Source: Bryobacter aggregatus MPL3
GTDB taxonomy: Bacteria > Acidobacteriota > Terriglobia > Bryobacterales > Bryobacteraceae
NCBI RefSeq assembly: GCF_000702445.1
Contig: NZ_JNIF01000003.1
Location: forward strand, 3,472,001-3,536,000
Direction: 5' to 3'
DNA length: 64,000 nucleotides
A program made the position numbers and the translations under genes. Position 1 is the first letter of the stretch. Every line of letters starts with the position of its first letter. The notes beneath the pieces were generated by a model, which saw only the letters and a list, made by a program, of their open reading frames with translations, was not told the origin of the DNA and made no database searches. Positions 1-64,000 of the stretch are shown in pieces.

Positions 1-1653
1 CGCGGCGTCGGATCGACCGGAGCAAGCCGGACCCTGGTGCTGTGGGATGGGGTGCCGCTCAATGATCCGTTTGGCGGCTGGATCTATTGGACACGAGTGC
101 CTGCTGAGGAGATTGAGCGCTCGGAGGTGACGCGCGGGGCAACGACCAGCCTGTTTGGCGACCGGACCATGTCGGGGAGTGTGGCTTTGTTCACACGGCC
201 GGCGGAGCCGCTGCGGCTCAGCATCGGGATGGAGGGCGGCAATCTGGGTACGGTGCAGCCGTCGGCGGGATTCTCGCATGTGGTGGGAAAATTTGGCTTT
301 AGCGGATTCTTCCGGGCTTTTGATACGGACGGATATCTGATTGTGCCGAAGGAGCGGGCCGGGAGCGTGGATACGCCCGCAAATGTGCGTTTTGCGGCGG
401 GTGCTTTTAAGACCGATTATTCGACGGCCGTGCAGCGATTGAGCCTCAAAATCGATATTCTGGCCGAGGAGCGGGCGAATGGGACGCCGCTGCAGACGAA
501 TTCGACCGGTTTGGGGACCTTGAGCGGCAACTATTCGCGGGATTTTGGGACGATGAGCTTGGGGTTGACCGGCTATCACTCGCGTGAGCAATACCACCAG
601 AGCTTTTCGACGATTGCGGCGGATCGGAATAGCGAGCGACTGACGAGTTTTCAGAGTGTTCCTTCGACCGCATTTGGCGGTGGGGGATATCTGAAGGGGC
701 GGCCGGGACGCTTCAATTGGACGGTGGGCTCCGATGTGCAGAATGTCGATGGAGTCAGCAATGAAACGGTGATCACGAATGGTTTGCCGTCGGGATTGCG
801 CACGGGCGGTGGAACGCAGACGCAGCGCGGTATCTTTGCGCAGGGCGATGCGCGCTTTGGCAAGTTGCAGGTGTTCTTCGGGTCGCGCGAGCAATTTGCG
901 GGCCGGGCGGGGAACTTCTATCAGCCTTCGGCGGGTCTGGCCTATGGCAAGGGGCCGTGGCGGTGGCGGGCGAGTTCTTATCGCAGCTTCCGGGCTCCGA
1001 CCTTGAATGAGTTGTACCGCGAGTTTCGCGCAGGAAATACAACGACGCAGGCGAATGCAAATCTGCGTCCGGAGAAGCTGTGGGCAGTGGAGTCGGGCCT
1101 TGATTATCATGCCGAAAGCTTCACGATTCGCGCCGGGGGCTTTTATCAGGAAGTCTCCGATTTGATTACGAATGTGACGCTTTCGAGCAGCTCGACGGCG
1201 ATCGTCCGGCAGCGGCAGAATGCGGCGGCGGCAACGATTCGGGGCATGGAGGCGGAGCTGGATAAGAGGATTCGCCAGGTGCGTTTCCAGTCGTCGTATT
1301 TGTTTGCCGATTCCCGCTTTGCGACGGGAGAACGAGTGCCGCAGGTGGCCAAGCATCAGGGATCGGCGCAAGCGACCTGGTACCGGAGTGGGAAGTACGG
1401 CACGTTGGTGACGTTGGGGATGCGCAGCACTGGATTGCAGTTTGAAGACGATCGGAACACGTATGCGCAACTGTTGCCAGGCTATGCGCTTTTGCAGCTT
1501 TCGGTGCGGCAGGAGTTGCGAAAAGGGCTGGCGGCGACGCTGGGGATGGAGAATCTGGCGGGGCGGCGGATCTTGACTGGTTATACGCCGTTTCCGCAGA
1601 CGGGCGGACCGCTGATGTTTCGCGTGGGCTTGCGTTGGGACGGTCGAATTTAA
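1..1653 (+). CDS. TonB-dependent receptor, 3' part (5' end outside window)
   Basis: The reading frame is open from the first base, so the start codon lies upstream; 550 residues are visible. The visible N-terminus is the end of a plug domain: TLVLWDGVPLNDPFGGW, then PAEEIERSEVTRG and a SLFGDRTMSGSV stretch, as in TonB-dependent outer-membrane receptors. The rest has the alternating pattern and aromatic girdles of a 22-strand beta-barrel (for example SYRSFRAPTLNELYREF, typical of late barrel strands) and ends in a C-terminal strand close to the outer-membrane signature (MFRVGLRWDGRI). It should import a siderophore, cobalamin or other ligand with TonB-ExbBD energy, but the ligand cannot be read from the sequence. 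It is followed after 42 bp by an ECF sigma factor gene. No FecR-type signalling partner is visible, so a regulatory link is speculative. Confidence 0.9.
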   Translation, partial: RGVGSTGASRTLVLWDGVPLNDPFGGWIYWTRVPAEEIERSEVTRGATTSLFGDRTMSGSVALFTRPAEPLRLSIGMEGGNLGTVQPSAGFSHVVGKFGFSGFFRAFDTDGYLIVPKERAGSVDTPANVRFAAGAFKTDYSTAVQRLSLKIDILAEERANGTPLQTNSTGLGTLSGNYSRDFGTMSLGLTGYHSREQYHQSFSTIAADRNSERLTSFQSVPSTAFGGGGYLKGRPGRFNWTVGSDVQNVDGVSNETVITNGLPSGLRTGGGTQTQRGIFAQGDARFGKLQVFFGSREQFAGRAGNFYQPSAGLAYGKGPWRWRASSYRSFRAPTLNELYREFRAGNTTTQANANLRPEKLWAVESGLDYHAESFTIRAGGFYQEVSDLITNVTLSSSSTAIVRQRQNAAAATIRGMEAELDKRIRQVRFQSSYLFADSRFATGERVPQVAKHQGSAQATWYRSGKYGTLVTLGMRSTGLQFEDDRNTYAQLLPGYALLQLSVRQELRKGLAATLGMENLAGRRILTGYTPFPQTGGPLMFRVGLRWDGRI

Positions 1654-1695
1654 GCGACCATTGTAACGAGCGCGCAAATCGATGCGCCTTCCCTT

Positions 1696-2268
1696 ATGAA
1701 CGCCGATCCTCAACTCGTTGCGCGCGCCCAAGCTGGTGACGCGGCAGCATTTAGCGAGTTGGTTGGGTTTTGCCGGAAGCGCGTCATGGCGATTGTCGGG
1801 CGCCTGATCGGGAAGCCAGAGGATGTCGAGGACGTGGCGCAGGACGTGTTTCTGCGTTTATATTACTCACTGGGGCAGTTGTCGAGCCCAGAGCTATTTG
1901 ACAGGTGGCTGTACCGCTTGACGGTGAACGCCGCGTATGACTATATGCGCAAGAGCAAGCGACGCAAAGAAAGCCGGATGGCTGACTTGAGCGAAGCGCA
2001 GATGGTGATGGCGGACGCCTCCGCAGGCGAGGTCAAGGGCCGGAAAGACGAGCAGCAGTCGACGATGCGCGATTTTGTGCATTGGCTGTTGAGCGGCGTC
2101 AGTGAACAGGATCGGATCCTGCTGATGCTGAAGGAAGTGGAAGGGTTGTCGATCAAGGAACTGGAGCAGATCTACGGAGCCAATGAGAGTGCTCTGAAGG
2201 TGAGGCTCTTCCGAGCCCGGCAACGCGTGCTGAAGGCGTTTGATAAGTCGCAGGAAAAGAATTCTTGA
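1696..2268 (+). CDS. ECF-family RNA polymerase sigma factor
   Basis: This 190-residue protein has the layout of group 4 (ECF) sigma factors. Sigma region 2 spans about residues 10-90 (AAFSELVGFCRKRVMAIV, then DVEDVAQDVFLRLY and LYRLTVNAAYDYMRK). Region 4 spans about residues 125-185 (QDRILLMLKEVEGLSIKELE, then NESALKVRLFRARQRVLKAF, the helix-turn-helix). It would direct core polymerase to a small regulon. The ATG start follows closely on the TonB receptor. The next gene, starting 10 bp downstream, encodes a membrane protein in the position usual for an anti-sigma factor. An SDALKSRL-like signature (ESALKVRLFRARQ) is clearly present. The signal it responds to is unknown; the Spy-like third gene suggests envelope or metal stress. 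Confidence 0.93.
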   Translation: MNADPQLVARAQAGDAAAFSELVGFCRKRVMAIVGRLIGKPEDVEDVAQDVFLRLYYSLGQLSSPELFDRWLYRLTVNAAYDYMRKSKRRKESRMADLSEAQMVMADASAGEVKGRKDEQQSTMRDFVHWLLSGVSEQDRILLMLKEVEGLSIKELEQIYGANESALKVRLFRARQRVLKAFDKSQEKNS

Positions 2269-2278
2269 GGTATTCAAA

Positions 2279-2611
2279 GTGAACCACGAGCAGGAATTAG
2301 ATCGATTGTTCGTCGCATACAAACAGGCTTGTCCTGAGGTGGAGGCGACGCCGAATTTCATGCCAATGCTCTGGGCGCGGATTGATGCGCAGCGCAAGAG
2401 CGAGGAAGGCATCTGGCGCTGGGCGAATGGCTTTGCCAGTGCCGCGGCAGTGGTTGTGGTGGTGTTGGGCTTTCTGGTGTATCAAAATCCGAAGCCGCTG
2501 CCGCAGCGCGCCTACATCGAGAAGCTGACGGACGAAATCAGTGAAGATCACTTTCTCGATACCGGGTATATCGCCAAGGCGAAACCCGTGAGGTGGGGAG
2601 GCGATCGATAG
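2279..2611 (+). CDS. Single-pass membrane protein, probable anti-sigma factor
   Basis: 110 residues from a GTG start chosen because GAGG lies about 8 bases upstream; a longer frame back to 2240 overlaps the sigma gene and lacks a ribosome site. The soluble N-terminal part (about 47 residues: EQELDRLFVAYKQACPEVEATPNFMPMLWARI) is followed by one strong transmembrane segment (about 50-66, ASAAAVVVVVLGFLVYQ) and a short polar tail. The N-terminal segment resembles the helical start of anti-sigma factors but lacks the HxxxCxxC zinc motif. The assignment therefore rests on position between an ECF sigma gene and a Spy-like gene. Its stop codon overlaps the next start (TAGTG), so translation is probably coupled. 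Confidence 0.7.
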   Translation: MNHEQELDRLFVAYKQACPEVEATPNFMPMLWARIDAQRKSEEGIWRWANGFASAAAVVVVVLGFLVYQNPKPLPQRAYIEKLTDEISEDHFLDTGYIAKAKPVRWGGDR

Positions 2612-3018
2612 TGGAGATTTCAAGAGGCAAAGTCGCACTGTATTTTGGGCTCATTTTTGGGGCAGGCGTGGGCGCCGGAGTATTGGGATCGATTCTTTAT
2701 ACTTCCGAGACAGTGAGTGCGAAAGCGCTTCAGGTGAACAACAACGACGACTGGCGGCAGCGCTATGTCGAGAGCATGAAAACCCGTTTGAACATGACGG
2801 ACGATCAGCTCAAGAAGCTGGACGAGACGCTGGATGAAGTCCGGTTCGAGTATCGCTTGCTGCGGACCCGCTACAAGCCGGAAATGGACAAAATCCATGC
2901 CGTGCAAGTGGAGAAGATCAAGAAGTATTTGAAGCCGGAGCAGATGGCGGAGTTCGACAAAATGGAGCGGGAACGCGAAGAGAAAATGAGGGCCCGCGAG
3001 AGCGGACCGGGAGTGTAG
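2611..3018 (+). CDS. Spy/LTXXQ-like periplasmic stress protein, membrane-anchored
   Basis: 135 residues from a GTG that overlaps the previous stop by one base, with GGGGAG about 10 bases upstream. One N-terminal hydrophobic segment (residues about 6-27, VALYFGLIFGAGVGAGVLGSIL) acts as a membrane anchor or uncleaved signal. The rest is highly charged and helical: MKTRLNMTDDQLKKLDETLDEVR and VEKIKKYLKPEQMAEFDKMERER. This 'LNMTDDQL ... LKPEQMAEF' arrangement resembles the LTXXQ repeats of Spy/CpxP and the periplasmic heavy-metal sensors (CnrX/ZraP-like). As the third gene of a sigma/anti-sigma operon it could sense or buffer envelope stress. No metal-binding His/Met cluster is evident. A terminator follows 12 bases after the stop. 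Confidence 0.75.
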   Translation: MEISRGKVALYFGLIFGAGVGAGVLGSILYTSETVSAKALQVNNNDDWRQRYVESMKTRLNMTDDQLKKLDETLDEVRFEYRLLRTRYKPEMDKIHAVQVEKIKKYLKPEQMAEFDKMEREREEKMRARESGPGV

Positions 3019-3030
3019 GAAACGAGAAAA

Positions 3031-3055
3031 GGCCCACCAGACGGTGGGCCTTTTT
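3031..3055 (+). terminator. Rho-independent terminator of the sigma/Spy operon
   Basis: An 8-bp perfect stem GGCCCACC / GGTGGGCC with a four-base loop is followed directly by five T residues. It lies 12 bases past the stop of the Spy-like gene and 20 bases before the 3' end of the convergent rpmE gene. It is preceded by GAAAA, so it may also help end rpmE transcripts. Confidence 0.9.
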
Positions 3056-3074
3056 CAATCTTATCGAGAGTCAG

Positions 3075-3341
3075 CTAGGCGCTAACGGTCTCGGCCTTTT
3101 TCGTTTTGCGCGCTGCAAGCTGTTCCTGGAGAGCCTTGGACTTCGCAGCCTTCCGCTCAAAGAGGGAGACGCGGCCTTCGGTGTCGATCAGCTTTTGGCG
3201 ACCCGTAAAGAACGGGTGGCAGTTTGCGCAGATTTCGAGACGCAACTCATTGCCCTTCACAGTGGAACGGGTGTCCCAGCTCGCACCACAGGCGCAGTTG
3301 ACTTTCACTTCGTGGTAATTGGGGTGGATGCCAGCTTGCAT
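3075..3341 (-). CDS. rpmE: 50S ribosomal protein L31, zinc-binding type
   Basis: 88 residues beginning MQAGIHPNYHEVKVNCACG, the standard L31 start. Four cysteines at about positions 16, 18, 38 and 41 (CAC ... CANC followed by HPFFTGRQK) show the zinc-containing (C+) form. The C-terminal 20 residues (KSKALQEQLAARKTKKAETVSA) are a lysine-rich extension relative to the roughly 70-residue E. coli protein. Zinc-type L31 is often exchanged for a cysteine-free paralogue under zinc limitation; no such paralogue or Zur box is visible here. The gene is monocistronic and divergent from the SPFH gene. Confidence 0.97.
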   Translation of the reverse strand: MQAGIHPNYHEVKVNCACGASWDTRSTVKGNELRLEICANCHPFFTGRQKLIDTEGRVSLFERKAAKSKALQEQLAARKTKKAETVSA

Positions 3342-3386
3342 AACAGTTCCAGTCTAGCACGGAGTGGCGCTTTGCTCCCAATTCGC

Positions 3387-3414
3387 TTGAAAATTGATAT
3401 TGAAGTGATATCAT
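3387..3414 (+). promoter_or_regulatory. Putative sigma-70 promoter for the SPFH gene
   Basis: TTGAAA (3387-3392), a 16-base spacer and TATCAT (3409-3414) match the sigma-70 consensus at five of six positions each. The expected start near 3421 falls on the AGGAG ribosome site, so the leader would be very short. The spacer region also contains the dyad TGATATCA. Confidence 0.4.
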
Positions 3415-3429
3415 TTTGATAGGAGTGAG

Positions 3430-4305
3430 ATGCCCATGATCCAAGAGACGGAGTATCCGAGCAAGCCCGGAATCAGCACGCTGGTGGTACTGCTTTTGAT
3501 TCCCATTGTTGTGTCTGCTGTAGTGAGCAGCAGTGGAGAGGAGCCCCATTGGGGGACGCTGCTGTTGGCGGCGGTGGTGATTCTGATCGATCTGGTGGCG
3601 CTGGGGGGCTTGTTTATGGTGGCTCCGAATCAGTCGGTGGTGTTGACGCTTTTTGGGAAGTACAAGGGGACGGTGCGGCAAGCAGGATTGCGCTGGGCGA
3701 ATCCGTTTCTGACGAAGGCGAAGGTGAGCCTGCGGGTGCGGAATTTTGAGACCTCGCACCTGAAGGTGAACGATCATGACGGCAATCCGATTGAGATTGC
3801 GGCGGTGGTGGTTTGGAAGGTTGTGGACAGCGCCGAGGCGCTATTTGAAGTGGACAATTACGATGAGTATGTCCGGGTGCAGTGTGAGAGCGCGCTGCGG
3901 AATCTGGCGACCTCGTTCCCTTATGACGCGCATGAGGAAAAGCAGATGTCGCTGCGGAGCAATGCGGCAGAGATTGCGGCGCAACTGAAGGTGGAGATTG
4001 AGGAGCGGGTGGCGAAGGCGGGCATCGAAGTGATTGAAAGCCGTATTTCGCATCTGGCCTATGCGCCGGAGATTGCGACGGCCATGTTGCAGCGGCAGCA
4101 GGCGTCGGCGATTGTTGCTGCTCGCGCGAAGATTGTGGAGGGAGCTGTCGGAATGGTGGAGATGGCCTTGGACTTGTTGAACAAGAAGGGAATCGTGGAA
4201 CTAGATACGGAGCGCAAGGCGGCGATGGTTTCCAATCTGCTGGTGGTGTTGTGCGGGGAACGCTCGACACAGCCGGTGGTGAATACGGGAACGATCTATC
4301 ACTAG
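3430..4305 (+). CDS. SPFH (band 7/stomatin-like) membrane protein
   Basis: 291 residues from an ATG preceded by AGGAG. Two transmembrane segments lie at about residues 15-32 ([17 protein letters not shown]) and 42-64 ([21 protein letters not shown]). They are followed by the SPFH core: [27 protein letters not shown], then [29 protein letters not shown], and a long helical region ([60 protein letters not shown]). SPFH proteins oligomerise on the cytoplasmic membrane and organise membrane domains or protease complexes. The next gene, one base away, is a small ribbon-helix-helix-like protein. No NfeD partner is seen nearby. Confidence 0.92.
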
Positions 4306-4306
4306 A

Positions 4307-4489
4307 ATGGCGGAGAAGAAGTCCTTTTTATTGCGTATCGACGCCCACACGCTGGAGCTTCTAAAGCGGTGGGCGGACGATGATCTGCGCAGTTTGAATG
4401 GGCAACTGGAGTTTTTATTGAAGCGGGAATTGAAGGAGGCGGGGCGCTGGAAAGAGCCCCGCCTCGATCCGTCAGAAACGGAGCCGTAG
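4307..4489 (+). CDS. Small Arc/ribbon-helix-helix-like protein
   Basis: 60 residues starting one base after the SPFH stop, so the two are probably co-translated. The segment KKSFLLRIDAHTLELLKRWADDDLRSLNGQLEFLLKREL fits the Arc/MetJ ribbon-helix-helix pattern: a short beta strand with FLLRID, then two helices with LNGQLEFLL. Such proteins usually bind DNA as dimers. Here the tight link to an SPFH gene suggests control of, or a structural role with, that protein. The last 18 bases overlap the 3' end of the convergent TonB receptor gene. Function beyond the fold is not known. Confidence 0.75.
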   Translation: MAEKKSFLLRIDAHTLELLKRWADDDLRSLNGQLEFLLKRELKEAGRWKEPRLDPSETEP

Positions 4490-7231
4490 CGCGATTTGCA
4501 GGCTGCGGGGATCGTTGACCGCGGTGACCTGGTTGAAGCTCGCCGAGGGGACGGAGGGGTAAGCGCCAGCGCCGAAGTTGCCGTTGCGCACGAGGTTGTT
4601 GCGGTGGTTGAGCAGGTTGAAAGCTTCGAGCATGGCGTCGAGGCGCAGCCTCTCGGTGACACGGATGGGGCGCGACAGGCGGGTGTTGATCGTGAACAGA
4701 TCGTTGCCAGTGCCGACGTTGCGGCCAATGAAATCGCCATTGACGATGGGACGTCCAGCGGTGCCCTGGATGGTGGTGACGCCGGAGGTGATGTTGAAGG
4801 GGAGCGACGAATAGTATTGCAGGAGGCCGCTGAGCTCGAAGCCGAGGAGATGGAGCGCGCCGCTCGCGACCACGCGGTGGCGCTGGTCGTCGTCCGAGCG
4901 GCCGTAGTCGCGCCAGATGTTGCTGTTGTCGATGGGGCCGCTGAAGAAGTTTTCGCCCACATTGTTCATCGAGCGTGAGTAGGTGTAGGCGATGCGGTAT
5001 TGGCCCCAGCGGGTGGGACGTTGCGAGAAGGCGACCTGGAGGCCGTGGTAGTTGGAATCGGCCAGCGAAGAGTATTGGCTGTTGTTGGCGTAGTTGGGGT
5101 TGGGACGGCAGCCGTTGTTGTTGCCCGCGGCGACGCAGGTGGGTACGTTCTGATTGATCGCCATGATGAGGTGGATGCCGCGCAGGAATTGGTAGCCGGC
5201 GCTGAGGCTGGTTTTGGCGCTGAACTGGTGTTCGATCTCGAGGCCGCCCTGGGTGGAGTAGGCGTTCTGGAGCTTGGGGTTCATGGTAGTGAAGTTGGTG
5301 AGCACGCCGGTGGGGAGATTGCTCAGAGTGTTGGGGAAGGTGGGGGCGCCGGTTTGGGTGGGCGAGAGGCTGAGGCTGGCCTGTGTGGTGGCGGTGAAGT
5401 TCGTGGTGTTGTTGCTCGACAGCAGGGCATTGGCGAGCGAGCGCAGGGGGACGCGGTCGTAGAAGAGCCCGAAGCTGCCACGGAGAACGGTGCGGCGCGA
5501 GGCGAAGGGCGTGTAGGCAAAGCCGGCGCGTGGGGCGATGTTGTTGCGATCGGTGGCGATGCCTTGGAGGAATTGCAGATCGTAGCGCAGACCGAGGTTC
5601 AGGCTAAGACGGGGGTGGATGCGCCATTCGTCCTGGGCAAAGAAGCCAATGTTCGGGTTGTTTTGCGAGACGATACTATTGCCGAAGGTTTGGGTGTAAC
5701 CGGCATTGTTGTAGGCGCCACTGAGGAAATTGGCGAGCGAGGAGAAGGTGTAGGCTCCGCGCACGGAACGCGGGTAAGTGATGGTGAGGTCGTTGTAGAG
5801 GAAGTCTGTGCCGGCTTTGAGGCTATGGGCGCCGCTTTGGTGGGAGGCTGTGCTGGCAACTTCAGTGAGCTTGTTGTTGCGACCGGTGGGAGAGCCGGCC
5901 AGTGTGCCGAAGGTGGCGACGCCAGCGATGGAGACCGAGGGTCCGATGGGGTCGCTGGGGAGGGCCGCCAGATTGCTTCGGGTGAACTGGCCGCGGGTCT
6001 CGAGGATGGTGCGGGAAGACAGCGAGAAGATGTGATTGGCGGCGAGGGTCTGGTCTGTATTGTCGAGACCCGCAGAAGAGGTGGCGGCATTGAGCGCGCC
6101 TGCGCCACGGGAGTTGCGGCTGTTGACATCGTAAAGGCTATAGCGCGCACTGAACTGGTTGCGCTGGCTGAACTGGTGGTCGAGCTTGGCGAGGAAGTTT
6201 GTGTTGTGGACGGGGTTGGGGTAGAGGCCGGTGGTGATGGCAGAGCCTTTGTAGCCGGTTTCGGCGAGGCGCTGGTTGATGATTGCGACGTTCGCCGGGG
6301 CAATGGTGATGAGGCCACTCTGGTTGAGATTGCGCTGTTCGAAATTGAAGAAGTAGAAGGTGCGGTCTGCTTTGAGGGGGCCACCGAGACTAGCTCCGTA
6401 TTGGGTTTGGGTGCTGGGGAGCTTGGTGTTGGATAAGGGGTTGTTTGCGTTGAGGCGCTGGTTGCGGAAGTAGCCGTAAAGATCGCCGTGCAGCGCGTTG
6501 GTGCCGCTTTTGAGCACCATGTTGATGGCTCCGCCGAGGGCGCGGCCAAACTCGGCCTGGCCACCAGAGGTGACGACCTGGAACTCACGCACGACGCCGA
6601 GACCGAAGAACATGCCACTGAAGCCAGCGGCGTCGTCATTGGCGGAGAGGCCGTCGACGATGAAGTTGTTCGAGAAGTTGCGTTGGCTCGAGACGGAGAG
6701 GCCTTGTCCGGGGACGGCAGAGGTTTCGGCAAAGAGCTGGTTGCTGCCGGTGTTGGTGGGCGAGACGCCGGGGATGAGCAGCGCGAGGTCGAGGAAGTTG
6801 CGGCCATTGAGCGGGAGGCTGGCGACTTCGGACTGGGTGACGGTGCCTGCGACCTGGCTGCGGGTGGTTTCGAGAAGGGGGGATTCGGAATCGACTTGGA
6901 CGGCGGCACCTGGGCTTTCGATCTTCAGACTGAGGTCGAGGTCGATGGTGCTGCCGACGGTGAGGGTGAGCTGCCGGAGGAGCGGAGTGAAGCCTTTGCG
7001 GCTGATGCTGAGTTCATAGGGGCCGGTTTTTAAGAAAGAAATGCGGAAGCGGCCTTCAGGCCCGGTGCTTGCTTCGCGCTTGAGATTCGTTTCGAGGTTG
7101 CGGACCTGGACTTGAGCGCTTTCAATGGTGGCGCCGCTGGGGTCGAGAACGCGGCCGCCGATGCTGGCAAATTGGATGTTGTCCTGCGCGAGCGCAGGAA
7201 GGACGAACAGAAGAATAGAAATACGAAACAC
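4472..7231 (-). CDS. Oar-like TonB-dependent receptor with carboxypeptidase-regulatory-like domain
   Basis: 919 residues from a GTG with a strong GAGGAGG ribosome site; the longer open frame upstream to 7408 has no such site and runs into the preceding gene. A signal peptide (VFRISILLFVLPALAQ) leads into a carboxypeptidase-regulatory-like beta-sandwich (about residues 22-105: IGGRVLDPSGATIESAQVQVRNLET ... GRFRISFLKTGPYELSISRKGF). A plug domain follows (LPLNGRNFLDLALLIPGV, NFIVDGLSANDD, GGAINMVLKSGTN), then a long barrel ending in SLQIALRLRF. This architecture is greatly expanded in Acidobacteriota and is thought to take up large organic substrates. It lies 46 bp downstream of the small secreted Cys/His-rich gene, probably in one operon. 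The substrate is unknown. Confidence 0.93.
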   Translation of the reverse strand: MFRISILLFVLPALAQDNIQFASIGGRVLDPSGATIESAQVQVRNLETNLKREASTGPEGRFRISFLKTGPYELSISRKGFTPLLRQLTLTVGSTIDLDLSLKIESPGAAVQVDSESPLLETTRSQVAGTVTQSEVASLPLNGRNFLDLALLIPGVSPTNTGSNQLFAETSAVPGQGLSVSSQRNFSNNFIVDGLSANDDAAGFSGMFFGLGVVREFQVVTSGGQAEFGRALGGAINMVLKSGTNALHGDLYGYFRNQRLNANNPLSNTKLPSTQTQYGASLGGPLKADRTFYFFNFEQRNLNQSGLITIAPANVAIINQRLAETGYKGSAITTGLYPNPVHNTNFLAKLDHQFSQRNQFSARYSLYDVNSRNSRGAGALNAATSSAGLDNTDQTLAANHIFSLSSRTILETRGQFTRSNLAALPSDPIGPSVSIAGVATFGTLAGSPTGRNNKLTEVASTASHQSGAHSLKAGTDFLYNDLTITYPRSVRGAYTFSSLANFLSGAYNNAGYTQTFGNSIVSQNNPNIGFFAQDEWRIHPRLSLNLGLRYDLQFLQGIATDRNNIAPRAGFAYTPFASRRTVLRGSFGLFYDRVPLRSLANALLSSNNTTNFTATTQASLSLSPTQTGAPTFPNTLSNLPTGVLTNFTTMNPKLQNAYSTQGGLEIEHQFSAKTSLSAGYQFLRGIHLIMAINQNVPTCVAAGNNNGCRPNPNYANNSQYSSLADSNYHGLQVAFSQRPTRWGQYRIAYTYSRSMNNVGENFFSGPIDNSNIWRDYGRSDDDQRHRVVASGALHLLGFELSGLLQYYSSLPFNITSGVTTIQGTAGRPIVNGDFIGRNVGTGNDLFTINTRLSRPIRVTERLRLDAMLEAFNLLNHRNNLVRNGNFGAGAYPSVPSASFNQVTAVNDPRSLQIALRLRF

Positions 7232-7277
7232 GAGATCCTCCTCAGGATCGAAAGGTGGGCAGAGATGTGGCTGGAGA

Positions 7278-7640
7278 TTAGAGGAGGGTGGGAGGTCCGC
7301 GTTTTTGCGCAGAACGGATGAGCGAGACGCGGTACTTTGCTTCGACCTGCGGGGGCCGTGCCGGGTGGCTGTAGAGCGTGAGCGCGTCGATGCGTGGAGT
7401 GGGGGCAAGGGCCTGGAAGTCCGCGGGGAGCTCGGCTTTTTGCGGGAAGGCGGCGCAGCGATTGGGGAGCTTTGAGAAAGAAGGCCCCCTGCTGCCGGAA
7501 CTGCTCATCGAGCAGCCGTGCTTGCCATGCTTGCGGCAGCAAGCGGGGAGACGGGATTCGCCCTCGGAGGCAAACAATGCGGGTGCGATCAGCGCGAAGC
7601 TGAAGAGGAAGAGCAGCAGAACTGCGGGAATCCGGCGCAC
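7278..7640 (-). CDS. Small secreted Cys/His-containing protein of unknown function
   Basis: 120 residues from a GTG. The N-terminal 24 residues are a clear signal peptide (RRIPAVLLLFLFSFALIAPALFA). The mature part starts with ESRLPACCRKHGKHGCSM, a cluster of three Cys and two His (plus Met) that could bind a metal such as copper; no lipobox is evident. The rest is proline- and arginine-rich without a recognised domain. The gene ends 46 bp before the GTG of the large TonB receptor on the same strand, so co-expression is likely. A metal-related role is inferred from composition only. Confidence 0.65.
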   Translation of the reverse strand: MRRIPAVLLLFLFSFALIAPALFASEGESRLPACCRKHGKHGCSMSSSGSRGPSFSKLPNRCAAFPQKAELPADFQALAPTPRIDALTLYSHPARPPQVEAKYRVSLIRSAQKRGPPTLL

Positions 7641-7853
7641 CTGTTGATTGTACTCGTGCTGCCACGGAAAACGGAAGCTGCCATCCTGACTACTGATGCG
7701 TTCCGCTTGCAGAATGCCGCCGGTGAGGTCCTGATACCGTTGTAGCTCCTGCCACGACGGCGTTTCTTTCGATGATCACGATTGCTTGCAGGAATCCGGA
7801 TCTGCGCACAATTGTTGTTCGTTCCGTTTTGAAGGAATTTTGTATCTGCTCGG
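7641..7853. other. Intergenic region, no gene seen
   Basis: 213 bases between the secreted Cys/His gene and the dehydrogenase gene, both on the minus strand. It should hold the 3' end of the dehydrogenase operon and the promoter of the secreted protein/TonB receptor operon. I see no clear terminator, consensus promoter or RNA element. Confidence 0.5.
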
Positions 7854-8897
7854 CTAGGTGACGGATGGCAGCGGGACCTTGAGTTTGTTGGCCCAGCCGC
7901 TGAGGCTGTTCCAGGTGTCTTGGGCGAGCGGGATTCCGTCTTTGCGGCGAGTGGCTTCGTTGCGGATTTCGGGTTCGCCCGCGACGAGGACTTCATCGTA
8001 GCCAGTGGCCGGGGCGACGGCCTTGAGGATGTTGGTGAGAGATTGCGCGCGCTGCTCGTATTCGCCGGGATCGAGGAAGCATTTGGGGTCGAGGGCGAGA
8101 TAGAACTGGCTGACGTCGACCTTGGTTCCACGGAAGCGGATGCCGCCGAGCTGATTCGCCATTGCGCCGCCCGAGAGGACGCCACAGAGCATTTCGACCA
8201 TGACGGCGAGTCCGGAGCCTTTGTAGCCGCCGAGGGGTTGGAGCAGGCCCTTGTAGGCGGCTTCGGTTTGGGTGGTGGGGACGCCGTTGGCATCGAGAGC
8301 CCAGCCTGCGGGAATTTCGGGTTTGCCCGCACTGTGGGCGTTGAAGATCTTGTTCGCGGCGACAGTGGTGGTGGCCATGTCGAGAAGGAAGGGAGAGGAA
8401 CCGGGGACGCCAAAGCAGATGGGGTTGGTGCCGAGGCGGCCTTCCTTGCCTTGCCAGGGCGCGACGGTGGAGGAGGCATTGCATAGGACGATGCCGATGA
8501 AACCGGCGGCGTTGAGCCGCTGGACCCAATAGGCTGCCGCTCCAAAGTGATTGGAGTGGCGCGCCGAGACGATGCCGCAGCCGTGGTCCATGGCGAGGGC
8601 GATGGCCTGGTCGCAGCAGAACTTGGCGACGAGTTGGCCGATGGCGTTGTGACCATCGACCAAGGCAGTACAACCTGAGTTGTGCAAGAGTTCCGGGTCG
8701 CCGTGGGCTTCCATGTCGCCGCACTCGAGCTGTTCGAGATAGTAGCGGAGCAGGGCGACGCCGTGCGAATCGACGCCGCGCAGATTGGAAGCGACGAGAG
8801 CGGAGGCGACGAAGTTTGCATCACTCAGGTTGACGCCGACGCCTTCGAGAAGCGCCGAGCAGAGTTCGCGGAGATTCGAGGCGTCGATGATCGGCAC
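7854..8897 (-). CDS. Malate/L-lactate dehydrogenase-family oxidoreductase (Ldh2)
   Basis: 347 residues from a GTG overlapping the preceding stop by one base (TAGTG). It belongs to the NAD(P)-dependent LDH2/MDG2 family rather than the classical Rossmann lactate/malate dehydrogenases. Signatures include NLRGVDSHGVALLRYYLEQL, the SARHSNHFGAAAYWVQRL segment with the active-site His, GRLGTNPICFGVP, and GGYKGSGLAVMVEMLCGVLSGG. Members reduce or oxidise 2-keto/2-hydroxy acids (lactate, malate, ureidoglycolate, sulfolactate, 2,3-diketo-L-gulonate). It is the last gene of a three-gene operon with an SDR and a sugar-binding lipoprotein, which points to sugar or sugar-acid catabolism. The exact substrate is open. 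Confidence 0.9.
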   Translation of the reverse strand: MPIIDASNLRELCSALLEGVGVNLSDANFVASALVASNLRGVDSHGVALLRYYLEQLECGDMEAHGDPELLHNSGCTALVDGHNAIGQLVAKFCCDQAIALAMDHGCGIVSARHSNHFGAAAYWVQRLNAAGFIGIVLCNASSTVAPWQGKEGRLGTNPICFGVPGSSPFLLDMATTTVAANKIFNAHSAGKPEIPAGWALDANGVPTTQTEAAYKGLLQPLGGYKGSGLAVMVEMLCGVLSGGAMANQLGGIRFRGTKVDVSQFYLALDPKCFLDPGEYEQRAQSLTNILKAVAPATGYDEVLVAGEPEIRNEATRRKDGIPLAQDTWNSLSGWANKLKVPLPSVT

Positions 8898-9838
8898 TAC
8901 TTCAACTCCGGAGAGAGGAGCAGTTTGTTCTCGGGCTTGTTGGCGTCTTCGCTGAAGATGACCTTCGCCGGGAGGTCGAGGCGCTTGGCGGGCGTTTTGC
9001 CGTCGAGCTTGTCGACGAGGGTGCGCACAGTTTCGTAGCCCATCTTGTAAGGGTCCTGGACGACGATCGCTTGCACGGCGCCGGACTTCAGATCTTCGAC
9101 CAGACTCTCTGAGGCGTCGAAGGCGACGACCTTCACCTTGCCTGCGAGGCCGCGTGCCTTGACGGCGAGCGAGGCGCCGACGCTCGAGGGTTCAGTGGAG
9201 CCGAAGATGCCGGCGAGATCGGGATTGGCGGTGAGGAAGTTTTCAGCGACGGCTCTCGACTTGGCCCGGTCGGACATGCCGAAGTTGCTGGCGACGATCT
9301 TGATGTCGGGGAACTCGCGCTTGATGACGTCTTCAAAGCCACGTTCGCGATCTGAGGTGGAGACGCTGCCGGGGACGTGCATGACCATGGCAACCTTGCC
9401 CTTGCCGCCGATCAACTTGGCCATGGCGCGGGCAGCGAACTGGCCGCCCTCGAAGTTATTGGTGGCAACGTAGCTGGTGTAGTTGTCGGTGTCGAGGCCG
9501 CTGTCGAAGATGGTGACCGGGATGCCTTGCTTCATCGCGCGGTCGACGCTGGCAACCAGCGCTTTGCGCTCGGTGGCGGCGAGGGCGAGGCCGTCCACAC
9601 GGCGGTTGATCATCGAATCGACGATCTGGATCTGGCGGGAGAAGTCGGTCTCTGAGGCCGCTCCGTTCCACTCGATTTCCACATTGAAGGCTTTGCCCGC
9701 GTCCTTGGCACCTTTCTCGACGGCAACCCAGAAGACGTGGGACGTCGCCTTGGGGATCACCGCGATGACGCGCTTCTTGTGCTGGTTGCAAGAACCGAGC
9801 AGAAACAGGCTCAACAGCAGGATTGCACTAATTCGCAC
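8897..9838 (-). CDS. Periplasmic sugar-binding lipoprotein (Peripla_BP_4 type)
   Basis: 313 residues from GTG 9838, chosen because GGAGG sits five bases upstream; an in-frame ATG at 9850 would overlap the SDR gene further. The start RISAILLLSLFLLGSC is a lipoprotein signal with lipobox LGSC. The mature protein has the ribose-binding-protein fold: VIAVIPKATSHVFWVAVEKGAKDAG, IVDSMINRRVDGLALAATE, GIPVTIFDSGLDT, then a second lobe with VAENFLTANPDLAGIFGSTEPSSVGA and VKVVAFDASESLVEDLKSGAVQAIVVQDPYKMGY. It should deliver a sugar to an ABC importer, but no permease or ATPase gene is in the neighbourhood. It overlaps the SDR gene by 11 bases. Confidence 0.9.
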   Translation of the reverse strand: MRISAILLLSLFLLGSCNQHKKRVIAVIPKATSHVFWVAVEKGAKDAGKAFNVEIEWNGAASETDFSRQIQIVDSMINRRVDGLALAATERKALVASVDRAMKQGIPVTIFDSGLDTDNYTSYVATNNFEGGQFAARAMAKLIGGKGKVAMVMHVPGSVSTSDRERGFEDVIKREFPDIKIVASNFGMSDRAKSRAVAENFLTANPDLAGIFGSTEPSSVGASLAVKARGLAGKVKVVAFDASESLVEDLKSGAVQAIVVQDPYKMGYETVRTLVDKLDGKTPAKRLDLPAKVIFSEDANKPENKLLLSPELK

Positions 9839-10580
9839 ACCAACCTCCATCGATGAGAATGTCTGTGCCGGTGATGAAGCCGGCGTTGTCGGAGCAAAGG
9901 AAGGCGGCGAGAGCGCCAATCTCTTCGACCTGTCCCCAGCGGTTGAGCGGGATTTTCGAGAGGAACATCGCGTTCTTTTCGGCATCTGTGGAGATGGGGA
10001 GATTCATTTCGGTGAGGAAGGGCCCGGGGGAGATGCCGACGACGGTGATGTTGTCGGGGGCTAGCTCCATGGCGAGCGATTTGGTGAGTCCGAGCAGCGC
10101 GGCTTTGGTGGAGGAATAGGCAGTGCGCTCACTGAGCGAGACGTGGGCCATGATCGAGGTCATGTTCAGGATGCGGCCGTAGCCCTGGCCTTTCATGTGC
10201 GGGACGAAGGCGCGGCAGAGGAGGAAGACGCTGGTGAGATTCGTATTGGTGACGCGCATCCATTCTTCGAGCGTGAACTCGTGGATCTTCTTGCGCAGGT
10301 TCATTCCGGCATTGTTGACAAGGATCTGGACCTTGCCGAAGCGCTCGATGACGGCTTTTTCGAGTGCGGCGACGCTGGCCTCATCGGTGACGTCGGCGAC
10401 ATAGGTTTCTGCGGTGGCGCCGAGGGCGCGGATCTCAGTGGCGACAGCGGCGAGCGCTTCGGCATCGCGGGCGACAAGGGCAATGGATGCGCCTTGTGCG
10501 GCGAGAGCGAGGGCCATGGCTTTTCCAAGACCGCGGGAGGCGCCGGTGATAACGGCAACTTTATTTTCTAGAGCCTTCAT
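9828..10580 (-). CDS. Short-chain dehydrogenase/reductase (classical SDR)
   Basis: 250 residues, the usual length for a classical SDR. The cofactor motif TGASRGLG is at about residues 13-20, the NNAG motif near 90, the catalytic Ser in MTSIMA, the YSSTK active-site motif near 156-160, and the C-terminal GTDILIDGGWCAN is typical. These enzymes oxidise or reduce sugars, polyols or acyl intermediates with NAD(P)H; similarity to gluconate 5-dehydrogenase/glucose 1-dehydrogenase types is apparent. It is the first gene of the operon, followed by a sugar-binding lipoprotein and an Ldh2-type dehydrogenase, which supports a carbohydrate role. Confidence 0.93.
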   Translation of the reverse strand: MKALENKVAVITGASRGLGKAMALALAAQGASIALVARDAEALAAVATEIRALGATAETYVADVTDEASVAALEKAVIERFGKVQILVNNAGMNLRKKIHEFTLEEWMRVTNTNLTSVFLLCRAFVPHMKGQGYGRILNMTSIMAHVSLSERTAYSSTKAALLGLTKSLAMELAPDNITVVGISPGPFLTEMNLPISTDAEKNAMFLSKIPLNRWGQVEEIGALAAFLCSDNAGFITGTDILIDGGWCAN

Positions 10581-10659
10581 GATGCAGGCTTTAGTTTATT
10601 ACCCTTGGTGACACCGTCGGCGGTGGATGTAGTATCCTCACGGCACGGATGGACCTGTA

Positions 10660-11286
10660 GTGTACTGGATTGTCTTGCTCGCGCTTGCCTTTGCTCCCCG
10701 GCTGGAGGATCCGGCGGATCGCACGGCATTCCGTCTGTGGTTCACTTTTCTGGCGGAATCGCAGTTCTATGTGGAGCCTGGGCGACGGCCGCGGGAGATT
10801 CAGGATTGCGCCTCGCTGTTGCGCTATGCGTACCGCGAATCGTTTGCAAAACATGATGCGGCCTGGATGCAGCGCAATGTGTTGCCGGGGGTGCCGGGCC
10901 TTCCCGCCATCCGGACCCGGAGTGGGCCGCTGTTTCTGACGTCTGAGGGCATGCGTCATTTTGCCGATGCAAAGACCTTGATGCGTGAGAACTGTGTGCG
11001 GGTGGGGGCGACGCTCGATCGAGCGAAGCCGGGAGATCTGTTGTTTTATGAACAACTCGATCAGCCAGACAATTGGCATGTCATGATTTACCTGGGGGCG
11101 AGTCAGATTGAGCCTGATGGCGACAAATTTGTCGTGTATCATACGGGTCCGATCCAAAAGTCCGCCGGAGAGATCCGGAAATTACGCGTATCTGAATTGT
11201 TGGGACATCCGCAACCGCGTTGGCGGCCGGTGCCTGGCAATGGCGCGTTCAAGGGTGTGTATCGGTGGAAGATCCTGGAGGGGTGA
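10660..11286 (+). CDS. DUF1175 (YfaT-like) secreted protein with NlpC/P60-like catalytic residues
   Basis: 208 residues from a GTG, with a hydrophobic secretion signal (YWIVLLALAFAP). It matches the DUF1175/YfaT type: RTAFRLWFTFLAESQFY, then QDCASLLRYAYRESF, PGDLLFYEQ, NWHVMIYLG and VVYHTGP. The QDCASLLRYAY ... GDLLFY ... WHVMIYLG order resembles NlpC/P60 cysteine peptidases (DCSGLV ... GDLVFF ... HVGIYLG), giving a plausible Cys50, His140, His161 centre. That would make it a periplasmic peptidoglycan or peptide hydrolase; this catalytic reading is my inference. Five bases separate it from an alpha-2-macroglobulin gene, the same association as yfaT-yfaS in E. coli. Confidence 0.85.
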   Translation: MYWIVLLALAFAPRLEDPADRTAFRLWFTFLAESQFYVEPGRRPREIQDCASLLRYAYRESFAKHDAAWMQRNVLPGVPGLPAIRTRSGPLFLTSEGMRHFADAKTLMRENCVRVGATLDRAKPGDLLFYEQLDQPDNWHVMIYLGASQIEPDGDKFVVYHTGPIQKSAGEIRKLRVSELLGHPQPRWRPVPGNGAFKGVYRWKILEG

Positions 11287-11291
11287 TTTCT

Positions 11292-14200
11292 ATGCGGCGT
11301 TGGTTGCTGTTTGCGGCTTTGATGGTGGTGGTTCCCGTCGTGGCTCAGGAGGATGGTGGAACCTATTTTGCGTTGACGTCGAACAAGACCTTCGCTCCGG
11401 GCGAGAAGGCCTTGATTCAAATGTGGGCGCAAGGGATCAAGAGTCTGGACTTCCGGCTCTATCGGGTGGAGAAGGCGGGGGACTTTCTCGGCCAGTTGAG
11501 CGATGCGCATAGCTTTGGCAATCGCGTGGCGGAATTGCCGAAAGAAGATACGGCGATTGCAAAGTTCCTGAACTGGAAGTGCAGGCTGCGGAGCAAGAGC
11601 CAGTTATTTGTCCGCGCGCAGTTTACTCCGGAGGCCCGCACGAGTTTTCGCGGACGCACGGAGACGGAAGCGGCGCCCAAAGTGGAGCCGGCAACCAAGG
11701 GAACCAGCTATGCCGCGATTCCGATTCTCAATGACCGGCAGTTGCTGAAGACCTGGAAAGAGACGGTTTCTACCAAGCAGCGCTGGGATGAGCAGCCGGT
11801 GGCGGTTCCGGTTTCGGAGCCCGGTTTGTATCTGGTGGAGGCGACCGACGGGAAATTGCGCGCTTATACCTTGCTCAGCGTAAGTGGGATGGCGGTGTTG
11901 ACGAAGACGCAACCGGGGCAGGCGATTGCGCGGGTGGTGGATCGCATCAGTGGCCAGGCGCTTGCGGGAGTGGATGTGGAGTTCCGATCACAAAAGCAGT
12001 CCCATGGGGTGTTCAAGACGGATCTCGGCGGCTTTGCCAAGTTGAGCGGTGCGGATTCGACGGACGTGTTTGTGATCGCAAGCCGGGGCAAGGATGTCGC
12101 ATTTGATTCGCTGAATGTTTACAATCTGCAGCCGGATGAAGGGCATCGGATGACGACCTATGTGTATACGGATCGTCCGGTGTACCGGCCCGGCCATAAG
12201 GTGTACTTCAAGGCGATTCTGCGCAAGCCTGCCGCCTTTGGCTATGATTTGCCGACGATGCGCGCAGTGACGGCGGAGATTACGGATTCCGAAGGCAAGC
12301 CGGTGTTTCGCAAGGAAATCTCGGTTTCTGAATTCGGGACCGTGAAGGGTGAGTATGAGCTTCCGATGACGGCGGGGCTGGGCTATTACGGGTTGAAGTT
12401 TAGCTCGGGGTCGATGGAGAGCTATGGCGGCTTCAATGTGGAGGAGTACAAGAAGCCCGAGTACGAAGTGAGGATCCGGACGACGAAGCCGCGCGTGGTG
12501 CAGGGCGAGCGCGTCGATGCGACGGTGCAGGCGAAATACTTCTTTGGGGAGCCTGTCAAGGGTGCGAAGGTGACCTATACCGTGCGCCGGGCTCCGTATT
12601 ATCCGCCCTGGTATGAGCGCGATGAGGATGCCGAGAGGACCGTCGATGAGGATGAGAGCGGTGGGGAAGGCTTTAGTGGAGAACAAGGCGAAGAGAAGAC
12701 CGGCAAGCTGAATGATCAAGGCGAACTGGTGATCAGTTTGCCAACGCCTGTGGCGGCGCGCGACTACCTGTTTCGGGTGGAAGCAAAGGTGATGGATGAG
12801 GGGAATCGCGAGGTGACGGGCTATGGCCTGGTGATCGCGACCCATGGCAGCTACATGGCGAGTGTGACGGCGGACAAGTATGTGGTGGAGCCGGGGGCGA
12901 CCGCCAGCTATACGGTGACTTTGAAGGACTATGATTCGAAGCCGATTGTGGGGGACTTTCGGGCGGAGCTGAAGCGTTATGCCTTCAAGGATGGGCATCG
13001 CAGCGACACGGTTGTGGAGACCAGTAGTGGGCGAACGGCTGAAAATGGCGAGGCGAAGCTGAGCTTTCGTGTGCCCGAGGCCGGAAGCTATATTCTCACG
13101 GTGACTTCGCGGACGCCCGAGGGGCGCGATGTGAAGGACGAGGCCTGGACCTGGGTGAGCGGCTATGGCGGCATCTATGGCGGGGACGAAGAGACGATCA
13201 AACTGATCACGGACAAGAAGAAGTATGCGCCGGGGGATGTGGCGAAGATTCTGATTCTGACGACGGCTCCCGATACTGATATCTGGGTCACTACGGAGTG
13301 CCGCACGGTGATCGATTCGCGCGCCGTGAAGGCGGCGAGCGCCGGTGGGGTGACGATCGAGGTGCCGGTGAAGAGCGAGTATCAGCCCAAGGTGTTTGTG
13401 ACGGCGAGCTATCTAAAAGCGGGCAAGCTGTATCAGGGAACGGCGACGATCAAGGTGCCGCCGATTGAGAAAGAGTTGTCGATCAACGTTGTGCCGTCCA
13501 AGCAGGAGTTTAAGCCTGGGGAGCCGGCCCGCTACAACGTGGAGGTGAAGGATTCCAAGGGGCAGCCCGCGCGCGCCGAACTGAGCCTGGGCGTGGTGGA
13601 CGAGGCACTCTATGCAGTGCAGAAGGATATGACGCAGACCCCGCTCGGCTACTTTTACGGCAATGTCTATAACGAGGTGAATTCGTCGAATTCGTTGAGT
13701 TATTACTTCCGGGGCGAGGCAGGGAAGCGGGCGATGCGGCTGGCGAAGCTGCGGCCGAGCCTGGGGCAGTTGAAGCCGGAGCGAGTGGGCGACCCGAGGG
13801 TGCGGAAGGCGTTTCCGGATACGGCATTCTGGACCGCCGATCTGGTGACGGATGCGAGCGGTAAGGGCAAGGTGGAGTTCGCCTTCCCCGATGCGTTGAC
13901 GATGTGGCGGACGACGGCGCGCGGCGTGACGACCGATACGAAGGTAGGGCTCACGCTAAATCGCGTGATCGTGCGCAAGAACCTGATGCTGCGTCTGGTG
14001 ACACCGCGCTTTCTGATGGAAGGCGATGAGCTGAGCATTGGGGTGATTGTGCAGAACTATCTCAGCTCAGCCAAGGACACGAAGGTGAGCCTGAGTGCGA
14101 CGGGCGTTGAGTTGCTGGAGGGCGCGGAGAAGACGGTGAATGTCGAGGCGAAGGGATCGAAGAAGGTAGAGTTCCGGGTGCGGGTGAAGCCTGGCGCGGA

Positions 14201-15863
14201 AAGCGTGATTACGGCGAAGGGCATCACGAACGAAGAGAGCGATGCGATGGAATATACGATTCCGATCAAGTCCTATGGAACGCTGTTCTCCAATGGTGCG
14301 AGCGGTGCTCTGACCGGGAAGCAGAATGCGAAGGCTGTCTTGAAGGCGCCGGGCGCCGGCAACCGGACAGTCGAAGTGAGCGTGTCCCCGTCGCTGGCGG
14401 GCAGCTTGTTTGGGGCGCTCGACTATTTGACGAAGTTTCCTTACGGGTGCACGGAGCAGACGATGTCAAGCTTTTTGCCGAATGTGATTGTCTCGAAAGC
14501 GCTCGACGATTTGCACATCAAGTCGAATGTGAATCGGGATGAGCTGTTCAAGAAGGTGAATGCCGGGCTCGATCGTCTTTATGACTATCAGCATGGAGAT
14601 GGCGCCTGGGGCTGGTGGAAGACCGACGAGTCGCATCCGTTCATGACGGCGCATGTGGTGTCGGGGTTGAAGCAGGCCAAGGAAGCAGGATATGAGGTTT
14701 CGCCGGACGCGATTGAGCGTGGCGAGAAGTGGTTGCGTGGCGAGTTTAAGCGGCAATCCGATGCGGTGGTCGATTTGCGGGCCTATATCGCTTATGCGCT
14801 GGGCGGCAAGCAGGATGTCGATGTGGTTTGGGAGCAGCGCTCGAAGATGTCAAGCTATGGGCTTGCCTTCCTGGGGCTGGCGCTCGACCGGCTGAAGGAT
14901 CCGCGGGCTCTGGGGATTGCACAGGAGCTAGAAGCGGCAGCCAAGCAGAACGAGAGCGAAGCCTGGTGGCCGGGAACTCGCGATTCGTTGCTGGACTTTA
15001 ACGACGACATCACGCCAGAAATCACCTCTTATGCGCTGAAGCTGCTGAGCCATCAGCGGCCGAGCTCGCCGTTGTTGCCGAAGGCAGCGTCCTGGCTTGT
15101 GATGCATAAGGACCAGGGCGAGTGGTGGAACTCGACGAAGCAAACGGCCATGGTGATCTATGGCGTGACGGATTACTTGAAGGTGAGCGGGGAACTGAAG
15201 CCGGATCTCAAGGTGACGGTGCTGGTGAATGGCAAGGAGGTGCTGGCGAGAGAATTTCAGGAAGCCGATGCAATGGCGCTCAAGCCTTATGTCGCGTCGG
15301 TTGCAGCCGCCGATAGCAATGAGGTTGAGGTGAAGGTGAGCGGTACGGGGCGCGCGTATTGGTCGGCGCAGGCGAAGTATTATTCCCCGGAGGAAGGCCG
15401 CAAGCCGAGCGAGGGCGGGACGATGTCCGTGAAGCGCGAGTACTACCGGCTGCTTCCTCGTGAGAATGCCGGCGTGACGACTTATGCGCTGGAGCCGTTG
15501 TCGGGGGATATCCATCCCGGTGATTCGATTGCGGTGCTCCTCAATGTGACGGCGAAGGATTGGAAGTATGTGTTGATCGAAGATCCGATTCCGGCGGGTA
15601 TGGAGTTGGTGACCAACGACAACACGATCAATCTGGCGGGCAAGCCGACCTGGTGGCGTTATTCCTGGGCGCAACGCGAATTTCGCGATGACCGGGTGGC
15701 CTTCTTCCGGACCTACTTCTTTAACGACACGGCGCAGTACTTCTATGTGATGAAGGCGGTGAACCCAGGAAAATTCCGGGTGTCTCCGACCCGCATCCAA
15801 CCGATGTACCAGCCGCAGCAAATGGGAACGGGCAGCGCTGCTGTTCTTGAGGTGAAGCAATGA
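11292..15863 (+). CDS. Bacterial alpha-2-macroglobulin with thioester
   Basis: 1523 residues from ATG 11292, preceded by GGAGGGG; an upstream in-frame start at 11220 lies inside the previous gene. A signal peptide (RRWLLFAALMVVVPVVAQ) is followed by a series of MG beta-sandwich domains, including MG2-type YVYTDRPVYRPGHKVYFKAILR and later a GVVDEALYAV segment before the bait-like stretch (KLRPSLGQLKPERVGDPRVR). The A2M core FWTADLVTDASGKGKVEFAFPDALTMWRTTARG precedes the thioester motif PYGCTEQ (Cys1053-Gln1056). A TED domain (YDYQHGDGAWGWW) and C-terminal domain follow. Such proteins trap foreign proteases in the periplasm. No pbpC lies next to it; its partners here are a DUF1175 protein and a membrane protein. 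Confidence 0.95.
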   Translation: MRRWLLFAALMVVVPVVAQEDGGTYFALTSNKTFAPGEKALIQMWAQGIKSLDFRLYRVEKAGDFLGQLSDAHSFGNRVAELPKEDTAIAKFLNWKCRLRSKSQLFVRAQFTPEARTSFRGRTETEAAPKVEPATKGTSYAAIPILNDRQLLKTWKETVSTKQRWDEQPVAVPVSEPGLYLVEATDGKLRAYTLLSVSGMAVLTKTQPGQAIARVVDRISGQALAGVDVEFRSQKQSHGVFKTDLGGFAKLSGADSTDVFVIASRGKDVAFDSLNVYNLQPDEGHRMTTYVYTDRPVYRPGHKVYFKAILRKPAAFGYDLPTMRAVTAEITDSEGKPVFRKEISVSEFGTVKGEYELPMTAGLGYYGLKFSSGSMESYGGFNVEEYKKPEYEVRIRTTKPRVVQGERVDATVQAKYFFGEPVKGAKVTYTVRRAPYYPPWYERDEDAERTVDEDESGGEGFSGEQGEEKTGKLNDQGELVISLPTPVAARDYLFRVEAKVMDEGNREVTGYGLVIATHGSYMASVTADKYVVEPGATASYTVTLKDYDSKPIVGDFRAELKRYAFKDGHRSDTVVETSSGRTAENGEAKLSFRVPEAGSYILTVTSRTPEGRDVKDEAWTWVSGYGGIYGGDEETIKLITDKKKYAPGDVAKILILTTAPDTDIWVTTECRTVIDSRAVKAASAGGVTIEVPVKSEYQPKVFVTASYLKAGKLYQGTATIKVPPIEKELSINVVPSKQEFKPGEPARYNVEVKDSKGQPARAELSLGVVDEALYAVQKDMTQTPLGYFYGNVYNEVNSSNSLSYYFRGEAGKRAMRLAKLRPSLGQLKPERVGDPRVRKAFPDTAFWTADLVTDASGKGKVEFAFPDALTMWRTTARGVTTDTKVGLTLNRVIVRKNLMLRLVTPRFLMEGDELSIGVIVQNYLSSAKDTKVSLSATGVELLEGAEKTVNVEAKGSKKVEFRVRVKPGAESVITAKGITNEESDAMEYTIPIKSYGTLFSNGASGALTGKQNAKAVLKAPGAGNRTVEVSVSPSLAGSLFGALDYLTKFPYGCTEQTMSSFLPNVIVSKALDDLHIKSNVNRDELFKKVNAGLDRLYDYQHGDGAWGWWKTDESHPFMTAHVVSGLKQAKEAGYEVSPDAIERGEKWLRGEFKRQSDAVVDLRAYIAYALGGKQDVDVVWEQRSKMSSYGLAFLGLALDRLKDPRALGIAQELEAAAKQNESEAWWPGTRDSLLDFNDDITPEITSYALKLLSHQRPSSPLLPKAASWLVMHKDQGEWWNSTKQTAMVIYGVTDYLKVSGELKPDLKVTVLVNGKEVLAREFQEADAMALKPYVASVAAADSNEVEVKVSGTGRAYWSAQAKYYSPEEGRKPSEGGTMSVKREYYRLLPRENAGVTTYALEPLSGDIHPGDSIAVLLNVTAKDWKYVLIEDPIPAGMELVTNDNTINLAGKPTWWRYSWAQREFRDDRVAFFRTYFFNDTAQYFYVMKAVNPGKFRVSPTRIQPMYQPQQMGTGSAAVLEVKQ

Positions 15864-16414
15864 ATTGGAAGCATTTTCTGAAGCCGTTCTCGGTGCAATT
15901 TGCCGGACAGGGTGTGCTGCTGGCGGTGGCCTGGTATTGGTTGAGCCTGGGAGTCGGGACCGGCTTGCAGGTGGGGCTGAACCTTGTGTTGGCACTGGTG
16001 TTGCTGGTGGGCGCGAGCGTGGTGGATGCCTATGGGCTCGGGAACTGGCGCAACTGGAAGTGGGCGCTGCCAGCCGTGGCGCTGGTGCCATTTGTCGGGT
16101 ATCACTTTGCGACGATGTTGCTGATTCCGTTGTTGTGGCTGCTGGTGCTGCTGCCCTCTGCTGCTGCCGGTAAGTGGAAGCTCTTGGCGGGGCCAAGCTA
16201 TTTGCTGGTGGCGATTGGCTTTGTGATTCTGATGACGGTGGTGCCTGCTGCGCTGTTGAACTGGATTCCGAAAGTGAACGGACTCACAGGGCAGGCGTTG
16301 AGCTTTGGGGGAAGGGCATTGCTCGCTTATGTGGTTGCCATCGGCGCCTGGGCAGCCTTGCTGCTGCATATCGGGAAGACGGTGAAAGAGCCGGAAGAAT
16401 CGCTTCCGGCCTGA
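15860..16414 (+). CDS. Polytopic membrane protein in the macroglobulin operon, unknown function
   Basis: 184 residues overlapping the macroglobulin stop by ATGA. About five transmembrane helices are visible (GVLLAVAWYWLSLGV, LNLVLALVLLVGASVV, ALPAVALVPFVGYHF/TMLLIPLLWLLVLLPSA, SYLLVAIGFVILMTVVPAAL, ALLAYVVAIGAWAALLLHI). No conserved catalytic motif is recognised. Translational coupling to the macroglobulin suggests it anchors or assists that protein, but this is inference. It faces the ATP-grasp-like gene, with only five bases between the two stop codons. Confidence 0.7.
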   Translation: MNWKHFLKPFSVQFAGQGVLLAVAWYWLSLGVGTGLQVGLNLVLALVLLVGASVVDAYGLGNWRNWKWALPAVALVPFVGYHFATMLLIPLLWLLVLLPSAAAGKWKLLAGPSYLLVAIGFVILMTVVPAALLNWIPKVNGLTGQALSFGGRALLAYVVAIGAWAALLLHIGKTVKEPEESLPA

Positions 16415-16419
16415 GCGCT

Positions 16420-17778
16420 TTACTTGCCTTCGAGTAAGAAGGTGGCGGCGATGCCTTCCATGGTGGAGAAGCCGCTATTGCCTGCCGTGAGGTGGGCGGT
16501 GGCGGACTTTACTTCTCCGAGGAACATATGCGGATGTACGTCGACTAACATATCGCGCATTTCCATGCTGCCGTAAAACATGACGGGGAACTTGGAGGTG
16601 ACATTCTCGGCACGTTCCTGGACAACATAACGTTCCCGCAAGGCTTGTTTCAAGGCACGATCCCAGGCGGCTTTCTCGGTAGAAAGGCCGTCGAAGACGG
16701 GTAGCGCGCCGGTGGAATCGTTGGGGATGAGGACGAGCGAATCCTTGTTGGCGGAGATGTACTCGGGAAGATCGATGGTGGTACCGTGGCGCTCGGTCTT
16801 GGAATGGGTGACGATGCGCGTCCAGGGAATGAAGGCCGTGATCGCTTTGCGCTCTACCAGGGGGAATTTCGCGGTGACGGTTTCGTCGGTGAGCAGGCTG
16901 AACATGGCGCGCTTCTGCGCAAGTTCGGCCCGGAAGGAGTTGACCATACAGACCTTGCCGTCGCGGTAGGCCCGGACCAGCGGATGCGTGAGGTCGAAAC
17001 GCATCAGGAATTCCTGGAGGGAAGAGGCGCGGTAGAGCAGGTCGATTTTGAAATCGCCTTTGGAAAGAACGCCGCCCCGATAATCCAACTGTTCCGGGCT
17101 CACCAGTTCCGTCTGGTAGCCATGCTTGCGGAAGAGTTCAACGAGTACTGTATATTCAGCGCCGTCGACGGTTTGGAAGGGATGCTTGAACTCGAGGACG
17201 GCAATATTGGGTTGTTTCTTGCCGCCATAAGCCTTGTAGGCTTTGAGGATTGCAGAAAGAAGGTACTTAGTGCCACCCAGCTTGCTGATCGTATACTTCT
17301 TGCGGAATTCCTTGACCGGCGGAGCTTCGTAGAACATGTCGGCGAGTAACTCGCCGTAAGCGAGACCGGTGGCCGAAGAGGCCTGGAAGTTGCGGAATTG
17401 CAGGGTTCCGTTATTCAGGTTTGTATTCAGCAGTGAGGCGACGTGTAGGAAGGAATAACCCGGATCGATGGACGCCAACATGCGTTCTGCGGGAAGTAAC
17501 TCCATCCGTTGGAGGAGCGCTGGGGTCTGGAGCGCAATCCCTTCCAGCCGTTCGATGGCAGCCAGGAGCGATTCCCCGGCTTTTGAAAGTTGTTCGTATT
17601 GTTTCTTGGAGAGGAAGTGCGGTCGAAGAAACGGAGAGGCGAGTCGTGTTCCAGCAACCATCCTGTGTGCGCGCATCTTGTCGGCGAGTGCTTCTGCCCA
17701 CTCCAAGTTGGCGAACGGTTGGCTTTCGAGTATTTTGTGGTAGCGGACGACTGCATCGTCCACAAGCTTTTGCGCCAT
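16420..17778 (-). CDS. Circularly permuted ATP-grasp-like protein
   Basis: 452 residues. The C-terminal half has features of the circularly permuted ATP-grasp / glutathionylspermidine-synthase-like group: a VCMVNSFRAELAQKRAMFSLLTDE segment (nucleotide-binding lid region), PWTRIVTHSKTERHGTTIDLPEYI, LVLIPNDSTG, RYVVQERAE, and the terminal block MEMRDMLVDVHPHMFLGEV ... HLTAGNSGFSTMEGIAATFLLEGK. Such enzymes join a carboxylate to an amine with ATP. The N-terminal 150 residues are helical and not assigned. No partner transglutaminase-like or alpha-E gene is adjacent. Substrate unknown; family assignment moderate. Confidence 0.62.
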   Translation of the reverse strand: MAQKLVDDAVVRYHKILESQPFANLEWAEALADKMRAHRMVAGTRLASPFLRPHFLSKKQYEQLSKAGESLLAAIERLEGIALQTPALLQRMELLPAERMLASIDPGYSFLHVASLLNTNLNNGTLQFRNFQASSATGLAYGELLADMFYEAPPVKEFRKKYTISKLGGTKYLLSAILKAYKAYGGKKQPNIAVLEFKHPFQTVDGAEYTVLVELFRKHGYQTELVSPEQLDYRGGVLSKGDFKIDLLYRASSLQEFLMRFDLTHPLVRAYRDGKVCMVNSFRAELAQKRAMFSLLTDETVTAKFPLVERKAITAFIPWTRIVTHSKTERHGTTIDLPEYISANKDSLVLIPNDSTGALPVFDGLSTEKAAWDRALKQALRERYVVQERAENVTSKFPVMFYGSMEMRDMLVDVHPHMFLGEVKSATAHLTAGNSGFSTMEGIAATFLLEGK

Positions 17779-17907
17779 CGGGGAAACTTTGCTATCAGTA
17801 TTGCATAGCGAATCGCATAAGCAAAGTTTTTAGGCTTATTTCGTGAAGGTAAGCTATTGATACCACTGGACTTGCGTTGTCCGTTAAGAAAAGGCATAAG
17901 AAAAACG

Positions 17908-19962
17908 ATGAAAAATAGGCTTTTTGCGGTTTTGTGTGGCGTATTTGCCACACAGGCGCTTGCTGACAATGGCATCTGGCTATTCAACGAATTTCCGCGT
18001 GAGGCGGTGAAGTCCAGATATGGGTTTGAGGTGACGGATGCTTTTCTCAAAAAGCTGCAGACGGGGAGTGTCCGTTTCAATAACGGCGGCTCGGGAAGCT
18101 TTGTGAGTGCGGACGGGCTTGTATTTACAAATCATCATGTGGGCGCCGACTGCATCCAGAAAATCTCGTCAAAAGAGCACGATTATATGAAGAACGGTTT
18201 CTTCGCAAAATCGCGTGGTGAGGAGCAGGCGTGTCCGGATCTCGAATTGAATGTCCTGCTGAAGATCGAGAACGTTACGGAGAAGGTGAAGAGCGCCGTG
18301 CCGGCTGGCAAGGATGCCGCTGCCGCCAATGCGCTGCGCCGGGCCGAGATGAGCGCGATCGAGAAAGCGTGTTCGACCAGTACGGGGCATCGCTGCAATG
18401 TGGTGACGCTGTTTAGCGGCGGCCAATATCATCTGTACGAGTATCAGAAGTACACCGACATTCGGCTCGTGTTTGCGCCAGAGAAAGATATTGCCTTTTT
18501 CGGTGGCGATGCCGACAACTTTACCTATCCTCGCTATGACCTGGATATTGCGTTCTTCCGCGTCTATGAGAATGGCAAGCCGCTGCGGCCGATCGCTTAT
18601 TTTCCTTTTTCGAAAGAAGGGGTGAAGAACGGCGAACTCGCGTTTGTATCGGGGAATCCAGGCTCGACGGGCCGACTGCTGACCTATGCGGAGATGGAGT
18701 TCCAGCGGGATGTTCAGTTGAAGCTGACGCTGGAGCGGATCCGGTCGTTGATCGCCGTGTTGAAGGACTACTCGAAGCGCGGTCCGGAAGAGGCTCGGGT
18801 GGCGCTGGAGGAGATTTTCGGCGAAGAGAATAGTCTGAAGGCCTTCACCGGATTCATGAGTGGGCTGACGAATCCGAGCTTTATGGCGAAGAAGAAAGCG
18901 GAAGAAGATGCGATGCGGGCGGCGATTGCGAAGGATCCGGAGAAGGAGAAGCTATACGGCAGCGCCTGGACCGAGATTGAGAAGATCAATGCGGACTTTG
19001 CCCGCTTCTATCAGAATTACGTTTTGTTTGAGACCACGCCGACGCGTGACAGCGTGCTGATGACGATTGGCCGCCGGGTCTATCGCTATGCAAATGAGAA
19101 GGCGAAGCCGAATGGGGAACGGCTGCGGGAGTACAGCGATGCGGGGCTGGAGAGTCTGGAACAGGAGATGTACAGCACGGCGCCGATCTCGCCCAGTCTG
19201 GAAGAGGCGGTGATTGCGGAGTATCTGCGTTTTGCCCTTGCGAAGCTGGGGCCGGAGAACCCGACTCTGAAGGAGATTCTCGGTGGCAAGTCTCCGGAAG
19301 CTGTGGCGAAGGAGGCGGTGGCGACGACGAAACTGCTGGATGTTGCAGAGCGGAAGCGGATTGCCAATTCTCGTACAGTGGCGAACACCGAGCCTGATGG
19401 GATTCTGCGAATCATCCGGGCTCTGGAGCCAGAGGCGCGGCGTTACCGCCAGATGTATGAAGACCGGGTGATGGCGCGGCAGGCAATTGAGAGTGCGCGG
19501 ATTGCACAGGCGCAGTATGCGCTGGGCGGGAACGTGTATCCCGATGCGACCTTCACGCTGCGGCTGAGCTTTGGAACGGTGAAGGGATACCGGAATGCGA
19601 AGGGGGAGGCTGTTAATTGGTCGACGGACTTTGCGGGGCTGTACAAGCATGCGACCGGCCAGGATCCCTTTGCTTTGCCCCAGCGCTGGCTGGAGGCAAA
19701 GAAATCGCTTGCGCTGAAGACGCCCTTCAACTTTGTGACTACGGCGGATACGCATGGCGGCAATAGCGGGAGTCCGACGCTGAATACGAAGGGCGAGGTG
19801 ATCGGGATTCTATTTGACGGCAACATTGAAGGCTTGCCGAATCGCTACCTCTATACGGACGAGCAGGCTCGGAGCGTCCATGTTGCGAGTCAGGGGATTC
19901 TGGAGGCGCTGCGCAAGGTGTATCGGGCGCAAACGCTGCTAGAGGAGTTGGAGCGGCGCTAA
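17908..19962 (+). CDS. S46-family dipeptidyl-peptidase (DPP7/DPP11-like)
   Basis: 684 residues from ATG 17908 (residue 18 of the longest frame), which begins a clean signal peptide KNRLFAVLCGVFATQALA. The mature N-terminus DNGIWLFNEFP matches the family. The chymotrypsin-fold triad is present: His in LVFTNHHVGADC (residues 76-77), Asp in FFGGDADNFTYPRYDLDIAF (about 200), Ser620 in HGGNSGSPTLN. A helical cap lies between. These periplasmic exopeptidases release dipeptides for amino-acid use. The residue just before the catalytic Ser region that sets DPP7 versus DPP11 specificity cannot be judged by eye. Monocistronic; the start has only a weak AAGG upstream. Confidence 0.94.
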   Translation: MKNRLFAVLCGVFATQALADNGIWLFNEFPREAVKSRYGFEVTDAFLKKLQTGSVRFNNGGSGSFVSADGLVFTNHHVGADCIQKISSKEHDYMKNGFFAKSRGEEQACPDLELNVLLKIENVTEKVKSAVPAGKDAAAANALRRAEMSAIEKACSTSTGHRCNVVTLFSGGQYHLYEYQKYTDIRLVFAPEKDIAFFGGDADNFTYPRYDLDIAFFRVYENGKPLRPIAYFPFSKEGVKNGELAFVSGNPGSTGRLLTYAEMEFQRDVQLKLTLERIRSLIAVLKDYSKRGPEEARVALEEIFGEENSLKAFTGFMSGLTNPSFMAKKKAEEDAMRAAIAKDPEKEKLYGSAWTEIEKINADFARFYQNYVLFETTPTRDSVLMTIGRRVYRYANEKAKPNGERLREYSDAGLESLEQEMYSTAPISPSLEEAVIAEYLRFALAKLGPENPTLKEILGGKSPEAVAKEAVATTKLLDVAERKRIANSRTVANTEPDGILRIIRALEPEARRYRQMYEDRVMARQAIESARIAQAQYALGGNVYPDATFTLRLSFGTVKGYRNAKGEAVNWSTDFAGLYKHATGQDPFALPQRWLEAKKSLALKTPFNFVTTADTHGGNSGSPTLNTKGEVIGILFDGNIEGLPNRYLYTDEQARSVHVASQGILEALRKVYRAQTLLEELERR

Positions 19963-20445
19963 GCGACTGGAATCGCTTTTAAGACGCTGGTTGCAGGAAG
20001 ACGCCTGCAATCACGCGCGAGGTGGGCCTAGCGAAACGATGCTCCACCACTCAGCGCTGTGTGAGCAGGGCAAAACCTTTCTTGTTTTCATGCACCTTGA
20101 GCGCTTCCAGTTCGATGCGATGTTGTTGAGCTGCACTCTGGGCTACCTGGAGTGCCCATTTGTCATATGGACACTCTGAGGCCTTTTCTAGAGCCTGAAT
20201 TCACTTTGAAGCAGGGCAGGGAATGGGCGCTGGAGGAAGAGGCCAGCGGTGGAATCGTGTTGCCTGCCCAAACGTTCTCTCGACGACCTTGGCAGGATAA
20301 AGTCCTTCTTTGCCGTCGATAGCTTTACTATGTCCAGTTGGATCCCGTGCTGGCTGGCCGCCGTCGATCCGGTATCGCGCTGGTCTACCCAGGTGAGTGG
20401 ACTTGAGCGCAGGTGAGGCCATCCTTCAAATGTTAATGAACGCTT
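19963..20445. other. 483-bp intergenic region
   Basis: Between the S46 peptidase (+) and the membrane protein gene (-). Apart from the possible gene remnant described separately (20051-20422, minus strand) I see no terminator, RNA or intact gene. A 62-codon plus-strand frame at 19991-20179 lacks a ribosome site and resembles nothing. Confidence 0.5.
20051..20422 (-). pseudogene. Possible decayed gene remnant
   Basis: On the minus strand one frame runs from ATG 20422 to a stop at 20201-20203 and then continues, in the same frame, for 49 codons to a stop at 20051. The downstream part reads IQALEKASECPYDKWALQVA, then QSAAQQHRIELEALKVHENKK and GFALLTQR, which looks like real protein (helical, CPY motif) rather than chance translation. 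The CPY plus following helix and strand are vaguely like the thioredoxin-like tail of some YoaP-type acetyltransferases, but that is a guess. No ribosome site is evident. Confidence 0.28.
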
Positions 20446-21960
20446 CTAGTGCGTGATGCTGTTGCTGGGCTTCTCATAGAGAAGCGCGGTATCGTCTTTT
20501 CCGATCTGACGCCACCCTTTGAGCGGTAACACCTCGTTCAGTGCGTTGTCCTTGGGCACCAGGGCGTGTGTGAAGTTCCATTGCTTCCAGTACGGTTCCC
20601 AGCCCGGCCTGGCTTCGGGAAGCAGCAGATAGTCCTTGCTGAACTTCGCGCCGTAATAGTCGCTCCGTCCATCGAAGAAGACCTTGCGCTGCCCGGCATA
20701 ACGATAGAGAATCCAGCCGCCGAAGCGGTCGCTGGTAAAGATACGGGCGTCGGCGGGCAGGGCTGCAATCTGCGCGGCCAGCTTCTCCGGGAATACATCC
20801 ACGGGGAAGCCTGCGCCCTGCGGAAACAAGGCCGAGCGTCCGGCCAGCACCAGCAGAACCAAGACCACCGGCATGAGGGCGTAGCCCTTGAAGTTGCGAT
20901 CGAAGTTGCGCAGGTTCGTGTTGTATTGGAGCATGCTGTCGCGCAGTTTGGCGATCCGTTCGGGAAGGTCGCGCGCCTCGGCAATCGCCTGGCAAATCGC
21001 ACTCAGCGCGAGCGGCAATCCAACCAGCGCCATGAGAGGAATGCCCCGGGCCGAGCGCAGCGCGCCCGCGAATAACACCGTGCAAAGAATGCCGCGTGCC
21101 CAGTGTCCCTGCATGCAGTTCAACGCGATTCCGGCTCCCACCATCACCATGCCAAGCGTGATCGCCTCTGCGCCATCGACAAAGAAGTTGAAACTCTGGA
21201 ATTCTCCGACATGCGACAGGAGTTCTTTGTCGCTCAGATAGCGAACGATGTGTTCGTGGACATGCCAGCCGTACGGATTGACGAAGCTGCCGAGCGTGGC
21301 GGCGGTCGCCCAGGCTGCCAGCGTTTTCCAGCGGGCCTGGAGACGCAGGAATGCCTCGCCCGCATAGAGATAGAGAATTGCCGCGCCAAGAAAGAAACTG
21401 CCGTGGATGTTGGCCCAGAGCACGCCCAGCAGAAAGACACCGCTCAGATGAGTCCATTTGAGTTTTTCAGGTCCTCTTTCCGCTGCGAGTGCGGCCAGCA
21501 GGAGAAAGACCCATCCGTAAAGATGCGGCCGGGCGAGCCAGTGGATGTTGCAGGCGGTGAGCATGATCCACGTCGCCAGACAGGTGGGAATGAACCAGAC
21601 ACCCAGCGTCCACATCAACTGAAACCACAGCCAAGTGACGGCACCCAAGACCGCTAGGTAGAGGAAGTAGACTCCGCGCAAACCGTCCCATTGGTGTGCG
21701 ATTGCCATCGAACAATCGGCCAGCCACTCCCAGGCGAACCAGGCGCCGCCGGGCTTTGAAAACGAATAAGGCTCCGTGTGCGGCACCTGCGCGGTGGCCA
21801 GCACCACTTCGCCATTGCGGATGTGCCAGCCGGTATCCGAATCGCGGAACAGCATCTGCATCCCGTTGAAGGAAGTGAGGCAGTAGAGCAGGATGATCGT
21901 GGTTAAAAGGAAGGCGATGTCCGGGATGAACCAGCGCCGCACCCAGCTCACTTCTTTCAT
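20446..21960 (-). CDS. Polytopic membrane protein, GT-C glycosyltransferase-like
   Basis: 504 residues from ATG 21960, which overlaps the DUF192 stop by ATGA; the longer frame to 22179 lies inside that gene. About ten transmembrane helices are visible. The first periplasmic loop has FRDSDTGWHIRNGEVVLAT, then QVPHTEPYSF and WEWLADCS. This D-x-D/WH...G...P..(D/E)PYSF...EWL pattern is shared by membrane proteins of the GT-C (PMT/DUF2029-like) type that use polyprenyl-phosphate sugars. The C-terminal 150 residues are soluble (DARIFTSDRFGGWILYRYAG, FFDGRSDYYG, HALVPKDN). A glycosyltransferase role is inferred; no acceptor is known. Confidence 0.75.
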   Translation of the reverse strand: MKEVSWVRRWFIPDIAFLLTTIILLYCLTSFNGMQMLFRDSDTGWHIRNGEVVLATAQVPHTEPYSFSKPGGAWFAWEWLADCSMAIAHQWDGLRGVYFLYLAVLGAVTWLWFQLMWTLGVWFIPTCLATWIMLTACNIHWLARPHLYGWVFLLLAALAAERGPEKLKWTHLSGVFLLGVLWANIHGSFFLGAAILYLYAGEAFLRLQARWKTLAAWATAATLGSFVNPYGWHVHEHIVRYLSDKELLSHVGEFQSFNFFVDGAEAITLGMVMVGAGIALNCMQGHWARGILCTVLFAGALRSARGIPLMALVGLPLALSAICQAIAEARDLPERIAKLRDSMLQYNTNLRNFDRNFKGYALMPVVLVLLVLAGRSALFPQGAGFPVDVFPEKLAAQIAALPADARIFTSDRFGGWILYRYAGQRKVFFDGRSDYYGAKFSKDYLLLPEARPGWEPYWKQWNFTHALVPKDNALNEVLPLKGWRQIGKDDTALLYEKPSNSITH

Positions 21961-22322
21961 ATCTTTTCGAAATCCAGTTCGTCGCCCACCACGGTGCCGG
22001 TTTTGGCGGCCATGCCAGTGGGCAACTCCAATACGCTGTGCGCACGGAGGCAGAAGCTGAGCCGGCTCTTCACCATATTGGCCCGGATTTTCAGGACTTT
22101 CTTTTGCTTGTTCAAGTACAAGACATCTATCGGGAATTTCATGCCAAAACTGTGTACCGCTTCGCAAGGAGCAATCCAAAGTCCGTCGCCTTCTTCAAGT
22201 GAGGAGTGCTGCAACAGGCCGCGACGCCGCAGTTCGCTGGTGTTGGCAATGCCGGCATGGGTGGTGAGGGTGCCTCCGGATCTGCGGTTGGTCACCCGGA
22301 GGCGCTTCTCGCTAGAGGACAT
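21957..22322 (-). CDS. DUF192 family protein
   Basis: 121 residues with the DUF192 hallmarks: SELRRRGLLQHSSLEEGDGLWIAPCEAVHSFGMKFPIDVLYLN, then VLELPTGMAAKTGTVVGDELDF. The fold is a small beta-barrel; many homologues are secreted, but no signal peptide is seen here, so it may be cytoplasmic. Its function is not established. It is translationally coupled (ATGA) to the GT-C-like membrane protein and is divergent from the ArsR/SRPBCC pair, with 117 bases between. Confidence 0.92.
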   Translation of the reverse strand: MSSSEKRLRVTNRRSGGTLTTHAGIANTSELRRRGLLQHSSLEEGDGLWIAPCEAVHSFGMKFPIDVLYLNKQKKVLKIRANMVKSRLSFCLRAHSVLELPTGMAAKTGTVVGDELDFEKI

Positions 22323-22402
22323 GAGAATCCAGAAGGCAGAGGTCGAGGGTCATGAAGCGTTAGGGTACATCAGGCGACGCCTGGGACGCAATTGAGGTGG
22401 GC

Positions 22403-22431
22403 TTGACATTCATTTTAGTTTTAACTAAATT
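22403..22431 (+). promoter_or_regulatory. Promoter with overlapping ArsR-type operator
   Basis: A -35 TTGACA (22403-22408) and a -10-like TAAATT (22426-22431) are 17 bases apart. An inverted repeat TTTAGT-ttta-ACTAAA (22414-22429) sits in the spacer and covers the -10. TAGT-N-ACTA dyads are common operators of ArsR-family repressors paired with SRPBCC genes, so autorepression is expected. The ATG is at 22440, leaving a very short leader. Confidence 0.7.
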
Positions 22432-22439
22432 CAATTGCC

Positions 22440-22781
22440 ATGGAACCGAGTGTCCTCCGTGCGATCGCTTCTCCCCGCCGCCGGGAAATTCTGCGCATGG
22501 TCTGGGACGAGGACAAGAGCGCCGGATCCATCCACCAGGCGATGCCCGATGTCAGCTTCGGAGCGATTTCGTTGCAGCTTCGCAGCCTCTTGCAGGCCGG
22601 GCTGGTCGAGGTGCGTACGGAGCATCGCAATCGCTACTACCGTGCACGGCGGGAAGCGCTCGGCGCGGCGGCCGGCATTCTCGAGCAGATGTGGGACGAT
22701 GCGCTCTGGAGTCTGAAGGTGGCCGCGGAGTTGGAGGCGACGCGCCGCGGACCCAAGCAAACTGTGAGGTCTTATGCCTGA
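22440..22781 (+). CDS. ArsR-family winged-helix repressor
   Basis: 113 residues with the ArsR helix-turn-helix: LRAIASPRRREILRMVWDEDKSAGSIHQAMPDVSFGAISLQLRSLLQAGLVEVRTEHRNRYYRARREAL. The order is helices 1-2, recognition helix (SFGAISLQLRSLLQAG) and beta-wing (VRTEHRNRYYRA). No CxCxxC or His/Asp metal site is visible, so it is probably of the non-metal type that regulates SRPBCC genes. Its 3' end overlaps the SRPBCC gene by eight bases, and a matching dyad operator overlaps its own promoter. Confidence 0.9.
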   Translation: MEPSVLRAIASPRRREILRMVWDEDKSAGSIHQAMPDVSFGAISLQLRSLLQAGLVEVRTEHRNRYYRARREALGAAAGILEQMWDDALWSLKVAAELEATRRGPKQTVRSYA

Positions 22782-23538
22782 ACTGCCGTACTCTCTTTCG
22801 CGAAGGATTGTCATTCGGGCTACACCCGAGACCGTTTTTCGCTTCTTTACCGACAGCACGCGCTGGGCAAAATGGTGGGGCAGCGGATCGACCATCGATC
22901 CCAGGCCCGGCGGCAAAGTCTACATCCGCCATGGGAATGGAATCGAATCGCTCGGTGAAGTTTTGGAGTTGGAAGAGGGGCGGCGCATCGTCTTCACCTA
23001 TGGTTTCGTGAGCGGCCATCCCATTCCGCCTGGCAGTTCCCGGGTGACGATCGAACTCACGCCGGACGTGGATGGAACCAGGCTGGAACTCTTGCATGAG
23101 CTTGCAGAAGCCGGTCCGCGCGACCAGCATGTGCAAGGCTGGCGCTTCCAGCTCTCCCTGTTTAGCAATGCCGTCGCCGACGAGGCCTACGCGAATGCGG
23201 CAAGCGTGGTGGACGCCTGGTTCGCCGCCTGGAGGATTGCGGATGATTCAGCCCGGGAAGCGGCCTTCCGGCAAATTGCCGCTGAAGAAGTCCGCTTTGC
23301 AGACCGCTATAGTGCGCTCGACGGCATCGCCGATCTGGTCGCACATTCAGGAGCTGCGTTGCGCTTCATGCCAGGCGTTGCTCTGGAGCGTAAGGGGCCT
23401 GTCTCGCAGTGCCAGGGGCTGGTGCTGGCCTCTTGGGCTGCTGTTGGCACCGATCAAACGAAAATGCCATCCGGGACGAATGTGTTTCTCTTCCGTCCGG
23501 ATGGCAAGATTCTTGCGGTGACAGGCTTGGCGAACTAG
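22774..23538 (+). CDS. SRPBCC (AHSA1-like) protein fused to an NTF2/SnoaL-like domain
   Basis: 254 residues. The N-terminal half (about 1-145) is an AHSA1-like START fold: SRRIVIRATPETVFRFFTDSTRWAKWWG, PGGKVYIRHGNG, GEVLELEEGRRIVFTYGF, RLELLHELAE. The second half (about 148-254) resembles a SnoaL/NTF2-like alpha+beta cone (DAWFAAWRIADDSAREAAFRQIAAEEVRFADRYSALDGIADLVAHSGAA ... NVFLFRPDGKILAVTGLAN). Both folds enclose a hydrophobic pocket for small ligands. It is co-transcribed with the ArsR repressor; its ligand is unknown. The stop overlaps the convergent permease stop by four bases. Confidence 0.88.
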   Translation: MPELPYSLSRRIVIRATPETVFRFFTDSTRWAKWWGSGSTIDPRPGGKVYIRHGNGIESLGEVLELEEGRRIVFTYGFVSGHPIPPGSSRVTIELTPDVDGTRLELLHELAEAGPRDQHVQGWRFQLSLFSNAVADEAYANAASVVDAWFAAWRIADDSAREAAFRQIAAEEVRFADRYSALDGIADLVAHSGAALRFMPGVALERKGPVSQCQGLVLASWAAVGTDQTKMPSGTNVFLFRPDGKILAVTGLAN

Positions 23539-26138
23539 TCCGCGTGCAGGCTGGCGCGCGGGTCCTGGCTCGCAGAGATCCAGGCCGGCACAAACGAGGA
23601 GAAGACCGCCACCAGGAAGATGAAGCTCAACACACTTGCCAGCACGGCGGGGTCTGTCGGCGAGACCCGGTAGAGGAGATCGGAGGCGGCCGTCGCGACG
23701 GAGATTGCAACAACCAGTCCTGCGATCTCTCCAGACAGCACCCACAGCAACGCGTTGCGCGTTGTCTGTGCGACGAGCCGCCCGCGTCCCGCGCCCACCG
23801 CAAGGCGAACAGCGATCTCCTTGCGCCGCACCGCGAGCGATTCGCGCATCACGCTATGAATGCCTGCGCCGGCCAGCAGTACAGCGCCCAGCGAGAAGAT
23901 CATCAGCAGCGACGCATTGAAGCGGCTCCGCGCGGTATTGCGCTCGAGCAGTTCCTCCATCGTCGCCTCGCCTGCGATGGCTTGTGTGGGGTCGATCTGG
24001 CGCAGCGTGTTTCTCACCAGTTGCAGCAGTTCTGCGGTGGGCACGGTGCCGCGCAGCACCAGATAGTTGGTGGGTGCTGTTACCTGTTGGTCGGGAACAT
24101 AGATGTCGTCGTTGGATTGCACGACGCCGCGATAGCGGGCATCGGCGACCACACCCACCACCTTGCGCCAAGCGCCAAAGCTGCGCATCTTCTGGCCCAA
24201 CGGCTCCCGGCCACTGGCGCGCACCTTCTGGGCCAGTGAGCGGCTGATGATCACTACCTTCTCGGCGCTCTCCGTATCGTGATCATTGAAGTCGCGGCCG
24301 CTCAAGAACGGAGTGCCGACCGTCTCAAAGTAGTGCGGAGTGATCGCCTCAAAGTTGGCGGTGGTAATCAAATGTGGGTCCCTGCTTCCGGCTTCATATT
24401 CGAAGCTGTATTGGGTGTCCCAGCCCACCGCGCCTTCGAGCGGACGCAGTAGCACCGCTGCAGCGCTAGTGACTTCGGGGCGGGCTCGCAGGTGGTCCAG
24501 TAGATCGCGATAGAAGCGGCGGCGCGACTCTGCGTTCACGCGTTGGCCGCGCAGCGCCAGATTCATGGTGAGGGTATCGCGATGGGCGAAGCCCGTCTCG
24601 GTGCGCTGCATCGCGCGGTAGCTGAGCGAAAGCAACAAACCCACTCCCAGGATCGCGACGGTGAGCGCGGCTTGTAGAAAGACGAATCCGTTCTGCATCT
24701 GCGCGCCGCTGCGCGAGCCCGCGGTCCGTGCTCCGCCATCGCGCAGGAGCTGATCGAGATTCTTTCTCCGCAGCAGCAAGGCCGGGCCAACGCTGCAGGC
24801 GATGGTTGCCAGTAGCGCGGTGGTGGCGGCAAAGGTGACAGCTGTCCCGTCCAGTCCCGCTGTTTCGATGCGCGGGATGTCGGCGGGAGCCCAATGGATG
24901 AGCAAGCGGATCATCGCGGTAGCCAGCATCGATCCGATGAGAGTCGCGACCGAGGCGGCAACCAGGCCCTCCACCCCAAACTGCAGCAGGATCTGCGCCG
25001 GAGACGCGCCAATCGAAATGCGTGTCGCGACTTCACGCCGTCTGACCAGCGCTCGCGACAGGAATAAGTTGCCCGCGCTGACTGCTGCTGAAACCAGCAA
25101 CAACAGCGAGGCGAGCAACGAGATGAGCAGTTGCGACTTCGATGAGCCGGTCAGGAAATCAGCAAGAGGCGTGACGACGGCATGTTGCGTTTGGGAATAG
25201 ATCTCCGGGTGATCGCGATACTGCAACTGTACGGTGCGTTCGGCAGCATTCTGTAACTCGCCTCTGGTGACTCCCGGCTGCACGCGCACAACGGCCTGCA
25301 ACCAGATGAGGCTGCGGTCCGTGTTCTGGCGCAAGGGCACCCACAGACCGGCGCCGCGTGGAAAGTCGACATCGGCGCCCATCACGCCGATGATCTGGTG
25401 CCCCAGTCCATTCAACTGGATCGTTTGTCCGATCACATCGCGGCGAGCTCCAAACTGATTCCGCCACACTCCATGCGACAAGATCACCACTGGGCTCGCG
25501 TTGGTAGCTTCATCGGCGGTCTCAAAGTTGCGGCCCAGCATCGGCGCAACGCCAAGCACCCGGAAGAGGTCTGCTGTTGCCGGGCAAGACTCGATTTGTA
25601 CCGGTTCCTGGCGCCCCACCTGCAGCACACGGCCATTGCCGTATAGCGCGGCAGGAATCAGCGCAACATGGGCGATCTGCGGAATCGTCGCGCGCAGATC
25701 CTCTAGCTCCGGAACGGCCAGTTCGCCAACGGCGGGTGTGTTCGCCTGGCTGTCGCGCTTCCAGAGTAGATGAACATTCTCCTGCTGCGGGAAAGGAAGC
25801 GGATTCAACACAACGGCGTGCACCAGCGAGAACATCGCGACGCTCAGCCCGATGCCGAGCGCAAGAATGCCAGTGGCATAGAGATAGGCATCGCCGTTGC
25901 GCCGGTAGGATCGCAACGCGAAGCGCATATGCCGGACAATCATGCCCATCCGGTGGAACGCGTGCGTGTCCTGCACCTGGTCTTCAATCGCACCGTCCTG
26001 GCCGAGAGCGAGCCTCGCCTTACGGGCGGCCTCCACCTCGCTGTCCCCCGCCTCGCGGAACTCGCGCTTCAGTTCTTCCAAGTGGAAGGCGAGTTCCTCG
26101 CGAATCGGGTCTTTGCGCCTGAGCCAACGGTGAAACAT
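23535..26138 (-). CDS. Large MacB/FtsX-type ABC permease (ADOP type)
   Basis: 867 residues. A soluble N-terminal prefix (about 1-60, WLRRKDPIREELAFHLEELKREF ... EVEAARKARLALGQ) precedes two tandem MacB units: a first transmembrane segment (about 90-112), a periplasmic domain (about 120-300) and three helices, then the same again, with no ATPase domain. The C-terminal end (VRRKEIAVRLAVGAGRGRLVAQ ... PRASLHAD) is the FtsX signature. Such permeases with a DUF-like prefix, next to PadR regulators and without cognate ATPases, are characteristic of Acidobacteriota; their transport substrates are not known. It starts immediately after the PadR stop (TAGATG). Confidence 0.93.
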   Translation of the reverse strand: MFHRWLRRKDPIREELAFHLEELKREFREAGDSEVEAARKARLALGQDGAIEDQVQDTHAFHRMGMIVRHMRFALRSYRRNGDAYLYATGILALGIGLSVAMFSLVHAVVLNPLPFPQQENVHLLWKRDSQANTPAVGELAVPELEDLRATIPQIAHVALIPAALYGNGRVLQVGRQEPVQIESCPATADLFRVLGVAPMLGRNFETADEATNASPVVILSHGVWRNQFGARRDVIGQTIQLNGLGHQIIGVMGADVDFPRGAGLWVPLRQNTDRSLIWLQAVVRVQPGVTRGELQNAAERTVQLQYRDHPEIYSQTQHAVVTPLADFLTGSSKSQLLISLLASLLLLVSAAVSAGNLFLSRALVRRREVATRISIGASPAQILLQFGVEGLVAASVATLIGSMLATAMIRLLIHWAPADIPRIETAGLDGTAVTFAATTALLATIACSVGPALLLRRKNLDQLLRDGGARTAGSRSGAQMQNGFVFLQAALTVAILGVGLLLSLSYRAMQRTETGFAHRDTLTMNLALRGQRVNAESRRRFYRDLLDHLRARPEVTSAAAVLLRPLEGAVGWDTQYSFEYEAGSRDPHLITTANFEAITPHYFETVGTPFLSGRDFNDHDTESAEKVVIISRSLAQKVRASGREPLGQKMRSFGAWRKVVGVVADARYRGVVQSNDDIYVPDQQVTAPTNYLVLRGTVPTAELLQLVRNTLRQIDPTQAIAGEATMEELLERNTARSRFNASLLMIFSLGAVLLAGAGIHSVMRESLAVRRKEIAVRLAVGAGRGRLVAQTTRNALLWVLSGEIAGLVVAISVATAASDLLYRVSPTDPAVLASVLSFIFLVAVFSSFVPAWISASQDPRASLHAD

Positions 26139-26471
26139 CTAGACGCTCCTCATCACGCGAGTGACGGCCAACACGGAAGCGCGCCAGCGGTTCCGCTCGA
26201 TCTCGATCTGCTTCTTGCCTGCAGGCGTTAGAGAGTAGTAGCGAGCTCTGCGGTTAGTAGGCGAGATCTCCCAGTCCGCGCTGATCCAGCCATTGGCTTC
26301 CAGACGCCGCAGGGCGGGGTAGAGCGATCCATGATCCACCAGCAAGGTTTCAGAAGAGCGATCCTCGATCCTCTTTGCGATCTCATAGCCATTCGCCTTC
26401 TGGCGCAGCAGCACCTGAAGGATCATCATGTTGAGCGTGCCTTGCAGAAGCTCGGCCTGTTGGTCTGCCAT
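26139..26471 (-). CDS. PadR-family transcriptional regulator
   Basis: 110 residues with the PadR winged helix: LLQGTLNMMILQVLLRQKANGYEIAKRIEDRS, VDHGSLYPALRRLEANGWISADWE, NRRARYYSLTPAGKKQIEIERNRW. It lies between two large permease genes on the same strand and is directly adjacent to the downstream one, so it most likely represses that operon. A CTACCGGTAG palindrome is 20 bases upstream of its start. Confidence 0.95.
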   Translation of the reverse strand: MADQQAELLQGTLNMMILQVLLRQKANGYEIAKRIEDRSSETLLVDHGSLYPALRRLEANGWISADWEISPTNRRARYYSLTPAGKKQIEIERNRWRASVLAVTRVMRSV

Positions 26472-26490
26472 CGCTTCAGATCATAACACT

Positions 26491-26500
26491 CTACCGGTAG
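26491..26500. promoter_or_regulatory. Candidate PadR operator
   Basis: A perfect 10-base palindrome CTACCGGTAG lies in the 40-base gap upstream of the PadR gene. On the minus strand a TATGAT -10-like hexamer follows it (26482-26487). No good -35 is seen. Binding by the adjacent PadR is inferred. Confidence 0.4.
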
Positions 26501-26511
26501 ACAAACTACTA

Positions 26512-28980
26512 TCAGTCGCCGCGCAGCGCCTCCACCGGAGCAATGCGCGAGGCCCGTCTTGCGGGGAGATAAGCGGCAAGCGCCGCGGCTGTCAGCAGGA
26601 AAGCCGGCACCAGCGCATAGGTGAGAGGATCGATCGGACTCACCTCAAACAGGAAGCTGGTCATGTACTGCGTCAGTGGAATGGTGATCGCAAAGCCGCA
26701 AGCCACTCCGATGGCCGCCAGCAGCACGCCATGATTGAGGAACATGCGGCGAACCAGTTCGGCGGGCGCGCCCAGTGCCATTCGGATGCCGATCTCCCGA
26801 GTCCGCTGCGCGATCGAATAAGAGATCACGCCATAGATGCCAATGATGCCGAGCAGCAGCGCCATGCCTGCCGAGATCGACAACAACAGCAGCGTGAAGG
26901 TGGTGCGCGACAAGGCGCGGTTGTAGATCTCCTTCACGGTGCGCAGGTTCGCGATGGGCAGTTGTGGATTCACAGACCAGATCGCTTGCTGCACCTCTCG
27001 GGTGAAAGCGGAAGTGCCGGTGCGCTGGCTTCGGATCACATAGATCATGCTGCGGTCGATCTCGATCGCATGGCCCCAGAAATCGCGCTTCAGCAGTGGC
27101 CAGTACACAATCTTGGGTGCTGCTTGATCCGGGCCATCCTGACGTTCTATGCCAGCCACGCCGACAACCTCGCGCCAGATGCCGGTGGAGGTTTCCTTCA
27201 CTCTTTTTCCCAATGCAGCCTGTGGGCTGCCCCACATCTCGAGGGCCAGATTCTGCGAGACGATCGCCACTGGCCGTGTTTCGAAGATGTCGGTCCAGGT
27301 CACATCGCGGCCGGCGACAAGCGAATTCCCCATGGCCGCAAAGTATCCCGGCCCTATGTTTTTGTGGCGGCGAAGCGGAGGGAACTTGTTCGGCTCGATG
27401 GGCTTGTCTTCGGCATAGAGAGGGTCCGAAGAGGTGTTGCCGTCCATGGTGACTCCGGTCGTCATCCCAACCGTGGTCACGCCAGGGATCTCAGACAGCT
27501 TGGCGACGATCGCTCTTTCCATTGCCGCGGCAGCGTGAGGGTCCTTGACCTGCGCTTCCGGAATGAAGAGCCGGAGCGTCAGAATCTGTTCGGGAAGCGT
27601 GAAGCCGGGATGCACCTGATGCATGGCTATCGAGCTTCGGATGAGCAGTCCAGAGACCAACAGCAGCACCATCGCCATGGTCACTTGCACCACCACCAGC
27701 GTGTTGCGTGTACGATGCCGTTGCCGTCCGTCGCTCACGTTGCGGTTGCCCGCGCGCAAGGCGGTTTGCAATTGCGGCCCGGCATACTTCAAAACCGGCG
27801 CAAGGCCCAAGCTCACTCCCGCCAGGAGCGTGATGGCGGCAGCAAAGCCAAGGACTGTCGCATCGATCGAGAGTTCGCCGAGCCGTGGGAGATTCGCGGG
27901 GGCAAGCCAGATCAAGAGCTGAATCGCCGCGCTGGCCACTCCGACGCCCAACAAGCCGCCGAGCGCGGCAAGCGTCAGTGTCTCGGTTAACATCTCGCGG
28001 GTGAGCGTCATGCGGCTGGCGCCCAGCGCCGCGCGCACGGCCAGTTCCTGTTGCCGGCCATCTGCCTTCACCAGCAGAAGATTCGCGACATTCGCACAGG
28101 CAATGAGAAGCACGATCCCTACAGTCACCATCAATAGCCAGAGCGTCTTTGCTGCGTCGCCGATCACTTCGGCCTTGAGGGGCTGCACGCGCGGACCCAT
28201 TTTCGATTCTTCGAGCATCCCTTTCGAGATGCCCGGTGCGAGCTTAAACTTCTGTGGCAGCATCGCAATCATGCGCATGACGTCGGCGTTGGCCTGTTGG
28301 ATCGTGACGCCGGGCTTGAGCCGCGCAATCGCCCGATAAGAAAAGTTGCCGACAAAGACCTTGCTCCGATCCCACTGGAACAACTCAATGATCTCGAAGC
28401 GCCGGTTCAGAAATCGAAACTGCTCGGGCAACACGCCGATGATCTCTTTCAGGTTTCCATCCACCACCAGTTTCTGGCCGATAATTTTGGGATCCCCTCC
28501 AAAGCGGCGCTGGAAATAGCCATAGGACAGCATCATGGTATGAGGGCTGCCCGGCTGGTCATCGACACGGGAGAAGAGCCGGCCCAGCGCGGGGCGCGCC
28601 CGCAGCAATGGGAGTGTTGCATCGGTCACCAGCAAACCGTCCACCTGTTCGGGCTCTCCGGTGCCTGTGATGCTCGAGGAGGAGCCCGACCACATGCCAA
28701 TGTCTTCAAAAGAGCGGCCCTCTTCACGATAGGTAAAGTAGGTGGCGGGAGAGGCATTGAGTTCTTCAATTTGCACTCCCGGCGCCGTCTGAAACACACC
28801 GACCAGCGCGTCTGGCTGCGGGTAGGGGAGCGGACGGATTAGCACCGTGTTCAGAATCGAAAAGATTGCCGTGTTTGCGCCGATCCCAATTGCCAGTGTG
28901 AGTAAAGTCACAGCCGTGAACAACGGAGCGCGCCGCATCCGCCGGAAACTCTGGATGAAATTGGAAGTGAGAAAGGACAT
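26512..28980 (-). CDS. Large MacB/FtsX-type ABC permease without N-terminal prefix
   Basis: 822 residues from ATG 28980; the open frame upstream to 29541 overlaps the divergent msrQ gene and is not protein-like. It starts directly with the first MacB transmembrane segment (SFLTSNFIQSFRRMRRAPLFTAVTLLTLAIGIGANTAIFSILNTVLIRPLPY). A periplasmic domain (VFQTAPGVQIEELNASPATYFTYRE ... RLFSRVDDQPGSPHTMMLSYGYFQRRFGGDP), an FtsX core (LLIACANVANLLLVKADGRQQELAVRAALGA), and a second MacB/FtsX copy ending RRASRIAPVEALRGD follow. Unlike the other three large permeases here, it lacks the soluble N-terminal prefix. It is upstream of the PadR gene on the same strand and divergent from msrQ, with 18 bases between. 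Confidence 0.93.
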   Translation of the reverse strand: MSFLTSNFIQSFRRMRRAPLFTAVTLLTLAIGIGANTAIFSILNTVLIRPLPYPQPDALVGVFQTAPGVQIEELNASPATYFTYREEGRSFEDIGMWSGSSSSITGTGEPEQVDGLLVTDATLPLLRARPALGRLFSRVDDQPGSPHTMMLSYGYFQRRFGGDPKIIGQKLVVDGNLKEIIGVLPEQFRFLNRRFEIIELFQWDRSKVFVGNFSYRAIARLKPGVTIQQANADVMRMIAMLPQKFKLAPGISKGMLEESKMGPRVQPLKAEVIGDAAKTLWLLMVTVGIVLLIACANVANLLLVKADGRQQELAVRAALGASRMTLTREMLTETLTLAALGGLLGVGVASAAIQLLIWLAPANLPRLGELSIDATVLGFAAAITLLAGVSLGLAPVLKYAGPQLQTALRAGNRNVSDGRQRHRTRNTLVVVQVTMAMVLLLVSGLLIRSSIAMHQVHPGFTLPEQILTLRLFIPEAQVKDPHAAAAMERAIVAKLSEIPGVTTVGMTTGVTMDGNTSSDPLYAEDKPIEPNKFPPLRRHKNIGPGYFAAMGNSLVAGRDVTWTDIFETRPVAIVSQNLALEMWGSPQAALGKRVKETSTGIWREVVGVAGIERQDGPDQAAPKIVYWPLLKRDFWGHAIEIDRSMIYVIRSQRTGTSAFTREVQQAIWSVNPQLPIANLRTVKEIYNRALSRTTFTLLLLSISAGMALLLGIIGIYGVISYSIAQRTREIGIRMALGAPAELVRRMFLNHGVLLAAIGVACGFAITIPLTQYMTSFLFEVSPIDPLTYALVPAFLLTAAALAAYLPARRASRIAPVEALRGD

Positions 28981-28998
28981 GACTGAGAGCAAATACGG

Positions 28999-29658
28999 AT
29001 GAGCGTGGGAAAAGTTGCCAAAAAATCGCAGCGCTATAATTTGCCTTTGGCAATCGTGAAATCCTTCTGGCGCAGCGCGGCATGGAAACCCGCGGTGTTC
29101 CTCCTCTCTCTTGTCCCTCTTGCTCACTTGGTCTGGCGTTTCGAGAACAATGATCTCGGCCCCAATCCTCTTGAGGAGCTGACCCATGTCACTGGCGATT
29201 GGGCGATCTGGTTCCTGCTGCTCTCGCTGGCGATTACGCCGCTGCGCCGGCTTCTTGGACAACCGGATCTCATCCGCTTCCGGCGGCTGCTCGGGCTCTT
29301 CGCCGCTTTCTACGCGGTGCTGCATACGGGCGTCTGGGCCTATTTCGACAAGCAACTCGACCCCACCGAATTGATTGCCGATCTGACCCTGCGCCGCTTC
29401 ATCATTGCGGGCATGATCTCCTTGGTGATCCTGCTGATTCTCGCTGCGACCTCGACCAACGCGTCCATTCGATTTCTCGGGAAGAATTGGCGAAGGCTGC
29501 ATCGGCTGGTCTACCTTGCCGCTGCGCTCGCCGTGCTGCATTACTACTGGTTAGTGAAAGCAGACACGCGGCTGCCGCTCAGCTATGCAGGCATTCTGCT
29601 CCTCTTGTTGCTCGCCCGAACGATTCCCCTCCGGAGTAACGCGAATCTGACAAAATGA
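28999..29658 (+). CDS. msrQ: MsrQ-like heme-binding membrane protein
   Basis: 219 residues from ATG 28999. A GTG at 29056 would give a length (200) nearer to E. coli MsrQ, and a TATAAT box lies at 29035-29040, so the start is uncertain. It has the ferric-reductase-like membrane domain with about six helices: KPAVFLLSLVPLAHLVWRF, THVTGDWAIWFLLLSLAITPLRRLL, RRLLGLFAAFYAVLHTGVWAYF (heme His), RRLHRLVYLAAALAVLHYYWL (heme His pair). MsrQ passes quinone electrons to the periplasmic methionine sulfoxide reductase MsrP. No msrP is adjacent; instead the ATGA-coupled next gene is a cytochrome-DUF1549-DUF1553 protein. Confidence 0.85.
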   Translation: MSVGKVAKKSQRYNLPLAIVKSFWRSAAWKPAVFLLSLVPLAHLVWRFENNDLGPNPLEELTHVTGDWAIWFLLLSLAITPLRRLLGQPDLIRFRRLLGLFAAFYAVLHTGVWAYFDKQLDPTELIADLTLRRFIIAGMISLVILLILAATSTNASIRFLGKNWRRLHRLVYLAAALAVLHYYWLVKADTRLPLSYAGILLLLLLARTIPLRSNANLTK

Positions 29659-31931
29659 TGTCAGCCGTGAGACGCCTTCTAGCCTGGATCGTTGTTGCCT
29701 GTGCAAGCAGCCTTGCACAAACCCCTGACGCGCAGTTCTTCGAATCGAATGTCCGCCCAATCCTGCGTGCCAATTGCTGGGGCTGCCACAGCGAAGCAAA
29801 CTCCACCTCCGGCCTCTCCCTCCAGACTCGCGAATCGATCCTGCGCGGCGGCAATCGCGGCGCCTCTGTCGACATCATCTTGAACGCGGCCCGCCATGTC
29901 GGCGACCTCAAAATGCCGCCGAACAAGCAACTGGCGCCCGATCAAATTGCGACCCTCGAGAAATGGTTTGCCGCCGGTCTGCCTATGCCCGAGAACCTTG
30001 CAAAGTCCAAGCGTGCGGGTGGCAAGCACTGGTCCTTCCAGCCCTTGAATCGCGCCGCGATTCCTGAGGTTGCCAATGCCTCCTGGCCGAAGAATCCGAT
30101 CGACAACTTTATCCTTGCGAAGATTGAAGCAGCTAAGCTCATGCCTGCGGTGGAGGCTCCCAAGGCCCTGCTGCTGCGCCGCTTGAGTCTCGATCTCACC
30201 GGCCTTCCTCCCACGCCCGAGGAGACCAAGGCCTACCTCGCCGATACCAGCGCCAACGCCTACGAGAAGCAGGTGGACCGCCTGCTTGCCTCGCCGCACT
30301 ACGGTGAACGTTGGGGCCGCCTCTGGCTCGACATCGCACGCTATGCCGATTCCGATGGCTACACGATCGACGCGCCGCGCGACATCTGGATGTATCGCGA
30401 CTGGGTCATCAACGCGATCAATGCCGACCTGCCCTTTGATCGCTTCACCATCGATCAGCTTGCCGGTGACTTGGCGCCGAACCCCACCACCGAGCAACTG
30501 ATCGCCACCGGCTTCCACCGCAATACGACCTCAAACTATGAAGGCGGTATCGACTTTGAACAGTACCGCGTCGAGGCTGTTGCCGATCGCGTCGCCACCA
30601 CCGGGTCCGCCTGGCTCGGCCTGACCCTCGGTTGTGCGCGCTGCCACGATCACAAGTTCGACCCTGTCTCCCAACGCGAGTATTACCAGTTCTTTGCCTT
30701 CTTCAACAACAGCGACGAGGTGGACAAGGAAGCCGACCGCAAGTTCTTCAACAAGCCCTTCCTCGAACTCGGCAGCGAGAAGGAGAAAGCGGAGTTTGCT
30801 GTCTGGCAGGCGGACATCATCCAGGAAGAAGCGAAGATCCGCCGCCACATCGAACTGAATCCAGGCGACCAGGAAAAGGACGAAGTCCTCAAGGGGCTCA
30901 ACAAAGAGATGGCCGCGCTGCGAGCGAAGAAGCCCAAGCTACCCCGCACGATGATCATGCGCGACCTGCCCACGGCCCGTCCGGCTTATGTGCATCTCGG
31001 CGGCGACTTCATGCGCAAAGGCGCTCCGGTTACGCCCGGCACTCTCGCCGTACTGCCTGCGATGGCGAACGCCGGCCCCAATGCGAATCGTCTCGATCTT
31101 GCCAAGTGGATTGTGGACCCAAAGAATCCGCTCACGCCACGCGTCACCGTCAATCGCATCTGGCAGCAATACTTCGGCCGCGGCATTGTTGATTCGGAGG
31201 CCGACTTCGGCACTCAAGGCGACAAGCCTACCCATCCGGAATTGCTCGATTACCTCGCGCTGCAGTTCATCGACAACGGCTGGAGCCAGAAGAAGCTACA
31301 CCGGCTGATCGTGACCTCAGCCACCTACCGGCAATCCTCTTCTGCCACCACCGCCGACCCGGAGAATCACCTCTTCGCACGCCAATCGCGCCTGCGTCTC
31401 GACGCCGAAATCATCCGTGATTCTTCGCTCGTCGTCAGCGGTCTCTTCTCGCCGAAGCTCGGCGGGCCAAGCGTCTACCCGCCGCAGCCCGCGGGTGTCT
31501 CGCAAGTCACTCAAGTGCGTCGCGAATGGAAGGTGTCGCCTGGCGAGGATCGCTATCGCCGTGGCATGTACACGTTCTTCCAGCGCGCCGCGCCGCATCC
31601 CAGTCTGGTGGTCTTTGATGCGCCCGACGCCTCCACCGCCTGCACGCGGCGTCCCCGTTCAAACACTCCTTTGCAAGCGCTGACACAGTTGAACGATGAG
31701 GCTTCCGCGGAGTTTGCCGATGCGCTGGCGCGCCGCATGACAGCCGCTGCGGCCAACGATGACGCGATCCTCGCAAAGGGTTATGAGATCAGTTTGAACC
31801 GCGCGCCTCGCCCGGAAGAGCTGGAGCGTCTGCGTCGCTTTGTCCGCGTCCAGCGGGATTCGCAACACGATCCCTGGCCCGCCGTTGCCCGCGTTCTAAT
31901 CAACCTCGATGAGTTCCTGACACGCCCATGA
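29655..31931 (+). CDS. PSCyt1-DUF1549-DUF1553 protein
   Basis: 758 residues with a signal peptide (RLLAWIVVACASSLAQ). A planctomycete-type cytochrome c domain has one heme motif CWGCH (Cys41-His45) and an LKMPPNKQL methionine ligand region (PSCyt1). A DUF1549 domain follows (PIDNFILAKIEAAKLMPAVEAPKALLLRRLSLDLTGLPPTPEE ... ERWGRLWLDIARYADSDGY ... LGCARCHDHKFDPVSQREYY, with a second CARCH motif). Then comes DUF1553 (LAKWIVDPKNPLTPRVTVNRIWQQYFGRGIV ... RRSRNTPLQALTQLND-like end). These exported proteins occur in Planctomycetes and Acidobacteriota, always with DUF1501; the substrate is thought to be a polymer but is not established. ATGA overlaps join it to msrQ and DUF1501. Confidence 0.95.
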   Translation: MMSAVRRLLAWIVVACASSLAQTPDAQFFESNVRPILRANCWGCHSEANSTSGLSLQTRESILRGGNRGASVDIILNAARHVGDLKMPPNKQLAPDQIATLEKWFAAGLPMPENLAKSKRAGGKHWSFQPLNRAAIPEVANASWPKNPIDNFILAKIEAAKLMPAVEAPKALLLRRLSLDLTGLPPTPEETKAYLADTSANAYEKQVDRLLASPHYGERWGRLWLDIARYADSDGYTIDAPRDIWMYRDWVINAINADLPFDRFTIDQLAGDLAPNPTTEQLIATGFHRNTTSNYEGGIDFEQYRVEAVADRVATTGSAWLGLTLGCARCHDHKFDPVSQREYYQFFAFFNNSDEVDKEADRKFFNKPFLELGSEKEKAEFAVWQADIIQEEAKIRRHIELNPGDQEKDEVLKGLNKEMAALRAKKPKLPRTMIMRDLPTARPAYVHLGGDFMRKGAPVTPGTLAVLPAMANAGPNANRLDLAKWIVDPKNPLTPRVTVNRIWQQYFGRGIVDSEADFGTQGDKPTHPELLDYLALQFIDNGWSQKKLHRLIVTSATYRQSSSATTADPENHLFARQSRLRLDAEIIRDSSLVVSGLFSPKLGGPSVYPPQPAGVSQVTQVRREWKVSPGEDRYRRGMYTFFQRAAPHPSLVVFDAPDASTACTRRPRSNTPLQALTQLNDEASAEFADALARRMTAAAANDDAILAKGYEISLNRAPRPEELERLRRFVRVQRDSQHDPWPAVARVLINLDEFLTRP

Positions 31932-33319
31932 AAACTGAAGACATCCTCACCCTCCATCGCACCCGGCGTCACTTCTTTCGTGACTGCGGCATCGGCCTTG
32001 CGGCGCAGACTCTGATGGGCGCAGTCCAACACCATGAGGCGAAGATCGACCACGTCATCTATCTCTTCATGTGTGGTGGCCCGAGCCAGCTCGAGCTCTT
32101 CGATTACAAGCCGGAGCTGTCCAAGTACGACGGCAAGACCGCGCCCGATTCCTTGCTCAAGGGCAAGCGCTTCGCCTTCATGGACACCTTTGCGAAGGAC
32201 CCGCCCAAGATGCTCGGCACCCGCCGCAACTTCAAGCAATATGGGCAATCGGGAATGCACTTCTCAGACCTGGTGCCCAACATCGCGAAGGTTGCCGACA
32301 ACCTCACGATGTTCCACGGCATCTCGACGGAGAACTTCAACCATGGCCCGGCGAAGCTCTTTGTCAACACTGGCTCCATTCGTCCCGGACGCCCCAGCAT
32401 TGGCAGTTGGGTCACCTATGGCCTGGGCAGCGAATCGAAAGATCTGCCGGGTTTCGTTGTGCTGCAATCGGGTCCGCGCGGTCCCCGTGGCGGTTCGACG
32501 CTGTGGTCCAGCGGCTTCATCCCGACAAGCTATCAGGGCGTCCCCTTCCGTTCGACGGGCGACCCCATTCTGAATCTGTCGAGTCCCAAGGGCGTCAGCA
32601 GCGACCAGCAACGCCAGACCATCGAGGCGTTGCGCGACCTGAACGCGCTCGAGAAAAACTTCACCGGCGACAACGAAATCGATACTCGCATCACGCAATA
32701 TGAGATGGCCTTCCGGATGCAAACCTCAGGTCCGGAACTGATCGATTTCGCGAAAGAATCGCCGGCCACGATCGAAGCCTATGGCGCCAAGCCCGGCGCG
32801 CCGGAGCATGCCTTCGCCAACAACTGCTTGCTGGCGCGACGGTTGGTGGAACGTGGCGTCCGCTTCGTGCAGCTCTATCACACCGATTGGGACCATCACG
32901 ACGATCTGACGAAGCCGCTCGATCAGGTTTGCCGCGAAGTCGATCAGGCTTCGGCCGCCCTCATTGCCGACCTCAAACAGCGCGGTTTGCTCGATCGCAC
33001 GCTGGTCATCTGGGGCGGGGAATTTGGCCGCACACCGATGGGCGAAGTGCGTGAGAAGGGCAAGATCGGCCGCAACCATCACATCGATGCCTTCTCGTTA
33101 TTCATGGCTGGCGGAGGCCTCAAGCCCGGCTCCATCCTTGGCGTAACGGACGAACTCGGCTTCTCTCCGACTGGCGACAAGATGCACGTCCACGACATCC
33201 AGGCGACGCTGCTGCACCTCTTGGGCATCGATCACAAAAAGCTAACCTATCGCTACCAGGGCCGCGACTTCCGCCTGACGGATGTCTCGGGCGAAGTGCT
33301 GCACAAGGCGCTTGCTTAG
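31928..33319 (+). CDS. DUF1501 (alkaline-phosphatase-fold) protein
   Basis: 463 residues, overlapping the previous stop by ATGA. An N-terminal TRRHFFRDCGIGLAAQTL is a Tat-like (twin-Arg) segment, common in DUF1501. The domain shows DHVIYLFMCGGPSQLELFDYKPEL, SDLVPNIAKVADNLTMFHGIST, NHGPAKLFVNTGSIRPGRPSIGSWVTYGLG, RGVRFVQLYHTDWDHHDD, TLVIWGGEFGRTPMGE and GRNHHIDAFSLFMAGGG. The metal-ligand-like Asp/His positions of the sulfatase/phosphatase superfamily are present. It is the obligate partner of the DUF1549/DUF1553 protein. The terminal four bases overlap the convergent permease stop. Confidence 0.95.
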   Translation: MKTEDILTLHRTRRHFFRDCGIGLAAQTLMGAVQHHEAKIDHVIYLFMCGGPSQLELFDYKPELSKYDGKTAPDSLLKGKRFAFMDTFAKDPPKMLGTRRNFKQYGQSGMHFSDLVPNIAKVADNLTMFHGISTENFNHGPAKLFVNTGSIRPGRPSIGSWVTYGLGSESKDLPGFVVLQSGPRGPRGGSTLWSSGFIPTSYQGVPFRSTGDPILNLSSPKGVSSDQQRQTIEALRDLNALEKNFTGDNEIDTRITQYEMAFRMQTSGPELIDFAKESPATIEAYGAKPGAPEHAFANNCLLARRLVERGVRFVQLYHTDWDHHDDLTKPLDQVCREVDQASAALIADLKQRGLLDRTLVIWGGEFGRTPMGEVREKGKIGRNHHIDAFSLFMAGGGLKPGSILGVTDELGFSPTGDKMHVHDIQATLLHLLGIDHKKLTYRYQGRDFRLTDVSGEVLHKALA

Positions 33320-35961
33320 TCGGCTCGCAGGAGTGAGGCAGGCGCCACTCGCAGCGCGCGGAATAGAGGCGGAATCGCGGCAATCACTCCCGCGCCCGCA
33401 ATCGTCAGGCAAGGGATCCACAGCAGGTGCAGCTCATTCGTTTTCACTGCAAAGAGTAGGTTTTGTACGTAGTGCTGCGTGCCCAATCCAGCGCTCAGTC
33501 CCGCGATCAGTCCAATGCCGATCATCGCGACGACGGATATGCCAACGCTCCAGATCACGTCCTCTCTCTTGGCCCCAAGCGCCATTCGGATCGCGATCTC
33601 GCGGCGCCGCTGCCAAACGCTGTAGTCCAGCACTCCATAAAGCCCAATACCCGCAAGCAAGAGTGCAACGCTCGCAAAAAAGACCGATAACAGCGCCAGC
33701 AGCCGTTCCCGCACATAGTGAGAATCCACCATTTCCTGCTGGGTGCGGATGTTATAGACGCGCATCGGAATCTCCTTCCGTAAGGTAGGAATCATCGGAA
33801 TCGGGTCGCCACTGGTCCGTATCAGAAAGGTTCCGAAACGCCGCAACTGTTCCTTCCCGTCAGCATCTACGCTCGAGAAAGGAATCGCCATCATGGGACG
33901 AAAATCTTCTTTTAGCTCGCGATAGCGTATGTTTCCAATGAGTCCGACAATCTCGATTCTCTCCGTGCGAGTCAGGTCAATCGACCTCTCTAAGTACTGA
34001 CCAACTGGGCTCTTCCCATCGGAATGCCGGTCAGCAAAGGCTTGGTTGACGATGGCCACTTTACGTTTTTGATCTTGGGGCTGGAAATCCCGTCCCGCAC
34101 GGATCGGAATTTTCATCACGTTGAACCATCCCGGCGATGCTCCCACTGCATCTACGGAAAGAGCGTTGCTCAGCACTTCTCCATTCATCCGAACCGCCTC
34201 GCTCCAACTGCTTCCTCCGAGGAATGGGGCATTGCTGTAACCCGCAGCCTCCACTCCAGGAATCTGTTGCAGCTTTTGCGCTATCTGGCTCCACGTCTGT
34301 GGCCCCAGTGCCTCCGGAGACTCGACTTCGATTCCCACCACTCTCTCTGCGGAGAAGCCAAGCGGCTGTTGCGACAATCGTTCAAAGCTCGCAACGAAAA
34401 GGCCCCCGACAAAGTGGACCACCAAGCAGAATGCAACTTGCGCCGATACCAGTACATACATCAGGCGGCGCTTCGAATGAGGGTTGCCACCACCCTTCAA
34501 ATCCGCGACTGGATCCGTGGCGGTGACTCGTAGTGCCGGCATCAAACCGAATAGAAATGTCACAACTACGGCCAGGCCGCACGCGAAGAAAAGCACACGC
34601 CAGTCCGCGGGCAGGACGAGCCGCGCAGGGTTGTTGGCGGGGTTGATCGCACTCACCACGAACGGGGCGGCCCACCATGCGAACAGTCCCCCGAGCACCG
34701 AAGCGAACAGGGCAAGCAAGAAGCTTTCCATCAGCACAAGTTGCAGCAAACGTCCCCGGCCCGCTCCGATTGAAATTCGCAATGCCATCTCTCGCATTCG
34801 CGATGCTGCTTGCGCCGCCATGAGATTCGCCACATTCGCGCAGGCGATCAGCAACACCAGTCCAATTAAGACGCTCAGGACTCGCAGCGATTCGCGATAG
34901 CCAATTTGCAAGGCCGAAACTCCGGAATACGCAGACAGTAGCTCCAAGCTCGGAGCCAGATACTGTTCCCGTATTCGCGGCAAACTCGACGTTGGCCAAT
35001 CTTTTACTCTTTCTTTGCGCACTCCCTGGATCGCCGCCTGCAAAGCCTGCCGCAGAACTTCCCGCGTCTGTGTTGGCTCTACTTGTGCCCAGATGCGAAA
35101 CCAGTTCACTCGCATGCTAGGCACCGCAGAAGCATTGACCATCATCGGCACAAAGACGTCTGTCATGGTCCCGGGCTCGGTTCCTGTGAAACCTTCTTCC
35201 AGCACTCCAATGATTTCGAGCGGGCTGTCACTCATCACAAGGCGCTTGCCGATCACACCGGGATCGCCTCCAAAGCGTCGCTGCCAATAGTCATAGGACA
35301 GGACCGCGAAAGGATGTGCGCCAGGCCTCTCATCGTCCGTGCTACTCAACAGCCGACCCAATGCAGGCTTGAGCCCAAACACCGCGAATGCGCTCCCGGA
35401 AATGTGTTGGCGATAAGCCTGTTCCATCTCTGCTTCGCCCCCAAAGCTGAGACTGATGCGGCCCGGATAGGAAACTGCGAGCAACACGGCGCGGTCCTTC
35501 ACTGCATCCCGCAAGATCTGGAACTGGGGATAGTCAAATGAAGCGGCCATGAATTTCTTCCCGGCATCATTGGTCCCCTCGATCGCTAGATAGTGCAACT
35601 TCTCCGGGCTCGCCACCGGCAAGGGCCGCAGCAACAGGGCATCGATCAACCGAAAGGCGGCCGTACAAGCGCCAATCGCCAATGCCAGCGACAGGATGGC
35701 CGATGCTGATGCGATCCGGTGCTTGCGAATCTGACGCGAGCCAAACACCACATCGGCCCGCAACGAGTCGAGCCAGGTGGCTACTTTCACGTCATAGCTC
35801 TGCTCCCGATGGCGCAGCATCGAGCCGAAAGCCCGCCGTGCTTCCTCGGGATCGCGACCCTCTGCCACTGCCTCCGCAATATGCGACTCGATCTCGGCAT
35901 CGAGATCGAGCCGGATCTTTTCCGCTCGGGTCAGGTTTGTCATGCGTGTCCAAAGTGACAT
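33316..35961 (-). CDS. Large MacB/FtsX-type ABC permease (ADOP type)
   Basis: 881 residues. N-terminal soluble prefix (about 1-75: RAEKIRLDLDAEIESHIAEAVAEGRDPEEARRAFGS ... VATWLDSLRADVVFGSRQIRKHR), first MacB segment (ASASAILSLALAIGACTAAFRLIDALLLRPL), a periplasmic domain, three helices, then a second copy ending FRALRVAPASLLRAD. No ATPase. It is highly similar in layout and in many stretches to the next upstream gene (35965-38586), with shared IRKHR-ASA-AILSLALAIGACT and AFRLIDALLLRPLP segments, so the two are tandem duplicates. Three bases separate them. It belongs to the PadR operon starting at 38917. Confidence 0.93.
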   Translation of the reverse strand: MSLWTRMTNLTRAEKIRLDLDAEIESHIAEAVAEGRDPEEARRAFGSMLRHREQSYDVKVATWLDSLRADVVFGSRQIRKHRIASASAILSLALAIGACTAAFRLIDALLLRPLPVASPEKLHYLAIEGTNDAGKKFMAASFDYPQFQILRDAVKDRAVLLAVSYPGRISLSFGGEAEMEQAYRQHISGSAFAVFGLKPALGRLLSSTDDERPGAHPFAVLSYDYWQRRFGGDPGVIGKRLVMSDSPLEIIGVLEEGFTGTEPGTMTDVFVPMMVNASAVPSMRVNWFRIWAQVEPTQTREVLRQALQAAIQGVRKERVKDWPTSSLPRIREQYLAPSLELLSAYSGVSALQIGYRESLRVLSVLIGLVLLIACANVANLMAAQAASRMREMALRISIGAGRGRLLQLVLMESFLLALFASVLGGLFAWWAAPFVVSAINPANNPARLVLPADWRVLFFACGLAVVVTFLFGLMPALRVTATDPVADLKGGGNPHSKRRLMYVLVSAQVAFCLVVHFVGGLFVASFERLSQQPLGFSAERVVGIEVESPEALGPQTWSQIAQKLQQIPGVEAAGYSNAPFLGGSSWSEAVRMNGEVLSNALSVDAVGASPGWFNVMKIPIRAGRDFQPQDQKRKVAIVNQAFADRHSDGKSPVGQYLERSIDLTRTERIEIVGLIGNIRYRELKEDFRPMMAIPFSSVDADGKEQLRRFGTFLIRTSGDPIPMIPTLRKEIPMRVYNIRTQQEMVDSHYVRERLLALLSVFFASVALLLAGIGLYGVLDYSVWQRRREIAIRMALGAKREDVIWSVGISVVAMIGIGLIAGLSAGLGTQHYVQNLLFAVKTNELHLLWIPCLTIAGAGVIAAIPPLFRALRVAPASLLRAD

Positions 35962-35964
35962 GAG

Positions 35965-38586
35965 TTACTCCGCTCTCAACATTTCTGCCGGATCCACACG
36001 AAGCGCGCGCAAGAGCGCAGGCATGGCCGCCAGCAGTGCGGCGCCACAAATTACGAGTGCCGGAATCAACACGAGGGATGTCTCTGTCGGCTTCACCCCA
36101 AAAAGCAAACTCCTGAAGTACTGCTCGGCCATCATGCCGGCACTGATACCGACGGCTGCGCCCACGGCGATCATCCCCACCACGCCGGCAGAGATCATAC
36201 CGGCGATATCGAAGGACTTTGCACCGAGCGCCATGCGGATTCCGATCTCCTTCCGCCGTTGCAGCACCGAGTAGTCCAGCACCCCATAGAGTCCCACCGA
36301 CGCCAATACCAGGGCAACGACGGCAAAGAACAGCGAAAGCACGGCCAGCATGCGTTCTCGAATGGTTTTCGATCGCACCAGTTCGTCCTGGGTGGCAAGC
36401 GCGATGACGCGAAAGCCGCCGTTGCTTTGCATGATTTCACGCCGCAATTGTCCAGCCAGCGAGAGCGGCGGCCCTTGGGTCCGGACCACAAAAGTGGCTC
36501 CATCCTTCGTATTCGAATGAGCGTTGAGCGGGAGGTAGACGGTGGGATAGATGGGCTCTCGAAGCTCGGTGTAGCGTGCGTTTCCGACCACTCCCACAAT
36601 CTCGATCGCCGTCTCCTTTTGCCCGCCTCTCGGCGCCCTGGACTTCCTCATCAGAATGCGGCCCACCCCGCTCTCCCCCGGAAAGTACTGATCGATGAAG
36701 AGCTGGTTCACCATCGCAACCTGAGCCGATTCGGTCGGGCGATAGTCGCGGCCCTGCAGCAGCGGAATCTTCATCGTGGCCAGCCAATTGGAGCCCACGC
36801 CAAGCTGATAGATGGTCGCGTGATCGTCCAGCTTCTTTCCAGGAATGGAGAGGCTGAGGGTCGCCGAGCTTTTTCCCATCAGCGGCCACGCTGAGATTGC
36901 AACCGACTCGACCCCATCCACCTGACGCAGGCGTTCCGCAATCTCTTGCCATTTCTCGAGCAACTGTCGTTCCGGTGTTTCGGCGTCGATCGTCAATAGG
37001 CCATTGGCCTCAAAGCCAAGCGTTTGATGCGAGAGTCGCTCAAAGCTGGCGACAAACATTCCTGCCGTGAGCTGGACCACAAAGCAGAAGGCTACTTGTG
37101 CCGCAACCAGCGCTTGCATCAGTCGATGACGCGAGTGCGGACTCCGGTCCCCCTTCAACGCATGCAGCGGCGTCAAGCGCGAAGCACGCAACGCAGGCGG
37201 CAGTCCAAATAACAGGCTGACGCCCACCGCCAATCCGAGTGCGAAGCATAGCAATCTTCCGTCTGTTGGCAGAGCCAGCCGAACAGGATCGGAACTGGTA
37301 CTGATCATCGCGATCACGAGGGGCGACGCCCACCAAGCAAAAAGAACTCCCAATACAGTCGCCAGCGCTGCCAGAATCAGGCTCTCGACCATCACCAATT
37401 GCACCAGCCTGGCCCGCCCGGCGCCGATCGAAACACGAAGCGCCATTTCTCGACCGCGCGCTGCCCCGAGCGCACTCATCAGATTGGCGACATTGACGCA
37501 GGCGATCAGCAGCACCAACGCCACCAGGCTTGCAAGAACGAGCATCGAATTGCGGTAAGTCGTCTGGAGTTCGGAATTTCCGTTGCCTGTCGCGTCCAGA
37601 TGCAGTCGGGGAGTCCCTGCCTGCGTTCCGTAGCGCTCGAGTCGGAGCGAAAGCATGCCCGCGCTCAGTCTTTGCCGAAGGGCTTCTCCATCGGTCCCGG
37701 GTTTGAGTTGCACCCAGGTTCGGATCCAGCCGACACTGGAATCCTTCACCCATTCGGCATTCATCATTGTCGGGATGAAAAGATCCGTCATCAAGCCGGG
37801 TTCCGTTCCGGTAAAGCCCGGCTCGAGGACGCCGACAATCTGGTAGCTGCGAGCGCCAATCTGAAGCTTGCGGCCCACGATCTCGGGGTCTGCTCCAAAA
37901 CGTTGCTGCCAGTACGGGTTCGAAATCACGACGTAGGGATGGGCATCGGGCGTGCGGTCATCCTCGGCGGTCAACAGGCGGCCAGCTGCGGCCTTCAGCC
38001 CAAATGTCTGGAAAGTTGCGCCCGAGACATACTGCATGTCGGCTCGTTCGAAATCCTTCTCGCCGCCGTAGCTGACCGCGACTCGCTGGCGCCCAGAGAT
38101 CCCCATGACGTCCGCATCTTTCCCGGCTGCGTCTCGAAATCGCTCGAACATCGGATAGTCGAAAGAGTTCGCCTTGACGAGCTCCCCGGTGTAGGTGTGA
38201 TGGTCGAAGAACAGCGTGTAAAGCCGCTCCGGGTGGGAGATTGGCAGGGGCCGCAGCAACAGCGCATCGATCAAGCGAAAGGCCGAGGTGCAAGCTCCAA
38301 TCGCAAGTGCAAGCGAAAGGATCGCGGCTGCTGAGGCCACGCGATGCTTCCGGATCTGCCTCCATCCAAATACAGCATCGGAGTGCAAAGAATCAAGCCA
38401 GGTCGCCAGTTGGGCGTCCTCACTCTCCTCTCGCTGGCGCAACGGCGATCCAAAGGCCCGCCTCGCCTCCGCCTCATCGCGACCCGCCTCGACGGCGTCT
38501 GCGATATGAGCTTCCAATTCCTCATCGATCTCGCGACGCACCCGCGACGATCGGACTACGTTTGCGATGCGAGACCAGAGTGACAT
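35965..38586 (-). CDS. Large MacB/FtsX-type ABC permease (ADOP type), tandem duplicate
   Basis: 873 residues. The same prefix (RREIDEELEAHIADAVEAGRDEAEARRAFGSPLRQREES), first membrane helix (VASAAAILSLALAIGACTSAFRLIDALLLRPLPISH), periplasmic domain (GAPLLTAEDD-like region, NPYWQQRFGADPEIVG), FtsX core (LIACVNVANLMSALGAARGREMALRVSIGAGRARLVQLVMVESLIL), and second unit ending RALRVDPAEMLRAE. It follows one base after the PadR stop, and its sister gene follows three bases after its own stop. Divergence between the two copies is greatest in the periplasmic domains, suggesting different ligands. Confidence 0.93.
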   Translation of the reverse strand: MSLWSRIANVVRSSRVRREIDEELEAHIADAVEAGRDEAEARRAFGSPLRQREESEDAQLATWLDSLHSDAVFGWRQIRKHRVASAAAILSLALAIGACTSAFRLIDALLLRPLPISHPERLYTLFFDHHTYTGELVKANSFDYPMFERFRDAAGKDADVMGISGRQRVAVSYGGEKDFERADMQYVSGATFQTFGLKAAAGRLLTAEDDRTPDAHPYVVISNPYWQQRFGADPEIVGRKLQIGARSYQIVGVLEPGFTGTEPGLMTDLFIPTMMNAEWVKDSSVGWIRTWVQLKPGTDGEALRQRLSAGMLSLRLERYGTQAGTPRLHLDATGNGNSELQTTYRNSMLVLASLVALVLLIACVNVANLMSALGAARGREMALRVSIGAGRARLVQLVMVESLILAALATVLGVLFAWWASPLVIAMISTSSDPVRLALPTDGRLLCFALGLAVGVSLLFGLPPALRASRLTPLHALKGDRSPHSRHRLMQALVAAQVAFCFVVQLTAGMFVASFERLSHQTLGFEANGLLTIDAETPERQLLEKWQEIAERLRQVDGVESVAISAWPLMGKSSATLSLSIPGKKLDDHATIYQLGVGSNWLATMKIPLLQGRDYRPTESAQVAMVNQLFIDQYFPGESGVGRILMRKSRAPRGGQKETAIEIVGVVGNARYTELREPIYPTVYLPLNAHSNTKDGATFVVRTQGPPLSLAGQLRREIMQSNGGFRVIALATQDELVRSKTIRERMLAVLSLFFAVVALVLASVGLYGVLDYSVLQRRKEIGIRMALGAKSFDIAGMISAGVVGMIAVGAAVGISAGMMAEQYFRSLLFGVKPTETSLVLIPALVICGAALLAAMPALLRALRVDPAEMLRAE

Positions 38587-38587
38587 C

Positions 38588-38917
38588 TCATGCCATCCTG
38601 AGAACCCGATTGACTGCCGCGGTCACTTCATCCCAGCGCGTCTCTTCCGCGGCGAGTTGCTTCCTGCCGGCAACCGTCAGATCGTAGGTGCGAGCCCGGC
38701 GTCCGGTATCCTTCACCACCCAGGCCGCCTTCACAAACCCGGCTTCTTCCATCCGGTGTAGGGCAGGGTAGAGAGACCCCTCCTCCACCCGCAGCACCTC
38801 GTCGGACATCTCCCGAATCGCGGTCATAATCGCGTATCCGTGCAGGCCTGGACGACGCGAAAGAATCTTGAGGACCATCAGGTCGAGCGAACCTTGCAGG
38901 CTGTCAGGTTTCTTCAT
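38588..38917 (-). CDS. PadR-family transcriptional regulator
   Basis: 109 residues: DSLQGSLDLMVLKILSRRPGLHGYAIMTAIREMSDEVLRVEEGSLYPALHRMEEAGFVKAAWVVKDTGRRARTYDLTVAGRKQLAAEE is the PadR winged helix. It heads an operon with two tandem large permeases (one-base gap). A consensus promoter and an inverted repeat lie just upstream, so it is expected to repress its own operon. It is only about 40% like the other PadR in the window by eye. Confidence 0.95.
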   Translation of the reverse strand: MKKPDSLQGSLDLMVLKILSRRPGLHGYAIMTAIREMSDEVLRVEEGSLYPALHRMEEAGFVKAAWVVKDTGRRARTYDLTVAGRKQLAAEETRWDEVTAAVNRVLRMA

Positions 38918-38958
38918 ACTCAGTAGTCTAAGTATACAGATGGCTGAGTATCTGTCAA
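38916..38958 (-). promoter_or_regulatory. Promoter and dyad operator of the PadR/permease operon
   Basis: On the minus strand TTGACA (38958-38953), a 16-base spacer and TATACT (38936-38931) form a near-consensus promoter. Perfect inverted repeats CTGAGTAT/ATACTCAG lie in the spacer (38944-38951) and over the start codon (38916-38923), 20 bases apart; these are likely PadR half-sites. The leader would be only a few bases long. Confidence 0.65.
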
Positions 38959-38980
38959 GAGCCCGTTACACTGGTCCTAT

Positions 38981-39472
38981 ATGGCATCTAAATCCTACCC
39001 GGCCCCGCCGCCGATGTCGATCGACACGAGCAAGAAGTACACTGCCACTTTCGACACCTCCAAAGGTCAGATCGTTGTCGATCTGTTTCCACAGAATGCA
39101 CCAAACACGGTGAACAATTTTGTCTTCCTTGCAAAGGACGGCTTTTACGACGGACTGAACTTCCATCGCGTGATCAATGATTTCATGATCCAGGGTGGCT
39201 GCCCGGAAGGCAGTGGCCGTGGCGGTCCTGGCTATCGCTTCAATGATGAGTTCCAGGGCAATAGCAACTGGCTGAAGCACCAGGTGGGCAGCCTTGCGAT
39301 GGCGAATGCCGGTCCCAACACGAACGGCAGCCAGTTCTACATCACGCATATCAAGACCGATTGGCTCGACGGCAAGCACACGGTGTTTGGCCAGGTGAAG
39401 ACCGGCCAGGACATCGTCAATGCGATCCAGCAGGGCGACAAGCTGACCAGCGTGACGATCAGCGAAGCTTAG
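38981..39472 (+). CDS. Cyclophilin-type peptidyl-prolyl isomerase
   Basis: 163 residues, cytoplasmic (no signal peptide). All cyclophilin signatures are present: GQIVVDLFPQNAPNTVNNFVFLAKDGFYDGLNFHRVINDFMIQGGCPEGSGRGGPGYRFNDEF, GSLAMANAGPNTNGSQFYITH, WLDGKHTVFGQV. It catalyses cis-trans isomerisation of X-Pro bonds during folding. The ATG at 38981 has no ribosome site; a TACACT -10-like box (38967-38972) places transcription start near 38980, so a leaderless mRNA is possible. An in-frame ATG at 39014 is an alternative start. Confidence 0.95.
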   Translation: MASKSYPAPPPMSIDTSKKYTATFDTSKGQIVVDLFPQNAPNTVNNFVFLAKDGFYDGLNFHRVINDFMIQGGCPEGSGRGGPGYRFNDEFQGNSNWLKHQVGSLAMANAGPNTNGSQFYITHIKTDWLDGKHTVFGQVKTGQDIVNAIQQGDKLTSVTISEA

Positions 39473-39475
39473 TTG

Positions 39476-39892
39476 TTAGTGCGCAGCCTGCGGATCACGT
39501 CCGCGCACCCGGTCATAGAGGTGCTTACCGTTCGTGGTCCCCAGGCTCGTATTGTAGAGGCTGTCCTGGCCGAGGCCTTCGCGCAGGTCTTCGAGGAATT
39601 CGTGGAGCTCTCGCAATTGTTCGGCTAAGGCGGGTTCTTTGACGCCATGCGGGGTCAGGAAGAACATCTGGTAGCCGCCATGGGTAAGCTGAGCGATCTC
39701 ATGGCCGACGACTACCCCGGCGCGTTCGATCTCAACCGTCTCCCCGCGATCCACCAAAACTGCGGCGCAACCTTTGCGCATGACCGCAGCCTTGCCCTCA
39801 CCCTTTTTGCCCACGGCCATGCCGGCCTGCCTCAGCGTTTCCAAACGATCATCGAAGCTAAATTCACGAGGCTTTTCCCGGCGAAAGAACAT
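39476..39892 (-). CDS. Conserved-looking protein of unknown function
   Basis: 138 residues from ATG 39892; the longer frame upstream overlaps the divergent gene and is serine/arginine-rich out-of-frame translation. The sequence FFRREKPREFSFDDRLETLRQAGM, VMRKGCAAVLVDRGETVEIERAGVVVGHEIAQLTHGGYQMFFLTPHGVKEPALAEQLRELHEFLEDLREGLGQDSLYNTSLGTTNGKHLYDRV looks like a folded cytoplasmic protein with a beta-rich centre and helical end. No family is recognised. It is divergent from the next gene with 22 bases between starts, so the two may share regulation. Confidence 0.75.
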   Translation of the reverse strand: MFFRREKPREFSFDDRLETLRQAGMAVGKKGEGKAAVMRKGCAAVLVDRGETVEIERAGVVVGHEIAQLTHGGYQMFFLTPHGVKEPALAEQLRELHEFLEDLREGLGQDSLYNTSLGTTNGKHLYDRVRGRDPQAAH

Positions 39893-39914
39893 GTCTTCAG
39901 TGTACCGTGAGGAT

Positions 39915-40319
39915 ATGAGTTTCCTCGACAGTCTCGAGAACAACCTGAAGGCGCTCGAATCGCGCGAGGAGAAAGACCCCGCCAAGGTGAAAGAAGAGCT
40001 GGAGCGCCGCGAGGCCGATCGCCAGACTGCCCTTGCTGCTGCGCCGGTGGCCGAGGCGCTTCGCACCGGGCCCTTTACAGAGAAGTTCTTGACCGCTTGC
40101 CGCAGTCTGGGGCATCAACAGCGCACGATGGTGCGCTTTACCTGGCTTGATACGACACTGCGCCTGGAGGCAAAAGAAAAACGCCTCGATCTCAAGCCGA
40201 CTGCGGCTGGGGTCGAAGCGTCGTTCTTTCTAAACCAAGAGTTAACCGGAACCGAAATGCTCACCTTGAGCGAGGATCCGGATGGATTGGCCCAGCGCTG
40301 GCTGAGCGAAGCAGCTTAG
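39915..40319 (+). CDS. Small cytoplasmic protein of unknown function
   Basis: 134 residues from ATG 39915 with GAGG just upstream. The first 60 residues form a charged helical region (SFLDSLENNLKALESREEKDPAKVKEELERREADRQTALAA); the second half is alpha/beta (TEKFLTACRSLGHQQRTMVRFTWLDTTLRLEAKEKRLDLKPTAAGVEASFFLNQELTGTEMLTLSEDPDGLAQRWLSEAA). No recognised domain. It is divergent from 39476-39892 and its stop overlaps the convergent small membrane gene by four bases. Confidence 0.75.
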   Translation: MSFLDSLENNLKALESREEKDPAKVKEELERREADRQTALAAAPVAEALRTGPFTEKFLTACRSLGHQQRTMVRFTWLDTTLRLEAKEKRLDLKPTAAGVEASFFLNQELTGTEMLTLSEDPDGLAQRWLSEAA

Positions 40320-40531
40320 GGGTGCTCTGCACTATGACCGGCGGGAGCCGCATGGGCTTCCGTCGCCGCGGCGCCATGGCCGTGTTCCTGGAGCGGATAA
40401 GGCTTCGACGGGATCGTCGAATAGACGTACAGGAACACCAGAACCGCGGTGGTCAACACCGTGATCGGTCCGATCAAAAACATCTTTTCGCGGTCAGTGT
40501 ATGCGTTCGAGCTATGGGACGTTGCAGACAT
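40316..40531 (-). CDS. Small single-pass membrane protein with His-rich tail
   Basis: 71 residues from ATG 40531; an alternative in-frame start at 40555 is possible. One transmembrane helix (FLIGPITVLTTAVLVFLYVYST, about residues 19-40) is followed by a periplasmic or cytoplasmic tail rich in His and Ala (EHGHGAAATEAHAAPAGHSAEHP, six His in about 25 residues) that could bind a metal. No family is recognised. It is divergent from nuoB, so a respiratory link is possible but unproven. Confidence 0.6.
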   Translation of the reverse strand: MSATSHSSNAYTDREKMFLIGPITVLTTAVLVFLYVYSTIPSKPYPLQEHGHGAAATEAHAAPAGHSAEHP

Positions 40532-40577
40532 TCGATAATTGTTTCCTAACTCCAAGTTAAACTAAAAGTTCCTCCCC

Positions 40578-41119
<542 letters not shown>

Positions 41120-41123
<4 letters not shown>

Positions 41124-41731
41124 TCCACGCTCCGCACTTCAAAGAACTTTTTGCGATCGAGCATGGCTTTGGGACTCGGGACGAGGAGTCCTGGCTGCCT
41201 TCAGCCGGACATGCCTGGGCGAAGCAGATTCATTCTGACCGGGTGATTCGCGCCACAACTGAAGGCCTGCAAGGCGAAGCAGATGCCGTGGTGACCACGG
41301 TGCCGGAGTTGTGGGTCTCCATTCGTACCGCCGATTGCCTACCGATCCTGCTCGCCGATCCGGGAGCGGGTGTTGTGGCTGCGGTTCACGCCGGGTGGCG
41401 CGGTACAGCCGCAAAGATCGTTGCAAAGACGGTGGAGAAAATGGTTGAGCTCGGCGCCGAGCTTACGACGATTCATGCGGCGATCGGGCCTGGCATTGGC
41501 CTGTGCTGTTTCGAGGTTGGCCCGGAGGTCTCGTCAGAGTTCGGTGTGACAGGCCGCAGTTGTATTGATCTTGCCGGAGTGAACGAACGGCAACTCCAAC
41601 TTGCAGGCCTTGAACTGGAGAACATCTGGATCTCGGCGCAATGTACGAAGTGCAATCCCGAGTTGTTTCATTCCTATCGCGCTGAGCCGGGTACTGCCGG
41701 CCGCATGGTGAGCGCGATTCGTCTTGTCTGA
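41120..41731 (+). CDS. pgeF: Peptidoglycan editing factor PgeF (laccase-domain protein)
   Basis: 203 residues, overlapping nuoB by ATGA. The CNF1/YfiH fold is recognisable by [50 protein letters not shown] (metal-site Cys), [17 protein letters not shown] (metal-site His), [18 protein letters not shown], and [22 protein letters not shown]. These zinc enzymes hydrolyse L-Ser-containing muropeptide precursors (they were earlier called polyphenol oxidases). The N-terminal region is slightly short relative to the usual 240-250 residues. Confidence 0.95.
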
Positions 41732-41791
41732 AACCCTCAAAAATATTTAGCACTTGTGATGGTTTCCTTGCGGTTCCTACGCATGGATGGA

Positions 41792-41817
41792 CAGGAAGGC
41801 GGTGGAACCGCTTCCTG
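41792..41817 (+). promoter_or_regulatory. Strong hairpin in the leader of the repeat peptide gene
   Basis: CAGGAA-(G bulge)-GCGGT / ACCGC-TTCCTG with a three-base loop, 11 paired bases with one bulge, 27 bases upstream of the ATG. There is no T run after it, so it is not a classical terminator. A leader-control or mRNA-stabilising role is inferred. Confidence 0.5.
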
Positions 41818-41844
41818 AAATTCAGACTCAAAGAGGACCATACA

Positions 41845-42138
41845 ATGAAAACCAATATCTCCATCAAAACGAAGCTCAATGCTGGCGGGATCCATGTCAA
41901 CCACAACACTCCGGTTGTGAAGACCAAGGTCAACGCTGGCGCAATCACGGCGAATCACAGCACTCCGGTCGTAAAGACGAAGGTGAGTGCTGGCTGCCTG
42001 ACGGCAAACCACAATGCACCGGTTGTAAAGACCAAAGTGAGCGCTGGCTGCTTGACGGCGAATCACAACACTCCGGCCGTCAAGACCAAGGTCGTTGCTG
42101 GCGCACTGTCCAACAACCACAACGTCGTCATGGCTTAA
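41845..42138 (+). CDS. Five-repeat NHN-motif peptide, unknown function
   Basis: 97 residues from an ATG with AGAGGA eight bases upstream. After MKTNIS come five exact 18-residue repeats (residues 7-96), consensus VKTKVxAGxxTxNHNTPV, and a final Ala. Lys-Thr, Gly and Asn-His are kept in all five; the third base of codons varies freely between units, showing selection on the peptide. Units 3 and 4 carry Cys (SAGCLTANHN). There is no signal peptide, membrane segment or double-Gly leader, so it is probably cytoplasmic. Candidates: a precursor of a modified peptide with repeated cores, a short beta-solenoid or amyloid-like repeat (18 residues fits one turn), or a metal-binding protein. A second peptide with the same core lies beyond the sigma factor gene. 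Confidence 0.75.
   Translation: MKTNISIKTKLNAGGIHVNHNTPVVKTKVNAGAITANHSTPVVKTKVSAGCLTANHNAPVVKTKVSAGCLTANHNTPAVKTKVVAGALSNNHNVVMA
41863..42132 (+). repeat. Five tandem 54-bp coding repeats
   Basis: Units at 41863-41916, 41917-41970, 41971-42024, 42025-42078 and 42079-42132. Each begins at the Val/Ile codon of [VI]KTK and ends after the Pro-Val/Ala codon. Differences are mostly at synonymous third positions, for example AAGACGAAG versus AAGACCAAA in units 3 and 4, so this is an old protein-level repeat rather than a recent slippage product. Confidence 0.85.
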
Positions 42139-42180
42139 GCATCAGCTTGGACAAAGAATGAGGGAGGGGAAGTCGGCTGG

Positions 42181-42813
42181 ATGAGGCCGGATCCCTCTCC
42201 CGATGATGAGGTAGTCTTACGGAAGGTGTCTGCTTCTGATTCCCTTCCAGTTACTGTGTTGCTCCAAAAATGGCGCGATGGGGACCAGTCTGCTCTCGAC
42301 CTGCTGACTCCGATCGTTTACAGTGAACTCCGGAGACTAGCCGGCCATTCCATCCGCCGCGAAAGGCCTGGCCACACGCTGCAGCCCACCGCGCTGCTCC
42401 ATGAAGCCTACGCGAAACTCGCGCAGCAAGGCCAGCACGATTGGCAGAATCGGGCTCATTTTTTTGGCGTGGCTGCCCATATCATGCGGCTGATTCTGGT
42501 GGATCATGCCAGGAAGAAGAAGCGGATCCGGCGCGGGAGCGGAGCGGTCAATCTCCAGCTCAATGAGTCTCTCGACGCCGTGCAGCAGCGCCCCGCTCTG
42601 CTTGTCCAACTCGATGATGCACTCAACGAACTGGCAAAATTTGACGAACGCAAGGCGAAGGTCATCGAGATGAGATTCTTTGCGGGAATGAGTCTGGAAG
42701 AAACGGCGGAGGCGCTTGGCGTCGGTGTGGCGACGATTGGCCGCGAACAGCGGTTGGCGCAAGCCTGGATTGGACGCTACCTGTCTCCCGCAGAAGAAAA
42801 GAATTGCGAATGA
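42181..42813 (+). CDS. ECF-type sigma factor, TIGR02999-like
   Basis: 210 residues. The TIGR02999 group of ECF sigma factors, expanded in Acidobacteriota and Planctomycetes, is recognisable: VTVLLQKWRDGDQSALDLLTPIVYSELRRLAGHSIRRERPGHTLQPTALLHEAYAKLAQQ, NRAHFFGVAAHIMRLILVDHARKKKRIRRG (region 2), and DERKAKVIEMRFFAGMSLEETAEALGVGVATIGREQRLAQAWIGRYL (region 4). A GGAGGGG ribosome site lies about 12 bases before the ATG; a GTG at 42226 is a possible later start. It lies between two peptide genes that share the same NHN repeat core, 42 bp after the first and 90 bp before the second, so it may control them. No anti-sigma gene is adjacent. Confidence 0.92.
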   Translation: MRPDPSPDDEVVLRKVSASDSLPVTVLLQKWRDGDQSALDLLTPIVYSELRRLAGHSIRRERPGHTLQPTALLHEAYAKLAQQGQHDWQNRAHFFGVAAHIMRLILVDHARKKKRIRRGSGAVNLQLNESLDAVQQRPALLVQLDDALNELAKFDERKAKVIEMRFFAGMSLEETAEALGVGVATIGREQRLAQAWIGRYLSPAEEKNCE

Positions 42814-42848
42814 TGATCGATTCCGGGAGCGGACAGCGCTAGAGCGTT

Positions 42849-42877
42849 CGTAAGATTGCGGATCCCCGCAGCTTACG
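42849..42877 (+). promoter_or_regulatory. Hairpin between sigma gene and second peptide
   Basis: CGTAAG (42849-42854) pairs with CTTACG (42872-42877), and inside it TGCGG (42857-42861) pairs with CCGCA (42866-42870), 11 pairs with a four-base loop. It ends 26 bases before the ATG of the second peptide gene. No T run follows. It parallels the hairpin before the first peptide gene. Confidence 0.5.
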
Positions 42878-42903
42878 GATTTCATCCAGAAAAGGAAACT
42901 CTA

Positions 42904-43068
42904 ATGACTGTCAAGAAGAATGCCTCTTTGCCGATCCGTACCGCCATTCGCTTCGGAGCGATCAGTGTCAATCACAATGCAAGCGCGGTTCCCGTGGTTC
43001 GTACTGCGATCCGTTCCGGCGCCATCAACCTCAATCATAATGAGCGGTGTGTTTCGTCCGGCCGCTAG
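42904..43068 (+). CDS. Two-repeat NHN-motif peptide, unknown function
   Basis: 54 residues from ATG 42904 with AAGGAAA about seven bases upstream; a longer frame to 42856 crosses the hairpin and has no ribosome site. Two units, IRTAIRFGAISVNHN (residues 11-25) and VRTAIRSGAINLNHN (32-46), are 21 residues apart. They match the core of the 97-residue peptide upstream, [KR]-T-x-[ILV]-x-x-G-[AGC]-[IL]-x-x-N-H-N, with Arg in place of Lys. One Cys sits in the tail (ERCVSSGR). No signal peptide. The coding status rests on the shared motif and the ribosome site. Confidence 0.7.
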   Translation: MTVKKNASLPIRTAIRFGAISVNHNASAVPVVRTAIRSGAINLNHNERCVSSGR

Positions 43069-43083
43069 TCTGCAATCATGAAG

Positions 43084-43124
43084 ATCACGAACGCCCGTTT
43101 TGCCACGATGGCGTTCGTGATTTG
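43084..43124 (+). terminator. Terminator-like 12-bp hairpin closing the peptide locus
   Basis: ATCACGAACGCC (43084-43095) and GGCGTTCGTGAT (43110-43121) are perfect inverted repeats around a 14-base loop, followed only by TTTG. It lies 16 bases after the second peptide stop and about 55 bases before the riboswitch. The weak T run makes termination likely but not certain. A 23-codon frame (43078-43146) running through it is not considered a gene. Confidence 0.55.
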
Positions 43125-43179
43125 CGCCCGTTGCTGCCTATCGGATTGAGCTCTCTTTTGCGATAATCGAAGCTACGCA

Positions 43180-43345
43180 AGACGGGAGAGACTGCCGCTT
43201 TGTCAGGCAGCGCCGAAGGAGCAACCGCCCCGGAAACTCTCAGGCAAAAGGACCGTTTTCGTGTTGGAAATCTGGAAAGTGTCGATCGCACAAGCGAATC
43301 GTCCGCCGACGGGATAACACTCTCAGGCAACAACGACAGATGGGG
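43180..43345 (+). ncRNA. Tandem glycine riboswitch
   Basis: The leader of gcvP has the hallmarks of both aptamers. First: GGGAGAG (43184), GCGCCGAAGGAGCAA (43210 region), and AACTCTCAGGCAAAAGGACCG (43235-43255). Second: ATCTGGAAAGT (43270 region), CGCCGACGGGATAA (43304 region), CACTCTCAGGCAACAACGACAGAT (ending 43341). The ATCTG/CAGAT closing stem of the second aptamer is intact. It senses glycine and controls glycine cleavage, consistent with the gcvP gene directly downstream. Confidence 0.95.
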
Positions 43346-43370
43346 CGCTAAGGAGATCACTCTTGCGCCC
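43343..43370 (+). promoter_or_regulatory. Ribosome-site sequestering hairpin of the glycine riboswitch
   Basis: GGGCGC (43343-43348) can pair with GCGCCC (43365-43370), enclosing AGGAG (43351-43355) in the loop and using the last base of the TTG start codon (43363-43365) in the stem. GGGCGC begins two bases after the aptamer 2 closing stem, so ligand binding could alter this pairing. This suggests control of translation rather than of transcription. Confidence 0.6.
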
Positions 43371-46215
43371 AGACTCGCCCGCCACTACCTTTGCCCGCCG
43401 GCACATCGGCCCTTCCCCTCGTGAAATTGATGCGATGCTTGCCACCGTTGGGGCGACTTCGCTCGAAGACCTCATCGCGCAAACGGTCCCAGGTACGATT
43501 CGTCAGAAATCTCCGCTCGCCTTTGGCGAGGCGTTGAGCGAGACGGCGGTGATTGCTCGCATGCGTGAGATCGCAAGCAAGAACCAGGTCTTCACCTCGC
43601 TCATTGGCACCGGCTATCACGGTACGCTTTTGCCCTATGTCATCCAGCGCAATCTTCTCGAGAACCCCGCCTGGTATACCGCCTACACGCCGTATCAACC
43701 TGAGATCAGCCAGGGCCGGCTGGAGGCGCTGCTGAACTTCCAGACCATGATCTGCGACTTGACGGGGCTCGATGTGGCGAACGCTTCACTGCTTGACGAA
43801 GGCACTGCTGCCGCTGAGGCGATGGCGCTCGCGCAACGGGTGGCGAAGAATCCCTCGACCAGCTTTTTTATCGATCAGGATGTCCATCCTCAAACGCTCG
43901 CTGTGATCGAGACTCGTGCGGAAGCACTTGGCTGGAGTACCATTGTGGGCAATCCGGCAACCGAGCTGCACGCAGCCGATGTGTTTGGTGCGATCTTTCA
44001 GTATCCCGGCAGTGAGGGCGCGGTTGTCGACTATCGCGATGCTGTGGCTGCCCTGCATACGAAGGGTGCGATTGCGGTGTTTGCCGCTGATCCCTTGGCG
44101 CTCACGCTGCTGACGCCGCCTGGTGAATTGGGCGCGGATATCGCGATTGGTTCGACACAACGCTTTGGGGTTCCGATGGGTTATGGTGGGCCGCACGCCG
44201 CCTATATGGCAGTAAAGGATGCCCATAAACGATCGATGCCGGGCCGGCTGGTGGGCGTGTCGATCGATGCAAAAGGCAACTCCGCCTATCGCCTGGCCCT
44301 GCAGACCCGTGAGCAACACATCCGCCGTGAAAAGGCGACTTCGAACATCTGTACGGCGCAGGTGCTGCTGGCTGTTATCGCTTCAATGTATGCCGTTTAT
44401 CATGGGCCCGAGGGGCTGAAGTGGATTGCGCTTGAAGTGGCCCGGAAGACGGCGCTGCTTGCCGCGGGCTTGCGCAAGCTGGGTTTCGAGATTGGGAACA
44501 CGAGCTTCTTCGATACGCTGAGTGTGGCTGTTGGGGCGCGGCAGAACGAGATTGTGACGCGTGGACTTGCTGAGAAGTTGAACTTCCGGTTGCTCGACGG
44601 CAAGCTTGGAATCACGCTCGATGAGACGACTACGGACTCCGTTCTCGAAGCGATCTGGCGTGCCTTCGGTGGCAATCTGAGGGTGTCTGAGGTGGAGGCG
44701 CCTGCCTCGGGCTTGCCTGCTGCTCTGGCGCGGACCAGCGAATATCTCACCCATCCTGTTTTCCATCGCTATCGCACGGAAACCGAATTGCTGCGCTACA
44801 TGCGTAAGCTGAGCGATCGGGATCTGGCGCTCGACCGTGCCATGATCCCACTCGGCTCCTGCACGATGAAGTTGAATGCGACGGCCGAGATGATGCCGGT
44901 CACCTGGCCGGAGTTCGGCAGCCTGCATCCCTTTGCCCCGCTCGACCAAGCGGCCGGGTATACGGAGATGTTTGAGGATCTAAAAGCGAAGCTCTGTGCA
45001 GTGACGGGTTATGATGCCGTTTCGCTGCAGCCGAATTCGGGTGCGCAGGGCGAGTACGCGGGTTTGCTTGCCATTCGGGGGTACCATCGGAGCCGGGGCG
45101 ATCAGCATCGCACGGTCTGCCTCATCCCGGCTTCCGCGCATGGCACGAATCCGGCGTCGGCGCACATGGTTGGCATGGAGGTTGTGGTTGTCGCTTGTGA
45201 TGCGGGTGGCAATGTGGATGTTGCGGATCTGCGCGCGAAAGCAGAGCAACACTCGGCGAAGCTGGCTGCGCTGATGGTCACTTATCCTTCGACGCATGGC
45301 GTGTTTGAGGAGAGTATCCGCGAGATTTGTGAGATTGTGCACGCGCACGGTGGACAGGTTTATCTTGATGGCGCGAATCTCAATGCGCAGGTCGGGATTT
45401 CACGTCCGGGGGATTATGGCGCCGATGTTTCGCACTTGAACCTCCACAAGACCTTCTGCATTCCGCATGGTGGGGGTGGGCCGGGAATGGGTCCGATTGG
45501 GGTGAAAGCTCACCTCACGCCGTTTCTGCCGGGGCATCCATTCCTCGATGGCGGCCAGGCGCCGGTTGGGCCTGTTTCTGCCGCGCCTTTCGGTTCCTCC
45601 TCAATCCTGCCGATTTCGTACGTTTACATTCTGTTGATGGGCGGCGAGGGTTTGCAGAAGGCGACGGAAGTCGCGATCCTGAATGCGAACTATATTGCCT
45701 CGCGGCTGTCGGATTCGTTTCCGGTGCTGTACCGCAATCACAATGGGCGCGTCGCACATGAGTGTATTGTTGATCCCCGTTCGCTGAAGAACAGCAGTGG
45801 CGTCACTGTCGACGATATCGCCAAACGCTTGATCGATTATGGCTTCCATGCCCCGACGATGAGCTTTCCGGTGGCAGGAACGCTCATGATTGAGCCGACC
45901 GAATCGGAGGGCAAGGGGGAACTCGACCGCTTCTGCGATGCGATGATCGCGATTCGCCGCGAGATCGCCGAAGTCGAAGCAGGGAAGTGGCCGATTGCGG
46001 AATCGCCGCTGCGCTTTGCCCCGCATACTGTCCATGATTTGGTGGTTGCGGAATGGCCCCGGAAGTATTCGCGGGAAGAAGGTTGTTTCCCGGAAGGAAC
46101 CGCGCGCGTGGACAAATACTGGAGCCCCGTTAGCCGCATCGACAACGTGTACGGCGATCGCAATCTGGTTTGCAGTTGCCCGCCGCTCGAGGAGTACGCC
46201 TCCGCCTCGAAGTAG
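43363..46215 (+). CDS. gcvP: Glycine dehydrogenase (decarboxylating), P protein
   Basis: 950 residues, full length for the single-chain P protein, from a TTG start eight bases after AGGAG. Features include [117 protein letters not shown], and the PLP lysine in [25 protein letters not shown] (Lys696). It decarboxylates glycine and moves the aminomethyl group to the lipoyl H protein. gcvT and gcvH are not in the window, so this gene is on its own with its riboswitch. A strong bidirectional terminator follows. Confidence 0.98.
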
Positions 46216-46255
46216 GCGGAGGGCGAAATTGGCTTCGTTTTGTTGATTCCAATAC

Positions 46256-46291
46256 AAAAGCGGCGAAAGACCGAAGTCTTTCGCCGCTTTT
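46256..46291. terminator. Bidirectional terminator between gcvP and the helicase gene
   Basis: A 16-bp perfect stem AAAAGCGGCGAAAGAC / GTCTTTCGCCGCTTTT closed by a four-base CGAA loop. The T run at one end and A run at the other serve both convergent genes. Confidence 0.93.
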
Positions 46292-46311
46292 GATTTCTTA
46301 CTGAACTTCGC

Positions 46312-47649
46312 TTAAGCGAAAGCCTTGCGGCCTACGTTCGGACCACCCTTGGTGTTGCCGTTGATCTTCTTTCCTTTAATGAAAGAATGCTTCGGCTTCG
46401 GGCTGTGTGCCTTGGCGGCCTTCTTCACCTGGTAAGGCGTCGGAGGCGTTTTCTCGCGGGCATAGCCGTCACGAGAATAACCACGGTCACGATCTCCAAA
46501 CGAATCCGCTGGTCCATCCGCCGGATCGGCGGGCAGTTCCCGAGGAACTTCCTGACGCGGCATGGTCGTCTTGATGGCGCGCTCGATCTGGCGGATCGCT
46601 CCACGCTCGCCACTGGTGGCAAACGTCGAAGCAGTACCCTTCTGACCGGCGCGACCGGTACGGCCTGCGCGATGGATGAAGTCTTCGGGAGCCTGCGGAA
46701 GGTCGAAGTTCACAACGTGTTCAATACCATCCACGTGGATGCCGCGAGCGGCAACGTCGGTGGCGACCAGAACACGGTAGTAACCGTCTTTGAAACCTTC
46801 GAGCGCCTGCCGGCGCTGGCTCTGCGTACGATCACCATGAATCGCAGCCGTCTTGATGCCGGTACGCGCAAGGCGCTTGGCGAGACGGTCTGTCGAATGC
46901 TTGGTGCGCGCAAAGACAAGGAATGAACCCTGCTTTTGCTCCAGCAGATGGCGCAGCAAGCCCAGCTTACGATGCGCTTCTACTTCGTAGACATGAAGGT
47001 CGATATCCGCGCCTGGCTTTGTCGTCGCACCGATTTCGACACGCACCGGGTTGGGCACATGCTTGGCGATGAGCGGTACAATCGATCGCTCGATTGTCGC
47101 GGAGAAGAACAAAGTCTGACGTTGGATCGGAATCTGCGACAGAATCTGTTCGATCACAGGCAGGAAGCCCATGTCCAGCATGCGGTCGGCTTCATCGAGC
47201 ACCACGAACTTCGTGTTGCCGAGTTTCACCAGCTTGCGGCCGATGAAATCGAAGAGGCGTCCCGGGGTGGCAACCAGAACCTGGCTGCCACGCTGGATTT
47301 CGAACAACTGCTTGCCCTCATTCAGTCCGCCAACGACGACCGTGGCGCGCAATCCCGTATCCTTGGCCAGCTTCATGAAAGCTTCGTGGATCTGGATGGC
47401 GAGTTCACGGGTCGGCGTCATAATGACGGCCTGAACACCCTTAACCGGATTTTGTGAGAGCGATTGCAGAATCGGAAGCAAGAACGCAAGCGTCTTGCCG
47501 GTGCCGGTCTGCGCGGTAGCAACTATATTAGAACCCGTGAGCGCGGGCGGAATGGCCTTTGCTTGTACGGGAGTAGGCGTCTTCAAGTTGTTTGCCGCGA
47601 GATTTCGCTGTAACAACTCGGATAAAGGGAGGTCGGAAAATTGATCCAT
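46312..47649 (-). CDS. DEAD-box RNA helicase (RhlE-like)
   Basis: 445 residues with all helicase motifs: Q-motif (TPTPVQAKAIP), motif I AQTGTGKT (46-53), PTRELA, GG, TPGR, DEAD in FVVLDEADRMLDMGF, SAT in LFFSATIERSI, HGDRTQSQR, and HRAGRTGRAGQKG. The basic C-terminal tail (KVKKAAKAHSPKPKHSFIKGKKINGNTKGGPNVGRKAFA) is typical of RhlE-type proteins that act on ribosomes and structured RNA. It lies six bases downstream of an RRM-protein gene on the same strand; such pairs are often cold-induced. Confidence 0.96.
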   Translation of the reverse strand: MDQFSDLPLSELLQRNLAANNLKTPTPVQAKAIPPALTGSNIVATAQTGTGKTLAFLLPILQSLSQNPVKGVQAVIMTPTRELAIQIHEAFMKLAKDTGLRATVVVGGLNEGKQLFEIQRGSQVLVATPGRLFDFIGRKLVKLGNTKFVVLDEADRMLDMGFLPVIEQILSQIPIQRQTLFFSATIERSIVPLIAKHVPNPVRVEIGATTKPGADIDLHVYEVEAHRKLGLLRHLLEQKQGSFLVFARTKHSTDRLAKRLARTGIKTAAIHGDRTQSQRRQALEGFKDGYYRVLVATDVAARGIHVDGIEHVVNFDLPQAPEDFIHRAGRTGRAGQKGTASTFATSGERGAIRQIERAIKTTMPRQEVPRELPADPADGPADSFGDRDRGYSRDGYAREKTPPTPYQVKKAAKAHSPKPKHSFIKGKKINGNTKGGPNVGRKAFA

Positions 47650-47655
47650 TAGTTC

Positions 47656-48009
47656 CTAGTAACGACCCTTGCGGAAACCGCCGCCGCCGCCACCGGGACG
47701 TCCACCACCGCCACCAGGACGGCCACCGCCGCCACCAGGGCGACCGCCACCACGAGGACCGTCGGTCTTCGGGCGAGCTTCGTTTACTGTCAAATTGCGG
47801 CCATCGAGTTCGCGGCCGTCAAGACCAGAGATTGCATTCTCGGCTTCATTGCGGTTCGTCATTTCAACGAAGGCGAAGCCGCGGGGCTGACCCGTCATAC
47901 GGTCGGTTACTACGTTCACGCGTTCCACCGCGCCAAATTCTTGGAAGATCCCCATCAACTGATCTTCGGTCGTGTGGAAACTCAGGTTTCCAACATAGAG
48001 GTTCGTCAT
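47656..48009 (-). CDS. RRM-type RNA-binding protein with Gly/Arg tail
   Basis: 117 residues from ATG 48009 (the frame to 48078 is an upstream extension without support). One RRM domain covers residues 2-80, with RNP2 LYVGNL (4-9) and RNP1 RGFAFVEM (43-50), followed by a GGRPGGGGG-type repeat tail ending FRKGRY. It is like the cyanobacterial Rbp proteins. It is followed by the DEAD-box helicase gene after six bases. Upstream is a leader of roughly 95 bases from a TATATT -10-like box (48110-48115, minus strand), a length typical for cold-regulated mRNAs. Confidence 0.95.
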   Translation of the reverse strand: MTNLYVGNLSFHTTEDQLMGIFQEFGAVERVNVVTDRMTGQPRGFAFVEMTNRNEAENAISGLDGRELDGRNLTVNEARPKTDGPRGGGRPGGGGGRPGGGGGRPGGGGGGFRKGRY

Positions 48010-48154
48010 TAAGAGACACCTGTCTGCTTTCAAATATTCGGATCTAAGAGCAGCCAAGGAACAAAGAAGGGGAAACAACTTGGAGCAAAGCCGCGATTAG
48101 CCAGTTTTTAATATAGCACAGCCCCTGGCATCTTGTTCCTGAAAAATCTCGAGC

Positions 48155-48183
48155 TTGACTCGGCTTTGTAATCCCCCTATACT
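48155..48183 (+). promoter_or_regulatory. Consensus promoter of the candidate small RNA
   Basis: TTGACT (48155-48160), a 17-base spacer, and TATACT (48178-48183) match the sigma-70 consensus closely at ideal spacing. The predicted start is near 48190. No protein-coding gene follows on this strand. Confidence 0.75.
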
Positions 48184-48189
48184 CCATAT

Positions 48190-48332
48190 AGATGAGGACA
48201 TTGTGGCAAGGTCTGTCGGCTGTACTCCTCCGTTGGAGTGAAGGCCTTTCCGCCTAAACGCTTCTTGTCTCCTTTCGTTCGATCTCACGAATCCATTTGC
48301 AGCCCGCCAAGTCCATGGCGGGCTTTCTTTTT
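48190..48332 (+). ncRNA. Candidate free-standing small RNA, about 140 nt
   Basis: Between a near-perfect promoter (48155-48183) and a strong terminator (48302-48332) there is no ORF. The interval can form internal hairpins: ACTCC-tccgtt-GGAGT (about 48224-48239), AGGC-ctttcc-GCCT, and TTCG-atctca-CGAA. I find no SRP, 6S, RNase P, tmRNA or known riboswitch signature. It is divergent from the RRM/DEAD-box operon and convergent with the DHH gene. It could be a trans-acting sRNA or an unrecognised housekeeping RNA. Confidence 0.6.
48302..48332 (+). terminator. Rho-independent terminator of the small RNA
   Basis: Eight-bp perfect stem GCCCGCCA / TGGCGGGC with a six-base loop, then TTTCTTTTT. Confidence 0.9.
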
Positions 48333-48431
48333 GGGGTGGAGTTGCAGCAGCCAGAATCGGAAGACCAGGGACAAGTGGGAGTTCTGGTTCGGTGGACCAG
48401 GGCAGAAATCCAGTGGGAGGTAGTGGCCGAC
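48333..48431. other. Short untranslated gap
   Basis: About 100 bases between the small RNA terminator and the 3' end of the DHH gene. Nothing recognised; no terminator for the DHH gene is obvious apart from the opposite-strand reading of the hairpin at 48302-48323. Confidence 0.4.
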
Positions 48432-49382
48432 CTAGCGGCTCAGCTCTTCGACAATTTCACGTGCGGCTTTGCGGGCTTCGTCGATGGCGCCCACCGGGAA
48501 GCTGATCGCTCCGACGCGTGGATGTCCCCCGCCTCCGTAGCGCTCGCAAATGGTCGCCAGATTGTGATTCACTTCCTTGGCCCAGGGACTCGAACCGACA
48601 CTCACCTTGGTGCGAAAGGTCGATTCACTCACCGAGACCGTATAGGTGGAGCCGGGGAAGAGGAAATAGGGAACAAACTTGTTGTAGCCCTCCAGATCCT
48701 TGCCCACCAGATCGAAAGAAATCACCCCATCGCGGGTGACGGCCTGCTCGCGGATGATGTCGATCGAGCGCAGATGCCGTTCGTATAGAGGCGCGAAGGC
48801 GGATGCAATCTCGGGCAGTTTGACAATTTCCTCGAGAGGCATCGTCTGCATGGCGCCAATGATGCGCTGTACCATCTCAGAGCCCTTGACGGCCTCAATA
48901 ACGAGGACAAGCTGCGTGGCCGGTGCGCTCAGTTCAACCGCGGCTTCCGGGCTTGGATATTGGGCGCCATCGATGATGTCCGCCCATTTGACGAGATCGT
49001 CGAGATCGGGAGCATGGAAGTTGAAGCGGTCGCGTGCAATGTCACGAATGAACTTCGTGCAACTGCGATAGGCAGGATCGAAGAAATGGAGATCGTTATG
49101 ACTGCCGTGAAAGTGCCGGGCATCCTCCGGAGTCAAAAACGCACTTTGGTGATGATCGAACCACCAGGTGAGCTTGGGATTGGGAGAATACTTGAAATCG
49201 ACAATTGCATTGACGTCGCCATCGAACATCGATTCGGCGAAAAGCTGGTCGGCGGTATGCGCCATTCCGGTGTAGGCGTACTCGGCAGCCGGATGCCGCG
49301 TTTCCTTGAGGAAACGGCTGAAAAAGGCCGCGCTAGCAGCCCCATCAAAGCAGTGATCGTGGTACAGAACTCGTACTTTCAT
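48432..49382 (-). CDS. DHH-family phosphoesterase
   Basis: 316 residues. The DHH motif set is visible: VLYHDHCFDGAASAAFF (motif I), AIVDFKYSP (motif II), TWWFDHHQSAF (motif III, DHH), and a C-terminal DHHA1-like domain with ERYGGGGHPRVGAISFPVG (GGGGH). Manganese-dependent members cleave nanoRNA, pAp, c-di-AMP fragments or pyrophosphate. The spacing resembles NrnA-like enzymes but the N-terminal region is divergent; exact substrate not certain. The promoter region holds a CCGCC/GGCGG hairpin just before the start codon. Confidence 0.88.
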   Translation of the reverse strand: MKVRVLYHDHCFDGAASAAFFSRFLKETRHPAAEYAYTGMAHTADQLFAESMFDGDVNAIVDFKYSPNPKLTWWFDHHQSAFLTPEDARHFHGSHNDLHFFDPAYRSCTKFIRDIARDRFNFHAPDLDDLVKWADIIDGAQYPSPEAAVELSAPATQLVLVIEAVKGSEMVQRIIGAMQTMPLEEIVKLPEIASAFAPLYERHLRSIDIIREQAVTRDGVISFDLVGKDLEGYNKFVPYFLFPGSTYTVSVSESTFRTKVSVGSSPWAKEVNHNLATICERYGGGGHPRVGAISFPVGAIDEARKAAREIVEELSR

Positions 49383-49392
49383 CCAGTGAAAA

Positions 49393-49448
49393 CCGCCACA
49401 TAGGCGGGAAAACTTATTATTATCTTACAAATCCTATCCAAAAATCAA
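49393..49448 (-). promoter_or_regulatory. Putative promoter and leader hairpin of the DHH gene
   Basis: On the minus strand TTGATT (49448-49443), 18 bases, then GATAAT (49424-49419) fits a sigma-70 promoter. Just after the expected start a CCGCC-tatgt-GGCGG hairpin (49407-49393) followed by TTTT resembles a small attenuator, ten bases before the ATG. Confidence 0.4.
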
Positions 49449-49553
49449 GCATTTTGAAAATTATGATTCCTCCCTCTTCCTGTCTCTATAGCTACCCTAT
49501 CGACGGGATAGCCTTTTCAGGGCGCCCGGCCCATGCTGAGAGGGGTATCGATC
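49449..49553 (+). other. Leader/promoter region of the dab operon
   Basis: About 100 bases that should contain the promoter for the dab operon. No consensus promoter is clear. A dyad CTATC-N5-GATAG (49497-49511) is a possible operator. AGAGGGG (about 49539-49545) is the ribosome site for the GTG at 49554. Confidence 0.35.
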
Positions 49554-52316
49554 GTGGAAGCTTCCAACCATCTGCAACACATCCTGGAACACGCTGCGCA
49601 TCTTCTGCCAGCACAGGGGCCAATTGGGGTATTTATTCATCACAATACTCTTCATGCCTTTCAAAACAAAGCTTTTGAGGATGCGGTGGTGGAAGCGGGA
49701 GCGATCTTTGGCGCAGAAGCGTATCTCCGCGAAGATGCGTTTCAGGCGGAGTGCAAGCGGGGCAGGATTCTGGCCGAGGATATCCGTCATGTGCTGGCCA
49801 ACGAGCCAGATGCTTCTGTTCTTGTCTCCGGGTTGACCCGCAGTGTGTTGCGCGAACGGATCTTGCTGGCGGCCATTCGGCCGGTGGATCCCGAGACTGT
49901 TGACTGGCGGCTGACCGAATCTCCGGAGTTTGCCAGGCTGCATCATGACGCGTCGGAGAAGAGGCTTTTTGAGTGGGCGGAGGCTCTTCTGGAAGATGCC
50001 CCGGAACGGAGTGCCGGCCGCAAGCCCCGATTGCTCAACGCGGACGAGGCGATTCATCCGCTGCTCATTCGTCTGGCAAGCGTTTATCTGGATCAGGGCG
50101 TCGCCTACTGGCCGATGCCGGGGCGCGAACATGGTTTCTGGGCTGCAGTTTCTCATTTGCTTGGCACCGGAGGGGCGATCGAGCCCTTAGCGCTGGCTGG
50201 TGTCGGCGCGCTTCTGCGAAAGTTCCCTGCGGATTCGATGCAAGCGATCGATTTGGCCCTGGACCGCCTGGGGATTCCAGAGCGCGATCGCCAACGCTAT
50301 ATCGAAGATGAATTTTTGACGATGCCCGGCTGGGCTGGTCTTTTCCATTGCCTGGAGAAGGATCCTGGGCTCGCTCCGCACATCGTTCTGCCTTGCAAGC
50401 TGGCTGATTATCTGGCGGTGCGGCTTGTGCTTGTCTGTGCCGCAAAGGAAAACGGCGCGGTTGCAGAAGTGGTCCGTATCGATTCCAATCCGGCGCGGGC
50501 GCGGGCGCTGAACGCCTACCTATCACTTGGTGCGTTGGGCATTGACGCTGCGAAGGCGCTGCAATTCTCTGAATCCGAACGTGTGGCTTTGCGGGATGAA
50601 CTGGCTGCTTTCGATGACCTGGAGCGCCGCCGGATCTATCAGCTTGCTTATGAATGGCGCCATCTCGAATCTGTTCTGCGTCCGCTTGTGAAGCGGCGCC
50701 AGAAGGGTCTGGTGGAACTCGGCGAGCGCGCCTCGGCGCAGGTCTTCTTCTGTATTGATGAGCGGGAGGAATCGATTCGCCGCCATCTGGAAGAGGTGGA
50801 TCCGAGCGTGGAAACGCTGGGCGCCGCGGGCTTTTTTGGCGTTGCGATGCACTACCAGGGCGTCGATGATGCACATGCCGTCGATCTGTGTCCTGTGATC
50901 GTCAAAGCTGCGCATCGGGTGCAGGAACGCGCGCAGGAGGGGCAAGAAGCGGTGCTTGCCGAGCGTCGCTCCCAGCGCCGGAAACTGGCTGCCTTTCTTC
51001 ATCATTCGGTCATTGCCTCGCGTACCCTGGTGCGGGGTTGGTTCAGCACTGCGGTGCTGGGGCTGTTCAGCATTTTCCCCTTGATCGGGAAGGTGATGAC
51101 GCCGCTTGGTTTTGCCAAGGTGACTACGAAGTTGAATGAGTGGTTTCTTCCCGAATTGCGCACAGAGCTTGCTTTTGTCCGGGACGACAAAGAATCTCAC
51201 GATGCGGCACATGGCCTGTTGCAGGGTTTTTCCTTGAGTGAGAAAGCGGATCGCGTAGCCGGCACTTTGTTTAACGCAGGACTGGTCGGAAATTTTTCCC
51301 GGATTGTTGTTGTTCTTGGGCACGGGTCGACTTCGCTGAATAATCCGCATGAGTCCGCGCATGATTGCGGCGCCTGCGGGGGCCGCCGCGGTGGTCCGAA
51401 CGGGCGTATTTTCGCGGCGATGGCGAATCATCCCCAAGTGCGTGCTGTGTTGGTTGGCCGGGGCATTGTGATCCCAGAGGACACCTGGTTTGTAGGGGGC
51501 TATCACGATACCTGCCATGACGGGATCACTCTTTATGACCTGGATGCCGTACCTGCTTCGCATGTAGAAGACCTGAAGAGGATTACGAAGAATCTTGATG
51601 AGGCGCGGGCGCGCAGTGCGCAGGAACGCGCCCGCCGCTTTGAGGCCGCCGATCCCCATGGCAGTCCTTCTGATGGGCTGCTGCATGTTGAGGAGCGCGC
51701 CGAGCATCTGGCGGAACCTCGCCCAGAGTATGGGCATTGTACAAATGCCATTACCATCGTGGGCCGCCGCGCCTTGACCCGCGGTATGTTCTTTGACCGG
51801 CGGGCCTTCCTCACCTCGTACGACGCGACGATTGACACCGACAACGCGGCGCTGGCGCGCGTGATGGGAGCTGTGATTCCCGTCTGTGGCGGGATCAGTC
51901 TTGAGTACTACTTCAGCCTGGTCGATAACGAGCGCTATGGTTGTGGCACGAAGCTGCCGCACAACATCAGCGGTCTGGTCGGCGTGATGAATGGGGCGAC
52001 GAGCGATCTCCGCACCGGACTTCCGTGGCAGATGGTCGAGATCCATGAGCCTGTCCGCATCCTTTTTATTGTGGAAACCACGCCGGAGCGTTTGATGGGC
52101 GTGATCCACAAGAGCGCGGAACTGACGGAGTTTGTCGAGAATCGTTGGATCCGGCTGAGCACGATTGACCCGGAAACCGGAGAGGCGAACTACTACGATC
52201 GTGGCCGCTTTCATCCGGTTGCTCCGGCAGATTGGGAGATTCCGGTGGCCAAGAGTTCGGCGGACTGGTATCTCGGAAAAATGGAGCATCTCCCGGTCGC
52301 TTTGATCGAGAACTAA
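49554..52316 (+). CDS. dabA: DabA-type inorganic carbon transporter subunit (DUF2309)
   Basis: 920 residues from GTG 49554, chosen for its AGAGGGG ribosome site; an in-frame ATG at 49533 lies 21 bases upstream. The zinc site and beta-carbonic-anhydrase-like residues of DabA are conserved: Cys400 and Asp402 in VFFCIDEREESIRRHLEE, His590 in VLGHGSTSLNNPHESAHDCGACGG and Cys605, with exactly the 15-residue His-to-Cys spacing known for H. neapolitanus DabA (H524, C539). IGVFIHHNTLHAFQ near the N-terminus and NWNHFAGVVNGWG-like central parts fit the DUF2309 family. DabA binds CO2/HCO3- and works with a proton-driven DabB membrane subunit. Two such subunits follow here. Confidence 0.94.
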   Translation: MEASNHLQHILEHAAHLLPAQGPIGVFIHHNTLHAFQNKAFEDAVVEAGAIFGAEAYLREDAFQAECKRGRILAEDIRHVLANEPDASVLVSGLTRSVLRERILLAAIRPVDPETVDWRLTESPEFARLHHDASEKRLFEWAEALLEDAPERSAGRKPRLLNADEAIHPLLIRLASVYLDQGVAYWPMPGREHGFWAAVSHLLGTGGAIEPLALAGVGALLRKFPADSMQAIDLALDRLGIPERDRQRYIEDEFLTMPGWAGLFHCLEKDPGLAPHIVLPCKLADYLAVRLVLVCAAKENGAVAEVVRIDSNPARARALNAYLSLGALGIDAAKALQFSESERVALRDELAAFDDLERRRIYQLAYEWRHLESVLRPLVKRRQKGLVELGERASAQVFFCIDEREESIRRHLEEVDPSVETLGAAGFFGVAMHYQGVDDAHAVDLCPVIVKAAHRVQERAQEGQEAVLAERRSQRRKLAAFLHHSVIASRTLVRGWFSTAVLGLFSIFPLIGKVMTPLGFAKVTTKLNEWFLPELRTELAFVRDDKESHDAAHGLLQGFSLSEKADRVAGTLFNAGLVGNFSRIVVVLGHGSTSLNNPHESAHDCGACGGRRGGPNGRIFAAMANHPQVRAVLVGRGIVIPEDTWFVGGYHDTCHDGITLYDLDAVPASHVEDLKRITKNLDEARARSAQERARRFEAADPHGSPSDGLLHVEERAEHLAEPRPEYGHCTNAITIVGRRALTRGMFFDRRAFLTSYDATIDTDNAALARVMGAVIPVCGGISLEYYFSLVDNERYGCGTKLPHNISGLVGVMNGATSDLRTGLPWQMVEIHEPVRILFIVETTPERLMGVIHKSAELTEFVENRWIRLSTIDPETGEANYYDRGRFHPVAPADWEIPVAKSSADWYLGKMEHLPVALIEN

Positions 52317-52322
52317 ATCAAC

Positions 52323-53660
52323 ATGACCTTAGAAGACTACGCACTCTGCCTTGTTCTTGCGGTTCCAGGATTGTTGTTCCTCGGCTTTGGCGCCCTATGG
52401 TTGCTTGGCTGGACACCGCGGGAAAAGGTTCTGATCCGCTGCACGCAGATGGGAATGATCACGATGGCGTGCAGCATTGGTTTGCTCTGCGGGATCCATC
52501 TGAATGGCCCTTCCGTCGCTGAGACCGTCCCGCTTGGAACGTGGTTTCGCGTTGAAAATTACTCGTTTCCGCTTGTGTTAGTGGTTGACCGTCTGTCGCT
52601 GGCGATGTCGGGATTGACCGTGATTCTGCTGGGCCTGATCGCTTCGTTCTCCAGGCGCTATCTGCATCGAGACGCCGGCTTCTTTCGCTTCTTCCTCTCG
52701 CTCTACATGTTCGGGCTGGGGGCCTTGCTGGTTTTCTTTGCGGGGTCCTTTGATCTGGTGATTGGCGGGTGGGAATTGGTGGGATTATCGTCGGTCTTGT
52801 TGATCGGTTATTTCCGAGAACGTAGTGGTCCGGCGGAGGCCGGGTTGAAGGTCTTTGCGATCTATCGTTTCTGCGATATTGGCTTGCTGCTTGGTGTGTT
52901 TGCTTTGTATCAGATCGCGCATACGGCCAGCTATGCGGGCCTTCTCGCAAAAGGTCATTTGGAGCATGCCTGGATTCCTGCCGCACTGTTGTTGTTTGCG
53001 GCAATGGGCAAGAGCGCCCAGGTGCCGTTTAGCGGTTGGCTTCCTCTCGCGATGGAAGGCCCCACGCCTTCGAGCGCGATCTTCTATGGTGCGATCTCCG
53101 TTCATCTGGGCGCATATCTTTTGTTGCGTGCGCAACCTTTGCTCGATCAAGCTCCGTGGGTCGGAGTGGCTGCGGTGTGCATTGGAGCCGTGACGGCGCT
53201 GCATGGCACCCTGGTGGGCCGTGCGTCGGCGGATGCGAAATCGGCCATCGGCTATGCAGCGTTAACTCAACTCGGCTTGATCTTTGTCGAGATTGGCTTG
53301 GGCTTCTACAATGTCGCCTTGCTGCATATCATCGGCCATTCGGTGGTGCGTACCTTTGAGTTCCTGCGTGCCCCGTCGATGCTTCATGAACACCATCAGA
53401 TGCATGCGGCTGCCGGTGGCCATCTGTCGAAGACGGGTGAGTTCTATGAAAAGTATCTTCCGGAATCCTTGCGCCTCTGGCTCTATCGTTGGGCTGTCGA
53501 TCGAGCGCATATGGATCATCTGCTGCAACGTTTTGCGGTTGTTCCTCTTTATGCCATCGCCGGGTTCTTTCATCTGGTGGAGGCGAGATGGATCGCCGGA
53601 GACGGCAAGCCGGAAACGGTTGTGCGCAGTGCGGGAGTGATCAGGGGGATCGATGCTTAA
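52323..53660 (+). CDS. dabB: DabB-like proton-channel membrane subunit (NuoL/MrpA family)
   Basis: 445 residues with about 12 transmembrane helices; NuoL-like core: LVVDRLSLAMSGLTVILLGLIASFSRRYLHRDAGFFRFF, FDLVIGGWELVGLSSVLLIGYF (the conserved glutamate of TM5), LLLFAAMGKSAQVPFSGWLPLAMEGPTPSSAIFYGAISVHLGAYLLLR (the conserved lysine in TM7), SAIGYAALTQLGLIFVEIGLG. Proton flow through this subunit is thought to drive DabA. It starts six bases after dabA and overlaps the next gene by eight bases. Confidence 0.9.
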   Translation: MTLEDYALCLVLAVPGLLFLGFGALWLLGWTPREKVLIRCTQMGMITMACSIGLLCGIHLNGPSVAETVPLGTWFRVENYSFPLVLVVDRLSLAMSGLTVILLGLIASFSRRYLHRDAGFFRFFLSLYMFGLGALLVFFAGSFDLVIGGWELVGLSSVLLIGYFRERSGPAEAGLKVFAIYRFCDIGLLLGVFALYQIAHTASYAGLLAKGHLEHAWIPAALLLFAAMGKSAQVPFSGWLPLAMEGPTPSSAIFYGAISVHLGAYLLLRAQPLLDQAPWVGVAAVCIGAVTALHGTLVGRASADAKSAIGYAALTQLGLIFVEIGLGFYNVALLHIIGHSVVRTFEFLRAPSMLHEHHQMHAAAGGHLSKTGEFYEKYLPESLRLWLYRWAVDRAHMDHLLQRFAVVPLYAIAGFFHLVEARWIAGDGKPETVVRSAGVIRGIDA

Positions 53661-54924
53661 TCCGAGTCTTCGTTACATCAGCGTAGCTGGCACGCTGGGA
53701 ATCGCTGCGTTGATCTGCGCCGCGGCCTATGCCGGGCTTGGTTTGAAGCTGGATTCGTTCAACGGCATTCTGATTGCGATCTACACCGCACTTGTCGTGG
53801 CGCAAGTCTGGTCTTTGCCGAAGAAGGAGTTGAGCGGGAGCATGATGGTTTCCGTGTTTGCGTTGCAGGCGGGCACGCTGCTGGTCTACACCTCAGATGC
53901 CATGCCTGTGCTGGCAGCGGGGTGGTTGCTGAGCGCGATTCCGATGATCTGGACACGCGATGCGGATGGCGAACGTTGGGGGCTTCCTGCGCTGGCTCTG
54001 ATCATGAGTTTCCTGGCGCTACTGGTTGCGATTTTTGTGCTGCCCGAGCCGGGGATGCATCGCTGGGCCTTTGGCGCTTTTACGCTGGCACTGGTTTTCC
54101 GCAAAGGGATCTTTCCGGCCCAGTCCTGGGTGCCCGCCGCATTCGAGCGCAAGCCGCTGTGGCTTGCCAACCTGACCGTGAACGGCCATCTGGGGGCGGT
54201 TCTGGCGGCGCGCGTGGCGATTCCTTTGCTGGTGGACGATGCGCGCAGTTTTACGCAACTGGTGAGTGGTTTTGCCTTGATGACGGCGATCGGTTCTGCG
54301 TTGGCGGCGCTGCGCGAGAAGCGGCCCCGCCGCATTCTGGCCTGGCTATTCTCGAGCCAGGCGGCGATCATTCTTGCGGGGCTGGAGAGTGCCGATGTCG
54401 AAGGGATCGCGGGCTCTTACGTGCATATGATCGTCGTGACGCTGGCAACTACCGCACTGGTGATTGTCTACCAGAGTGTGGAGGCCCGCTTTGGCGGCAA
54501 TCTAAGCGCGGAACACTATTCCGGGCTCGCCTCACGCATGCCGCGGCTCGCGGCATTTTTTATCGTTACCGGACTGGCGCTGGTGGGCCTTCCCGGAACG
54601 CTGGGTTTTCCGGCGGAGGACTTATTGCTACATGGCACGATGAGCGTGCATCCGTTGATCGGGATTGTGTTGCCGCTTTCTACGGCGTTGAACGCCTGGA
54701 ACCTGTTCCGGTTGTACTCGCGTATCTTCCTTGGCAAGGGCGCGCGTGCCGTGCCCGAGATGGTGGATGCCCTGCCACGCGAGCGCTGGGTGCTGACGGC
54801 CTTTGCGGCGGCGTTGATCCTGGGTGGGCTGGCGCCTCAATTCATCGTCAATAGCCGCACGCATGCTGCTGAGTCTTTGAAGCAGTTTCTGATTCCGGTT
54901 CCATCAATCGCTTCGCTCCGTTAG
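53653..54924 (+). CDS. Second NuoL/NuoM-like membrane subunit of the dab operon
   Basis: 423 residues, about 11-12 helices. It is also of the NuoL/M/N antiporter type: LALVFRKGIFPAQSWVPAAFERKPLWLANLTVNGHLGAVLAARVAIPLL corresponds to the TM7-TM8 region, and RRILAWLFSSQAAIILAGLESADVEGIAGSYVHMIVVTLATTALVIVY to the later helices. Canonical dab loci encode one membrane subunit, so a second one, overlapping dabB by eight bases, makes the complex closer to an Mrp/complex I-like module. The lysine/glutamate pattern differs from dabB and the Phe-Pro-x-Gln motif replaces VPFHxW. Confidence 0.85.
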   Translation: MLNPSLRYISVAGTLGIAALICAAAYAGLGLKLDSFNGILIAIYTALVVAQVWSLPKKELSGSMMVSVFALQAGTLLVYTSDAMPVLAAGWLLSAIPMIWTRDADGERWGLPALALIMSFLALLVAIFVLPEPGMHRWAFGAFTLALVFRKGIFPAQSWVPAAFERKPLWLANLTVNGHLGAVLAARVAIPLLVDDARSFTQLVSGFALMTAIGSALAALREKRPRRILAWLFSSQAAIILAGLESADVEGIAGSYVHMIVVTLATTALVIVYQSVEARFGGNLSAEHYSGLASRMPRLAAFFIVTGLALVGLPGTLGFPAEDLLLHGTMSVHPLIGIVLPLSTALNAWNLFRLYSRIFLGKGARAVPEMVDALPRERWVLTAFAAALILGGLAPQFIVNSRTHAAESLKQFLIPVPSIASLR

Positions 54925-54933
54925 AATCGGCCT

Positions 54934-56169
54934 ATGCGCCGCCGCCAGTTTGTCAGCATTCCAGCCGTTACTCTTGCCGCAGAACCAAGTCCTTCGCCAA
55001 CGAGTTGGCCCGTTTTTGATCAGACCGAAGAAGACAGCCTCACGAAAGTGCTGCGCAGCGGCAAATGGGGGCGTGGCAACGGTACGGCGGTTGCTGATTT
55101 TGAAGCGCGCTACGCGGCGCTGACGGGGACACCGCATTGCTTGGCTGTGGCCAATGGCACCTCGGCGCTGCTCGTGGCGCTAGGGGTGCTGGGGATTGGT
55201 CCGGGCGATGAGGTGATCGTGCCTCCCTACACTTTCATTGCGACCGTGAACGCGGTGCTTCGCTTTCATGCGCTGCCGGTGTTTGCCGATGTCGATCCGG
55301 CTTCGATGCAAATGGATCCGAAACGCGTTGCGGAGCAGATCACGCCGCGTACGCGCGCCATCATCATGGTGCATATGGCCGGAGCGGTGGGGGAGCTTGG
55401 CGAAGTTCTTGCGATTGCCAAGAAGCACAATATTCCGGTGATTGAAGACGCGGCGCAGGCGCATCTGGCCGAATGGGATCACAAGCATGTTGGAGGGCAT
55501 GGCGCCATCGGATGCTTTAGCTTTCAGGCGTCGAAGAATCTGAACGGCGGCGAGGGTGGGGCCGTGGTCACCCATGATGCTGCACTGGCTGCCAAGGCTT
55601 TTGCGTTTCATAACAATTCGCGCGGCCGCACACAGCCGGGTACGGAGTTTCACTACGAGATGTCGGGTGCGAATCTGCGCCTGACCGAGTTCCAGGGAGC
55701 ACTGCTGACGGCGCAGATGTCACGCATCGAGAAGCAATCGAAACGAAGGCTGGCGAATGCGCAACAACTCGACCAACTGTTAACCCGCTACGACGGCCTG
55801 ACGCCTTGTACGGTGGGGAAGGCCTGCACCCGGAATGCCTATCATCTCTACATGCTGCGCTATGAGGCTGCGAAATTCGGAGGGCGCAAACGGGCTGAGT
55901 TTCTGCGGCATATGAGCCAGCAAGGACTTTCGTTGTCGGCAGGCTATTCACCGCTGCAGGATGAACCCTTTCTCAAAAACAGTTTTGAATCGCGCGGCTA
56001 TCAGTTCGCCTATGGCAAAGGCCTGTATGAGAAGTGGCGGAAAAAGAACGATTGCCCGGTGAATCGCCAGTCGAGCGAGGAAGTGGTCTGGGTAACGCAG
56101 ACGCAATTGCTGAGCGGACCGGACTGGATTCCGCGGATGGAACGCGGGCTCAAAGCCTGGCGGGGCTAG
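54934..56169 (+). CDS. DegT/DnrJ/EryC1/StrS aminotransferase with Tat-like N-terminus
   Basis: 411 residues. The PLP-dependent sugar aminotransferase fold is clear: LRSGKWGRGNGTAVADFEARYAALTGTPHCLAVANGTSALLVALGVLGIGPGDEVIVPPYTFIATVNAVLRFHALPVFADVD, VIEDAAQAHLAEWDHKHVGGHGAIGCFSFQASKNLNGGEGGAVV (PLP Lys in SKNLNGGEGG), FHNNSRGR. These enzymes make amino sugars for glycans. The first 17 residues MRRRQFVSIPAVTLAAE resemble a twin-arginine start with a short h-region, unusual because PLP enzymes of this family are cytoplasmic. The gene begins ten bases after the dab operon. Confidence 0.93.
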   Translation: MRRRQFVSIPAVTLAAEPSPSPTSWPVFDQTEEDSLTKVLRSGKWGRGNGTAVADFEARYAALTGTPHCLAVANGTSALLVALGVLGIGPGDEVIVPPYTFIATVNAVLRFHALPVFADVDPASMQMDPKRVAEQITPRTRAIIMVHMAGAVGELGEVLAIAKKHNIPVIEDAAQAHLAEWDHKHVGGHGAIGCFSFQASKNLNGGEGGAVVTHDAALAAKAFAFHNNSRGRTQPGTEFHYEMSGANLRLTEFQGALLTAQMSRIEKQSKRRLANAQQLDQLLTRYDGLTPCTVGKACTRNAYHLYMLRYEAAKFGGRKRAEFLRHMSQQGLSLSAGYSPLQDEPFLKNSFESRGYQFAYGKGLYEKWRKKNDCPVNRQSSEEVVWVTQTQLLSGPDWIPRMERGLKAWRG

Positions 56170-56858
56170 CCTTCGATAATCTGCGGATTGGGCGCCGGCG
56201 TGTAGGGATGCGGCTCCGCTTCGAGATAACGCTCGATCGCATTGTGAGCGAGGTAGATCAGCGGCGTGAGCGCGACGGCGATCACAAACTTGTAGGTGTA
56301 GTTCGTAAAGGCTAGATTGAGGAAGTCTTTCATCTGAATCTTGCCGGGCAGCCAGAACCCGATTCCGAGCACGATAAAGGTATCGATCAGTTGCGAGATT
56401 GCCGTGGAGCCTGTGGCGCGGAGCCAGAGCATCTTGCCGCCTGTCACCTTGTGGAACATCCAGAACACGAAAACGTCGAGCAACTGGCTGCAGACGAAGG
56501 CGACCAGACTGCCGGCAATGATCCACTGCGATTGGCTCAGGACGGAAATGAAGGCCTCATCCGTTACGGGGGAGACGTGCGAGGCGGGGATCTCCATCGA
56601 AACGAAGATGACGAGGAAGGCGTAGAGGATGAGTCCGGCGGTGATGAAGGTGAGGCGGCGAACGCCGTCTTTGCCGTAGTATTCGTTGATGAGGTCTGTG
56701 GAAATAAACACAACAGGCCAGGGAACTACGCCAAGGCTCATGATGTATCCGCCGACTTCAATGAGCTTGCCTCCGAGGATCTCGCCGAGGATGGCGTTGG
56801 CGACAAAGAGTCCGGCGAGGATCAGGTAGATGAGTTGTTTTCTGTTCTTTAGGTCCAC
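56166..56858 (-). CDS. Queuosine-precursor transporter-like protein (YhhQ/VUT family)
   Basis: 230 residues from a GTG with a weak ribosome site; about six transmembrane helices: LIYLILAGLFVANAILGEILGGKLI, GYIMSLGVVPWPVVFISTDLINEYYGKDGVRRLTFITAGLILYAFLVIFVSME, SQLLDVFVFWMFHKVTGGKMLWLRATGSTAISQLIDTFIVLGIGF, TYKFVIAVALTPLIYLAH. The VVFISTDLINEYYGKDGVRR and QLIDTFIV motifs are diagnostic of the VUT/YhhQ (queuosine precursor) family, which imports preQ0/preQ1. No preQ1 riboswitch is seen upstream. Its 3' end overlaps the aminotransferase by four bases. Confidence 0.92.
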   Translation of the reverse strand: MDLKNRKQLIYLILAGLFVANAILGEILGGKLIEVGGYIMSLGVVPWPVVFISTDLINEYYGKDGVRRLTFITAGLILYAFLVIFVSMEIPASHVSPVTDEAFISVLSQSQWIIAGSLVAFVCSQLLDVFVFWMFHKVTGGKMLWLRATGSTAISQLIDTFIVLGIGFWLPGKIQMKDFLNLAFTNYTYKFVIAVALTPLIYLAHNAIERYLEAEPHPYTPAPNPQIIEG

Positions 56859-56906
56859 AGGATTTTAGGGTCTTTGCTATAGGATACTGGTGGAAGGTTC
56901 TCCATT

Positions 56907-57650
56907 ATGTCTGGCCACTCCAAATGGCATACCATCAAACACAAGAAGGCGTCTATCGACGCTAAACGCGGGAAAATTTTTACCCGCCTGATCAAAGAAA
57001 TTCTCATTGCAGCGCGCGGTGGCGGCGACCCCGACAGCAACGCCCGCTTGCGGACTGCCATCACTGCCGCCAAGGCTGTTTCGATGCCGTCCGACAACAT
57101 CAAGCGCGCGATCATGCGCGGCACAGGTGAGCTGGAAGGCGCGACGATTGAAGAAGTCAGCTACGAAGGCTACGGCCCGGGTGGAGCTGCCATTATCGTA
57201 CAGTGTGCGACGGACAATCGAGTGCGTACCGTGAGCGAAATCCGCCATATGTTCAGCAAGAACGGTGGCAACATGGGTGAGCCAAACAGCGTTGCCTGGA
57301 TGTTCGAGCGGAAGAGCCAGATTCTCATTGAAGGCGACAAGGCAACCGAAGATCAATTGACCGAAATCCTGCTGGAGGCCGGCGGGGACGATGTTCAGAA
57401 TAGCGGCGACAGTTGGACCTTGCTCAGTGCGCCGGAAGCTCACGATTCGGTTGTTGCGGCGCTGGCCGCGGCGAAGATCCCGACGCTGAGTGCGGAAGTC
57501 GCGCTGGTCCCCAAGAACACGATGGCGATCGATCCGAAGAACGCGGCCGGGATGATGCGCCTGCTTGAGCAACTGGAAGACTACGACGACACGCAGAACG
57601 TTTACACCAACTACGAACCGGACGAGAGTACGGTGGAGGCGATGGCTTAG
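56907..57650 (+). CDS. yebC: YebC/PmpR-family regulator / translation factor
   Basis: 247 residues, full length: SGHSKWHTIKHKKASIDAKRGKIFTRLIKEI, RLRTAITAAKAVSMPSDNIKRAIMRGTGE, YEGYGPGGAAIIVQCATDNRVRTVSEIRHMFSKNGGNMGEPNSVAWMFERK. It is known as a DNA-binding regulator in some species and, more recently, as a translation factor for proline-rich stretches. It precedes ruvC, a widely conserved order. Confidence 0.97.
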   Translation: MSGHSKWHTIKHKKASIDAKRGKIFTRLIKEILIAARGGGDPDSNARLRTAITAAKAVSMPSDNIKRAIMRGTGELEGATIEEVSYEGYGPGGAAIIVQCATDNRVRTVSEIRHMFSKNGGNMGEPNSVAWMFERKSQILIEGDKATEDQLTEILLEAGGDDVQNSGDSWTLLSAPEAHDSVVAALAAAKIPTLSAEVALVPKNTMAIDPKNAAGMMRLLEQLEDYDDTQNVYTNYEPDESTVEAMA

Positions 57651-57657
57651 GAGCGTT

Positions 57658-58128
57658 TTGAAAATTCTGGGAATCGATTGCGGTACCGAGCGTACCGGCT
57701 ACGGAATCATCGAGAGCGATGGCAAGCGTCATGCGGCCATCGCTTTCGGCGTTTTGAAGACCAATCCTCGTGCGCCGATGGCAGACCGGCTTTGTGTCAT
57801 CGCACAGGGTCTGCGCCAGGTGATTGCGGAGTATACTCCACATGAAGCGGTGGTAGAAGAAGTGTTTGTCGCCAAGAACTCGCAGAGTGCGCTGAAGCTG
57901 GCGCAGGTGCGCGGCGTGGCGATGGTGATGGCCCGTGAGACGCCGATGGATGTACACGAATACAGTCCGCGTGAGATCAAGATGGCGGTTGTGGGCTACG
58001 GCAATGCGGAGAAGTTGCAGGTGCAGATGATGGTGCGGGCGCTCTTAGGGCTCGACAAGGCGCCACCGGCGGATGCCGCCGACGCTTTGGCGGCTGCGAT
58101 CTGCCGCGCGACAATGAGGTTAAGATGA
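57658..58128 (+). CDS. ruvC: Holliday junction endonuclease RuvC
   Basis: 156 residues from a TTG start at 57658, preceded by AGGAG. The RNase H-like fold has catalytic acids Asp7 (ILGIDCGTERTGYG), Glu67 or Glu68 (AVVEEVFVAKNSQSALKLAQVRG), and Asp139/Asp142 (KAPPADAADALAAAICRA). It resolves four-way junctions made by RecA with RuvAB. The upstream extension of the frame to 57565 lies inside yebC and is not used. ruvA/ruvB are not next to it. Confidence 0.96.
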   Translation: MKILGIDCGTERTGYGIIESDGKRHAAIAFGVLKTNPRAPMADRLCVIAQGLRQVIAEYTPHEAVVEEVFVAKNSQSALKLAQVRGVAMVMARETPMDVHEYSPREIKMAVVGYGNAEKLQVQMMVRALLGLDKAPPADAADALAAAICRATMRLR

Positions 58129-58751
58129 CGGGTCTCGCTTTTTGGTTGTTGCTTGCATTGCCGCTGGCTGCTGCGCACGAAGGGACGATTTTCTACTCGA
58201 AGAGTTTTCCCAAATCAAAGCCAGAGTATCTGGAGATTATCGTCGAGCCGACCGGGGACGCGATCTACAAGGAAAGCGCCGAAGACGATCAGCCAGTCAA
58301 GTTCAAGCTGATGCCCGAAGAGGTGGAGAAGCTGTGGACGCTTGCCGCCAAGGTGGACTTCTTCCAGAAGAAACTGGAGAGCGGGCTGCCTGTTGCGCGC
58401 ATGGGCGAGAAGACCTATCGCTTTACAAAGGACGGCACCAAGAATGAGGTGAAGTTCAACTATTCGCAGGATCTCGATGCGCAGGCGATGCAGGACTTCT
58501 TTGAGCGCATGACCGAGACGGTGAACCTGTATTTTGATCTCGAGCGAACGGCGAAGTTCGAAAAGCTTGGTGTGGATAAGGCTTTGCTCTATCTGGAGGC
58601 GGCCTGGGACAAAAAAAGACTAGTTTCTTACGAACTTTATTATCCATTGCTGAACCGGATCATCAAAAACGATAGCTACCTGAATATGGCGCGCGACCGC
58701 GCCGCCCGCATGAAGGCAGCCTTTGAAGAAGCGAGAAAGAAACCGGAATGA
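58125..58751 (+). CDS. Secreted protein of unknown function
   Basis: 208 residues overlapping ruvC by ATGA and deoB by ATGA. A signal peptide ([17 protein letters not shown]) is followed by a mature domain: [110 protein letters not shown]. No family is recognised. It looks like a periplasmic alpha/beta protein. Its place between ruvC and deoB is unusual and gives no clear hint of function. Confidence 0.78.
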
Positions 58752-59911
58752 AGATCGACCGCGTCGTTTGGATTGTCCTCGATAGCGTGGGCATTGGCGC
58801 CATGCCCGATGCGGCCAGCTATGGCGATGATCCGGCCAGCGATACGCTCGGCAATATTGCGCGGCTTCGTCCGCTGCATTTGCCGCATCTTTGTGAACTG
58901 GGCCTTGGCAATATCAAGCCGCTCGCCGGGTTGCCCGCGGCGGAGAAGCCGCTGGCCTCTTATGGGCGCTGTACGCTCGCCAGTCCGGGAAAGGATACGA
59001 CGACCGGACATTGGGAGATGGTGGGCATTCATCTTGCGAAGCCCTTTCCGCTGTTTCCGAATGGCTTTCCTGCCGATTTCATGCAGCGCTTTGAAGCCGA
59101 GATCGGGCGCGGCACCTTGGGCAACAAAGCGGCGAGCGGCACGGAGATCATGGCCGAGTTGGGCGACGAGCATGTCCGCACCGGCAAACCAATTGTCTAT
59201 ACGAGCGCCGATAGCGTGTTCCAGATCGCTGCTCACGAGGATGTGATTTCGCTGTTTGAGTTGTACCGGATCTGCGAGATTGCGCGCCGCATGTTGAGCG
59301 GGCCGCTTGAAGTGGGCCGGGTGATTGCGCGGCCGTTTCAGGGGCCGAAGGGCGCCTACACGCGGACTACCAATCGCAAGGATTATGCCGTGCCTCCGCC
59401 GCCGATGCTGCTGGATGTGCTGGACCATGCGAATGTTCCGGTGCACAGCGTCGGAAAGATCTTCGATGTCTTTCTTGGCCGGGGAATTCGCAGCTACGAC
59501 AAGACCAAGAGCAACGCTGATGGCATGGCCAAGACACTGGCGGCGCTGGACGAAGTTGATCGTGGCCTGATCTTTACGAATCTGGTGGATTTTGATTCGC
59601 TGTATGGGCATCGCAACGATGTCGAAGGTTATGCGGCGGCGCTCGAAGCTGTGGACCAATGGCTGCCTTCGCTGCTGGCGGCGCTCCAGCCCTCTGACCT
59701 GCTGATTCTGACCGCCGACCATGGCTGCGACCCGACAACTCCGTCCACCGACCATAGCCGCGAATATGTCCCTCTCCTTGCCTATGCGCCCGCATCGCCA
59801 GCGGGCAAGAATCTGGGGACTCGTGGTTCCTTAAGCGACATTGGCAAAACGGTCGCTGCGATCTTCAGCGTCCCGATGGCGACGGGAGAATCATTCTTAG
59901 AGGTATTGTGA
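58748..59911 (+). CDS. deoB: Phosphopentomutase
   Basis: 387 residues, full length. Alkaline-phosphatase-superfamily metal and nucleophile motifs: [18 protein letters not shown] (Asp12), [13 protein letters not shown] (Thr85 nucleophile region), [62 protein letters not shown]. It interconverts (deoxy)ribose 1- and 5-phosphate in nucleoside salvage. It is coupled by GTGA to the MFS gene downstream. No nucleoside phosphorylase gene is adjacent. Confidence 0.97.
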
Positions 59912-61119
59912 ATTCTGTAGTTTTGGATCCATCTGAATCAAAAGTTAAGCCTGCCCTCGTAGCCCCGATCCTGGCGGCCATCAGCATGAGCCACTTCTTG
60001 AACGACATGATGCAGTCGCTCATTGCTGCCGTCTATCCGCTGCTGAAAGACGCCTATCGTCTCGATTTCGGCCAACTGGGTTGGATCACCTTTACTTTCC
60101 AGCTCACCGCGTCGATTCTGCAGCCCTTTGTCGGCCACTTCACCGATAAGACGCCGAAGCCCTTCTCGCTCCCGATCGGCATGAGCTGTTCCCTGTGCGG
60201 CCTGCTGCTGCTGGCGGTGGCGAATAGTTTTGGCTGGCTTCTTTTGGCGGCTGGCTTGGTGGGTTTGGGTTCGTCGGTCTTTCATCCGGAGGCCTCGCGC
60301 GTGGCGCGCCTTGCCTCAGGCGGACAGCATGGCTTGGCGCAATCGGTGTTTCAGGTGGGGGGCAATGCGGGCGCGGCGCTGGGGCCGCTGCTCGCCTCGC
60401 TGATTGTGGCGCCACGCGGGCAGGGAAGCCTCGCCTGGTTCTCTGCTGCGGCGTTTCTGGCGCTCCTCCTGCTGATGAAGGTGAGCTACTGGTATCGGGA
60501 CCACCTGACGCAGCCGAAGCCGCGTCAGGCCTCCACTGCGGTGGCTGGCGTGAGCCGTAAACAGGTGGGCGTGGCGCTTGCGGTTCTGGGGACTTTGATC
60601 TTCTCGAAGTACTTCTACATGGCGAGCATGACGAGCTACTATACCTTCTACCTGATCGACCGCTTCCAACTCCCGATCGGGACAGCGCAACGCTACCTGT
60701 TCATTTTCCTGGGAGCGATTGCGGTGGGTACGATCATTGGCGGGCCGATTGGGGACCGGATTGGACGCAAGCGGGTGATCTGGGTGTCGATCCTCGGCGT
60801 GCTGCCGTTCTCCGTACTGCTGCCTCATGCCAGCTTGTTCTGGACGGCCGTGCTGAGCGCGATCATCGGACTGATTCTCGCTTCGGCCTTCTCGGCGATT
60901 CTGGTCTATGCGCAGGAACTGATGCCGGGACGTGTGGGCACGATCTCCGGACTGTTCTTCGGCTTTGCCTTTGGCATGGGGGGAATTGGTGCGGCTGTGC
61001 TTGGACAGCTTGCCGACCACACCAGCATCCGCTTTGTCTTTGAGCTTTGCGCGTATCTGCCGGCGATCGGGATTCTGACCGTTCTGCTGCCGGACACGAA
61101 ACCTCGTCTAGCGGCCTAA
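59908..61119 (+). CDS. MFS transporter, fosmidomycin resistance (Fsr)-like
   Basis: 403 residues with 12 transmembrane helices. The Fsr subfamily motifs are present: [141 protein letters not shown]. It is likely a proton-driven drug or metabolite exporter. The GTG start overlaps the deoB stop. The last 12 bases overlap the convergent TSUP gene. Confidence 0.93.
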
Positions 61120-61863
61120 CAGCGGCGCGAGGCCCTTCCAGCTCATGTGGAGGCCGAGATAGCCGAAGACGACGCTCATCGCCACTTGCAGCGTTTGTGA
61201 GGGGATCTTGGTGCCGAGGTAGCTGCCGAGCATCGCGCCCGGAATGCCGCCGAGCAACATCTTGAAAACCAGCGCCTGATCGATGTGGCCGAAGAGGACG
61301 TGGATGCCACCGGCCATAAAGCTCAGGGCAAGGCCGAAGAGCAGATCGGTGCCGACAATCGTGGCGGCTTCCATGCGAGTTTTATACATTAGCAACAAGC
61401 CGCCGAGCGCACCGGCGCCCGCGGAGGAAAAGCCAACTTCGGCTCCAATCGGAAGCGTCGCAAAGGGGATGCTCCAGCGGATTTCCTTTTCTGGGCGCTT
61501 CGCTTCTTTCACTTTGAACAAGCGAAGAAAGGCCAGCGCGGCGATGGTGAGGCCGACGCTCGGCAGCAGAATCGGCTCAATGGCTGCCTTGCTCAGACGC
61601 AACAGGATCCAGGTTCCCAGCAACACGCCGGGGATGCCGCCGGCCAGCATCAAGGCCAGAATTTTGAAATCGACGCTCTTGCGGAAGATGTAGAGCGGCG
61701 AGGCGAAAAGCTTCGTCACAAACACGAAGGCGAGCGAGGTGCCGACACTCTCGGAAGCGCTCCTTCCTAATATGAGAACCAGAAGAGGGACCGTCAACGG
61801 TCCCCCTCCTGCCCCGGTCAGTCCAACCACCATGGCGATACAGAATCCGAGAATTGTCTCCAT
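61108..61863 (-). CDS. TSUP (TauE/SafE) family transporter
   Basis: 251 residues, about eight helices, with duplicated halves: GFCIAMVVGLTGAGGGPLTVPLLVLILGRSASESVGTSLAFVFVTKLFASPLYIFRKSVDFKILALMLAGGIPGVLLGTWIL and GAEVGFSSAGAGALGGLLLMYKTRMEAATIVGTDLLFGLALSFMAGGIHVLFGHIDQALVFKMLLGGIPGAMLGSYLGTKI. TSUP proteins move sulfite, sulfonates or related anions. Its position nine bases after cysH on the same strand fits sulfate or sulfite transport for the assimilation operon. Confidence 0.92.
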   Translation of the reverse strand: METILGFCIAMVVGLTGAGGGPLTVPLLVLILGRSASESVGTSLAFVFVTKLFASPLYIFRKSVDFKILALMLAGGIPGVLLGTWILLRLSKAAIEPILLPSVGLTIAALAFLRLFKVKEAKRPEKEIRWSIPFATLPIGAEVGFSSAGAGALGGLLLMYKTRMEAATIVGTDLLFGLALSFMAGGIHVLFGHIDQALVFKMLLGGIPGAMLGSYLGTKIPSQTLQVAMSVVFGYLGLHMSWKGLAPLLGR

Positions 61864-61872
61864 TCGTGCCTG

Positions 61873-62538
61873 CTACTTCGACTCCACCGGCGCAAAGGTA
61901 TGAATGCCGCATTCGAGCTTCTTGCCGCCCCAGCGTCCGCTGCGGAGGTTCTCGTCCGAGGCGGGCAAGGCGGTGCAGGGCTCGCAACCGATGCTCGTAT
62001 AACCCTGATCGTAGAGTTCGAGAATCGGCAGATTGTTGGCGCGCGCGTATTGCCAGACTTCTTTCCAGGTCCAGTGGGCGAGCGGACTGATCTTCGCGAT
62101 GGTCTTGCCGCTCTTGAGCGTGGTTTCTTCGACGACTTCGAGCTTGGCGCGGGTGGGCGATTGCTCGCGGCGCAGCCCGGTGAACCAGATCTCGTAGTCT
62201 TCCAAGGCGTTGAAGAGCGGTTCTACTTTGCGCAACTGGCAGCAGGCGGCGGGCTTCTCTTCGTACAGCTTGCCGAACTCGGCCTCCTGCTCGGCAACGC
62301 TCTTGATGGCGGTGAGATTGCGCAGATTCAATCCCCATTCGTTCGCAATCTTGTCGCGGTAGGCGTAGGTGGCGCTGAAGTGGTATCCGGTTTCGAGGAA
62401 CAGCACGGGAATCTGGGGCGCACGCTGGCGCAACAGATCGAGCAGCACGACGTCCTCTAACTGAAAGCTACAGGTGTAGCAGGCCTGTCCGGCTCCTTGT
62501 GCAAGTGCGTGGTCAATCGCTTCGATGGCCTGGCTCAT
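61873..62538 (-). CDS. cysH: Adenylyl-sulfate (APS) reductase, [4Fe-4S] type
   Basis: 221 residues. PAPS/APS reductase fold (YTCSFQLEDVVLLDLL, VLFLETGYHF, FTGLRREQSPTRAKLEVVE). It has the iron-sulfur cysteines Cys99-Cys100 (PAACCQLRKVEPL) and Cys185/Cys188 (SIGCEPCTALPA), which mark APS-using reductases, plus the catalytic ECGIH (Cys210). It reduces APS to sulfite with thioredoxin. The 5' end overlaps cysN by ATGA. No cysD is visible upstream within the window. Confidence 0.96.
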   Translation of the reverse strand: MSQAIEAIDHALAQGAGQACYTCSFQLEDVVLLDLLRQRAPQIPVLFLETGYHFSATYAYRDKIANEWGLNLRNLTAIKSVAEQEAEFGKLYEEKPAACCQLRKVEPLFNALEDYEIWFTGLRREQSPTRAKLEVVEETTLKSGKTIAKISPLAHWTWKEVWQYARANNLPILELYDQGYTSIGCEPCTALPASDENLRSGRWGGKKLECGIHTFAPVESK

Positions 62539-64000
62539 ATGCCTTCTCCTTCAACAAAATCATTCCGCCGCAGCAGAATTCCGGCTTCTTCGAGAAACTC
62601 GAGTGGGTTCTCTTCGGGGACTGCGACACCGCTGTCGGCGATGACGATTGCGCCAGTCTCCAGCAGTTGCTGCGGCACCTCACCGCGCCAGCGCATGACG
62701 AGGGCACCGTGTTCAAACAGGACGCGCTCCAGCAGTTCCGGATTCACGCTGGTCACGACTGCGGGCAGATGGCCGTAGTGTTCGACACGTTCTCCCGCCG
62801 TTACCGGACCCAATTCAAAGGCAAGCGTGGAGGCGCTGCGGAGTGTCCTTTGCGCGCCGCGCACAATCATGCCAGCGGCAATCGTGCGATTGGTGCGCGG
62901 GTGGATGAGAATGAGGCTTCCCGTCTCGCGGCACTTCGAATAGGCATCGAAGGCGAGGGGCTGCGTCGTCTCGATGTGGACGCGCAGGATGTCGTTCAGA
63001 TGAGCGTCGTGCGCTGCCGCATGGTGGCCCGTCTCGGGATCGAGCGTGTAGGCGATGCTTGTGATCTTGGCGCTGAGCTCCCGCGTTGCCGAACGCAGCA
63101 GGTAGGCGGTGCCAGGCTCGAGTGGCTCTTCGGCCATCCAGACAAGGTCAGCTTCAAAGTGGCGGCTGAGTTCGGGACGCGCCGTCTCAAGCGCAATCAG
63201 ATCGCCACGGCTGATGTCGACTTCCTCACTCAGCACCAGCGTCGTGCTGTCGCCTTCAAAGGCGCGGGGAAGCGCTCCATCGAAGGTGACAATCTCTTTG
63301 ACGGTGGTACGGCGGCCGCTGGGCAGCACGACGATGGCGTCGCCCGGTTGCACCGAGCCGCTGGCCACGCGGCCGGCAAAGCCACGGAAGCCGTCGCCCG
63401 GACGGACGACATATTGCACCGGGAAGCGGAAGGGCGCGGCGGCGGGGCTGACTTCGAGCGTCTCGAGCAAATCAAGCAGGCTGGGGCCGTTGTACCAGGT
63501 GACCTTCTCGCTGCGCCAGGCGACATTGTCGCCATCGAGCGCGCTGACGGGCAGATAGTGCAGCTTCGATCCAGGCCAGCGCTTGGCGTGCTCCTGCAGT
63601 TCGCCGCGAATCCTGTTGTAGACTTCTTCGCTCCAATCCATCGCGTCCATTTTGTTGATCGCGAAGATCAGATGTTCAATGCCGAGCAGGCTCGAAATGG
63701 TGGCGTGGCGCAGGGTCTGGCGACTGACGCCCTTGATCGCGTCCACCAGAATGATGGCGGCGTCCGAGGTGGAGGCGCCGGTGGCCATGTTGCGGGTGTA
63801 CTGCTCATGGCCGGGGGTGTCGGCGATGCGGAAGCGCCGTTTCTCGGTCGCAAAGAAGCGGTAGGCGACGTCAATTGTGATGCCCTGTTCGCGCTCGGCG
63901 CGCAATCCATCGGTGAGCAGCGAGAGATCGATCTCCCGGCCGCTGCGGTTGACCTTGCTCTTTTTGACGGCTTCAATCTGATCTTCATAGGCGCCCTTGG
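62535..64000 (-). CDS. cysN: Sulfate adenylyltransferase GTPase subunit (5' end outside window)
   Basis: The frame is open to the last base of the window. The visible part has DLSLLTDGLRAEREQGITIDVAYRFF (switch I, about 30 residues from the edge), DTPGHEQYTRNM (G3), NKMD (G4), and the domain 2/3 region DYVVRPGDGFRGFAGRVASG-like; it ends in an EF-Tu-like barrel. CysN is the GTPase that drives formation of APS by CysD. A CysC fusion is not visible within the 3' end, which stops at the cysH start. The N-terminal P-loop (GSVDDGKST) lies outside the window. Confidence 0.96.
   Translation of the reverse strand, partial: KGAYEDQIEAVKKSKVNRSGREIDLSLLTDGLRAEREQGITIDVAYRFFATEKRRFRIADTPGHEQYTRNMATGASTSDAAIILVDAIKGVSRQTLRHATISSLLGIEHLIFAINKMDAMDWSEEVYNRIRGELQEHAKRWPGSKLHYLPVSALDGDNVAWRSEKVTWYNGPSLLDLLETLEVSPAAAPFRFPVQYVVRPGDGFRGFAGRVASGSVQPGDAIVVLPSGRRTTVKEIVTFDGALPRAFEGDSTTLVLSEEVDISRGDLIALETARPELSRHFEADLVWMAEEPLEPGTAYLLRSATRELSAKITSIAYTLDPETGHHAAAHDAHLNDILRVHIETTQPLAFDAYSKCRETGSLILIHPRTNRTIAAGMIVRGAQRTLRSASTLAFELGPVTAGERVEHYGHLPAVVTSVNPELLERVLFEHGALVMRWRGEVPQQLLETGAIVIADSGVAVPEENPLEFLEEAGILLRRNDFVEGEGI

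Follow-up and report, generated by a model that had tools for sequence, protein, structure and literature searches.

The window considered here is the whole stretch of 64,000 nucleotides from Bryobacter aggregatus MPL3 that was analysed (C3:3,472,001-3,536,000 in its genome), and within it two ORFs built from related repeat units flank a gene for an ECF sigma factor. The features of this locus are as follows:

41756..41782, plus strand: possible promoter elements GTGATG ... CTACGC; weak, by eye also present before the L114 and L115 relatives
41792..41817, plus strand: predicted stem-loop CAGGAAG-gCGGT-gga-ACCG-CTTCCTG before the ribosome-binding site of the 97-residue ORF; z -2.7 over 65 nt
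41845..42138, plus strand: putative 97-residue repeat precursor, MKTNIS followed by five units [IV]KTK[LV]xAG-xxxxNH[NS]xxx; basis, the ORF, pS > pN and homologues
41863..42135, plus strand: the five units, 18 residues each (the last 19), apparently an 8-residue tag ending in AG plus an NHN-type cargo
42181..42813, plus strand: ECF sigma factor, TIGR02999/PF07638; TIGR02999 208 bits, cut-off 126
42847..42879, plus strand: predicted stem-loop before the second precursor; z -4.9, in a second computation z -4.4
42904..43068, plus strand: putative 54-residue second precursor with two related units 21 residues apart; basis, the ORF and profile matches

The coordinates of both ORFs (41845-42138 and 42904-43068), with the sigma gene in between, agree with the initial annotation of this DNA. 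For the second precursor, ATG 42904 was preferred over TTG 42856 as the start because the sequence AAGGAAA precedes it and because a start at TTG 42856 would put the stem-loop inside the ORF. The first ORF had been described as containing five exact 18-residue units, and while the register is indeed exact, the units are similar rather than identical (units 2-5 share 44-67% of their residues with unit 1) and the last has an extra residue. Their tags read, in order, IKTKLNAG, VKTKVNAG, VKTKVSAG, VKTKVSAG, and VKTKVVAG; the split of the units into tag and cargo would follow from comparison with tag-only ORFs found at exporters, described below. By the Nei-Gojobori method, pS exceeded pN in all 10 of the 10 unit pairs, and dS (0.38-1.73) exceeded dN in the seven pairs with a finite dS, the other three pairs being saturated. 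It is therefore the protein and not the DNA that is conserved, and the repeat units of the 97-residue protein are under purifying selection, as the synonymous differences between units had been taken to mean.

Between the second peptide gene, which it follows closely, and a gcvP-like gene (43363-46215, so named by eye) lies a glycine riboswitch aptamer (43173-43265; RF00504, 68.4 bits); the riboswitch is unrelated to the peptide finding. Farther on, short tandem repeats of 18/21 bases (47687-47753) are found just past a helicase-like gene (46312-47649, also named by eye).

Searches of the libraries and papers returned no convincing name for the peptides, which likewise had not been assigned to a named family at the outset. 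The best match in a PDB sequence search had an E of 0.47. When the two window peptides and six relatives were scanned with Pfam/NCBIfam, the matches were short and scattered and varied among the proteins. Three whole-protein passes in relatives, PF03460 in the 367-residue L121 peptide (27.6, cut-off 24), PF01523 in the L079 peptide (27.5, cut-off 20.9), and PF14852 in the L123 peptide (25.3, cut-off 25), had no single stretch passing and were treated as repeat noise. Among viral contigs, 11 stretches were matched and 0 confirmed.

In the window's own genome, a profile search retrieved convincing matches only to the two genes of the window, with the third place at E 0.84. Elsewhere, a narrow profile (A1), whose only sources were window units and those of the relative G030, reached independent genomes such as G648, G586, G584, and G501 with E-values of 2e-8 to 1e-5, so that the core shared by the two ORFs is not a product of chance. 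The same profile matched 24 of the 257 genomes of the order at E <= 0.05, some of them weakly and partially, and 153 of 396 genomes of the phylum at E <= 1, none of which, the own genome aside, was better than 0.009; of the marginal early matches, those in G035 and G030 were taken further. A broader profile of 78 units (A3) found the peptide in 19 of the 257 genomes of the order (E <= 0.01), all within the window's own family, and in none of the seven other genomes of its genus. In even samples (E <= 0.001), it found the peptide in three of 343 Planctomycetota genomes (two of them seeds, one new) and in five of 377 Myxococcota genomes (one a seed). We would like to note that the 78-unit profile was built from genomes later searched, so that its E-values for these look better than they should; G530, G994, and the four new Myxococcota genomes did not contribute to it, and the narrow profile had already reached most of the seed genomes. 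Homologues with the same core, on whose existence the initial annotation had staked its reading, are thus present in other genomes, and the family is real but patchy.

In the first loci fetched we counted 57 peptides, i.e., 66 listed rows less nine judged by eye to be chance matches. The first position counts were partly fixed by the search pattern and were repeated from anchors that put no constraint on the other positions. Among the 199 N-H dipeptides of these peptides with at least 12 residues ahead, Gly is found at -5 in 191, Asn after the His in 182, and then Gln in 153. Some other relatives have NHA, NHS, or NHG in place of NHN, and N-H rather than NHN is therefore the constant part. The smallest genes carry one unit (20-25 residues) and the largest about 15 (367 residues), a single tag being present in 23 of the 57 peptides, and the NHN spacing within one protein is mostly 18-26 and varies across the family. 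Gene finders are apt to overlook precursors of only 15-22 residues. One Planctomycetota genome (G655, loci L260 and L261) harbors nine repeat-peptide genes of the NHA type in about 36 kb, interspersed with kinase genes on the opposite strand, an arrangement suggestive of a diversifying family in which kinases are paired with the peptides. Another genome, G511, has 19 NHN peptide ORFs in the fetched loci (L088-L099), many adjoining kinase or sigma genes, and its one detected exporter is on a different contig from these loci.

The window genome contains 10 TIGR02999 genes over the cut-off, and for two out of two window peptide genes to flank one of them is therefore not expected by chance. The window sigma has QPTA (Thr70) at the place of the phosphorylated Thr of ECF43 sigma factors (matched by eye), which in passages of PMC8999054 is described as lying in an STTA motif. 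QPT, read by eye against that STTA motif, is present in 15 of 15 aligned sigma proteins, and this Thr motif, taken by itself, would place the TIGR02999 sigma with ECF43. There is no kinase gene beside the window sigma, and there is one beside many relatives' sigmas. Across the family, a sigma or Ser/Thr kinase gene lies within 3 kb of 29 of the 57 peptide genes, both window genes included, in keeping with the earlier suggestion of an undescribed peptide system linked to an ECF sigma. A Ser/Thr kinase gene lies within the same distance of 26 peptide genes, any partner gene of 41, and none of the remaining 16, some of which are near contig ends.

The ECF sigma encoded between the window peptide genes probably drives their expression. 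The regions upstream of peptide genes, those of both window genes among them, tend to fold better than controls, with a median z of -1.53 (n=52) vs 0.01 (n=130; p=3e-8), where the control starts are first start codons rather than verified starts. For the 41792..41817 region, a fold with the stem cut short gave a z of -0.95, and covariation in the stem-loops of five tag-only loci is slight (both sides changed in 4 of 12 pairs, covariation term +1). GTGA was found at -75 to -110 in 17 of 51 peptide upstream regions vs 32 of 337 controls. No full promoter motif emerged from the peptide upstream regions, none was obvious by eye before the genome's own exporter, and a sigma-70 promoter and terminator scan of 41600-43400 detected none.

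Clustering of the genes around the peptide genes retrieved, as recurrent neighbours, ECF sigma factors, Ser/Thr kinases, TPR proteins, HlyD adaptors, and pairs of ABC proteins, the first of each pair with a C39 peptidase. In five Bryobacterales loci (L084, L085, L109, L121, and L122), the genes follow one another on the same strand in the order peptide, HlyD, C39ABC, ABC2, with the TPR gene before or after; L116 keeps this order as far as its contig reaches, and in L123 and L125 a kinase gene is interposed. L123 also has a globin-like gene in this operon (14535-14975, 146 aa, 46.7 bits to a flavohemoprotein model with a cut-off of 432). The same peptide-exporter order is seen in Planctomycetota (L263, and L080, whose contig ends inside the C39 gene, before ABC2) and in Myxococcota (L282). 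The initial annotation had noted no transporter nearby, which is correct for the window and misleading for the genome, since a matching HlyD-C39ABC-ABC2-TPR cassette sits at C3:1,760,670-1,767,179, 1.75 Mb from the window peptides, its C39 exporter gene being the one at L145 9435-12017 (minus strand). Its top matches are 44-57% identical to the relatives' peptide-linked cassettes. No peptide was recognised beside this exporter, so peptide and exporter are unlinked there.

Using the first 285 residues of the own C39 protein as the query, we found the exporter in 36 of the 257 genomes of the order (E <= 1e-10). Both peptide and exporter were detected in 15 genomes, the exporter without a detected NHN peptide in 21, and neither in 217 (Fisher p=2e-11, a value made too small by shared ancestry). 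In four of the 19 peptide genomes, all draft assemblies (G501, G530, G536, and G584), no exporter was found. Of 35 aligned sequences, at least 95% retain the catalytic Cys of C39, and the same holds for its His and for its Asp. We infer, with good support from gene order and co-occurrence, that the peptides are exported by the C39 exporter. The view that the window ORFs are precursors, which the initial annotation had offered as one possibility, is thereby backed by a dedicated exporter that is invisible from the window alone, and the cassette of 36 out of 257 genomes in a little-studied order gains candidate substrates and so a testable function.

What the exporter might recognise is suggested by the seven exporter genomes without a detected NHN peptide, in which nine ORFs of 15-16 residues adjoin the exporter: MKVKSNVKAGRAVWGA, MKVKSNVKAGRTVWGA, MKVKSNVKAGKGLWGA, MKVKSSVRAGQSIWDS, MKVKSSVGAGRTFWGP, MKVKSKVNAGVVWGS, MKVKSKVNAGNTNWGV, and MTIKTNVKAGKKANR (twice). 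These contain only the first half of the unit (MKVKSNVKAG), followed by a different end (RAVWGA). They were chosen from a loose scan, which also returned many unrelated small ORFs, and then by a stricter scan; each is preceded by a ribosome-binding-like sequence according to a lax test. The stricter scan recovered a tag-bearing ORF close to the exporter, on the same strand, at 13 of 35 exporter loci. With additions made by eye, a tag-bearing precursor was recognised at 17 of the 36 exporter genomes (G627 and G623, about 5 kb off in the same operon; G557; and G534, whose HlyD gene is 117 bases from the peptide), and none beside the exporter in the other 19, some of which have little flanking sequence. 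Outside the zones near exporters, over 739 kb of strand length, the tag pattern matched 18 times, 15 of the matches being family members or nested starts and three plainly unrelated; in the window it gave one unrelated match. G557, which has NHN peptides elsewhere, has two precursors at its exporter that combine tag repeats with another cargo, and in G035 a QHN variant lies elsewhere than at the exporter. At L121 11049-11444 (minus strand), upstream of the 367-residue precursor, another tag-bearing ORF has a cargo that differs (MKTKTNVKAGRKAGVDFNENETSGLRVQTS...).

The first half of the unit is thus the common part, and we therefore read it as the exporter tag and the second half as cargo. When 189 tags were anchored on [KR][TS]x[VILM] alone, Gly occupied the expected position in 182 and was part of A-G in 166, and the residue after this Gly varied widely. 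All nine tag-only ORFs have K at -7 and nothing beyond -10; in the NHN units, K/R at -7 is partly a product of how the scan was constructed. The alternating LxVxTxVxAG pattern suggests an extended rather than a helical tag.

Taken together, these observations make it probable that the two window ORFs are precursors of small secreted peptides whose tag and cargo units are handled by a C39 exporter. Each unit would consist of an export and processing tag of 8-10 residues, [VIL]-[KR]-[TS]-x-[VIL]-x-A-G, and a short cargo, here with N-H-N. The C39-peptidase ABC exporter, with its HlyD adaptor and second ABC protein, would recognise the tag, export the cargo, and probably cut after A-G. Were cleavage to take place at every A-G, the five-unit protein would act as a polyprotein releasing up to five peptides. 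The sigma factor, which carries the Thr that kinases phosphorylate in ECF43 factors, would control the peptide genes. If so, C39 exporters may be able to use a 10-residue tag instead of a classical leader and to process tandem polyproteins, and the system may show what some orphan kinase-linked ECF sigmas of Acidobacteriota and Planctomycetota control.

One could guess that the peptides act as signals, to be perceived by membrane-type kinases whose genes adjoin many relatives. In 21 of 22 clustered kinases, the strongest hydrophobic stretch is C-terminal to the kinase motif, with 324-578 residues beyond the stretch (the 22nd, a fragment, lacks the motif), and this tail could therefore face the periplasm. 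A Pfam scan of the C-terminal parts of five of the 22 found TPR over the cut-off in one, below it in two, and not at all in two. Carried further, the idea would make the system a bacterial counterpart of animal prohormones, with many-signal polyproteins, the same 8-residue exporter-cut tag for each signal, one C39 transporter, and paired membrane kinases phosphorylating the ECF sigmas that control the peptide genes, one tag thereby serving several unrelated cargoes (NHN, NHA, QHN, and WGA). As TPR is only partly present in the kinase tails, we marked this extension down and consider it less likely than not.

The peptides could alternatively be precursors of post-translationally modified peptides (RiPPs), with an enzyme that is usually unlinked or of unknown kind. 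Multi-unit precursors are known among RiPPs, and the TPR neighbour matches FxSxx_TPR, albeit at 156 bits with a cut-off of 300. A Pfam scan of ten neighbours returned housekeeping and regulatory genes, a CotH kinase, and one candidate enzyme, a B12-binding radical-SAM protein encoded at L282 9264-11147 (plus strand), on the opposite strand to a Myxococcota peptide and about 1.7 kb from it. This protein may be a modifying enzyme or may be there by chance; its presence led us to mark the modified-peptide reading up. Nevertheless, no modifying-enzyme family is present in at least three of the 35 exporter loci, where the families recognised by eye at that frequency are exporter parts, TPR, kinase, permease-like, prolyl-oligopeptidase-like, and large TonB-type proteins and one likely antisense ORF. 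Modification, which the initial annotation had also proposed, therefore finds one neighbouring gene in its favor and no recurrent enzyme, and we consider it unlikely, although less so at that Myxococcota locus. The prolyl-oligopeptidase-like gene (L204, L206, and L218) is the only suggestive recurrent family and could reflect processing or chance.

The repeat protein might instead be exported uncut or kept whole and fold as a short beta-solenoid or fibre (matrix, adhesin, or amyloid-like). A single-sequence AlphaFold2 model with five strands at an 18-residue period (mean pLDDT 81.8, pTM 0.72) and the 367-residue member with its roughly 15 units agree with such a fold. However, PMC11795689 reports that AlphaFold2 yields confident yet unrealistic solenoids for repeat sequences, and Foldseek found no PDB match at E <= 0.001 (best 0.012). 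We gave the model little weight because it is a known artefact for such input and lacks a match at that threshold. Also against a solenoid, the many single-tag members are often only 20-25 residues long, the tag alone is kept in ORFs of 15-16 residues, and the NHN spacing is not constant across the family. For the solenoid that the initial annotation had envisaged, members of 15-25 residues are too short, and we judge it quite improbable. Least probable of all is that the peptides stay inside the cell as unsecreted partners or substrates of kinases and sigma factors, a view that draws on the 26 peptide genes near kinases and on the Planctomycetota contig with nine repeat-peptide genes among opposite-strand kinase genes but is countered by peptide-exporter operons in three phyla, by the co-occurrence with the exporter, and by the tag in precursors without the NHN part.

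Returning to secreted precursors handled by a C39 exporter, the closest parallels are PCAT1/CtA, ComA/ComC, and colicin V, where, as here, a C39 peptidase is fused to an ABC exporter, with an HlyD adaptor and small precursor genes adjoining. Similar to double-glycine peptides, the tag is a short N-terminal sequence ending in Gly with a hydrophobic residue at -4; in contrast to them, it ends in A-G rather than G-G and so does not follow the pattern of G(-2) with G/A/S(-1). The PCAT leader consensus given in passages of PMC6959990 is L(-12)xxxE(-8)L(-7)xxxxG(-2)G(-1). The 10-residue tag lacks L(-7), E(-8), and L(-12), being too short for -12, appears to follow the alternating LxVxTxVxAG rather than a helix pattern, and is repeated before every cargo. 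The hydrophobic -4 and Gly -1 fit a C39 site, whereas the A-G, the K(-7), and the 10-residue length break the PCAT consensus. Encoding together with a C39 exporter, as for PCAT peptides, is seen in the relatives, whereas the two are unlinked in the window genome. The combination of HlyD, C39ABC, and a second ABC cassette resembles NHLM/NHLP export (TIGR03794, TIGR03796, and TIGR03797), but the L121 proteins reach only 198.4 of the 853.3-bit cut-off for TIGR03796, 53.7 of 156.2 for TIGR03794, and 93.4 of 709.4 for TIGR03797. The own-genome cassette is not over the curated cut-offs of TIGR03796 and TIGR03794, and the Pfam/NCBIfam scans recognised no nitrile-hydratase or Nif11 leader in the peptides.

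Like the ECF43 factors that work with kinases (EcfP/PknT and EcfK/PknS), the sigma has a Thr replacing the DAED motif, has kinase genes beside it in many relatives, and has no recognised anti-sigma gene beside it in the window; unlike them, the window sigma adjoins peptide-precursor genes and no kinase. HetC of Nostoc is described in passages of PMC10986499 as a C39 exporter of unknown substrate with a cleavage signal that may be atypical. The present exporter is similar in its possibly atypical signal and differs in belonging to another phylum, the substrate of HetC not being identified there. A literature search on the motif, NHN peptides, and such exporters in Acidobacteriota, with subscription literature and preprint servers outside its scope, found nothing describing the system. 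In the cyanobactin precursor PatE, a multi-core RiPP precursor, the recognition sequence is repeated before each core, and multi-core precursors of this type rely on separate proteases for cleavage and on dedicated enzymes for modification. The window precursors would share with PatE a recognition sequence before each core and differ from it in that no recurrent modifying enzyme was found. The system seems to work like C39-exported peptides yet departs from their leaders in two sequence features, and it looks like an undescribed secreted-peptide system.
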